In this document: one piece after another, positions 1 to 33,560 of the stretch
How positions within the stretch are numbered: position 1 is the first letter of the stretch
How the letters are laid out: each line of letters opens with the position of its first letter
Assembly (NCBI GenBank): GCA_023268595.1
Contig: JALQUD010000004.1
Coordinates: 1-33,560 of the forward strand
Length of the DNA: 33,560 bases
DNA from: Candidatus Saccharimonadia bacterium
GTDB lineage: Bacteria > Patescibacteriota > Saccharimonadia > Saccharimonadales > UBA4665
Direction: 5' to 3'
The notes under the pieces: model-generated
What the model saw: the letters and a program-made list of their open reading frames with translations, nothing else
Told to the model about the DNA's origin: nothing
Databases searched by the model: none
Made by a program: the position numbers and the translations under genes

Positions 1-359
1 AGCATCTGTGGCCGAATCCGCTCAGCGTGGAAATCCCACTCGGTGACCGGCTGACATACCTGCACCAGGACACTGGCCGACAGGCCTACCGGGTGGTCGC
101 CGACGAGCGCGTACGCGCCATCCTGGAGCAGACCGGTCCGCTCGTGACCAGCAGCGCCAACCAGCCGGGCGAACCGGGCTCGGTAACCGTGCAGCAAGCC
201 ATCGATTACTTTGGCGACCAGGTTGATTTTTACGTCGATGGCGGCGATATGTCCGACAGTCTGCCTTCCACGATCATCAGGATCGTCGATGACGCCATCG
301 AAGTCGTACGCCAAGGCGCCGTCAAGATCGACGATAGCGGCCGTATCCAGTCAGCCTAA
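1..359 (+). CDS. tsaC: Threonylcarbamoyl-AMP synthase (TsaC/YrdC family), 3' part
   Basis: C-terminal 118 or so residues of a YrdC-domain protein; the frame is open from the first full codon at position 3, so the gene begins outside the window. Family enzymes make threonylcarbamoyl-AMP from Thr, bicarbonate and ATP for the t6A37 modification of ANN-decoding tRNAs, in the cytoplasm. Visible family motifs are LWPNPLS near the left edge, the GPLVTSSANQPGEPG loop and the closing pSTI.RI...VVRQGAVK segment. The protein ends right after the YrdC fold, so it is the short TsaC type and not the two-domain Sua5 type. Its TAA lies inside the 3' end of the convergent mutY-like gene (9 bp overlap). A GTG at 27 is internal, not a start. 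Confidence 0.88.
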   Translation, partial: HLWPNPLSVEIPLGDRLTYLHQDTGRQAYRVVADERVRAILEQTGPLVTSSANQPGEPGSVTVQQAIDYFGDQVDFYVDGGDMSDSLPSTIIRIVDDAIEVVRQGAVKIDDSGRIQSA

Positions 360-1223
360 GCGATAGACGGTCGCGCTGTCTTGGCCGGATTCAGAGACGA
401 CCATACCCTCGCGCACCAGATCACTAAGCACAGACTCCAACCGGGCGTCCGGTTCATGTTCCGCCAGTTGCCCATACGTGGATGGTCGCTGACTCAGCAA
501 CCGAATGACCGCCCCACGCACCTTGCGCCGCGACCCCTCGAATGGCGACTGCTTAGCGTACGTCTTGCTAGCCCGCGACTTATTACCATACTGTTGTTTG
601 ATGTGCGTACCATAATCCATCAGTGCCCAGTACCACTCGCGCGCACCGCCCGTCGTCTGGCCACCGGTGGCGGCCCCCGGTAAGCTACGCTGCACCAGTT
701 CAAGCACTTCCTTATCGGAAACCGTCAGAGCTTCCGCCCCGTCATAGAAATGGTGGATGAAAACCGTCCGCACATTGGTTTCCACGAAAGTGACCGGCTT
801 ATCGTAGGCGTATGCCATGATCGCCCCGGCAGTGTTCATGCCTACGCCGGGCAACGCGGTCAAGGCCTTCTGTTCGGCAGGAAAAACTCCGCCCATCTCG
901 GCGTCGACCATCTGCGCCGCCTGCCACAGGAATTTGGCCCGCCGGTTATACCCCAGCCCCTGCCAGGCCGTCAGCACCTCGCCCAACGGCGCGGCGGCCA
1001 GGGTCGCCACGTCCGGAAACTGTTCCAGGAATGCCAGGTACTTGGGAATCACCCGCGATACCTGGGTCTGCTGCAGCATCAGCTCGGAAACCATGATCTT
1101 GTATGGATCGAACATACCGGCATCATCCGGTTGACGCCAAGGCAGGCCATCACGGCCGTGCGCATCGTAATATTTCCAGACCTCATCCTGAAAACGCTTG
1201 ATCTCATTATCGCTGACGTTCAT
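351..1223 (-). CDS. mutY: MutY-like A/G-specific adenine glycosylase lacking the Fe-S cluster
   Basis: HhH-GPD superfamily DNA glycosylase, 290 residues. MutY enzymes remove adenine opposite 8-oxoguanine. Seen: the MutY signature MLQQTQV with its preceding catalytic Glu (SELMLQQTQV, about residues 47-56), the helix-hairpin-helix LPGVGMNTAGAI and the downstream FVETNVRTV segment. Two departures: the catalytic Asp of the usual lDgNV motif is Glu (VETNV), and the C-X6-C-X2-C-X5-C cluster motif expected after MDYGTH is absent; the protein contains no cysteine at all. The last 60 residues resemble a winged helix, replacing the NUDIX-like 8-oxoG recognition domain of typical MutY. Start chosen because an extended -10 box lies 9 nt upstream. 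Same strand as the SGNH hydrolase gene upstream (42 bp gap), but with its own promoter. Confidence 0.85.
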   Translation of the reverse strand: MNVSDNEIKRFQDEVWKYYDAHGRDGLPWRQPDDAGMFDPYKIMVSELMLQQTQVSRVIPKYLAFLEQFPDVATLAAAPLGEVLTAWQGLGYNRRAKFLWQAAQMVDAEMGGVFPAEQKALTALPGVGMNTAGAIMAYAYDKPVTFVETNVRTVFIHHFYDGAEALTVSDKEVLELVQRSLPGAATGGQTTGGAREWYWALMDYGTHIKQQYGNKSRASKTYAKQSPFEGSRRKVRGAVIRLLSQRPSTYGQLAEHEPDARLESVLSDLVREGMVVSESGQDSATVYRLG

Positions 1224-1232
1224 ACGACAAGT

Positions 1233-1241
1233 ATTATACCA
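1233..1241 (-). promoter_or_regulatory. Extended -10 promoter of mutY-like gene, leaderless
   Basis: Read on the minus strand: TGG-TATAAT, then 9 nt, then ATG at 1223. Transcription would start 1-2 nt before the start codon and there is no Shine-Dalgarno sequence, so the mRNA is predicted leaderless. Confidence 0.65.
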
Positions 1242-1265
1242 AGCGCGGCGGCATCGTCCGGGCTA

Positions 1266-3764
1266 CTATGGACCGCCGACCGTCTGCACCGACATCGGCA
1301 TGATGGCATTCTCGCGCCACACGATACCGGACTCGTCCACGCCGCCACCCTCACCCGATGGCGCGGTCACGATCTGCGGATCACAGGCGTCATCCAGCCC
1401 GTCACCATCCGCATCCTTACCGCTATTGACCACTAGGCCACAATCATCTGAACCATCCGGCACCGAATCGCCATCGATATCCCCATCATCACCGATATAC
1501 ACCGTCTGTTGCAGATCGGTCGCCGCACCATATACGGTCTTACCCACCAGATGAACCGTTTGGAAACCGGCTGCCGCGGAAACAGGCAAGGTGACCGAAG
1601 CATTCAGACTGCCGTCAGAGCCGGCCATAGCCGTACCTATCTGTACGCCATTCAGCAACAACCGGTACGTTCCACCGGGTTGCAAGTTGCCCGTTCCAGC
1701 CGGTATGGCCAGTGTGGATGGTCGGCCTATCGTCAGTACCTCCGGAAGCATATCCCCGACCACCTCTACCCTGTTTAAGGCTCGCTGCTCTTTGAGCCTG
1801 CCGACATACAGCGCGTCGGCCGGGTCGGCCGAGATCGTGGCCGTCTGTACGAATGGTTTTGGCATCGGCTTCGTCAGATCGTCAGTCTGTTCGGCTATTA
1901 CCCGCTCCAGCAGACCATGCCCATAGGCCGTAGGATGAAAACTCTCGGACATGTTCCATCGGCTGACCGGCGTCCTGGTCAGTGATATTCCGTTGACCGC
2001 AGGCTTGTTGGCATACGGCTCACACAACCGATGGCCATCAAAGGCCTGGCTGACGTCCACATAAACTACTCCAGCCTGCTCCGCCGCCGTACGTATCACT
2101 TTATTCAGATATGTCGTCAGATCGTAGGCGAACTTGGTTTCGTCGGCGTTGAGCCGCACATTGAGATCACACGCCCCACCCGGTTTGACTATCTGCGGAT
2201 AACCGATGACATATACCCGCCGCCCGTCCAACTTGTTATCTTTCAGCCTGCCGTAGAGATCGCGAAGCTTAGGTAATTGGCGGTCGATAAGGTCGGTCAG
2301 TTCCTTGCGATCCTCGTACGACGAATAACAGGTAAATCCGGAGGCCACATTGCCGGCATGTGACTCGAACGGGTTAACGCAGCGCTTGATGATGTTCGCG
2401 AAGCCGACGTCGTTCCCGCCGATTGACACCGTCACCGCATCCGGGTTGTCCTTGTCGACAAAATCGGCTTGCGCCAGATAACCCGGCAGATGTTCATCCA
2501 GCGCCTTGGTTGAGTCGCCTGAAGAGACTTCACCGTAGATTTGCGAACCCCTGCCATTTGAAGGAGAGATATTTTGTACCTTAGCGCCAGAGCAAGCCAC
2601 GCTAGCGTAGGAAGCCTGCCGCACTCCTAACAGATACGGATATGAATTGGTCGATTGATGGCAGCGGTTCCGCTCGGTATCGGTGCCGGGGCGGTAATTA
2701 GAGGCACCCTCACCGGAAGCGAACGAGTCGCCAAGCGCCACATAAGATTTCAACGACCTCATTTGGCCGTCAGCAGTCAGACTGACCGCCGTGAAGCGTA
2801 GCGGCCCTCCGACCACTTGCCGTCCTATAACCAGAGTCAGCGTGCGGTCATTAGCAAACTGTGCTTTATAGATATTCTTGATGTCCGGGAACATGGTCCG
2901 CAGATTCTGATACACATCCCTTTGCCGACACGCAGCATAATCCGGCGATGGAGAATCCGGAGTCTGTGGTTGGCTGGCATTGCAAGAGTTAATATCCGTG
3001 AACACCGCTCTGCCTTTTGCGGTATCGTATGGATCCACCGCCCCGCTGAAAGCCACCGAACCCCGGTCATTTATAGCCCAGGTCTCGCTCCCGGGGTCAG
3101 TCGAGCCTTTGAAGTATGTAAGCGACGTATCCATCACGCCTATTCGTGTATATCCCTGGGATGTTTTAGCCAGCATATACCGGCCGTTCGATGAGAACCT
3201 GAACATCTCGTTTGAGTACCTGAATTTCACCGATTCGCCATTTGGATGTTTAAAAACCAGATCTGCCATACCATCGGTGACGTTGAAATAATGATTCGGT
3301 GGCAGCCCTTGCAAACTTAAGTGGTTTGATATTTGGAACACCAAACCAAGATATATCCAGTTACCAATGCCTGAAGCACTGAAATAAATTCCGGAAGCCT
3401 GATTGGGCACAGGCTCGACGATAGGATTGCCGCCGCGCCGGTAATCAATCTGATGCGCGTACGGCCACCCTGTTGGTTGTACATAGCCCCAGTTCGTGTA
3501 CAGCTGCGACATCATTCCCATGGCGGTAGGCGTCATGCAAAAGTCGGCCGGCGTACTGCTGTTGACCATCACCTTGGTGTCCACACAGTTCCTAATCGTC
3601 AACACCGGTTGTTGAGTACCGTAATCTTGCTCTGAAACTATAGTCGGCTCTCTAGTGATCCAATCGATGGAGTCATTGGCCGCCGCACCAAATCCAACCA
3701 TCATGGCAGCTGAAGCTGAGGCTAGTACCAGTATTGCAATTGTTATAATTTTTATACGCATCAT
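1266..3764 (-). CDS. Secreted SGNH/GDSL hydrolase with N-terminal beta domain and C-terminal TSP3-like Ca-binding repeats
   Basis: 832 residues. A signal peptide or anchor spans residues 3-29. Residues 40-335 look like an all-beta (propeller-like) region with no recognised family. An SGNH hydrolase domain covers about 340-625: block I ALGDSFASGEG (nucleophile Ser347), block II ACSGAKV, block III GGND (451) and block V SFHPTAYGHG (catalytic His610; the usual Asp two or three residues earlier is not obvious). Such domains are esterases or lipases acting on lipids or acylated sugars. Residues about 665-757 form a beta domain, and 759-795 carry Asp-rich thrombospondin type 3-like calcium motifs (DIDGDSVPDGSDDC, KDADGDGLDDACD). 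Several cysteines suggest disulphides formed outside the membrane, fitting the DsbA-like gene at 15016. Substrate unknown. Secretion is inferred. Confidence 0.85.
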   Translation of the reverse strand: MMRIKIITIAILVLASASAAMMVGFGAAANDSIDWITREPTIVSEQDYGTQQPVLTIRNCVDTKVMVNSSTPADFCMTPTAMGMMSQLYTNWGYVQPTGWPYAHQIDYRRGGNPIVEPVPNQASGIYFSASGIGNWIYLGLVFQISNHLSLQGLPPNHYFNVTDGMADLVFKHPNGESVKFRYSNEMFRFSSNGRYMLAKTSQGYTRIGVMDTSLTYFKGSTDPGSETWAINDRGSVAFSGAVDPYDTAKGRAVFTDINSCNASQPQTPDSPSPDYAACRQRDVYQNLRTMFPDIKNIYKAQFANDRTLTLVIGRQVVGGPLRFTAVSLTADGQMRSLKSYVALGDSFASGEGASNYRPGTDTERNRCHQSTNSYPYLLGVRQASYASVACSGAKVQNISPSNGRGSQIYGEVSSGDSTKALDEHLPGYLAQADFVDKDNPDAVTVSIGGNDVGFANIIKRCVNPFESHAGNVASGFTCYSSYEDRKELTDLIDRQLPKLRDLYGRLKDNKLDGRRVYVIGYPQIVKPGGACDLNVRLNADETKFAYDLTTYLNKVIRTAAEQAGVVYVDVSQAFDGHRLCEPYANKPAVNGISLTRTPVSRWNMSESFHPTAYGHGLLERVIAEQTDDLTKPMPKPFVQTATISADPADALYVGRLKEQRALNRVEVVGDMLPEVLTIGRPSTLAIPAGTGNLQPGGTYRLLLNGVQIGTAMAGSDGSLNASVTLPVSAAAGFQTVHLVGKTVYGAATDLQQTVYIGDDGDIDGDSVPDGSDDCGLVVNSGKDADGDGLDDACDPQIVTAPSGEGGGVDESGIVWRENAIMPMSVQTVGGP

Positions 3765-3786
3765 TCCAACTCGAATTGCTGGAATG
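3762..3786. repeat. Inverted repeat overlapping the SGNH hydrolase start codon
   Basis: CATTCCA (3762-3768) and TGGAATG (3780-3786), 11 nt apart. The left arm contains the start codon of the minus-strand hydrolase gene, so it could be an operator or an mRNA hairpin that hides the start. Seven-bp arms can occur by chance. Confidence 0.3.
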
Positions 3787-3817
3787 GTAGCATGCGGTTT
3801 GACTTATTGCAAAAAGA

Positions 3818-4402
3818 TTATTCTGCTAATGCATACAGAGGCTTTTGTACCGATGATAAGCATTTAAAGGTATCAGAACCATCCGGACCCTCAAACCCTT
3901 CGCTTAAAGTGCAGTCATATCCAGACTTGTAACTCACTGATTGGGCAACACCTTTCACCCACAATGCCTCACCATTTTCGTCCAAACTAAAAAAACCGTT
4001 AGTCTCGTAAATGCTCTTCAACTTGCCATAGGCTAGACTTTCGCTCGATGGTAGGGTCACCGACACCAAGCAATAAAGGTCACCAGTTTGAAACTTCAGG
4101 TTCGTGTGGCCGCAGCTCTTAGTCAGCGAACTGTCAAAGCCGGTTTCACGCTTGATTGACTGGGCAAGGGCCGTCATATCGGCCTCCAGCCGGCTAAAGC
4201 GGGCCTTATCGGCAGCAAAGGCACGTTCGGCTGCTTGCTGCCGCTGGTCGTGATGATATGCCAGCAAGCCGGCCAACACTATGATGACGGCCAGCACGGC
4301 TACCGAAAGTATTTTCTTGATAGGAATATGCCGCGTCTGGGCGGCTGGCAGGATAGCTGCCGGGGCAACGCGGGGAGCGCGCGCCTGAGCTTGTTGCTTC
4401 AT
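3818..4402 (-). CDS. Single-pass membrane protein of unknown function
   Basis: 194 residues from ATG 4402. The frame is open further upstream to 4555, but that would overlap the divergent gene at 4488; an extended -10 box sits 8 nt before 4402, so the shorter start is preferred. Order: about 25 basic, Pro/Ala-rich cytoplasmic residues, one transmembrane helix (KKILSVAVLAVIIVLAGLLAY), a short coiled coil rich in Arg, Ala and Gln, then a soluble C-terminal domain with four cysteines (CGHTN, YCLV, YDCTL, FKCLS), consistent with two disulphides outside the cell. Family not recognised. Lies just upstream of the SGNH hydrolase on the same strand (53 bp gap). Confidence 0.7.
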   Translation of the reverse strand: MKQQAQARAPRVAPAAILPAAQTRHIPIKKILSVAVLAVIIVLAGLLAYHHDQRQQAAERAFAADKARFSRLEADMTALAQSIKRETGFDSSLTKSCGHTNLKFQTGDLYCLVSVTLPSSESLAYGKLKSIYETNGFFSLDENGEALWVKGVAQSVSYKSGYDCTLSEGFEGPDGSDTFKCLSSVQKPLYALAE

Positions 4403-4410
4403 ATACGTAC

Positions 4411-4419
4411 ATAATACCA
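4411..4419 (-). promoter_or_regulatory. Extended -10 promoter, leaderless
   Basis: Minus strand TGG-TATTAT followed by 8 nt and the ATG at 4402. It decides the start of the 194-residue membrane protein; no Shine-Dalgarno is present. Confidence 0.55.
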
Positions 4420-4449
4420 GAAGCGGATTCAGCAAGTCCGCAGCTGGCA

Positions 4450-4478
4450 GTGACAACAGATAGCCGACACTATAAAAT
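4450..4478 (+). promoter_or_regulatory. Promoter of the LssY_C gene
   Basis: GTGACA (4450-4455) with 17 bp to TAAAAT (4473-4478), nested in TATAAAAT. Predicted transcription start falls within a few nt of ATG 4488. It is back to back with the minus-strand promoter at 4411-4419. Confidence 0.45.
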
Positions 4479-4487
4479 AGAGCCTGT

Positions 4488-5324
4488 ATGATGCAATATA
4501 TCGTCCGCTTCGGCAAACGCCTGGCCGTGCTGCTGCCGGGTTTGGCCATTGCCATCTTTTCGTATTACCAGATCTTTCCGACCCTTGATAAGCGACTCAA
4601 CGGCGTTGTCGCCTTTTTGATCACCTACATATTGGCCGCCTATGTCCTGATACCCGCCCTGACGCGTCTAGTAAGCATCTTCGTGCGTCACAAGCACCTG
4701 CCGGTTTACAGCGTGACACCGGACGGCTACGCCAGCGATCCGGTCAACGTCGGCATCATCGGCACCCGCAAGCAGATGATCCGGGCCATGCGTAATGCCG
4801 GCTGGGAAGTCGCCGACGACCACTCACTAGCTAACATCTGGCGCGAAGTCATCAGCAGCCTGCTCCGGGTACCATATCCGGCCGCACCGATGAGCAACCT
4901 GTATCTGCTGGGACGCAAACAGGATATCGGCTTTGAAATTCAGATTTCCGACCGCTGGTGGCACCGGCACCACGTCCGTTTCTGGGCCACCGATTACGAC
5001 CGCGAAGGCCAACTGACCGCTGACTCCATCCACTGGATACCACGCAAGAACAAACGTGTACCGAATGACGATGAACAGCGGTACCTGTGGCTCGGCGCCG
5101 CCAGCAAGGACGTCGGCCTGGCACTGATCAAACACAACGCCCAGCTAACGCACATGATCCACCCCGACACCGATGCCGAGCGCGACCTGATAGTCGACCA
5201 TCTGGAAATCGACGGTGCTACGCATTGCGCTACCCTGACGCTCGCCAAGCCCTACCGGTTGAACAACCGCGCCTGGAGCGGTTATCTACAGACCGACGGC
5301 AAGCTCAAGATCGTTGAACTCTAA
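4488..5324 (+). CDS. LssY C-terminal domain membrane protein
   Basis: 278 residues. Two transmembrane helices at about 10-30 and 38-60, then an LssY_C domain (about 75-275). Seen in the domain: DPVNVGIIGTRKQMIRAM, AGWEVADD, the PYPAAPMSNLYLLGRKQD segment and the HHVRFWATD segment, all close to the family pattern. LssY_C domains are often joined to PAP2 phosphatase or DedA-type membrane domains; here the domain stands alone behind two helices. Biochemical role is not established. Divergent from the 194-residue membrane protein and convergent with the beta-propeller gene at 5364. Confidence 0.8.
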   Translation: MMQYIVRFGKRLAVLLPGLAIAIFSYYQIFPTLDKRLNGVVAFLITYILAAYVLIPALTRLVSIFVRHKHLPVYSVTPDGYASDPVNVGIIGTRKQMIRAMRNAGWEVADDHSLANIWREVISSLLRVPYPAAPMSNLYLLGRKQDIGFEIQISDRWWHRHHVRFWATDYDREGQLTADSIHWIPRKNKRVPNDDEQRYLWLGAASKDVGLALIKHNAQLTHMIHPDTDAERDLIVDHLEIDGATHCATLTLAKPYRLNNRAWSGYLQTDGKLKIVEL

Positions 5325-5363
5325 CTCTGTTGCTGCTGTGATCCTTTGGCGCAGACAGACGGC

Positions 5364-7430
5364 CTAGAGGCCACCGTAACCGCCGCCATAGCCACGATAT
5401 GACACTTGCGGCTTGTGATAGTCGGAGACTTTGGCCGACTCCCCGCCACTCACCGGCATGATGAACAGCTCACTACCCTTCTTGCTGACCAGCAAGTAAT
5501 CATTGCCGTACCAGCCGTACACCGCACCGTCATCGATCACGCCGACCTGCTTGGGGTTCTTAGCATCCTTGTCGCCTACGAAGAAGGTCTCGCGACCATC
5601 GCGTGATTCACTCCAGAACATCTTGGTACCATCCGGCGACGCCAGGAAGGTCGGATACGGCGTATTGAAGAATTTGTCCTGGTCGATGTCGACGTCCTTC
5701 ACCTGGCCATCTTCATATTCAAAGAAGCTGTACTTGTTGTCTACCACCGACCAGACCGCGTAATAGACGCCGCCTGGTTCGTAGACGTTAGCCTGGAAAG
5801 CGTTATACTGCACTGCCGGGAAGGTACGCAGGTCCTTCTTGGACTGGCTGCCGACGGGCACCATGCGGATAGAGTCGTTACGGTCCGCCAGATCACTGCC
5901 CGAGTAACTGAACCATTCCACGCCATACACCAGCTTATCTTTTACCAGGTACGGGTTGGTGAACTCCTGGAACTTGTTGTTGGCGCTGTCGCCTTCGGCC
6001 TGGTTCTGGTCGACGGTCAGCAGTTGCTTCTTTTCGGCATTATACGTCTTGACCGCCTGACGTCCGGCATCCCACTGCTTAGCCCCGGTCCGATTTGAGG
6101 TGAATGCGAAATCATGGCCGCTCCAGCCCACCAGACTGACATCTGAACGGCTATCATCCATGACGCTCAGCTTATCGTTCGAGGTATCCAACAGATACAA
6201 CTTGGCCGGTCCGGAGTCGCGCTTGCTATAGAATGCCAGGTACTTCCAGTCGCGTGAGGCTAACAGCACCGTGTTACGCTCATCCTCTTTACCAGTACCG
6301 TAGACGACTACCTGGCGGTCGCCGCCATCAAGGTTGGTCTTGACCAGGTCGATCTTGCCGGACTGGCCAGACAGGAAGTAGACGCGACCAGCCGGCACCA
6401 CACCGAAGTGGTTCTGCTCAACGTCCTGATCAGTCACCTTTATCCGGGCAATTTGTTGGTTATACCCGCTGCCAGATACGGTCACCTCAAGGTCGGTCTT
6501 GTCGGCCGGCAGAACGATGCTCGCCTTACCGTCCTTGTCAGTCTTGACCTCGGTGCCGGCAGCCTTGACCGATATGTCGGCGACCGCTTTACCGGTCAGC
6601 TTGTTGACCACGCTCACAGGCACCTGACGGCCGGTGGCGATCAGGTCGATATGCCGGGACCCTTTGTCGCCATATATCGGCACCACTACTTGCTGCTCGG
6701 CGTCCTTATAATACTTCTTGCTGACCCTGAGTTGCCGGTCACCCGGCTTGATGCTGTCAAAGCGGACTTTGCCATCCTTATCGGTCATGCCGGAACGGCC
6801 GTCGATGATGACGGTAGCGCTGGAGACCGGCTTGTTAGTCACCACGTCACTGACCATCACGGTATACGACTGTTTGATGAATAGCGCCGCCAGATGGAAG
6901 CGGGTATACGGCACGCCGGCCAACCAGCCGATGATCGCTATCAGTATTACCGGTATCCAGAAGGCTTTGCGCTTCCAGAACCGTTTGCGCTTCTTGGCCA
7001 CCGGTGGTGTACGGTCCGACTTGTCCGCCTTTTCAGTTTCTGACTGATCAGTTTTGGCTGGTTCGGTAAATGCGGCCTCTTCTTTGGTGTGAGTGTCGAC
7101 GGGTGATTCGGTAGATGGAACCGACTGGGTCGGACGGGGTGGCGTCGGGGTGGCCACAGGACGGGCCGGACGGAACAGTTCGGCATCCGACGGACCATCG
7201 GCGATTGCCGGTGAAGGCGCCGCCTTCAGTTTCTGCGGATTATCATCAAGCTCGAACTCGGCTTTGATACGTTCTTTCTGCATCGCAGTCAGAAGCGAAC
7301 GGTTGATTTCCGGCGCACCGGAAGGACCCGAAGGACCCGTCTGTGCTGACTGGACAGCTGAGGTTTCGTTGGTGCCGGAATCCGGCTGTTCGGCGGCGGT
7401 TAGAGCCGTCTTATCTGATTTACTAGGCAT
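5364..7430 (-). CDS. Membrane-anchored protein with carboxypeptidase-regulatory-like repeats and a WD40/TolB-type beta-propeller
   Basis: 688 residues. Residues 1-155 are disordered and rich in Pro, Thr, Ser and Glu, ending in a Lys/Arg cluster; a transmembrane helix follows (FWIPVILIAIIGWLAGV, about 156-175). Outside: two tandem carboxypeptidase-regulatory-like/PEGA-type beta domains (SYTVMVSDVVTNKPVSSATV... and VPVSVVNKLTGKAVADISV...), each with the IDGRSGMTDKDGKVRF or TEVKTDKDGKASI turn, then about 340 residues of repeating strands typical of WD40-like or TolB-like propellers (YLAFYSKRDSGPAKLYLLD, KMFWSESRDG). The Gly/Tyr-rich C-terminus ends YRGYGGGYGGL. Likely a cell-surface binding or scaffold protein; ligand unknown. 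The 56-bp upstream gap shows no clear Shine-Dalgarno; a TATACT box lies about 45 nt before the start. Confidence 0.75.
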   Translation of the reverse strand: MPSKSDKTALTAAEQPDSGTNETSAVQSAQTGPSGPSGAPEINRSLLTAMQKERIKAEFELDDNPQKLKAAPSPAIADGPSDAELFRPARPVATPTPPRPTQSVPSTESPVDTHTKEEAAFTEPAKTDQSETEKADKSDRTPPVAKKRKRFWKRKAFWIPVILIAIIGWLAGVPYTRFHLAALFIKQSYTVMVSDVVTNKPVSSATVIIDGRSGMTDKDGKVRFDSIKPGDRQLRVSKKYYKDAEQQVVVPIYGDKGSRHIDLIATGRQVPVSVVNKLTGKAVADISVKAAGTEVKTDKDGKASIVLPADKTDLEVTVSGSGYNQQIARIKVTDQDVEQNHFGVVPAGRVYFLSGQSGKIDLVKTNLDGGDRQVVVYGTGKEDERNTVLLASRDWKYLAFYSKRDSGPAKLYLLDTSNDKLSVMDDSRSDVSLVGWSGHDFAFTSNRTGAKQWDAGRQAVKTYNAEKKQLLTVDQNQAEGDSANNKFQEFTNPYLVKDKLVYGVEWFSYSGSDLADRNDSIRMVPVGSQSKKDLRTFPAVQYNAFQANVYEPGGVYYAVWSVVDNKYSFFEYEDGQVKDVDIDQDKFFNTPYPTFLASPDGTKMFWSESRDGRETFFVGDKDAKNPKQVGVIDDGAVYGWYGNDYLLVSKKGSELFIMPVSGGESAKVSDYHKPQVSYRGYGGGYGGL

Positions 7431-7486
7431 ATGTTTACACGTGACGTGATAGTGTTATTTCTTACGCTTAGTATAGCAGATGTGCT

Positions 7487-8263
7487 TTAGGACGGCTCAT
7501 CTACGAACCACGGTATGATGGCACTCGTCCGCTGAGTATAACCGGCATACTTGGGATCCTTGGCGCGTCGCCGTTCAATCGGCGGTACACCGGACACGTA
7601 ACGGATCAGGATTGATAGCAGTAATGGTCCGGCAAGACCGATCCATCCCCATGACGTCTGCAATGCGATCAGGCCGATTCCCCACCACTGCAGCAACTCA
7701 CCGAAGTAGTTCGGATGCCGGCTGTAGCGCCACAGGCCGCTGTCCAGCAGCTTACCCTTGTTATGCGGATCGGATATGAACTGCGCCAGTTGTTTGTCGG
7801 CGTAATACTCGTAGAAAAAGCCTATTACCCATACGAAGTAACCGGCCGTGAACAACCAGCGGTTGTCCGGCAGGACCATACCGGCGGCAAAGATTATCGG
7901 TAGCCCCACCAACGAAGCCAGCACGGCCTGTGTCATGAAGATAGAAAAGAATGCCCGCAACCAGTAGTTGCCTTTCCATTTGGCGGCGATTTCCACGTAA
8001 CGCGGATCGTCTTCGCCCTTCTTGCGGGCCCGCCGGGCGATATGCGTCATGAGCCGTATGCCCCATATCGATACCAGCACGGCGATCATCAACGTCCGGG
8101 CCGTCGGTTCGGCTATAGCTACCAGCAGCGCCGTGACCACGAACGCCCCACCCCAGGCCACATCGACCGTATCCAATCGTTTACGGTACCGAGCCACCGC
8201 GAACCATACCGACATATAGAGCACGAGCGCCAATAACGAGAATACATATAATTTGAGTGTCAT
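7487..8263 (-). CDS. DUF1295 / steroid 5-alpha-reductase-like membrane protein
   Basis: 258 residues with about six hydrophobic helices. The C-terminal YSRHPNYFGELLQWWGIGL motif is the NADPH-binding signature of the DUF1295/isoprenylcysteine methyltransferase-reductase fold, and DTVDVAWGGAFV near residue 32 is also characteristic. Family members are predicted lipid oxidoreductases in the membrane; the substrate is unknown. Downstream of the 8293 gene on the same strand with a 29-bp gap. Confidence 0.85.
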   Translation of the reverse strand: MTLKLYVFSLLALVLYMSVWFAVARYRKRLDTVDVAWGGAFVVTALLVAIAEPTARTLMIAVLVSIWGIRLMTHIARRARKKGEDDPRYVEIAAKWKGNYWLRAFFSIFMTQAVLASLVGLPIIFAAGMVLPDNRWLFTAGYFVWVIGFFYEYYADKQLAQFISDPHNKGKLLDSGLWRYSRHPNYFGELLQWWGIGLIALQTSWGWIGLAGPLLLSILIRYVSGVPPIERRRAKDPKYAGYTQRTSAIIPWFVDEPS

Positions 8264-8292
8264 GGTCTATATCACGGATGCGGCATCGCCCA

Positions 8293-9231
8293 TCATAGGA
8301 CGACGATCGACTCCAGCGTGCTCCTTATTGGTTTAACGAAGTCCTTATCATCCCACATGGACGGTATGACCGTCAGTGCCGGTCCCGGTTTTTCGCATTT
8401 GGTATCCGGGCAGCTCTGGAAGGTCACGGTTATGAGCGGGTCACCATTGATGACGCCCGACTGGTCGACGTACTGGTCCTTGACGTAGCCGTTATCGCCA
8501 CTGACGTAGACCGCGTCGATTCCTTTCCGGCCGGCGTCCTGCGAACCGGCATAATTCAGAAAACTCAGATAGGTCGCGCCACGCTGCATCTGCGACGGCT
8601 TGGCGTAGTTCATCAGTTCCGATTCGTGCACCGCCTGGGCATTACCGCTCTCGAACTCAGGTATGCCGCTCTGCTTATGCTGCATAGTGACGACCGCGCG
8701 CGCACTAACCTTCTTGATATCACCATCCACTGACACTGCCTTGACGCCCAACGGCGTAGAAGTGATCGTCAGCTTGTTGGTGTCCGTCTCGGTTACTTTC
8801 CACTTCTGCGGATAATCGAATTGCAGGCCGAACGCCACTGAATTATATGTCTCGGTCGGCTCTTCGGCCGGCTTGCTGGCTGCCGGTGGCGTCGTCTGCT
8901 GACTGGTCTTCGGCTTGTCAGCCTCTACATGGCGCAGCCAAAAGTACCAACCCGCACCAGCACCGGCCGCCGTCAGTACCCCTATCAGCCCCATCCACCC
9001 CAGGAATGCCAGGAAGGGGTGCCGCTTTTTACGTTCGTCGTCATATTCACCGGAACCGGCCTCGGCTATGCGCAGCTTTTGAATCTTGTTCTGCCGCGCT
9101 TCGGTGGCGGCATCGACTTGCTGCTCCCAGTCATCACCTATCAGACTGTCCTGGTCGACGACTTCAGCCCGCACATCGTCATTGCCAGCCTTGCCGGCCG
9201 ACACAGATTTATCAGGCTTACGCTTTGTCAT
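8293..9231 (-). CDS. Single-pass membrane protein with soluble extracellular domain
   Basis: 312 residues from ATG 9231, chosen over an ATG 24 nt earlier because TATACT lies 6 nt upstream of it. About 90 charged cytoplasmic residues (poly-Glu/Asp/Gln stretch, then KKRHPF), one transmembrane helix (FLAFLGWMGLIGVLTAAGAGAGWYFWL), a Pro/Thr/Lys-rich linker, then a domain of about 170 residues starting SVAFGLQFDYPQKWKVTETD. That opening resembles PsbP/MOG1-like or lipoprotein-type domains that begin with a 'F.yP..W.v' strand, which I take as a fold hint only. It ends with a CPDTKC pair that may form a disulphide. Function unknown. Confidence 0.7.
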   Translation of the reverse strand: MTKRKPDKSVSAGKAGNDDVRAEVVDQDSLIGDDWEQQVDAATEARQNKIQKLRIAEAGSGEYDDERKKRHPFLAFLGWMGLIGVLTAAGAGAGWYFWLRHVEADKPKTSQQTTPPAASKPAEEPTETYNSVAFGLQFDYPQKWKVTETDTNKLTITSTPLGVKAVSVDGDIKKVSARAVVTMQHKQSGIPEFESGNAQAVHESELMNYAKPSQMQRGATYLSFLNYAGSQDAGRKGIDAVYVSGDNGYVKDQYVDQSGVINGDPLITVTFQSCPDTKCEKPGPALTVIPSMWDDKDFVKPIRSTLESIVVL

Positions 9232-9237
9232 GCTACA

Positions 9238-9243
9238 AGTATA
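9238..9243 (-). promoter_or_regulatory. -10 box, leaderless start
   Basis: TATACT on the minus strand, 6 nt upstream of ATG 9231; no Shine-Dalgarno. Same layout as the mutY-like and LexA-like genes. Confidence 0.5.
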
Positions 9244-9316
9244 CCGCTCTTGCAAGCGCTACAGATATGAGCTTTTTCACACCATACCGCCCAGCCCCCC
9301 ACTTCATCCCCGTGGC

Positions 9317-9370
9317 ACAGTCGTGAAAATATATACTTTTCATATATATTCTGTATATTTTCACGACTGT
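9317..9370. repeat. 17-bp perfect inverted repeat with AT-rich centre
   Basis: ACAGTCGTGAAAATATA (9317-9333) pairs perfectly with 9354-9370 around a 20-nt AT-rich loop. It lies between the aspS terminator and the 9231 gene start. No T-tract follows on either strand, so it is a poor intrinsic terminator. It may be an operator, recombination or replication site; see findings. Confidence 0.8.
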
Positions 9371-9403
9371 CGCAGGAGGGTGTGGGATAAACGTTCACGA
9401 ACT

Positions 9404-9429
9404 AAAAACCGGCCGCAGCATGGGCGGCC
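9404..9429 (-). terminator. Rho-independent terminator of aspS
   Basis: On the minus strand: GGCCGC, a 7-nt loop, GCGGCC, then GGTTTTT. It starts 23 nt after the aspS stop codon. Confidence 0.75.
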
Positions 9430-9452
9430 AGTCATGCGGCGTGAGCCAGCAG

Positions 9453-10784
9453 CTACGGTGCCAAGCGGTTGATGTCGCGTGGGAAGAGCGTAGCCTCTTT
9501 GACGTTAGCCAGGCCGATGGTCTTTTCGACCAACCGGTCGATACCGAAGCCACAGCCGCCGTGCATCGGCAGACCGTACTTAAAGGCCATCAGGTAGTAC
9601 TTGTAGCCAGGGTGCTCGACGTCAAGGCCGGCAGCGGTCATCTGCTCGATCATCTTCTGATAGTTGTTCTCGCGTAGTGGTACGGTAGCGATCTCCAGGC
9701 CGCGGAACAGCAGGTCACCCCATAGCACGGTGCCACTTTCCGGATCCATCTTGTGATAGAACTTACCGGCTTGGATCGGGAAGCGCACGGCGTACACCAG
9801 GTCGCTACCCAGGTTCTTGCGGGCGTGCTCGGCAATCCAGCGTTCCTCATCGGGGATAAGGTCCTTCTCATCGGTCACATCGGTGCCTGTGGCTTTGGTG
9901 TACATCTCGTGGATCTCGGCGATCGTGAAACGTGGGACTTTCACGCCACCGTCATCGGCGACCGAAAGCTTGAGTTCGGGAGCGTTCAGGCTCTTCAGGT
10001 CATCGGCATGCTCGGCGTAGGCCCGCTGCAGTACGCTGGCAGTCATACCGGCCACCATGTCCAATACCTCATCATGGTCCTTCACGAAGCCCATCTCGAT
10101 GTCGAGCATCTGCAGCTCGGTCAGGTGACGGGTAGTAGCACTCGGCTCGGCGCGGTAACTGTGGCCGATCTCGAACACGCGCTCAAAGGCACCGACCATA
10201 ATCTGCTTGTAAAGCTGCGGGCTCTGGGCCAGCGTGGCCTCCCGACCGAAGTAATCCAACTTGAAGACCTCGGCACCACCCTCGGTAGCACCAGCCAACA
10301 ACTTAGGCGTGTCAATTTCAACGAATTCACGGTCCTGCAGATATTCGCGGATGTAACGCACCAGACTGGCACGCAGCTTGAAGATCTTCTGCTCCTGCAG
10401 GTTGCGGATGTTCAGTACGCGGTATTCGAATAGGGTGTCCAGGTTCTCGGCCTTGTGCTGGATAGGTTTGTCAATCTCGATCGGCGGTTCGTCAGTGACC
10501 GGCACCAGCACTTCAAGCGTCACATCGTGCAGCTCGGCGCCGCCGGGTGCCCGTGGCTCCTCTTTGACGCTACCGCTGACACGCAGCACGGTACCGATCT
10601 GCATACCACGCAGCTTTTCGACTTCGTCCTTATCTTTGATGACGATCTGGATCAAGCCGCGGCGGTCGCGGACGTTGATGAACGTCAGTCCTCCCAGCAG
10701 GCGCTTCTTGTGCAACCAGCCTTCGATGGTAATGGTTTCGCCGATATGCTTGACGGCTTCGTCGGAAAGGGTCCGGGTAGTCAT
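9453..10784 (-). CDS. aspS: Aspartyl-tRNA synthetase, archaeal-type, probably non-discriminating
   Basis: 443 residues, the length of archaeal-type (AspRS2) enzymes and about 150 shorter than the E. coli type with its GAD insertion. An N-terminal OB-fold anticodon domain (ITIEGWLHKKRLLGGLTFINVRDRRG) is followed by the class II catalytic core: motif 2 in FEIGHSYRAEPSATTRHLTE and motif 3 in GCGFGIDRLVEKTIGL. It charges tRNA-Asp with Asp. Specificity residues reported for this family are Trp plus Lys in discriminating enzymes and His plus Pro in non-discriminating ones; here GWLH has His and RAPGG has Pro. This predicts that it also makes Asp-tRNA-Asn for GatCAB. AGGAG lies 9 nt before the ATG. 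It has its own terminator and a long leader. Confidence 0.93.
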   Translation of the reverse strand: MTTRTLSDEAVKHIGETITIEGWLHKKRLLGGLTFINVRDRRGLIQIVIKDKDEVEKLRGMQIGTVLRVSGSVKEEPRAPGGAELHDVTLEVLVPVTDEPPIEIDKPIQHKAENLDTLFEYRVLNIRNLQEQKIFKLRASLVRYIREYLQDREFVEIDTPKLLAGATEGGAEVFKLDYFGREATLAQSPQLYKQIMVGAFERVFEIGHSYRAEPSATTRHLTELQMLDIEMGFVKDHDEVLDMVAGMTASVLQRAYAEHADDLKSLNAPELKLSVADDGGVKVPRFTIAEIHEMYTKATGTDVTDEKDLIPDEERWIAEHARKNLGSDLVYAVRFPIQAGKFYHKMDPESGTVLWGDLLFRGLEIATVPLRENNYQKMIEQMTAAGLDVEHPGYKYYLMAFKYGLPMHGGCGFGIDRLVEKTIGLANVKEATLFPRDINRLAP

Positions 10785-10961
10785 GGGTTGTTCTCCTGTC
10801 AGTTCAGTTCAATAGTCGGGTCCGATGATCGAAAGTTCGATGATCAACGTAGGCACGGCGGCTCCGGGACCGGTAGCAAGCGGTGCGCCGTGGACACCTA
10901 CTCGCCGGCCCTGGTATTTCTGTTATCGTTCTGACCGGTGTATGACATGCAGTGTAACATC
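10785..10961 (-). promoter_or_regulatory. Long 5' leader of aspS
   Basis: The predicted transcription start near 10961 leaves about 175 nt of untranslated RNA. It holds a near-perfect hairpin at 10824-10845 (9 bp plus one G.G mismatch) close to the Shine-Dalgarno. I see no T-box elements (no AGGTGGNACCGCG-like sequence) and no terminator in it. Gene-free. Confidence 0.4.
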
Positions 10962-10967
10962 GGTACA

Positions 10968-10976
10968 AGTATAGCA
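10968..10976 (-). promoter_or_regulatory. Extended -10 promoter of aspS
   Basis: Minus strand TGC-TATACT. It is divergent from the plus-strand promoter at 11019. Confidence 0.5.
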
Positions 10977-11018
10977 CCTTTGCGCATTGTAAGCCTGGCA
11001 GTCACGGTCGGCGGCAGG

Positions 11019-11046
11019 TATAATCACAAGCAGAATATGTGAGGAG
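11019..11046 (+). promoter_or_regulatory. -10 box and Shine-Dalgarno of the beta-helix protein gene
   Basis: Perfect TATAAT (11019-11024); GAGGAG (11041-11046) then lies 7 nt before GTG 11054. An in-frame GTG at 11039 overlaps this ribosome binding site and is therefore rejected as the start. Confidence 0.65.
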
Positions 11047-11053
11047 AAGTTCG

Positions 11054-13423
11054 GTGAGCAGGTTACCAGTACAAGGTGGGGATGAGAACGCGTGGGGATC
11101 GGTGCTCAACGACTTCCTGATGCAGGCACACAACAATGACGGCAGCCTCAAGCCGTCCGGTGTCACCGCCGCCGGGGCGATCACCCAGGACGACGCCGAC
11201 GCCCGCTATCTGACTCCTGGCGCCGCCGATGCTAAATACCTGGACCAGGCAGCCGGCGATGCCCGCTATGTCGAAGGTTCCGGCGTCGGCATGCCCGGTG
11301 GCGTAGCATCGCTGGATGGCACTGGAAAGGTTCCTGCCGCGCAGCTACCAGCCGCTGCCGGTATTCCGGACGCGACCACTACCACCAAGGGTGCCGTACG
11401 CTTGGCCGGCGATCTGGCCGGCAGCGCGGACAGCCCCACCGTACCTGGCCTTTCAGCCAAGGCTTCGACCGCCACCGTCATCAGTGCCGGCACCGGGCTT
11501 ACCGGCGGTGGCGACCTGACCGCCAACCGTAGCCTGGCAGTCGTTTATGGCACTGCCTCCGGGACCGCGGCCGCTGGCAATGACAGCCGGATCATCGGCG
11601 CCATCCAAGCCTCCACAGCCACGACCAAAGGCGACCTGCTGGCCGCCAGCGGTCCTGGTGCAATCACCCGCCTACCCGCCGGCACCAATGGGCAGGTCCT
11701 ATCAGCCGATAGTAGCCAGACATCCGGATTAGCCTGGACCAACCCTGCGGCCGCATCGCTGTCGTATCCTAATAATTCTGGAACCGCCACCGTCACACCA
11801 CGTCTGGCTGTCACCGATGTCCGTGACTACGGCGCCAAAGGCGATAATACGACCGATGACGCAGCCGCCATCAACGCCGCCATCGTAGCAGCGCCGGAAG
11901 GCGGTACGGTTTATTTTCCACCAGGCATATATCTGGTTTCCAGTACCATCCGTCTGCGACCCTACCGCACCTACTCCGGAGGCGGCGGTCTGACCGGCCG
12001 GACAGTCATCAAAGCCACCACCGGACTGACGGACGCCGTCATGGCTTCCGAAGCCTGGTATAGCAACCAGACCACCTGTGATAACCCGATCCGCATCCAG
12101 GGCCTGATGGTCAACGGCAACAACGTCGGTACCAGCGTACGCGGCATCGTGATGCTCAACTTCTGGTCACGCATCACCGACGTCCAGGTCGTCAGCACCA
12201 CCGGCCACGGCATCGAGCTCAACGACACTACCCGTAACGGCACCAACACCATCACCAACAGCGCCAGCGAGAACACCATCACCGCCTGCCGCTTTGATTC
12301 GATTGGCGGCTGTGGCATTTACCAGCGTTCCGGCAACCAGCAGGCCAACCTTGATGGCCGCATCGAGTCATGTTTCTTCTCCACCATCGGCCAATACGGC
12401 ATCCGCTTAGGCCGCGCAGCCGGCTGGTACGTCCAGAACAACCACCTGTACGGCATCGCCTGGGACGCCATCAACACCGACAGCTGTTACGCTACCGTCA
12501 TTACCGACAACTACATCGAAGACTTTGGCGGCGCCAACCAGGCCAACCCCGGGGCGCCGACCTACGGTTACTACAACGGGATTTCGCTCAACACCATCCT
12601 GGACAGCGGCCGGGCAAGCATGGTCAGCGGTAACACCGTGACGAACAACCAGCCTTCCAGTCCCAGTGCCCAGCGCTTTAACTGTCTGTACGCATCAGCT
12701 GGCGGCAGCCAGGCCAAAGCCCGGGTCATCATCACTGGCAACAACTTCGGCTGGGCAAGCACCGGCACGCCGGCTGTCAGCCGCAGCTGGGGCGCCGAAC
12801 TCAGCGCCAACACCGGCGGTTTATTAGAAGTAAGCTGGGGTAGCGGCCAGATCCAGCGCAATGTGAACTGGCAACGGACACTGGTCTACGACCCGACCAA
12901 GGTCAATCTGATCGAGTCTGCCGGTAACGTCCAACGGCCATTTACCGGCTGGACTGCCGACCCCGCCAATGCGTCGGGCAGCAACAGCCTGACACTGACG
13001 CCCGGTACGGTCTACGTCATGGAAGCGGAGGTCAAGGCCGGTCGGGTCTCGACCATCGATTTCAGCCTTTCAGCCGGCGGCTCGGGTATAACCGGTGGTT
13101 ACATCGGCCTGTACGACCTGGACCGCAGCCGTCTGGGCACGTCATCCAACGTCAGCGGTGCTTTCGCGGCCTCGGGCACCAAGTCGGTCAACCTCAGCAC
13201 GCCGGTAGCTGTCAGCGACGGCAAGTATTACATCGCCTTCCTGGTCGTCGGTTCATCCGGACCATCCATACAATCGTCGGCAGACCTAGGTATCGCCAAC
13301 CTCGGCCGCAGTATCGCACCATATCGCTCGGCGACCGCCGACACCGGCCAGTCCAGCCTGCCGGCCAGCCTGAGCAGCACCCAGACGGCCATCGGCCAAC
13401 TACCGTTCGCAGTCATGCGCTAA
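11054..13423 (+). CDS. Tail-spike-like right-handed beta-helix protein (pectate lyase 3 / GH28-related)
   Basis: 789 residues from GTG 11054. The N-terminus SRLPVQGGDENAWGSVLNDFLMQAHN has no signal peptide or membrane helix. Residues about 40-245 are low-complexity Gly/Ala/Thr-rich repeats like phage tail fibres (two DARYL/DARYV-type units, TGLTGGGDLTANRSLAV). A pectate-lyase-3 superfamily beta-helix follows, opening with VRDYGAKGDNTTDDAAAINAAI and EGGTVYFPPGIYLVSSTI, then many N/G/T-rich rungs. The last 170 residues form a separate beta-sandwich-like domain (LIESAGNVQRPFTGW...). The fold suggests binding or cleaving polysaccharide, as in phage tail spikes. No phage structural genes are nearby. 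Export route unknown. Terminates 15 bp before the convergent CBS-lysozyme gene. Confidence 0.8.
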   Translation: MSRLPVQGGDENAWGSVLNDFLMQAHNNDGSLKPSGVTAAGAITQDDADARYLTPGAADAKYLDQAAGDARYVEGSGVGMPGGVASLDGTGKVPAAQLPAAAGIPDATTTTKGAVRLAGDLAGSADSPTVPGLSAKASTATVISAGTGLTGGGDLTANRSLAVVYGTASGTAAAGNDSRIIGAIQASTATTKGDLLAASGPGAITRLPAGTNGQVLSADSSQTSGLAWTNPAAASLSYPNNSGTATVTPRLAVTDVRDYGAKGDNTTDDAAAINAAIVAAPEGGTVYFPPGIYLVSSTIRLRPYRTYSGGGGLTGRTVIKATTGLTDAVMASEAWYSNQTTCDNPIRIQGLMVNGNNVGTSVRGIVMLNFWSRITDVQVVSTTGHGIELNDTTRNGTNTITNSASENTITACRFDSIGGCGIYQRSGNQQANLDGRIESCFFSTIGQYGIRLGRAAGWYVQNNHLYGIAWDAINTDSCYATVITDNYIEDFGGANQANPGAPTYGYYNGISLNTILDSGRASMVSGNTVTNNQPSSPSAQRFNCLYASAGGSQAKARVIITGNNFGWASTGTPAVSRSWGAELSANTGGLLEVSWGSGQIQRNVNWQRTLVYDPTKVNLIESAGNVQRPFTGWTADPANASGSNSLTLTPGTVYVMEAEVKAGRVSTIDFSLSAGGSGITGGYIGLYDLDRSRLGTSSNVSGAFAASGTKSVNLSTPVAVSDGKYYIAFLVVGSSGPSIQSSADLGIANLGRSIAPYRSATADTGQSSLPASLSSTQTAIGQLPFAVMR

Positions 13424-13438
13424 GCTAAGCGCCGGCCA

Positions 13439-14911
13439 TCACTTCAGTTTATGGTTGGCTTTCTTGTCGAAGTACTTCTTATAAGTACCGTTATTGAACA
13501 TCGTCCATGGTTTCCAGTCTTTGCCACCGTCTGACAATCCGAAGGCCACACGTGCATTGGTCAGCGGGTCGAACAGCTCGGCATTGTCCTTTAGCCCGTA
13601 CAGCTTGCGTCGCTCCGGGCCCATGTCACCAAGCATGTTGATCTGGAACAGGCCGTACGAGTCGTCACCGGTCGAAGCATCGTCATTATGGGCCTTCACT
13701 TTGGCGGATGACTCAGCCAGCGCGACCGAGAAAGCTATTTCGAGTGCTTCTCCGCGGAAACCGGCTTCGTAAATGACATGTTTGAGCGTGGCTACCGGAT
13801 ACGGGTTTTCGGGCTTAGCCTCCTCGGCAGGCTTGTCGAATACAGGATGTTGCACGGCTTCGGCTCCTTTTTTCTTACGGGCGTCATGGGCAATCTTGGC
13901 GTTATGCGCCGCCACGGCACGCACATCATCGTACTGGTCGAACTCATCGACGATCTTGCAGCCGATGACTTGCTCCAGAATATCCTCGACGGTGATGATA
14001 CCCACGAATTCCTCGAAGTCATTGACCACTACGAACAGATGGTGATGTGTCTTGATGAAAGCGTCCAATACCTGCTCCAGCGGATGGTCCTCATGAACGA
14101 AGTATGTGGTGGCATGCATCGCCTCCCGGGCAGTCCCCGTCTTCTTGAGCGTCACCAGATCACGCAGATACAGCAGCCCGACGATACCACCGGTGCCATC
14201 GTCGCTCTTATCATCGAAACCTTGCCCGGCGTAGACCGGGAAGCGTGAATGCCCGCTCTTATGCAGCTCATCTATCAGCGCCGGCGTCACCGACTGGTCG
14301 GCTGCCACGGCATTGACCGCCCGGCGTGGCACCATACAGTCGCGCACCAGCTTGTCACCGAACGTCAGCGCGTGGGCCAGCAGGTCCAGGGTTTCGGTAG
14401 AAATACGGCTGTCCGGCTGGTGTTTCTGAGCCTCGATGACATTCAACAGGTCATCGCGGTCATACAAACCGGTATGCACGGTAATGGGACGATGCTTACG
14501 TACGAATCGCACCAGTTTGTCGACCAGAGGATGTAACCGGTCCATCACCCACACGACTGCCGGGGTCACGAATACCGCTACGCGCATACCGACCTTGGTA
14601 GCCTTGTGCGCCGGCATCCACACGAAACCATAGGCCAAGGTGGCCGCCACCAATAAGAAAGCCAGGAACGCCGGTGCGACCTCTTCCAGCAGATGGAAGC
14701 TACCGGCCGCCGACAGGACGATGACCACCCACAGCACGGCACGCAGGCTGGCGCCGTATGAAGCGGCACGGAATAGCACGCTGGCGATCGGATCCTGGGT
14801 CCGCGCCCGGTGCTTCAGCTCCTTGACCGATAATGAGGCGTAAGTTTTTTGCAGCGCCATGGCCAAAAGAGCGAGCGCCAACAATAGAAGTGCGAAGAGA
14901 TATGTAGTCAT
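13439..14911 (-). CDS. CNNM/CorC-like CBS-domain membrane protein fused to a C-terminal lysozyme-like (SLT) domain
   Basis: 490 residues, one uninterrupted frame. Hydrophobic helices lie at about 3-20, 57-75, 80-98 and 108-124, resembling a reduced DUF21/CNNM region. A CBS pair follows: LVRDCMVPRRAVNAVAADQSV (about 188-258) and about 264-318 with FVVVNDFEEFVGIITVEDILEQVIG, the hallmark of HlyC/CorC proteins. A charged linker (about 325-370) leads to a lysozyme-like domain: ALAESSAKVKAHNDD with probable catalytic Glu400, SYGLFQINMLGDMG, FDPLTNARVAFGLS and WTMFNNGTYKKY. CBS domains are cytoplasmic in this family and no helix separates them from the glycosidase-like domain, so topology is puzzling. 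It lacks the usual CorC_HlyC domain. Leaderless promoter at 14918-14926. Confidence 0.82.
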   Translation of the reverse strand: MTTYLFALLLLALALLAMALQKTYASLSVKELKHRARTQDPIASVLFRAASYGASLRAVLWVVIVLSAAGSFHLLEEVAPAFLAFLLVAATLAYGFVWMPAHKATKVGMRVAVFVTPAVVWVMDRLHPLVDKLVRFVRKHRPITVHTGLYDRDDLLNVIEAQKHQPDSRISTETLDLLAHALTFGDKLVRDCMVPRRAVNAVAADQSVTPALIDELHKSGHSRFPVYAGQGFDDKSDDGTGGIVGLLYLRDLVTLKKTGTAREAMHATTYFVHEDHPLEQVLDAFIKTHHHLFVVVNDFEEFVGIITVEDILEQVIGCKIVDEFDQYDDVRAVAAHNAKIAHDARKKKGAEAVQHPVFDKPAEEAKPENPYPVATLKHVIYEAGFRGEALEIAFSVALAESSAKVKAHNDDASTGDDSYGLFQINMLGDMGPERRKLYGLKDNAELFDPLTNARVAFGLSDGGKDWKPWTMFNNGTYKKYFDKKANHKLK

Positions 14912-14917
14912 AACTTA

Positions 14918-14926
14918 ATAGTAGCA
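14918..14926 (-). promoter_or_regulatory. Extended -10 promoter, leaderless
   Basis: Minus strand TGC-TACTAT, then 6 nt to ATG 14911; no Shine-Dalgarno. Confidence 0.5.
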
Positions 14927-14976
14927 GGAGATGCCTGGCATCCGCCACGCCGTTCGGGCGGCACATCCAGCCATTA

Positions 14977-15005
14977 TGCTATATTTAAGAAAGTAAATCA
15001 GGGAG
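14977..15005 (+). promoter_or_regulatory. Extended -10 box and Shine-Dalgarno of the DsbA-like gene
   Basis: TGC-TATATT (14977-14985) predicts transcription from about 14992. GGGAG (15001-15005) lies 10 nt before ATG 15016, so unlike many neighbours this mRNA has a leader. Confidence 0.5.
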
Positions 15006-15015
15006 TTACCAGTCC

Positions 15016-15780
15016 ATGGACAAACGTTTTTGGGGTGCCATCGCCGTCATCGCGGTCATATTCATAGGCATCGTCGTCGTCAACAACCGTAACGGCAGTT
15101 CATCGGGCAATGCCGCCCTGGCCACCGAGCACTACACCGGCAAGAACAGCCAAAACGTCACATTAGTCGAATATGGCGACTACCAATGTCCGGTCTGCGC
15201 CTCGTATTACCCGGTCGTCAAGGCTATCGAAACCAAATATGCCGATGAGATCCGTTTCCAATTCCGCAACTTCCCTATCCAACAGCTGCATGCCAATGCC
15301 GTAGCCGGCGCCCGGGCCGCAGAAGCCGCCGACAAGCAGGGCAAATTCTGGGAAATGCACGACAAGTTGTACCAGAACCAGGATCCCTCCGGCCAGCAAG
15401 GCTGGGTGGTCAGCAGTAACCCACTCGACCAATACTTCACCGGCTATGCCACCGACCTCAAGCTGAACATCGACCAGTTCAAGAAGGACTACGCCAGCGA
15501 AGCGATCAACGACATCATCAACGCCGACCAGGCGGCAGGTAAGAAACTTGGCGTCTCCGGTACGCCGACCTTCTTCCTGGAAGGCAAGCAGATCGAACTG
15601 AAAGACCTGACCGATGAGAGCACCGGCCGCCCAAGCGAGCAGAAGTTCAGCCAGTTCATAGACAAGGCGATCAAAGAGAAGGGCGGTACCAGCAAGGTCG
15701 ACCCCAACCAACCGGCAACCACCGAGAACACCGGCACTGGTGCGACTCCAGCCGAACCGGCTCCTGCCGCCGGCCAATAA
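15016..15780 (+). CDS. Membrane-anchored DsbA-family thiol-disulphide oxidoreductase
   Basis: 254 residues. One N-terminal transmembrane helix (about 5-24) is followed by a thioredoxin/DsbA fold: first strand VTLVEYGDYQCPVC with active-site CPVC (Cys58, Cys61), IRFQFRNFPI, a helical insertion, and the cis-Pro loop GVSGTPTFFLEGK. A Thr/Pro/Ala-rich tail of about 30 residues ends the protein. It would introduce or isomerise disulphides in exported proteins; the cysteine-paired secreted proteins at 1266 and 3818 are plausible clients. No DsbB or VKOR partner is in the window. Followed by a strong terminator. Confidence 0.88.
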   Translation: MDKRFWGAIAVIAVIFIGIVVVNNRNGSSSGNAALATEHYTGKNSQNVTLVEYGDYQCPVCASYYPVVKAIETKYADEIRFQFRNFPIQQLHANAVAGARAAEAADKQGKFWEMHDKLYQNQDPSGQQGWVVSSNPLDQYFTGYATDLKLNIDQFKKDYASEAINDIINADQAAGKKLGVSGTPTFFLEGKQIELKDLTDESTGRPSEQKFSQFIDKAIKEKGGTSKVDPNQPATTENTGTGATPAEPAPAAGQ

Positions 15781-15798
15781 TATCGCCGGTTAGCGACA

Positions 15799-15838
15799 CA
15801 TAGAGAAAGCTCCGGAATTATCCGGAGCTTTCTCTATG
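15799..15838. terminator. Strong intrinsic terminator, probably bidirectional
   Basis: An 18-bp perfect stem (15799-15816 with 15821-15838) and a 4-nt ATTA loop; the core CTCCGGA/TCCGGAG is flanked on both strands by GCTTTCTCTAT. It ends the DsbA-like gene from the left and the 30-codon gene from the right. Confidence 0.8.
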
Positions 15839-15861
15839 GTATGGATTCCAGTGCCGGGAGT

Positions 15862-15954
15862 TTAGTACTGGATGAATTCCTGCCAGGCCGGACGGCGCGA
15901 CTTGGTGGCGATCCGCGTCTTAGGTGACTGGAATACTTTTACGATGATGGACAT
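15862..15954 (-). CDS. Small basic protein, 30 residues, unknown
   Basis: ATG 15954 to TAA 15862. The product begins MSIIVKVFQSPKTRIATK and ends SRRPAWQEFIQY: basic, amphipathic, no membrane helix. Support for a real gene: a strong GGGGAG Shine-Dalgarno (15962-15967) exactly 7 nt before the ATG, a strong terminator 23 nt after the stop, and an otherwise gene-free 450-bp interval. No family recognised. Confidence 0.55.
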   Translation of the reverse strand: MSIIVKVFQSPKTRIATKSRRPAWQEFIQY

Positions 15955-16237
15955 GATATGTCTCCCCTCTCCGCATACGCGAAGTTTTTTGGCTGACCGG
16001 CCGGTTTTTGACTGGTCATATGATTTTTTATTTTGCCTATTTTCGACGTTGACGATTTAGTTTTTTTGTCATTGTCGGCTCTCAAGGCCGTTTTTGTCTT
16101 TTATTGGTAGTCTCGCATCTACCGACAAAGTACCTTAATAGTAGCGTAAGCATAATTGACTGTCAAACGATTCTTATCACAGTCGAATACTACGGACATG
16201 ATAAACTTAAGTGGTATAAACCAATACAAATACTTTC
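15955..16237. other. AT-rich intergenic region with T-tracts
   Basis: Apart from the Shine-Dalgarno of the 30-residue gene, this contains several T-tracts preceded by GC-rich repeats (GACCGGCCGGTTTTT near 15995; CGGC-7 nt-GCCG then TTTTTGTCTTTT at 16076-16102). These could be weak plus-strand terminators of an unseen small RNA. TATAAA at 16213-16218 may be the -10 of the antiporter. No coding frame seen. Confidence 0.4.
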
Positions 16238-17944
16238 ATGCATCATTCAGCTTTTTCAGAACTCAGCCTGGTCATCGTCATCACCGCCCTGGTGGCCTTG
16301 GTGATGCGCCGCCTTAAACAACCGCTCATCCTGGCCTACATCGTGGGAGGCTTTTTAGTTGGTCCGGCAGTCTTCAACCTGATCGCCGCCAACGAGACCT
16401 TTGATACGTTCTCCAGCATCGGCATCGCCCTGCTGCTGTTCATCATCGGGCTTGGATTGAACATCGGCGTCATCGCCAAACTCGGTAAAGCGGTCTTCAT
16501 CGCCGCCGGGATGGTATTACTGACCGTCGGCGGTGGCGGTTTCATCGCCCTCAAGATCATGGGTTCCGGCATGCTAGAGGCAGCCATCATCGGTTTCGCG
16601 ATGTTCTTCTCCAGCACCATCATCATCGTCAAGTTCCTAAGCGACAAGCGCGAGCAGAACCGCCTACATGGACAGCTGGCTATCGGCGTCATCCTGTTGG
16701 ACGATATCATGGCCACCATCGCCCTGCTACTGGTAGCTGCCGGTAAAGGTGGCGAACCGATAGGCCTGAATACCGTCGGCCAGCTGATGTTCAGTGGTGC
16801 GCTGTTAGCCGGCGGCCTGATCATCGCCAGTTCCTGGATATTGCCGTGGTTGGCCCGCCGGCTGGCCGACAGCCAGGAAATGCTGTTCCTGTTTGCCATC
16901 GCCTGGGGCTTCGGTGTAGCCAGCCTGTTCGAAATGGCCGGTTTCTCCATCGAGATCGGATCACTGTTCGCGGGCGTATCCTTGGCGACCCTTCCATACG
17001 CCCAAGAGATCGAAGCCCGGCTCAAACCATTGCGCGACTTCTTCGTAGTATTGTTCTTCATCGTGCTGGGCGCCAGCCTGAACATCGACCATCTGTCCGA
17101 AGCCATCATCCCGGCGCTTATCCTGTCGGCCATCGTGCTGATATTCAAACCGCTCAGCATCATATCGACACTCGGTCTGCTCGGCTTCAGTAAGAAAGTC
17201 AGCTTCAAGGCCGGCGTCAACCTATCACAGATCAGCGAGTTCTCAATCGTGCTGGTGGTGCTTGCGGTGTCCAACCAGTTGGTCGACGAAACCGCAGCCA
17301 CCATCATCACCCTGGTGGCCATCATCACCATCGCCGTGTCGTCGTATCTTATCCAGTATGACGATCAGGTATTCAAGCGCTTCGACAAGCTGCGCCTGAG
17401 AATCTTCCAGAAGGAAGCCAAGACCAAGGAAGCTAAGCACGGTCCGAAGTATCCGGTCATCATCTTTGGTTACCACAAGGGTGGGCATGAGTTCGTCAAG
17501 ACATTCAAGAAGATGCGTAAACGCTTCGTGGTGGTCGACTACGACCCTAATGTCATCGAGCACCTGACACGCCAGCACATCCCTTGCCAGTATGGCGATG
17601 CCAGCGACCTGGAACTACTGGAAGAAGTCGGCATCGACAGCGCCAAGATCGTGGTCAGTACCATCGCCGACTTCGAGACCAACCAGCAGCTGATCCGCCA
17701 CGTCAACCTGTACGATGACGACATCCTGACCGTATGTAACGCCAACAACTACAACGAAGCCTTACAGCTATACGAACTGGGTTGTAGTTACGTCATGATT
17801 CCGCACTACTCCAGTGGTGAGCGCCTGGGCAACTTCATGATGGAGAATGGCCTGGACAAGCACCGCTTTGACACGTACCGTTCCGAACATCTGCACCGCC
17901 TTTCGACCAACCACCCGGTCGATCTGGCCGACGAAGGTATCTAG
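16238..17944 (+). CDS. CPA2-family monovalent cation:proton antiporter with TrkA-N (RCK) domain
   Basis: 568 residues. About twelve membrane helices (residues 5-385) carry the KefB/KefC-like core: LKQPLILAYIVGGFLVGP near the start, LFIIGLGLNI, and LDDIMATIALLLV with the antiporter Asp. A cytoplasmic Rossmann TrkA-N domain begins at about 406 (YPVIIFGYHKGGHEF... VVVDYDPNVIEHL... YGDASDLELLEEVGI). The nucleotide loop is GYHKGG, losing the second Gly of the canonical GxGxxG, so NAD(H) binding may be altered. Likely exports K+ or Na+ in exchange for H+. No Shine-Dalgarno. Convergent with the 17958 gene (13-bp gap). Confidence 0.9.
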   Translation: MHHSAFSELSLVIVITALVALVMRRLKQPLILAYIVGGFLVGPAVFNLIAANETFDTFSSIGIALLLFIIGLGLNIGVIAKLGKAVFIAAGMVLLTVGGGGFIALKIMGSGMLEAAIIGFAMFFSSTIIIVKFLSDKREQNRLHGQLAIGVILLDDIMATIALLLVAAGKGGEPIGLNTVGQLMFSGALLAGGLIIASSWILPWLARRLADSQEMLFLFAIAWGFGVASLFEMAGFSIEIGSLFAGVSLATLPYAQEIEARLKPLRDFFVVLFFIVLGASLNIDHLSEAIIPALILSAIVLIFKPLSIISTLGLLGFSKKVSFKAGVNLSQISEFSIVLVVLAVSNQLVDETAATIITLVAIITIAVSSYLIQYDDQVFKRFDKLRLRIFQKEAKTKEAKHGPKYPVIIFGYHKGGHEFVKTFKKMRKRFVVVDYDPNVIEHLTRQHIPCQYGDASDLELLEEVGIDSAKIVVSTIADFETNQQLIRHVNLYDDDILTVCNANNYNEALQLYELGCSYVMIPHYSSGERLGNFMMENGLDKHRFDTYRSEHLHRLSTNHPVDLADEGI

Positions 17945-17957
17945 TCTCGCCATAGAA

Positions 17958-19403
17958 CTACGCGGCGCTCGGCGCACAGCCTATTATTTCGTAGGATCCT
18001 TGCCGGCGTCGAACATCGCCTGGCAGCGGCTGATACACACACCGCATGGTCCGACCTTGGTCTCGTTGGGACCAGCCCTTGCGCTCCGCCCGGGCCATGG
18101 CTGCGGCAGCTGATACGTCAGCCGTGCTTGCCGCTCCATCGCGGCGGTTTTCCGATTCATCACTGCCACCACTGGCGCACGACGAAGTCTTCTCGGTGCT
18201 GCGTGCCCGGTCGAGCGCCAACCGGAAACTATCCATGTCGCCGAGTTCCAGCATACGGCGGGCCTTGATGATGTGTTGGGCCGATTCCGAGCCGAAGATC
18301 CGGACATCGATCGAGCGGTCGGATATCGCCCGGTTCACTAATGCTTGCCCGGACAGATGGGCCAGGCGCTTGATGGCAGCCACCGGCGTTTCCAAGTCCG
18401 GCGCCGACTGCAACAGCTCGTCGACGATGGCTTCGACGAGCGGCTCCAGATCAGCTTCCCGTTCAAAACACTTCTGGCGGTATTCCAGATATTCCTGCCG
18501 GCTACGTTGGTACGCCAAGCCACGACGGTATTCACCGAAGAACGTGCCACCGGCGGCCTCGTCATAACGGTCCACCAGGCTTACCACGCCGTCAGGCATC
18601 TGGGCCCGCGGAACCAACACCGGCATATCCAGCAGATCGGTAGCGCTCATCCCGGCAGACGTCTCGACACCCAACCCAGTCAACATATCACGGATAGTCT
18701 TCTGGTCGTGCCGTTCGCCACCAGCCACGGCCACGCCCGACACGAACGCCGACTCCTGGACCAATGTGCCGTCACGGTAACCGACGACCTGGAGCGCGCA
18801 CGACATCGTCTCGGTAAAGAAACCGCAATCGCGCATCGCGTCCAATGACATGTCATCGGCGCTGCGCGATATGACCACCACATCATAATTTTCCAGCAGT
18901 CCGCTTCGCAGATATTCTTCTATACGCATACCGTTGCGGGTCTCAGCCTCGCTGCGGCGCCGCATCTGGCGTTGTGCCGAGGCGTAGCGCAGGCCATTAA
19001 TAAAGACGTCTTCCATCGACTGGCCATACTGGCCTAGCCTGCCATCGGCACCGACTTCCAACTCCACCTGGGTGATATGGCCGGATTTGATGGACCGCTC
19101 GACCACATCGGTCCGGACGTTATTAGCTACCGCCAGGCGCGCTTCGGTATCACCTTCGGCAGCCCGTCCGATCAGTTCGGCCAGGTTGACGGCCCCCGTC
19201 TGAGTGCGCTCCTGGGAGACATCGTCGCGGACAGACTCATCAGGCCCCACCTCAACCGTAGCGGCCACCACGGCACGGCCGGCTGAGTCCGCGATGTCCA
19301 TCAACCGCCGGGCACGCTCCCACGCGACATCCTCCCACTCGAACATGTGTGCCGGTATGGCCTGCAAACCCTCAGACTGCCCGAACGTCGTGGCTGAAGC
19401 CAT
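17958..19403 (-). CDS. Unknown protein, probably frameshifted near its C-terminus
   Basis: 481 residues as read, soluble, mostly alpha-helical, Arg/Glu/Asp-rich; no family recognised. Residues about 1-400 look well conserved in style (balanced composition, e.g. the VEVGPDESVRDDVSQERTQ and DVVVISRSADDMSLDAM segments). After about residue 440 the frame becomes Arg-rich and unconvincing. The next frame of the same DNA gives VGPCGVCISRCQAMFDAGKD, with a C-x2-C-x3-C zinc-type motif, and stops at TAA 17984-17986. An indel around 18060-18100 would join them, so the real gene may be 17984-19403. No Shine-Dalgarno. Function unknown. Confidence 0.6.
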   Translation of the reverse strand: MASATTFGQSEGLQAIPAHMFEWEDVAWERARRLMDIADSAGRAVVAATVEVGPDESVRDDVSQERTQTGAVNLAELIGRAAEGDTEARLAVANNVRTDVVERSIKSGHITQVELEVGADGRLGQYGQSMEDVFINGLRYASAQRQMRRRSEAETRNGMRIEEYLRSGLLENYDVVVISRSADDMSLDAMRDCGFFTETMSCALQVVGYRDGTLVQESAFVSGVAVAGGERHDQKTIRDMLTGLGVETSAGMSATDLLDMPVLVPRAQMPDGVVSLVDRYDEAAGGTFFGEYRRGLAYQRSRQEYLEYRQKCFEREADLEPLVEAIVDELLQSAPDLETPVAAIKRLAHLSGQALVNRAISDRSIDVRIFGSESAQHIIKARRMLELGDMDSFRLALDRARSTEKTSSCASGGSDESENRRDGAASTADVSAAAAMARAERKGWSQRDQGRTMRCVYQPLPGDVRRRQGSYEIIGCAPSAA

Positions 19404-19807
19404 CGTTGATGTATTTCCCCCGCCCTCGAGCGAAGTGTCATGGACCGGCCTGATGTGGCAGTCATAGCGTGCTTCTGCTCGGAAGACTTAACAAGCTGTA
19501 TCGGACTCTCCAGCCACGCACGACATTTTTTGCCATAGACGTGGATGGAATACCGTTGCGGCACAGTTCCCGGTTCTTCGCTTCCCTATCAGGAACAGCG
19601 AACCACGGGATTCCAGCTATATTCTTTTAATTATCCCTCGTCCATGCGTTGGAGTTAGCTGCCGGATAGTGCGGAATTTCATCCACCCATCCTGAAAGTT
19701 GACCATAAGCATGAAGCTAGTGTTAGTAGTATACCAACGCCAGGCTACGCTACATATAGTGATTTTTACGTTATGCACACTACATCTAGCGTGCATTCGC
19801 CGACTTG
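19404..19807. other. Gene-free interval with a structured hairpin at 19547-19614
   Basis: No coding frame. Nested pairings GGAAT/ATTCC (19547-19551 with 19610-19614), CCCG/CGGG, TTCGCT/AGCGAA (19577-19582 with 19597-19602) and TCC/GGA form a long imperfect hairpin. An AT-rich stretch follows. It could be the 3' end of the LexA-like transcript or a small structured RNA. Confidence 0.35.
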
Positions 19808-20254
19808 TCAGTCACCAGCCGCGTACGCTTCGACCTGCCGCTGCAAGCTGCGCGCCTGGTCGCCGTACCCCAATAGCACCAATGCCTCAGCCAGTATCTG
19901 TCCGTCAGCGATGACCTCTTCGACCGTCTTGGCGCTGCGCACCCGGCCCTCCAGATGGTCGGTCATGCGGTCGAACAGCCAGTTCTCGTGGCCGTCGTCT
20001 GACGGTCCTGCCGTGGCGCTGCCGCCAGCGTCCACGCGGGTCACCACTTCCAGCGAGCGTGCCGAATGGTCACGCTTGCGCAGATGGCCGCGGGCGATAA
20101 GGTTGTTGATATGCAACGCCACCGTAGCCACCGAATTGTAATTCAGCCCGTTCATTACTTCGCGGTAGCTCGGACTATAGCCATGCTCATTGATGAATTG
20201 CTCTATAAAACTCAGCAGCTCACGCTGTTTCTTGGTCGGCCGTATATTGCTCAT
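19808..20254 (-). CDS. LexA-like winged-helix regulator without S24 protease domain
   Basis: 148 residues from ATG 20254, fixed by a -10 box 7 nt upstream; the open frame extends further but would run into gtrA. Residues 1-65 match the LexA DNA-binding domain: PTKKQRELLSFIEQFINEHGYSPSYREV, LNYNSVATVALHINNLIARGHL, then RSLEVV. The remaining 80 residues are acidic and helical (LFDRMTDHLEGRV, EEVIADGQILAEALVLLGYG) with no Ala-Gly cleavage site and no Ser/Lys dyad, so RecA-stimulated self-cleavage is not expected. Probably a repressor sensing something else. It follows gtrA on the same strand but has its own promoter in the 23-bp gap. Confidence 0.75.
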   Translation of the reverse strand: MSNIRPTKKQRELLSFIEQFINEHGYSPSYREVMNGLNYNSVATVALHINNLIARGHLRKRDHSARSLEVVTRVDAGGSATAGPSDDGHENWLFDRMTDHLEGRVRSAKTVEEVIADGQILAEALVLLGYGDQARSLQRQVEAYAAGD

Positions 20255-20261
20255 GCCTAGT

Positions 20262-20267
20262 ATTGTA
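20262..20267 (-). promoter_or_regulatory. -10 box, leaderless start of LexA-like gene
   Basis: Minus strand TACAAT followed by 7 nt and ATG 20254; CTGTTG precedes it. Lies within the 23-bp gap after the gtrA-like stop codon. Confidence 0.5.
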
Positions 20268-20277
20268 CAACAGTTTC

Positions 20278-20781
20278 CTAGCCGCGCTTGACCGGGCGAC
20301 GTTTGCGGTGCAGACGTGTGGTGAAGACCCAGCTGCGGTACCAGATGTAGTTCCATACCGTGAAGAAAGCCGCCGACACGAACTGTCCGATGTACGGTGT
20401 GATACCCAGTTGCTTGAGTCCAGCTACGATCAGGAAATCCAATACGAAGTCGACCAAGGTAATGATGGCGTAGCGCCCGGTGACTTCCACCTTCTGCTTA
20501 TTGAGCTTCTCATCGTGGAACACCCAGAAGCGTTGTAACAGGTAATTGACCGTCCAGCCCAGCACGTTGGCGGTCAGCTTGGCCCACCATAAGTTCATGT
20601 GTAACAGGCTGTCACAGATGAAGAAGACGGCATATCCGGTCCAGAAATACAGGCCGCCGCTGACCATATATTCGGCGATGCGGATGGCTTCGCGCTTCAG
20701 GCGGTTGTGTTTGCGCGTGGCCGCAGCCTTAGCCGAACGGTTGGCGATCTGGCGCTTGGTCATTTTCTTGCGTGCCGCCAT
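20278..20781 (-). CDS. GtrA-family membrane protein
   Basis: 167 residues from ATG 20781, which has GAGGA 8 nt upstream. An ATG at 20787 overlaps the stop of the upstream ligase gene as ATGA and is the alternative; either way translation is coupled. A highly basic N-terminus (about 35 residues) precedes four membrane helices; TANVLGWTVNYLLQRFWVF is the GtrA signature, and RYAIITLVDFVLDFLIVAG and FVSAAFFTVWNYIWYRSWVF follow. GtrA proteins are thought to help move polyprenyl-linked sugars across the membrane for surface glycan decoration. Fits the polysaccharide locus. Confidence 0.85.
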   Translation of the reverse strand: MAARKKMTKRQIANRSAKAAATRKHNRLKREAIRIAEYMVSGGLYFWTGYAVFFICDSLLHMNLWWAKLTANVLGWTVNYLLQRFWVFHDEKLNKQKVEVTGRYAIITLVDFVLDFLIVAGLKQLGITPYIGQFVSAAFFTVWNYIWYRSWVFTTRLHRKRRPVKRG

Positions 20782-20783
20782 GG

Positions 20784-22166
20784 TCATTCCTCGGTCTCTC
20801 CGTTAGCATCAAGCCGCTGCACCGGTCGTTCCGGCCGTTTCCATGGTATTGCCAGGGCGATACCCGCAAAGCCCCACCACAGCATCGCCAGCGTGTCATC
20901 GGTCCAGGCGTGCTGGACCAGGTTGACGAAGCTCAGCCCCACCAGCGCCGCCAACAAGCTGCGGGCCAACGCGTCATCACGTCGCCGCCATAAACGGCGC
21001 GCCAGCGAAGCCAGGATAGTGATGAACAGTCCCAGCCCAAGCCAACCGGTTTCCTGGCCGACCTGCAGGTAATAGTTTTCCGCGACCCGGGCCGGCCGGT
21101 CATTATGGACCGACGCCGGTCCGGCAGTGCCCGGCCCTCGTCCGAACGGCTCTGCCAGAACGTCACGGAAACCCTGGAGCATCACCGACGAACGGACTTC
21201 GTTGGAACTGGTAGCAGACGTTGAGGTCTCGTCACTATGGAACAAAGCGTTCTGTACGTAATCGTTATCGCGCAGCACCAATATGCCACCGGCAGCCAGC
21301 ACCGCTAGCACCGCCATACCCCAGACCAGACGGCGCCGGGCCATCCGGCTGGTCGCCAACAGCGCCAAAATAGCCATCACGCTCAGTGCCAAACCGATGT
21401 AGGCGCTACGCGAATAGGTGAATAGCAGCACGACGGTACCTGCCGCCAGCAGGCCTGCCATAGCCAGGTTGATGTGCCGACGGTCGCGCCCCCGGCCCCA
21501 ACCTCGTTGTAGTAAGGCCGCCACCGCTGCCAATACCAGCACTAAGTAGGCGCCTAACGGATTAGCGCCACGCAGGCTCGATTGGATCCGGATGTAATCG
21601 ATCTTATTATCGACCGTCTCGTAAGCTTCGATGGTGTCCGGGCCGTAACCGATCCGCGAAAAGGCGTCATACGGTAACACGAACGCCTGTAGCAGACCGA
21701 TGAGCATGACGATGACGGCAGGAACAAGCAACAGCTGCTTCCAGTGCCGGTATAACCATGGCGATGAAAGCGCGAATATCCAAGCCAGCAACAGGACCAG
21801 CACCGGCCGGATATTGACCACCCAGGCGTATCCCATGGCGTACAGGTTTACCTGACCCTTATATAAAGCCGACAGGCCCAGCACCAACTGAAGTGCCACA
21901 TAGCTCACCAGTGCCCAGAACAGCCAACCGCGCCGCATGGTCCGCCAGATGTCCGGTGACTTCCATAGTCTCCAGGCAGCCAACGGCGTCACAACCAATA
22001 ATAAGAACTCTTTCCAGAGGCGTAGCAGCTCGTAATGGCCGAACACCAGCGAGCCGGCCACCGTCAGCAGGGCATGGAACGGCACCAGTATCAAGATCAC
22101 AGCCAACACGGTATTGCCGACCATATCGGCCCGCGAGGTCGTTTTGGATGTGGCCTGTATCTTCAT
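20784..22166 (-). CDS. O-antigen ligase / polymerase (WaaL/Wzy_C family) membrane protein
   Basis: 460 residues from ATG 22166; GTG or ATG codons up to 22193 lie in or before the -10 box, so they are not preferred. Ten or more membrane helices. The Wzy_C region contains FTYSRSAYIGLALSVMA and, after a long extracellular loop, FGRGPGTAGPASVHNDRP, VAENYYLQVGQETGWLGLGLF, the arrangement of lipid-linked glycan ligases and polymerases. It would polymerise, or transfer to an acceptor, the glycan begun by the sugar transferase on the opposite strand. The stop overlaps the gtrA-like start. Divergent from the transferase and sharing its promoter region. Confidence 0.85.
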   Translation of the reverse strand: MKIQATSKTTSRADMVGNTVLAVILILVPFHALLTVAGSLVFGHYELLRLWKEFLLLVVTPLAAWRLWKSPDIWRTMRRGWLFWALVSYVALQLVLGLSALYKGQVNLYAMGYAWVVNIRPVLVLLLAWIFALSSPWLYRHWKQLLLVPAVIVMLIGLLQAFVLPYDAFSRIGYGPDTIEAYETVDNKIDYIRIQSSLRGANPLGAYLVLVLAAVAALLQRGWGRGRDRRHINLAMAGLLAAGTVVLLFTYSRSAYIGLALSVMAILALLATSRMARRRLVWGMAVLAVLAAGGILVLRDNDYVQNALFHSDETSTSATSSNEVRSSVMLQGFRDVLAEPFGRGPGTAGPASVHNDRPARVAENYYLQVGQETGWLGLGLFITILASLARRLWRRRDDALARSLLAALVGLSFVNLVQHAWTDDTLAMLWWGFAGIALAIPWKRPERPVQRLDANGETEE

Positions 22167-22179
22167 AGTGTTACAATCC

Positions 22180-22187
22180 ATTATAAT
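22180..22187. promoter_or_regulatory. Overlapping divergent -10 boxes
   Basis: ATTATAAT contains TATAAT on the plus strand (22182-22187, 12 nt before ATG 22200) and on the minus strand (22180-22185, 13 nt before ATG 22166). The two polysaccharide transcripts would start from the same melted DNA and should exclude each other. Confidence 0.5.
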
Positions 22188-22199
22188 TGACACTAACCC

Positions 22200-23627
22200 A
22201 TGAAGAACAATACTTCTTTTGTTTATACCTTATTCCTGGCATTCGGCGATCTGATAGCCCTGGTCATCGGTTTCGTCGCAGCTTACATCTTCCGCGTCTC
22301 CATCAGCGACATCCCCATTGCCACCCCTGTACGTGCCATCGATTACCTTCAGGTTTTTCTGACCCTGCTACCGTTCTGGCTGCTGATCTTCGCCCTGCTG
22401 GGACTGTACGACAGCAATATATATGAGAAGCGTTTCAGCGAGTTCGGCCGCCTGCTGGTCGGTACGTTCATCGGTCTGCTGTTCGTGGTCTTCTACGACT
22501 TCTTGCGCCTGGATCCCATCTTCCCGGCCAAGCTGGTACCGATCTACGGCTTCGTCATCGCATTCTTCTTGTTACTACTGTTCCGGACCTGAGCCCGCGG
22601 TGTCCGTACATTATTATTCGGCTTCGACGTAGGCATTACCAACATCTTACTGGTCGGCAACACCAACATCAGCGACGAGCTGCGGGAAAGCCTGCAGGAC
22701 AGCCGCCGCTCCGGCTATCGCGTGTTAGCCGTGGTGGGCAACAATAAGGGCCATCATGCCGACTATAGGACTTTCCGGTCAGCCTTGGACCACATTGGTA
22801 GTACGCGCCAGATCCACGGCATCTTCCAGACCGAGTTATATCCGGACGAAGAGCACAACCGCGAGATCCTGGATTACGCCCAGGAGCACCACATATCCTA
22901 CCGCTTCATCCCCGGCAACACCGAGCTGTTCGTAGGTAACATCGACGTGGAATTATTCCGTTCCAGCATCCCGGTCATCGCCGTCCGGCAGACACCGTTG
23001 TTCGGTTGGGGTAACGCCGTCAAACGTGTCTTTGACCTGATAGTCAGCGGCATCCTGCTGATATTGGTCTCTCCTGTCATGTTGCTGGTAGCCGTAGCTA
23101 TCAAATTGTCAGGTGGCGGCAGCGTGTTCTTCCGACAAACCCGGCTGACCCGCTACAACCAGCGTTTCCGCGTTTACAAGTTCCGCACCCAATACGCCAA
23201 GTACGACGGCACCACGCCCGAGCAGGCTTTTGCCATGATAGGCAAACCCGAACTAGCCACCGCCTACCGCACCAATGGCGACGCCCTGGACAACGACCCG
23301 CGTATCACCCCGGTCGGCCGCTGGCTACGGGCCAGCAGTCTGGACGAGCTACCCCAATTACTGAACGTCTTCAAGGGTGACCTCAGCCTGGTCGGCCCAC
23401 GTGCACTTATTCCCGAGGAACTGGAACATTTCGATAAACGGCACACCATCCTGAGCGTCAAATGCGGCATGACCGGTCTGGCCGTCGTATCCGGACGTCG
23501 CAACATCCCCTTTGAAGAGCGCCGCAAGCTCGACATGTACTACGTCCAGAACTGGAGCTTCTGGCTGGACCTGACCATCCTGCTCAAGACCATCCGCGTA
23601 GTACTGGAACGCACCGGAGCCCGCTGA
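22200..23627 (+). pseudogene. Initiating sugar transferase (WcaJ/polyprenyl-phosphate glycosyl-1-phosphate transferase) interrupted by in-frame TGA
   Basis: One reading frame of 476 codons with a single TGA at 22590-22592. Before it: an N-terminal four-helix region (MKNNTSFVYTLFLAFGDLIA ... LLLLFRT). After it, in the same frame: ARGVRTLLFGFDVGITNILL, a Rossmann-like domain (VGNTNISDELRES), one helix (VKRVFDLIVSGILLILVSPVMLL), and the bacterial sugar transferase domain (VFFRQTRLTRYNQRFRVYKF, SLDELPQLLNVFKGDLSLVGPR). This enzyme starts glycan synthesis by moving a sugar-1-phosphate to undecaprenyl phosphate. The catalytic half alone has no start with a ribosome site, although PglC-type half enzymes can work. 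TGA is a normal stop in neighbours. Either a mutation, a read error, or recoding. Confidence 0.85.
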
Positions 23628-23629
23628 CC

Positions 23630-24829
23630 ATGGCCGTACCCGAAGCTCCCGCCAGCGTACACGCTACCACGACCAAGCGCACCAGCAGCCAACCATGCGT
23701 AGCCATCGTCCATGACTGGCTATACGGCGGCGGCGCCGAGCGGGTCGTCCTAGAGCTGCACCGGATGTACCCCGACGCCCCTATTTACACTTCATACTGC
23801 AACGATGAATGGCGCGCCAAACTGGACGGTAAAGTCGTCACCGGCTACCTGCAGCGTTGGCCGTTCGACCGCCTACGTAAGTTCATCCCGTTCCTGCGCA
23901 TCCAGTGGTTTGGCAGCCTGGACCTGAGCGCTTACGACGTCGTCATTTCCAGTAGCGGCAACGGCGAGGCTAAGGGAGTCTGCGCTGGTTCACTATATAA
24001 CGAGAGTCAGGTCCACATCTGTTACTGCCACTCACCAGTACACTTTTACTGGCGTCATTACGACCAATACCTGCGCAGCCCCGGTTTTGGCGCCTTTGAC
24101 CCGTTGGCGCGCCTCGGCCTGCGCCTACTCGTTGGTCCGCTGCGCCGCTGGGACCTCAAAGCCTCCAAGCATCCGGACGTCTACGCCGCCAACTCCAACC
24201 ACATCAAGTCAGATATAAAGAAGTATTATGGCAAGGATTCGACCACGGTCTTCCCGCCGGTTGACACCGACCGTTTCCGCCTCGCCCGGGACCGCAAAAC
24301 CCCTGGCGACAAACCCCGCCACGGCTTCGTGACCGTCGGACGCCAGCAGCCCTATAAGCGCACCGATCTGATCATCGAAGCCTGCAACCGGCTGCAACTG
24401 CCGCTGACCGTCCTGGGCGGCGGGCCGGACCACGACAAGCTCAAAGCCCTGGCCGGACCGACGGTCACCATCATTTCTAAGGACCAGGCCAGCGACCAGG
24501 TGGTGACCGATGCCATGCAGCACGCCGAAGGTTTCATTTTCGCCGCCTTCGAAGACTTCGGCATCACACCGATCGAGGCCATGGCAGCCGGCACACCAGT
24601 CATCGGCTACCGGGCCGGTGGCGCGTTGGATTACATCGAACCTGGCGTGACCGGTGAGTTCTTTGACGAACAGACCGTCGAGTCGCTGGTTGCGGTGCTA
24701 GGCAGCTTCAAGCCCAAAGATTACGACCACGCCGCCATCGCCCGTCACGCAGAGCGCTTCTCGGCGCAGTACTTCCGTGAGCGCATGTCTGCGCTGGTCG
24801 ACCAGGCTATCGCCAAACAGCGCAGCTGA
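23630..24829 (+). CDS. Glycosyltransferase family 4
   Basis: 399 residues, GT-B fold. N-terminal domain: VAIVHDWLYGGGAERVVLEL (glycine-rich donor loop), ICYCHSPVHFYW; C-terminal domain: HGFVTVGRQQPYKRTDLIIEA, LTVLGGGPDHDKL and the catalytic-site E-x7-E motif in FAAFEDFGITPIEAMAAGTPVIGYRAGG. It adds a sugar, usually from a nucleotide donor, to the lipid-linked glycan at the cytoplasmic face. Starts 3 nt after the stop of the sugar transferase, so the two form an operon. Its stop TGA directly abuts the stop of sppA on the other strand. Confidence 0.92.
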   Translation: MAVPEAPASVHATTTKRTSSQPCVAIVHDWLYGGGAERVVLELHRMYPDAPIYTSYCNDEWRAKLDGKVVTGYLQRWPFDRLRKFIPFLRIQWFGSLDLSAYDVVISSSGNGEAKGVCAGSLYNESQVHICYCHSPVHFYWRHYDQYLRSPGFGAFDPLARLGLRLLVGPLRRWDLKASKHPDVYAANSNHIKSDIKKYYGKDSTTVFPPVDTDRFRLARDRKTPGDKPRHGFVTVGRQQPYKRTDLIIEACNRLQLPLTVLGGGPDHDKLKALAGPTVTIISKDQASDQVVTDAMQHAEGFIFAAFEDFGITPIEAMAAGTPVIGYRAGGALDYIEPGVTGEFFDEQTVESLVAVLGSFKPKDYDHAAIARHAERFSAQYFRERMSALVDQAIAKQRS

Positions 24830-25939
24830 TTATTGGCCTTTGGCGCTACACCAGCTGCCGACATCACCGTGATACGCCAAGCTCTGACGGGTCAGGGCGC
24901 ACTTGTCGAACTCCACGGCCTTTGGCTCTGACTTGCGGGTAACGGCGCCAAGCAGACTCTGCACGAAACTGGCCTGGGAATATTCTTTGACCACGCTGTA
25001 GTCATTACCCTGCACGCCAGCCGCTCCAGCCAGCGCATCATATGCATCCTGACGGCTACCGATCTCATCGATCAACTTAAGGTCCTTAGCGGTCTTAGGG
25101 TCGTATGCCATGGCACCGATCTGACCCTTGATAGTATCGGCAGGGATATTACGACGCTCGCTGACGTACTTCACGAAGCCATCGTATTCATTATTGACCT
25201 GGGACTGTAGCTTGTTTACCTCGTCGGCTGTCAGGCGGCGGTAGGGGTTACCGACATCTTTGGATGTACCGGCCGTGATATATGAGGATTCTATGCCGTT
25301 CTGAGTGACGACACCGCCGCCCAGCAGACCACCGTCGGTAGCCACTACCTTGTCATAAAATTGGATCGGCCCCAGGATGACACCGATGCTACCAACATCG
25401 CTACCGTAGTCACTGAAGACCTTGTCGGCACTGACGGCCGCCCAATAAGCGCCGGAAGCACCGGTACCCTCGATGTGGGCGTACACCGGCTTCTTGTTGT
25501 CGGTCTTAGCCTTGAAATATTTCACACCATCAGCGATGGCCCTGGCGCCATAAATGGTGCCACCGGGTGAATCGATTTCCAGGATCACGCCATCAATGGT
25601 CGAGTCATCGGCAGCCCGATACAATTCATCCTTGATGTCATAGCCATAGGCCATGCCGGTGCTGCTAAAGAATGATAGCGAGTCGTCCGAGTGGTTCGTG
25701 CCAGCTATGACGCCGGTGACCGGCACCGACAGGAACTGCCTGGAGCCACTACCGTAGACCGGCTGATAGCCTGAGGTAGAACTCTCGCTGCCGGCTCCAA
25801 GTGCCGCGACCGCACCGAACACACCGAAGGTGATAAGGGTGCCAATCAGACACAATAGGATGACATTCCACGTTACGACGATAGTAAGCGTACGGCGGAA
25901 CAGACCGTACATCAGGGGGTGTTTTTGGCTGAAATTCAT
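24830..25939 (-). CDS. sppA: Signal peptide peptidase SppA, S49 family
   Basis: 369 residues from ATG 25939; an ATG 6 nt earlier sits 1 nt from the -10 box and is less likely. One membrane helix (about 20-48) precedes a single S49 domain: GVILEIDSPGGTIYGARAIAD, nucleophile Ser in GTGASGAYWAA (about 162), DVGSIGVI, and general-base Lys in TAGTSKDVGNPYR (about 227). This half-size form is like Bacillus SppA and would assemble into a membrane-bound ring that degrades leftover signal peptides. Convergent with the GT4 gene with no gap. Confidence 0.92.
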   Translation of the reverse strand: MNFSQKHPLMYGLFRRTLTIVVTWNVILLCLIGTLITFGVFGAVAALGAGSESSTSGYQPVYGSGSRQFLSVPVTGVIAGTNHSDDSLSFFSSTGMAYGYDIKDELYRAADDSTIDGVILEIDSPGGTIYGARAIADGVKYFKAKTDNKKPVYAHIEGTGASGAYWAAVSADKVFSDYGSDVGSIGVILGPIQFYDKVVATDGGLLGGGVVTQNGIESSYITAGTSKDVGNPYRRLTADEVNKLQSQVNNEYDGFVKYVSERRNIPADTIKGQIGAMAYDPKTAKDLKLIDEIGSRQDAYDALAGAAGVQGNDYSVVKEYSQASFVQSLLGAVTRKSEPKAVEFDKCALTRQSLAYHGDVGSWCSAKGQ

Positions 25940-25946
25940 ATGCATC

Positions 25947-25955
25947 AGTATGACA
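25947..25955 (-). promoter_or_regulatory. Extended -10 promoter of sppA, leaderless
   Basis: Minus strand TGT-CATACT, then 7 nt to ATG 25939. It selects the second of two close in-frame ATGs. Confidence 0.5.
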
Positions 25956-26028
25956 GTTCAGGAGGGCTTGCGCTACAGTAATCTAACGTTTTGTGTCGGA
26001 TACGTTACAAATCATTTATATGACCATG

Positions 26029-26040
26029 TGATAATTATCA
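26029..26040. promoter_or_regulatory. Perfect 12-bp palindrome TGATAATTATCA, candidate operator
   Basis: Directly abuts the -35 region of the 26104 gene. It resembles a half-spaced Fur-type GATAAT/ATTATC arrangement, but no regulator gene is adjacent, so the binder is unknown. Confidence 0.4.
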
Positions 26041-26069
26041 TTGTGCAAAAAATAGTTACATGTTATAAT
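26041..26069 (+). promoter_or_regulatory. Promoter of the secreted unknown protein
   Basis: TTGTGC (26041-26046), 17 bp, TATAAT (26064-26069) with an upstream TGn extension. GGAG lies 10 nt before ATG 26104, so this transcript has a leader of about 28 nt. Confidence 0.65.
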
Positions 26070-26103
26070 ATATAAATCATTATCCTACTGGAGAATTCTA
26101 GCG

Positions 26104-26910
26104 ATGTCTATTGCTACCCGTGTACGAAGCTTATATAAGCGCATAACTGTCAAAGCTACTGCTAACCGCACTGCCACGCTGCTCATTACCAGCGCTGTAG
26201 TCATCGCGGCCGCTTCGGCAGGAGCCTACGGTATGAGTGGCCGTCACGTCGCCAATACTGCGGACCCGAACCTCGACACAAGCCTGACGAACCTAACCCA
26301 CAACCCTGAAAGCGAAGACGAAACTCAGCAGTCAACAATAACCGGCCAGCGGCAGACTGATCAGACTGGCACCGACACCAAAAGTGACCAGAAGGCCAGC
26401 AGCAAGGCCACCAATTCCAGCTCAAGCACTAATGCAGCAGGCAATAACAGCCAGACCGGCAGCCAAAGCAAGACCGCATCAGCCGGCACTCCACAAGCCA
26501 AGGCGCCGGCATCTGGCCCGACGAGTAGTTATAAGCAACCGACGGTCGCCATGACTATAGTCTCCGCAACCATCAGCACAAGCGGCCGGGCGTGTGTCGA
26601 CGGAGAGGTTCGAAGTGGTTACCAATATAACCTGCAATTCCCAAACAACCATACCGGAGGACAAGTCAGCTATACGTGGGAATACCGCCAGATTCCTGGA
26701 CAGGGCCTACCCCGTGAGCCGATCATGCCATCATCAGCTTCACTCCAGGTACCCGCGGGTCCTTACTCGATGAGCGATACTGTCAGTCCTGCTTACGGCC
26801 TCATGTCTTTCGGCATCCAATCGTACGAGGCCCGATTACGCGTTTCCGGCCCCAATACCGTGTATTCGAACTGGGTTACCGTGCCCGCCATCAGCTGCTC
26901 GCAGTTGTAG
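26104..26910 (+). CDS. Membrane-anchored or secreted protein of unknown function
   Basis: 268 residues. A basic N-terminus and one hydrophobic helix (ATLLITSAVVIAAASAGAYG, about 24-43), then about 100 residues of Ser/Thr/Gln/Asn/Lys-rich linker (through about 150), then a compact all-beta domain of about 115 residues (TVAMTIVSATISTSGRACVD ... VYSNWVTVPAISCSQL) with two cysteines placed near its ends, probably a disulphide. Looks like a surface display stalk plus an Ig-like domain; family not recognised. The gene has its own strong promoter and a possible operator. Confidence 0.7.
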   Translation: MSIATRVRSLYKRITVKATANRTATLLITSAVVIAAASAGAYGMSGRHVANTADPNLDTSLTNLTHNPESEDETQQSTITGQRQTDQTGTDTKSDQKASSKATNSSSSTNAAGNNSQTGSQSKTASAGTPQAKAPASGPTSSYKQPTVAMTIVSATISTSGRACVDGEVRSGYQYNLQFPNNHTGGQVSYTWEYRQIPGQGLPREPIMPSSASLQVPAGPYSMSDTVSPAYGLMSFGIQSYEARLRVSGPNTVYSNWVTVPAISCSQL

Positions 26911-26936
26911 CAGTTGACGTCTTAAGTACTTGTGCT

Positions 26937-26949
26937 CTCACATAGTGAG
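26937..26949 (+). terminator. Weak hairpin after the secreted protein gene
   Basis: CTCAC-ATA-GTGAG, 26 nt past the stop, followed only by TTACGTTAAAA. A poor terminator but the only candidate. Confidence 0.2.
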
Positions 26950-27079
26950 TTACGTTAAAACCAGATCTTTCTCCCAGCGCATCATCTTCACTGCAATCGC
27001 TATGCAACCATTCGAGGTGCCTTGATTTTCATTGCCTTCATCGAGATTTTTCAACGGTCACCCGATTTATCACTTTTAC

Positions 27080-27238
27080 TTAGAGTAGGTGTTGAGGCAA
27101 GACCTTAGAAGCGTCTAAAACTTCTATGCCGCAAAGCTTCCCCGTCGCGTCAAAGTCAAGATTAATTTCTCCATTCCCTATCTCATCAACTGAAATCGTA
27201 AGTGATGATCTTCTTTGATGTCCTATTTTGAGATACAT
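27080..27238 (-). CDS. DUF2283-like microprotein, 52 residues
   Basis: ATG 27238 to TAA 27080. Begins MYLKIGHQRRSSLTISVDEI, continues with an acidic strand INLDFDATGKLCGIEVLDAS and ends KVLPQHLL. DUF2283 proteins have the pattern 'alYi.l......lDyd.dG.vvGIEildAsk.l', which this matches except that the usual first strand ('YDpeaDaLYi') is missing, so it may be 5'-truncated. Upstream is only a weak GGGAAG. Such proteins often sit in toxin-antitoxin-like or accessory islands. It occupies a 420-bp gap (26911-27332) that otherwise holds nothing I can support. Confidence 0.5.
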   Translation of the reverse strand: MYLKIGHQRRSSLTISVDEIGNGEINLDFDATGKLCGIEVLDASKVLPQHLL

Positions 27239-27332
27239 ACAGTGTCTTCCCGGAAGTCATTGTTACGATCACCAGAGTCATAGAGCCAGCTGGTATGATT
27301 ACCATTCGAGCTGGTCCATAGCACGTCGTATT

Positions 27333-27728
27333 CTAATTAGCTAGGAGTTTAATGACGACATCCCGAAGCACAAGACTAACGATAAGAATAGCAATCAGGA
27401 TAGGCAGCCAACTTACCACATAGGCAAACCTTATGTTATGCCGGGATATCTTTTCATGGCTAACTCCTCGGGCTTCTAATTCGCTTAGCATCTTTGAAAG
27501 TCTTAATAACGTAAAGCCGAAACTGTCCTTTTCATTATCAGACGCTATGTGGATGGCGCCCGTCTTCATTACGGAAACTTGTTTTATTGATGCAATCGGT
27601 ACGGTATGGAGCGTTGAACCTATTCGTAGGCTTATCGTCGTGTCATTGAGCGTAAGGAGCGCCCATGGCCATGTAACGCTACCCGTCCCCTTATCGGCTC
27701 CATACAGTTTCTCTATATTACTATCCAT
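27333..27728 (-). CDS. PH-like domain membrane protein, unknown
   Basis: 131 residues from ATG 27728. Residues 20-75 read as a beta-rich PH-like fold (WALLTLNDTTISLRIGSTLH, VPIASIKQVSVMKTGAIHI), then a helix, then one or two C-terminal membrane helices (FAYVVSWLPILIAILIVSLVL). The frame stays open upstream with coding-like residues (LRTIVKNVGGYIGASF) as far as a CTG at 27776 that has a good AGGAG (27784-27788) 7 nt before it, so the protein may be 16 residues longer with a CTG start, or the start region carries an indel. Lies 230 bp downstream of the RHS/39-codon pair on the same strand. Confidence 0.55.
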   Translation of the reverse strand: MDSNIEKLYGADKGTGSVTWPWALLTLNDTTISLRIGSTLHTVPIASIKQVSVMKTGAIHIASDNEKDSFGFTLLRLSKMLSELEARGVSHEKISRHNIRFAYVVSWLPILIAILIVSLVLRDVVIKLLAN

Positions 27729-27960
27729 GAACGAAGCGCCAATATAGCCCCCGACATTCTTAACTATAGTTCTCAGTGCATTTCTCCTGCAGCCGTGAAG
27801 ATATCCTAAAACCTCAACTGTGTAATTAGCTTTCGGGTTTAAGCGTGGCGACCATCGTATTGAGTATTATCCTATGAGTCATGCTACACCTAACAATAGC
27901 GGTGTCGCTAATGCCATGTAACAGCTATCGAAATGCCGTGAAACTCACTTACGGCAATAC

Positions 27961-28080
27961 CTATGTAGAGTTATCCTTCTCAAGGTTCTTTTGTCGCTTC
28001 TTTTCAGAGCGATATCCAAGGTACATACCGCCGAATGCGCTTATTAGTGCTAACGAAACGCTTATGATTACATCTTTCAT
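27961..28080 (-). CDS. Small membrane protein overlapping the RHS gene, candidate immunity protein
   Basis: 39 residues, ATG 28080 to TAG 27961. Begins MKDVIISVSLALISAFGGMY: one membrane helix (about 3-22), then a basic, charged tail (RSEKKRQKNLEKDN). Its ATG overlaps the TGA of the RHS gene as ATGA, so translation is coupled, the usual arrangement of polymorphic toxins and their immunity proteins. Function is inference from position and topology only. Confidence 0.55.
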   Translation of the reverse strand: MKDVIISVSLALISAFGGMYLGYRSEKKRQKNLEKDNST

Positions 28081-31000
28081 TTTAAACTCTCGCAATAAGT
28101 ATTAGTAAATACATATTCAGTAGCAGCAATTCCAATTCCTACAGGTGTCGCGTATTTCGTGATCTTATATGCAGTCAACAGTTTGCCTGCGGCATAACCT
28201 GTCGATGTACTAGCCACAAAGGCTGTCGCATCACAAGCGCCGCCAAGTATCCCAGGACCGGTGCCGGTTCCCGCACTTGGATTTTGGTAGCTTCCAGACG
28301 CATTCACCAAATACGGCTGAGTCAACGCCAACCCACTAGGATCAACAAAGTTCACCGGATTATCGTTAGCGTACAGATACCCGAAGTCCTGACCGCTTGG
28401 GTCTAGTTGTGTCCAACGGGCATCACTTGGATTGTAGTATCTTGCACCATATTTGTAAAGATTTGTCGAGGTGTCGAAGTAGCCGTTGGCGTAGCGGATG
28501 GCGTTGGGCGTGGTGCCGGTGCTGCTGATTTGTTGGCCGTAGGGTTCATAGTCGTAGGTGTTGACGACGTTACCGCTGGCATCGGTCATCTTGACGGTGG
28601 AGCCGCGGAGGTCGGTCAGGTAATAGTAGTAGCTACTGCCGATGGTCTGGGCGGTTATCGGGTTGGATCCAGCGGGTAGGCGGGTGTAGTAAGTGCTGGT
28701 CGTACCGGTAGTGTCACTGTACAATCCAAGTAATCCGTTCAACTGAGACATGCTGCCGAACTGGCTGCGGCCCTCCTGGCCGGAGTCGGCGTAGGTCGCA
28801 TTGATGGCTGGTTGGCCGGGTTGCTGGAACGAGCTGGTCTGGTTCTTGGCATTGTAGAACATCGACAGTCCGGCGCCGTTGGATGTCTGGTTGCCGGCAT
28901 TGTCGTAGGTGCCACTTGGCGCGCCGCCATCAGTGACGAGCTGGTTGGCGGCATTGAAGCCGTATATGCCACTGTAGACGCCGTTCTTGGATTTCTGGGT
29001 ACGGTTACCGGCTGCGTCATAGCTATAGGTAAAGCTGCTGGCGCCATTGGAGCCGGCTACGTCGGTCAGGCGGCCCATGCCGTCGTATGAATAGGTGTAG
29101 GTGCCGGTATTGATGTTGTTGATCTCTTTTTGCAGGTACTCGGTATCCTTGGTGCCGGCGGCGTTCATGTAGGTACCAGTGTAATCGGTAAGGGTGGTGA
29201 TACCATTCTTGACGGCTTTGACTGACGTCTGGCGGCCCGCTTGGTCATAGCTCATGGTCTGGACGATGTTGCCCGGTAGCCAGGCGGTGGTTATCTTGCC
29301 GTCAGTGTAGGCGAAGTCCTGGTTGGCGCCGTTCGGTTGGTTAATGCGCGTCACCTGGTTGGCATCGTCGTAGCTGTAGGTGACGGTGCCGAACGGACCC
29401 TGTTCGGTCTTGAGGTTACCAGCGGCATCATAGGTGTAGTTCAGGTCCGGCTTACCGGTTTGCTGGATCTTGGTTATGCGGTTATATCCGTCGTACGTCC
29501 AGTTGGTCGTGCCGGTAGCATCGGTGCGCTGCGTCAGATTACCGGCGTTGTCGTAGGTGTAGCCGATGACCGATCCGCCGGTGGCGTAGGTCATGTTGGT
29601 AGGGCGGTCGGCGTTGTCGTAGGTCATGGTGACTTTGGAGCCGTTACCGTCGGTGTAGGTCTTGATGCGCGACAGGCTGTCGTAAGTGTACGTCTTAGCG
29701 CCGAGCGGCCCAGGAGGCGTTACGGTAATCACATTACCGAGGCTGTCGTAGGCGAAGGTAGTGACGTTACCACGGGCATCGGTGGAGGTACATATCTGGC
29801 CGGCTTTGGCGCCGCAGCTGATCGTGCCGCCCGAGCCGTTAGGGTCACCCTGGTATTTGTTGGTGATGGTGCCCATGGCGATGCCACCGGAGCTGGCGCT
29901 TGCCGTGCTGGCCACGCTGCCGTAGGCATTATAGCTATAGCTGACGGTGTTGCCGGCGGCGTCGGTCTTCTTGGATGGCTTGTAGGGTAAGGTCGTGTTG
30001 GTGTAGTCGTATTGCTCTTTCGCGCCAGCTACGCCTCCGGCGGCGGTCGGTTTCTGGACGGAAGTCAGGTTGTTGAGCGCGTCGTAGGTGCTGGTGTTGG
30101 CGCGGTTGAAGGCGTCCGAAGTCGTCGTGCGGTTGTTGCTGGCGTCCCAGGTCGCACCTTTGTTGTCGCCGACGGCATTCTTAGTGTTAGTGATGCGTCC
30201 CGAAGCATCATACGTGTAGGTGCTAGCGTGGCCGAGCGGGTCGGTGACGACGGTTTTGGCGTTGGGGTTGTCGTAGCTATAAGTCCAAGTGGTCTTGTTG
30301 GCAGTGTAGTCGTTGTAGTTGATGGTGGTGACGCGGCCGCTGCCGTCATAGCTAAGGGTGGTGGAATTGTTGCGGGGGTCGACGATCCAGGTGACGTTAG
30401 TACCGTCCCAGTATTCGAAGTGCCAGGTCTTGCCGTTCGTGTCGGTGACGTCGCTCAGTTTGCCGGAACTGTCATAAGTGTATTGGACGGTGCGCCCGGC
30501 CGGGTCGGTGATGGTGCCGACTTTGGTACCACTGTAATTACTGAAAGTGGTGACCTTGCCCTGGCTGTCGGTAGCGCTGGCTAGCGTGCCGTTAGTGTTG
30601 TAGGCGTAGTTGATTGCCAGGCCGGCGGTGTTAGCCTCCTTAGTGAGCTTACCGCTGGCATTGAAGGTGTAGACCTGGCCGCTTTGGTTATAGGTTAGCT
30701 TCCAGCCTCCGCCGGAGACGTTCTCCAGTTTGCCGGCAGTGAACTCGGCTGGTGATGTATAACCGCCGCTACCGTTGGACGGGAACGTGACTTTGAATCC
30801 GGATGGTCCCTGGTATGTGGCTGAACCGCCGGCTCCGGCAGTTATCGAGACATCCGGTCCGACGCTCAACGTACCGTGGTGGCCGGTCTGGCCGGCACCG
30901 GTTGCCTGGCCGTTGAAGTAACGGGTGACCGATAGTGACGGTCCGGCGCTAGCGACCGTCAGGTCCTGCGTCTTAAGTATGACGTTGCCGTTAGCGACAT

Positions 31001-31256
31001 TGACGAGCAGACCGGAACGGTCGGTCAGCGTCTGGGAAACGGTTGTCTGGTAGGGCAGCTCACCGAGTACGGTTGGTGGGGTTATAGCGTTGGCGTAGTG
31101 GGTCCATACCGAAAAACTGGCAAGGCTCATCGCCAGTGCGATAAGGGTTACGCTGGCGGACCTTAGGGTTAATCTTGAGGCTAAACGTTTATGCTTTTGT
31201 ATGCGTAGTTTTCTAGCTGCGTCTATCTTTGACTGTATGAGCTTATGCCTGTACAT
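28077..31256 (-). CDS. RHS-repeat protein with RHS-associated core and short variable C-terminus
   Basis: 1059 residues from ATG 31256; a longer frame reaches 31334 but the N-terminus MYRHKLIQSKIDAARKLRIQ then a signal anchor (TLRSASVTLIALAMSLASFSVW) is a better start, and GGTGG precedes it. Dozens of YD repeats (YDxxGRLTxx..T / YTYDNAGN) build the hollow RHS cocoon. The RHS core ends YKYGARYYNPSDARWTQLDP ... NPVNFVDPSGLA, after which 78 or so variable residues follow (Gly/Ala-rich, two Cys, a hydrophobic stretch TPVGIGIAATEYVF). In RHS toxins the core cleaves off such a tail. The tail is short and partly hydrophobic, perhaps membrane-active. No VgrG, PAAR or other secretion marker is nearby. 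Confidence 0.88.
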   Translation of the reverse strand: MYRHKLIQSKIDAARKLRIQKHKRLASRLTLRSASVTLIALAMSLASFSVWTHYANAITPPTVLGELPYQTTVSQTLTDRSGLLVNVANGNVILKTQDLTVASAGPSLSVTRYFNGQATGAGQTGHHGTLSVGPDVSITAGAGGSATYQGPSGFKVTFPSNGSGGYTSPAEFTAGKLENVSGGGWKLTYNQSGQVYTFNASGKLTKEANTAGLAINYAYNTNGTLASATDSQGKVTTFSNYSGTKVGTITDPAGRTVQYTYDSSGKLSDVTDTNGKTWHFEYWDGTNVTWIVDPRNNSTTLSYDGSGRVTTINYNDYTANKTTWTYSYDNPNAKTVVTDPLGHASTYTYDASGRITNTKNAVGDNKGATWDASNNRTTTSDAFNRANTSTYDALNNLTSVQKPTAAGGVAGAKEQYDYTNTTLPYKPSKKTDAAGNTVSYSYNAYGSVASTASASSGGIAMGTITNKYQGDPNGSGGTISCGAKAGQICTSTDARGNVTTFAYDSLGNVITVTPPGPLGAKTYTYDSLSRIKTYTDGNGSKVTMTYDNADRPTNMTYATGGSVIGYTYDNAGNLTQRTDATGTTNWTYDGYNRITKIQQTGKPDLNYTYDAAGNLKTEQGPFGTVTYSYDDANQVTRINQPNGANQDFAYTDGKITTAWLPGNIVQTMSYDQAGRQTSVKAVKNGITTLTDYTGTYMNAAGTKDTEYLQKEINNINTGTYTYSYDGMGRLTDVAGSNGASSFTYSYDAAGNRTQKSKNGVYSGIYGFNAANQLVTDGGAPSGTYDNAGNQTSNGAGLSMFYNAKNQTSSFQQPGQPAINATYADSGQEGRSQFGSMSQLNGLLGLYSDTTGTTSTYYTRLPAGSNPITAQTIGSSYYYYLTDLRGSTVKMTDASGNVVNTYDYEPYGQQISSTGTTPNAIRYANGYFDTSTNLYKYGARYYNPSDARWTQLDPSGQDFGYLYANDNPVNFVDPSGLALTQPYLVNASGSYQNPSAGTGTGPGILGGACDATAFVASTSTGYAAGKLLTAYKITKYATPVGIGIAATEYVFTNTYCESLK

Positions 31257-31323
31257 CCGTTCCACCCTATCCCACTCTGACCGCTTCCGTCTTATTGTAA
31301 ATAGCTCTACGCGAATAATACTG

Positions 31324-31340
31324 CCGCTTAGCATAAGCGG
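31324..31340. repeat. Inverted repeat in the RHS leader
   Basis: CCGCTTA-GCA-TAAGCGG, 7-bp perfect arms, between the predicted RHS promoter and start codon. Candidate operator or mRNA hairpin. Confidence 0.45.
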
Positions 31341-31366
31341 TATGTATGATATTTCCTTGCAACTTT

Positions 31367-31372
31367 ATTATA
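31367..31372 (-). promoter_or_regulatory. -10 box of the RHS gene
   Basis: TATAAT on the minus strand, about 110 nt upstream of ATG 31256. Back to back with the antitoxin promoter at 31426-31434. Confidence 0.4.
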
Positions 31373-31396
31373 GTTGTGCTTATCGGTCTTGGAACC

Positions 31397-31434
31397 GAGC
31401 AGTTAGCTGCTCGCTCTAAGCCTTTTGATATAAT
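31397..31434 (+). promoter_or_regulatory. Promoter with inverted repeat upstream of the VbhA-like gene
   Basis: GAGCAG-TTAG-CTGCTC (31397-31412) covers the expected -35 position of an extended -10 box TGA-TATAAT (31426-31434). ATG 31444 follows 9 nt later, a leaderless layout. The repeat is well placed for repression by an autoregulating antitoxin. Confidence 0.5.
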
Positions 31435-31443
31435 CAGATTATT

Positions 31444-31619
31444 ATGGACAAGCAAACGAGCAAGCGGCAAAAAAAGTAAACCAAGCTGTCGCGAACGAAT
31501 ATTTGGAAGGACTTGTAGTCTCCAAGGAGTCGCGATCGATCGCCAATAGTTATGTAGTCGGTAAAGCGAGTGCCAAGAATGCTGCCGACAAGATACGAAA
31601 ACGTTACGAACTCCGCTGA
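31444..31619 (+). pseudogene. VbhA-like Fic antitoxin, frame split at an A_AAA_AAG slippery site
   Basis: ATG 31444 encodes MDKQTSKRQKK then TAA (31477-31479). A -1 shift at the run of seven A (31469-31475) continues with VNQAVANEYLEGLVVSKESR and ends AADKIRKRYELR at TGA 31617, 58 residues in total, near the 62 of Bartonella VbhA. The NEYLEG stretch matches the class I Fic-inhibitor motif [S/T]xxxE[G/N] except that Asn replaces Ser/Thr, and the later Y.vGk.S..... region also fits the VbhA pattern. The heptamer A_AAA_AAG, in register and followed at once by a stop, is the dnaX-type -1 frameshift signal. Alternatively one A was lost. No Fic toxin gene follows; an RHS fragment does. Confidence 0.55.
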
Positions 31620-31737
31620 TACCACCGGCACGACCAGCACCTACTATACCCGCCTGCCTGCTGGATCCAACCCGATAACTAGCCAGACCATCGGCAGCAA
31701 TTACTACTATTACCTCACCGACCTCCACGGCTCCACC
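31617..31737 (+). pseudogene. RHS core fragment, inverted partial copy
   Basis: 121 bp matching 28596-28716 of the RHS gene in inverted orientation, with 15 mismatches by hand alignment (about 88% identity). It encodes DTTGTTSTYYTRLPAGSNPI followed by TSQTIGSNYYYYLTDLHGST; most mismatches are silent, so the parent was a separate working RHS gene and not a fresh duplicate. Similarity starts at the TGA of the VbhA-like frame and stops abruptly at 31737. Confidence 0.85.
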
Positions 31738-32084
31738 ATGTCAGGGTGAAGTGCTTTTAAGTGAGTTTGGGACCACGTCCCCAACCCCTCGATGACAGGC
31801 TGCAGATCCCTGCCGCTCTTTGTGAGTTGGTAGGTGTTGTTCCGAGCAGCTGCTTCCGGGTTTGTCCGCTCAATGATGCCGGCGGCGGTGAGGGAGCGAA
31901 GCCTGGAGGCCAGGATGTTCGAGGAGATGTGTTCGGGTGCGGTGAGGAACTCTGAGTACGTTAGGCGGCCGTGTGCCAGCAAGTCCCGCACGATGAGCAA
32001 GGACCATTTGTCGCCAAGGCAATCAAGCCCGGAACTTACGGGACAGACAGACCGCCATCCGTCACGCGCTATTTCTTTGCTCAT
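31710..32084 (-). CDS. HxlR-family transcriptional regulator, C-terminus altered by RHS junction
   Basis: 124 residues. Winged helix of the HxlR type: CPVSSGLDCLGDKWSLLIVRDLL with the conserved N-terminal Cys (about 14), RLTYSEFL, HISSNILASRLRSLTAAGII, YQLTKSGRDLQPVIEGLGTW. HxlR proteins such as YodB and HypR sense electrophiles or disulphide stress through that Cys. The last residues (VEPWRSVR) are read from the RHS fragment, so the natural end is lost; the domain itself is complete. AGGGG precedes the ATG, and the gene overlaps the 3' end of the epimerase gene by 23 bp, suggesting one operon. Confidence 0.82.
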   Translation of the reverse strand: MSKEIARDGWRSVCPVSSGLDCLGDKWSLLIVRDLLAHGRLTYSEFLTAPEHISSNILASRLRSLTAAGIIERTNPEAAARNNTYQLTKSGRDLQPVIEGLGTWSQTHLKALHPDMVEPWRSVR

Positions 32085-33078
32085 TGGTCCCCTGGGTCGA
32101 CAGAGAAGCAGCCATGTCCAAGAAGGAGGTTTTCATTGGGGTGGCTCGCCAGTCAAGAACTTGTGACGTTGTTGTTGTGTCGAGGGTGGTTCGCTTTCCC
32201 AGCATCGGCACGGCGCCGCGTGCTTCTCGACTAAACAGGCCCATCGCCTTGAGGAGCACCGTCGGTGCTTTGCGCGTTGAGACCCTTGAGTAGCCGGCTT
32301 GCTTGAGAATCTCGGCAAGTTCCGTGTAGGGCACGGGGTCTGAGGTGGCCGCGATGAAACGTTGCCCTGCGGCGAGAGGTGTGGTCATCGCTTTCACGTG
32401 GAGCTTTGCCACGTCCCGGACGTCGACCACGTTCAGAGCAATGTCTGGGAGCATCGGCATCTTGCCACCGATCATGTCGGACATCATCGAGACGCTTGAG
32501 CTGCTGAGTTCAGGGTCTAGCGGTGGTCCAGAGACCCCACCGGGATTAATGACGGTGAGTTCCATGTCACCCCCCTGAACGGCTTCCCAGGCAGCTTGCT
32601 CAGCGAGCGTCTTGCTCTTGGCGTAGGCGCCGATGTTTGCGGTGGTGTCCGACCAGGAGTCAGGGCCGTAGCGGCCGTTGCTCCGGCCGGCAACCATCGC
32701 GAAGGTGGATGATGTGAGAACGAGGCGGGTCACTCCAGCCCGTTGCGCAGCCTTGATCACGCGGACGGTCCCATTGACCGCCGGAGCAATCACGTCATTT
32801 TCATCTTTCGGCTCGGTCAGGATGAATGGAGACGCGACATGCATGACGTATGTGCATCCAGACATGGCATCGTCCCAGCCAGCATCGGAGACAAGATTCG
32901 TCTCCGCGAAGCTAAGACGGTCTACCGGGGCTACGGCTGCGATCGCGTCCTTCGTTGCTTCGGTCTTTGATTGTGAGCGAACAGTCCCAATGACCTCGTA
33001 GTTACTTCGAAGCAATTCGGCTGCGATGTGCTGCCCGATGTAGCCGCTAATGCCTGTAACGAGGACTCTTTCGGTCAT
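32062..33078 (-). CDS. NAD(P)-dependent epimerase/dehydratase family reductase
   Basis: 338 residues, extended short-chain dehydrogenase. Nucleotide motif VLVTGISGYIGQHIAAELL (GxxGxxG), then VMHVASPF, catalytic Ser/Thr stretch LVLTSSTFAM, and Y-x3-K in YAKSK (GAYAKSKTLAEQAAW). These features and the PGGVSGPPL and NVVDVRDVAKLHV segments fit dihydroflavonol-4-reductase-like/aldehyde-reductase enzymes. AGGAG lies 9 nt upstream of the ATG. Likely controlled by the co-transcribed HxlR regulator through the palindrome at 33144, a common way to respond to reactive carbonyls or quinones. Substrate unknown. Confidence 0.88.
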   Translation of the reverse strand: MTERVLVTGISGYIGQHIAAELLRSNYEVIGTVRSQSKTEATKDAIAAVAPVDRLSFAETNLVSDAGWDDAMSGCTYVMHVASPFILTEPKDENDVIAPAVNGTVRVIKAAQRAGVTRLVLTSSTFAMVAGRSNGRYGPDSWSDTTANIGAYAKSKTLAEQAAWEAVQGGDMELTVINPGGVSGPPLDPELSSSSVSMMSDMIGGKMPMLPDIALNVVDVRDVAKLHVKAMTTPLAAGQRFIAATSDPVPYTELAEILKQAGYSRVSTRKAPTVLLKAMGLFSREARGAVPMLGKRTTLDTTTTSQVLDWRATPMKTSFLDMAASLSTQGTNEQRNSA

Positions 33079-33143
33079 GTCTGATCGCTCCTAAGGATTG
33101 AGTTGGGCGTGGTCGGTGCTGTCCGCAGGCGTTGCGGATTATT

Positions 33144-33160
33144 ACTTGCAAAATGCAAGT
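33144..33160. promoter_or_regulatory. Palindromic operator, probable HxlR binding site
   Basis: ACTTGCA-AAA-TGCAAGT, perfect 7-bp arms, 66-82 bp upstream of the epimerase ATG. HxlR-family sites typically carry TACTT...AAGTA-like arms, and this one reads TACTT...AAGTT. Confidence 0.6.
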
Positions 33161-33360
33161 TAACAAACACCTTCGATTTCTGCAAGGCTGAGTTAGGTCG
33201 ATGTCTAAATGCGCCCGAGCAAGTGATCGGACTCGACCCCTGTTCTTACGTGCGTCTAGTAATCCATCCCCGTACCCGGCGTGCCCTCTGGTCTGGTTGT
33301 GGAAGCCGTGACTGTGAGCGTTGAGAAAAACAAGGGTCGACGAAAGGGCGAGGGGAGTAG

Positions 33361-33560
33361 GTGAGAACTCGTCCCTCTCGACAACTGGATCCCACACGCA
33401 AGGGGAGTCGCTACCCGCTCACCAACCGGCAGCCGTGGTGCCTGTTGTGCATCAGGAAGCGCACCCACGAAACCCAACGCGGCCAGCGGTTCAGTTGTCG
33501 TTCGACCGGACGGTGCGTCGTGCGCGGGCAGGGTCGTGCGTGTCAGCGGAGTTCGACGGG
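33361..33560 (+). CDS. Possible 5' end of a basic Cys-rich protein, open at the window edge
   Basis: GTG 33361 with AGGGGAG 4-5 nt upstream opens a frame that runs to the edge (66 codons): Arg-rich, with a C-x2-C pair (WCLLC) and two later Cys (FSC, GRC) that could bind zinc. Arginine-rich frames are common by chance in GC-rich DNA, so this is weak. The rest of 33079-33360 shows only the HxlR operator. Confidence 0.2.
   Translation, partial: MRTRPSRQLDPTRKGSRYPLTNRQPWCLLCIRKRTHETQRGQRFSCRSTGRCVVRGQGRACQRSST

Follow-up and report, generated by a model that had tools for sequence, protein, structure and literature searches.

The closest described systems to the gene studied here are the prokaryotic CorB and CorC proteins (MtCorB, PDB 7m1t; CorC, PDB 4hg0), in which a membrane domain is followed by a juxtamembrane helix and a pair of CBS domains, the latter being cytosolic in the published CorB topology (PMC8242095). 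A second point of reference is the SLT_3 domain (PF18896), which is found in phage virion proteins and lysins, e.g. in Streptomyces phage WheeHeim, or behind an apparent signal peptide. Our literature search for a fusion of CBS domains with a lytic transglycosylase yielded nothing relevant. In the window (the whole stretch of 33,560 nucleotides that was analysed), a single gene carries both types of domain. It appears to share with CorB and CorC the order of membrane domain, juxtamembrane helix and CBS pair, but where canonical prokaryotic CorB has a C-terminal CorC domain, it carries an SLT domain instead.

ORF translation yielded one uninterrupted frame of 490 codons, of which the membrane part and the CBS pair span aa 1-345 (Table 1). 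Pfam recognised the CBS pair (PF00571, E = 3.9e-14) and, in the same chain, SLT_3 at aa 379-470 (E = 8.4e-21), with a profile score of 74.7 bits that lies above the curated cut-off of 27. Codon use was even across the join (0.64 for the SLT part, 0.65 for the CNNM part), indicating that the SLT part is an ordinary translated piece. The gene looks like a conserved host membrane protein that carries a phage-type lysozyme domain at its C-terminus, as the result of a singleton capture.

Table 1. Positions of the fusion gene, its parts and the adjacent tailspike-like gene in the window.
Feature	Coordinates	Strand	Basis
Whole fusion gene, 490 aa	13439..14911	-	Single open frame, Pfam
Degenerate CNNM/CorB (DUF21-like) membrane domain, aa 1-103, three predicted membrane helices	14603..14911	-	Hydropathy, profile homology from aa 58, loop charges
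Juxtamembrane helix, aa 104-126; by charge and homology no fourth membrane helix	14534..14602	-	
CBS pair, aa 186-316	13964..14356	-	Pfam and PDB homology
Charged tail and linker, aa 330-373	13793..13924	-	Low model confidence
SLT_3/lysozyme-like domain, phage type, aa 376-480	13472..13786	-	Pfam, homology, predicted fold
Glu400, predicted catalytic acid	13712..13714	-	Invariant in 71 aligned sequences
Candidate internal translation start: AGGAG, 8 nt, GTG (codon 353)	13853..13868	-	Sequence only
Convergent tailspike-like gene at a distance of 15 bp from the stop of the fusion; pectate-lyase fold, matches to phage tail PHROGs	11039..13423	+	

Comparison of the protein with PDB sequences returned CorC (4hg0, 7.5e-17) and MtCorB (7m1t, 9.4e-16), with human CNNM proteins also among the matches, and a family profile matched CNNM4 (11gq) at 2e-29 and MtCorB at 4e-28. 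The profile alignment starts inside the membrane domain (alignment position 61 for 7m1t), continues along the juxtamembrane helix and extends into the CBS pair. The canonical Pfam models DUF21 and CorC_HlyC did not match the fusion protein. As in CorB and CorC, the nucleotide-contact residues of the CBS pair are kept, namely the Mg-ATP-binding motifs SR (aa 222-223) and T-x-x-D (aa 308-311). Unlike MtCorB, the protein has lost the two serines of TM1 and the S-E-x-x-P-K transport turn, except for the proline (Pro100). Most Mg-transport residues of MtCorB are missing throughout the family (S26 and S30 of TM1, S117, E118 and K122), a comparison that was made by eye for TM1, which precedes the start of the profile alignment, and in which N76 of MtCorB lies outside the mapping. 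Given this loss, we take the short CNNM-like family to act probably as a sensor or scaffold rather than as a transporter. The same genome encodes a second CNNM-like protein in a frame of 454 aa (G000:C126, L002).

To orient the chain in the membrane, hydropathy was read together with homology and charge. Three segments are strongly hydrophobic (aa 1-30, 48-80 and 70-102), and aa 104-126 form a fourth, less hydrophobic one; after aa 150, no segment reached the level of a membrane helix. The pattern fits three membrane helices and a juxtamembrane helix, and profile homology to CNNM4 and MtCorB covers the region from TM2 to the juxtamembrane helix. The charge is +5 for loop 1 (mean of 20 family members: +5.2), -2 for loop 2 (mean: 0.15) and +4 for the residues that follow the juxtamembrane helix (mean: +2.25). 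By CNNM4/CorB homology and the positive-inside distribution of charges, the CBS pair and the SLT domain are thus both predicted to be cytosolic.

An earlier note on this DNA, made from the letters and the open reading frames, had described a CNNM/CorC-like N-terminus with two CBS domains, followed in the same frame by a transglycosylase-type domain (Glu400, SYGLFQIN, FDPLTNA) with no helix in between. The Pfam and PDB matches, the motifs and the hydropathy bear out each of these statements. Its four N-terminal helices are replaced by three membrane helices and a juxtamembrane helix on the grounds of charge and homology. An origin from the Patescibacteria, as named in the note, would agree with the small size of the genome (1.12 Mb at about 86% completeness). 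Of the contradictory topology to which it drew attention, the cytosolic position of the lysozyme domain stands, as judged by homology and charges; the cytosolic job that it considered for this domain found no support in partner genes or in signs of coupling.

The lysozyme-like domain appears intact in sequence and in predicted fold. Glu400 and Ser401 were identical in all 71 aligned sequences, and the SYGLFQIN and DP-TNA motifs are present. AlphaFold predicted a lysozyme fold for the SLT domain (pLDDT 90.4), so that the refuting outcome named in the earlier note, a predicted structure without this fold, did not occur, and Foldseek matched it to solved C-type lysozymes with a probability of 1.0 and a TM score of about 0.67, albeit with E-values of only 0.01-0.2. 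In the full-chain model the linker was of low confidence and free of long helices, and the CBS part reached a pLDDT of 59, a poor value because no alignment of CNNM relatives was supplied; as the model was built on SLT rows only, it is uninformative on contacts between the CBS and SLT parts.

Virus contigs contained the closest relatives of the SLT piece, with up to 61% identity, followed by Streptomyces phages (53%) and by weaker relatives in Rhodococcus, Gordonia and cyanobacterial phages. The likeness to the best of these (53-61% identity) extends over the whole domain, including the catalytic glutamate and SYGLFQIN. The phage and virus proteins match tape-measure, peptidase or endolysin PHROGs or families of unknown function, and in many of them the SLT domain lies at the N-terminus of the open frame. 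The setting differs: in its relatives the domain is part of virion proteins or lysins or is preceded by an apparent signal peptide, whereas here it follows a CBS pair that is predicted to be cytosolic. By homology and charge, the catalytic domain is likewise predicted to be cytosolic and not exported. No CNNM relatives were found in the virus contigs.

Among cellular genomes, the SLT piece was found in this genome only, i.e. in one of 93 genomes of the family, one of 198 of the order and one of 380 of the phylum (overlapping samples), and the SLT_3 match is unique within its own genome. The same fusion was seen in no other genome of the three samples, and a scan of genome contigs with the full-length protein as query returned no relative. 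Other genomes of the class carry SLT_3 in open frames of 130-206 aa, which are too short to include a CNNM part. A donor among these standalone genes was rejected, those detected by BLAST being at most about 30% identical. The fusion was also absent from 12 loci of named genomes, all of which encode signal-peptide/LysM-SLT or phage-like proteins; in the Riflebacteria relatives, SLT_3 stands behind an apparent signal peptide, often together with LysM, as read by eye. Riflebacteria/Ozemobacter genomes (L127, L129, L130) contain two adjoining SLT_3 genes, several of them with an apparent signal peptide or LysM.

The CNNM part shows the opposite distribution: of the 60 related genomes, 56 have a match to it with an E-value of 1e-8 or lower, and none of these matches includes the SLT part. 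The best relatives of aa 1-345 are 38-54% identical, and their chains or alignments stop at a position matching aa 340-370, in the charged tail. These short CNNM-like proteins, of about 350 aa in the related genomes, resemble the fusion over aa 1-345 and in gene neighbourhood, but end within or just after the charged tail, without SLT. As regards two separate genes in homologues, which the earlier note had named as a refutation, relatives do have the CNNM gene alone, but there is no SLT gene beside it. The neighbours shared with relatives are a class II tRNA synthetase and, across the CNNM gene from it, a DsbA-like gene. Between the CNNM and synthetase matches, a gap of 22-53 bp was measured in relatives L147 and L141, and in L149 and L150 this gap holds a RecG-like helicase (named by eye from sequence) or other genes; in the window it is occupied by the tailspike-like gene, which was absent at this place from the relatives examined. 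The extra material of the locus is therefore the SLT part plus the tailspike-like gene, with matching flanks on both sides, and at the edges of this segment only short, chance-like repeats were found.

Further observations concern other genes of the window. Of the 93 family genomes, 22 match the tailspike-like protein in some part. Its N-terminal module, LPVQGGDENAWGSVLNDFL..., recurs in frames of very different lengths, often several times per genome, and may be an anchor of surface or phage-tail type that these proteins share. A 481-aa protein (17958-19403, minus strand) without Pfam, NCBIfam or PHROG match is conserved in synteny near the same locus in several relatives, and an 832-aa protein (1266-3764, minus strand) contains a GDSL lipase/acylhydrolase domain.

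With moderate confidence, we favour a singleton, lineage-specific capture of a phage-type SLT_3 domain at the C-terminus of a CNNM-like protein of normal orientation, the lysozyme being an idle cytosolic passenger. A conserved CNNM/CorB-like protein would have gained the domain in this lineage only; its membrane part would keep the usual CNNM orientation, and the CBS pair and the lysozyme would end up in the cytosol. There the lysozyme domain, intact in sequence, would find no peptidoglycan polymer as a substrate. Most likely, the protein keeps its ancestral CBS job, with the lysozyme as a tethered passenger that would be active only on lysis or if released. We infer the membrane orientation, the capture from phage and the lack of activity in place. 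Two findings speak against this reading. The active site is intact, both at Glu400 and over its whole stretch, which suggests a domain that either was gained very recently or has some function. Moreover, the other SLT_3 relatives found in bacteria follow apparent signal peptides, in many cases with LysM, so that a cytosolic copy looks out of place. With one carrier genome, selection on the fusion is not measurable, and a recent accident of domain capture is the more likely.

The captured domain may also be made as a separate product. Of the 404 internal in-frame start codons in the genes of the window, only 3 have an AGGAG site just before them. One of the three is codon 353, right where the conserved tail gives way to the SLT domain. 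Translation from GTG353 would give the SLT domain as a free protein of 138 aa that lacks a signal peptide; alternatively, the site may be the remnant of a once separate gene. Two products, the fusion and an endolysin-like free lysozyme that leaves the cell by lysis or another route, would agree with the rarity and placement of the site, with the GGAG-type sites of several other window genes and with the N-terminal position of SLT in many phage frames. We nevertheless consider this unlikely, as the AGGAG is part of AAA-AAA-GGA codons in a charged tail that contains lysine and is common to relatives, so that the site may have arisen by chance, and as no holin or export route was identified.

The same internal start, which has a good ribosome site and lies at the expected beginning of a separate gene, could reflect a sequencing or assembly error, by which a missed stop or a one-base slip joins a normal CNNM gene to a separate phage-derived SLT gene. 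Such an error would also account for a fusion seen in no other genome searched, and the source is a fragmented single genome (174 contigs, 1.12 Mb, about 86% complete). The linker frame has no stop, though, and codon use does not change at the join. Synteny of both flanks with relatives makes a chimeric contig unlikely and largely rejects a gross chimera; an error of a single base is possible. Overall, we judge an artefact of this kind distinctly unlikely.

Two further explanations give the lysozyme a role inside the cell. We allow a small chance that a membrane-bound CBS (Mg-ATP) sensor holds or releases an active cytosolic lysozyme, for instance a stored lysin that would be freed by internal initiation, proteolysis or lysis in a small, possibly epibiotic bacterium. 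Very little credence is given to a purposeful cytosolic enzyme that would act on lipid-linked precursors, imported muropeptides or incoming phage or host material, with the CBS (Mg-ATP) state as its switch: the intact active-site residues and the conserved nucleotide-contact motifs would suit it, but lytic transglycosylases act on polymer, no relative has the fusion, no partner genes hint at such a function and the low-confidence linker gives no sign of coupling. Finally, an inverted or four-helix protein with CBS pair and lysozyme outside, i.e. the nucleotide- or ion-gated cell-wall enzyme raised in the earlier note, is barely credible, since the moderately hydrophobic fourth stretch that suggests it (aa 104-126) aligns with CNNM juxtamembrane helices and precedes a positive run, the charges of the fusion and of 19 relatives place loop 1 on the cytosolic side, all relatives searched lack the fusion and nothing links the CBS state to SLT.

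Capture of a phage-type domain as a cytosolic passenger thus remains our preferred reading. The locus clearly exemplifies the joining of a phage-type enzyme domain to a conserved host membrane sensor; what makes it unusual is that the enzyme would lie on the wrong side of the membrane. We know of no earlier lead to a cytosolic or releasable lysozyme on a CNNM-type sensor; if the domain is kept by selection, it would provide a lead to a lysozyme of this kind, tied to such a sensor.
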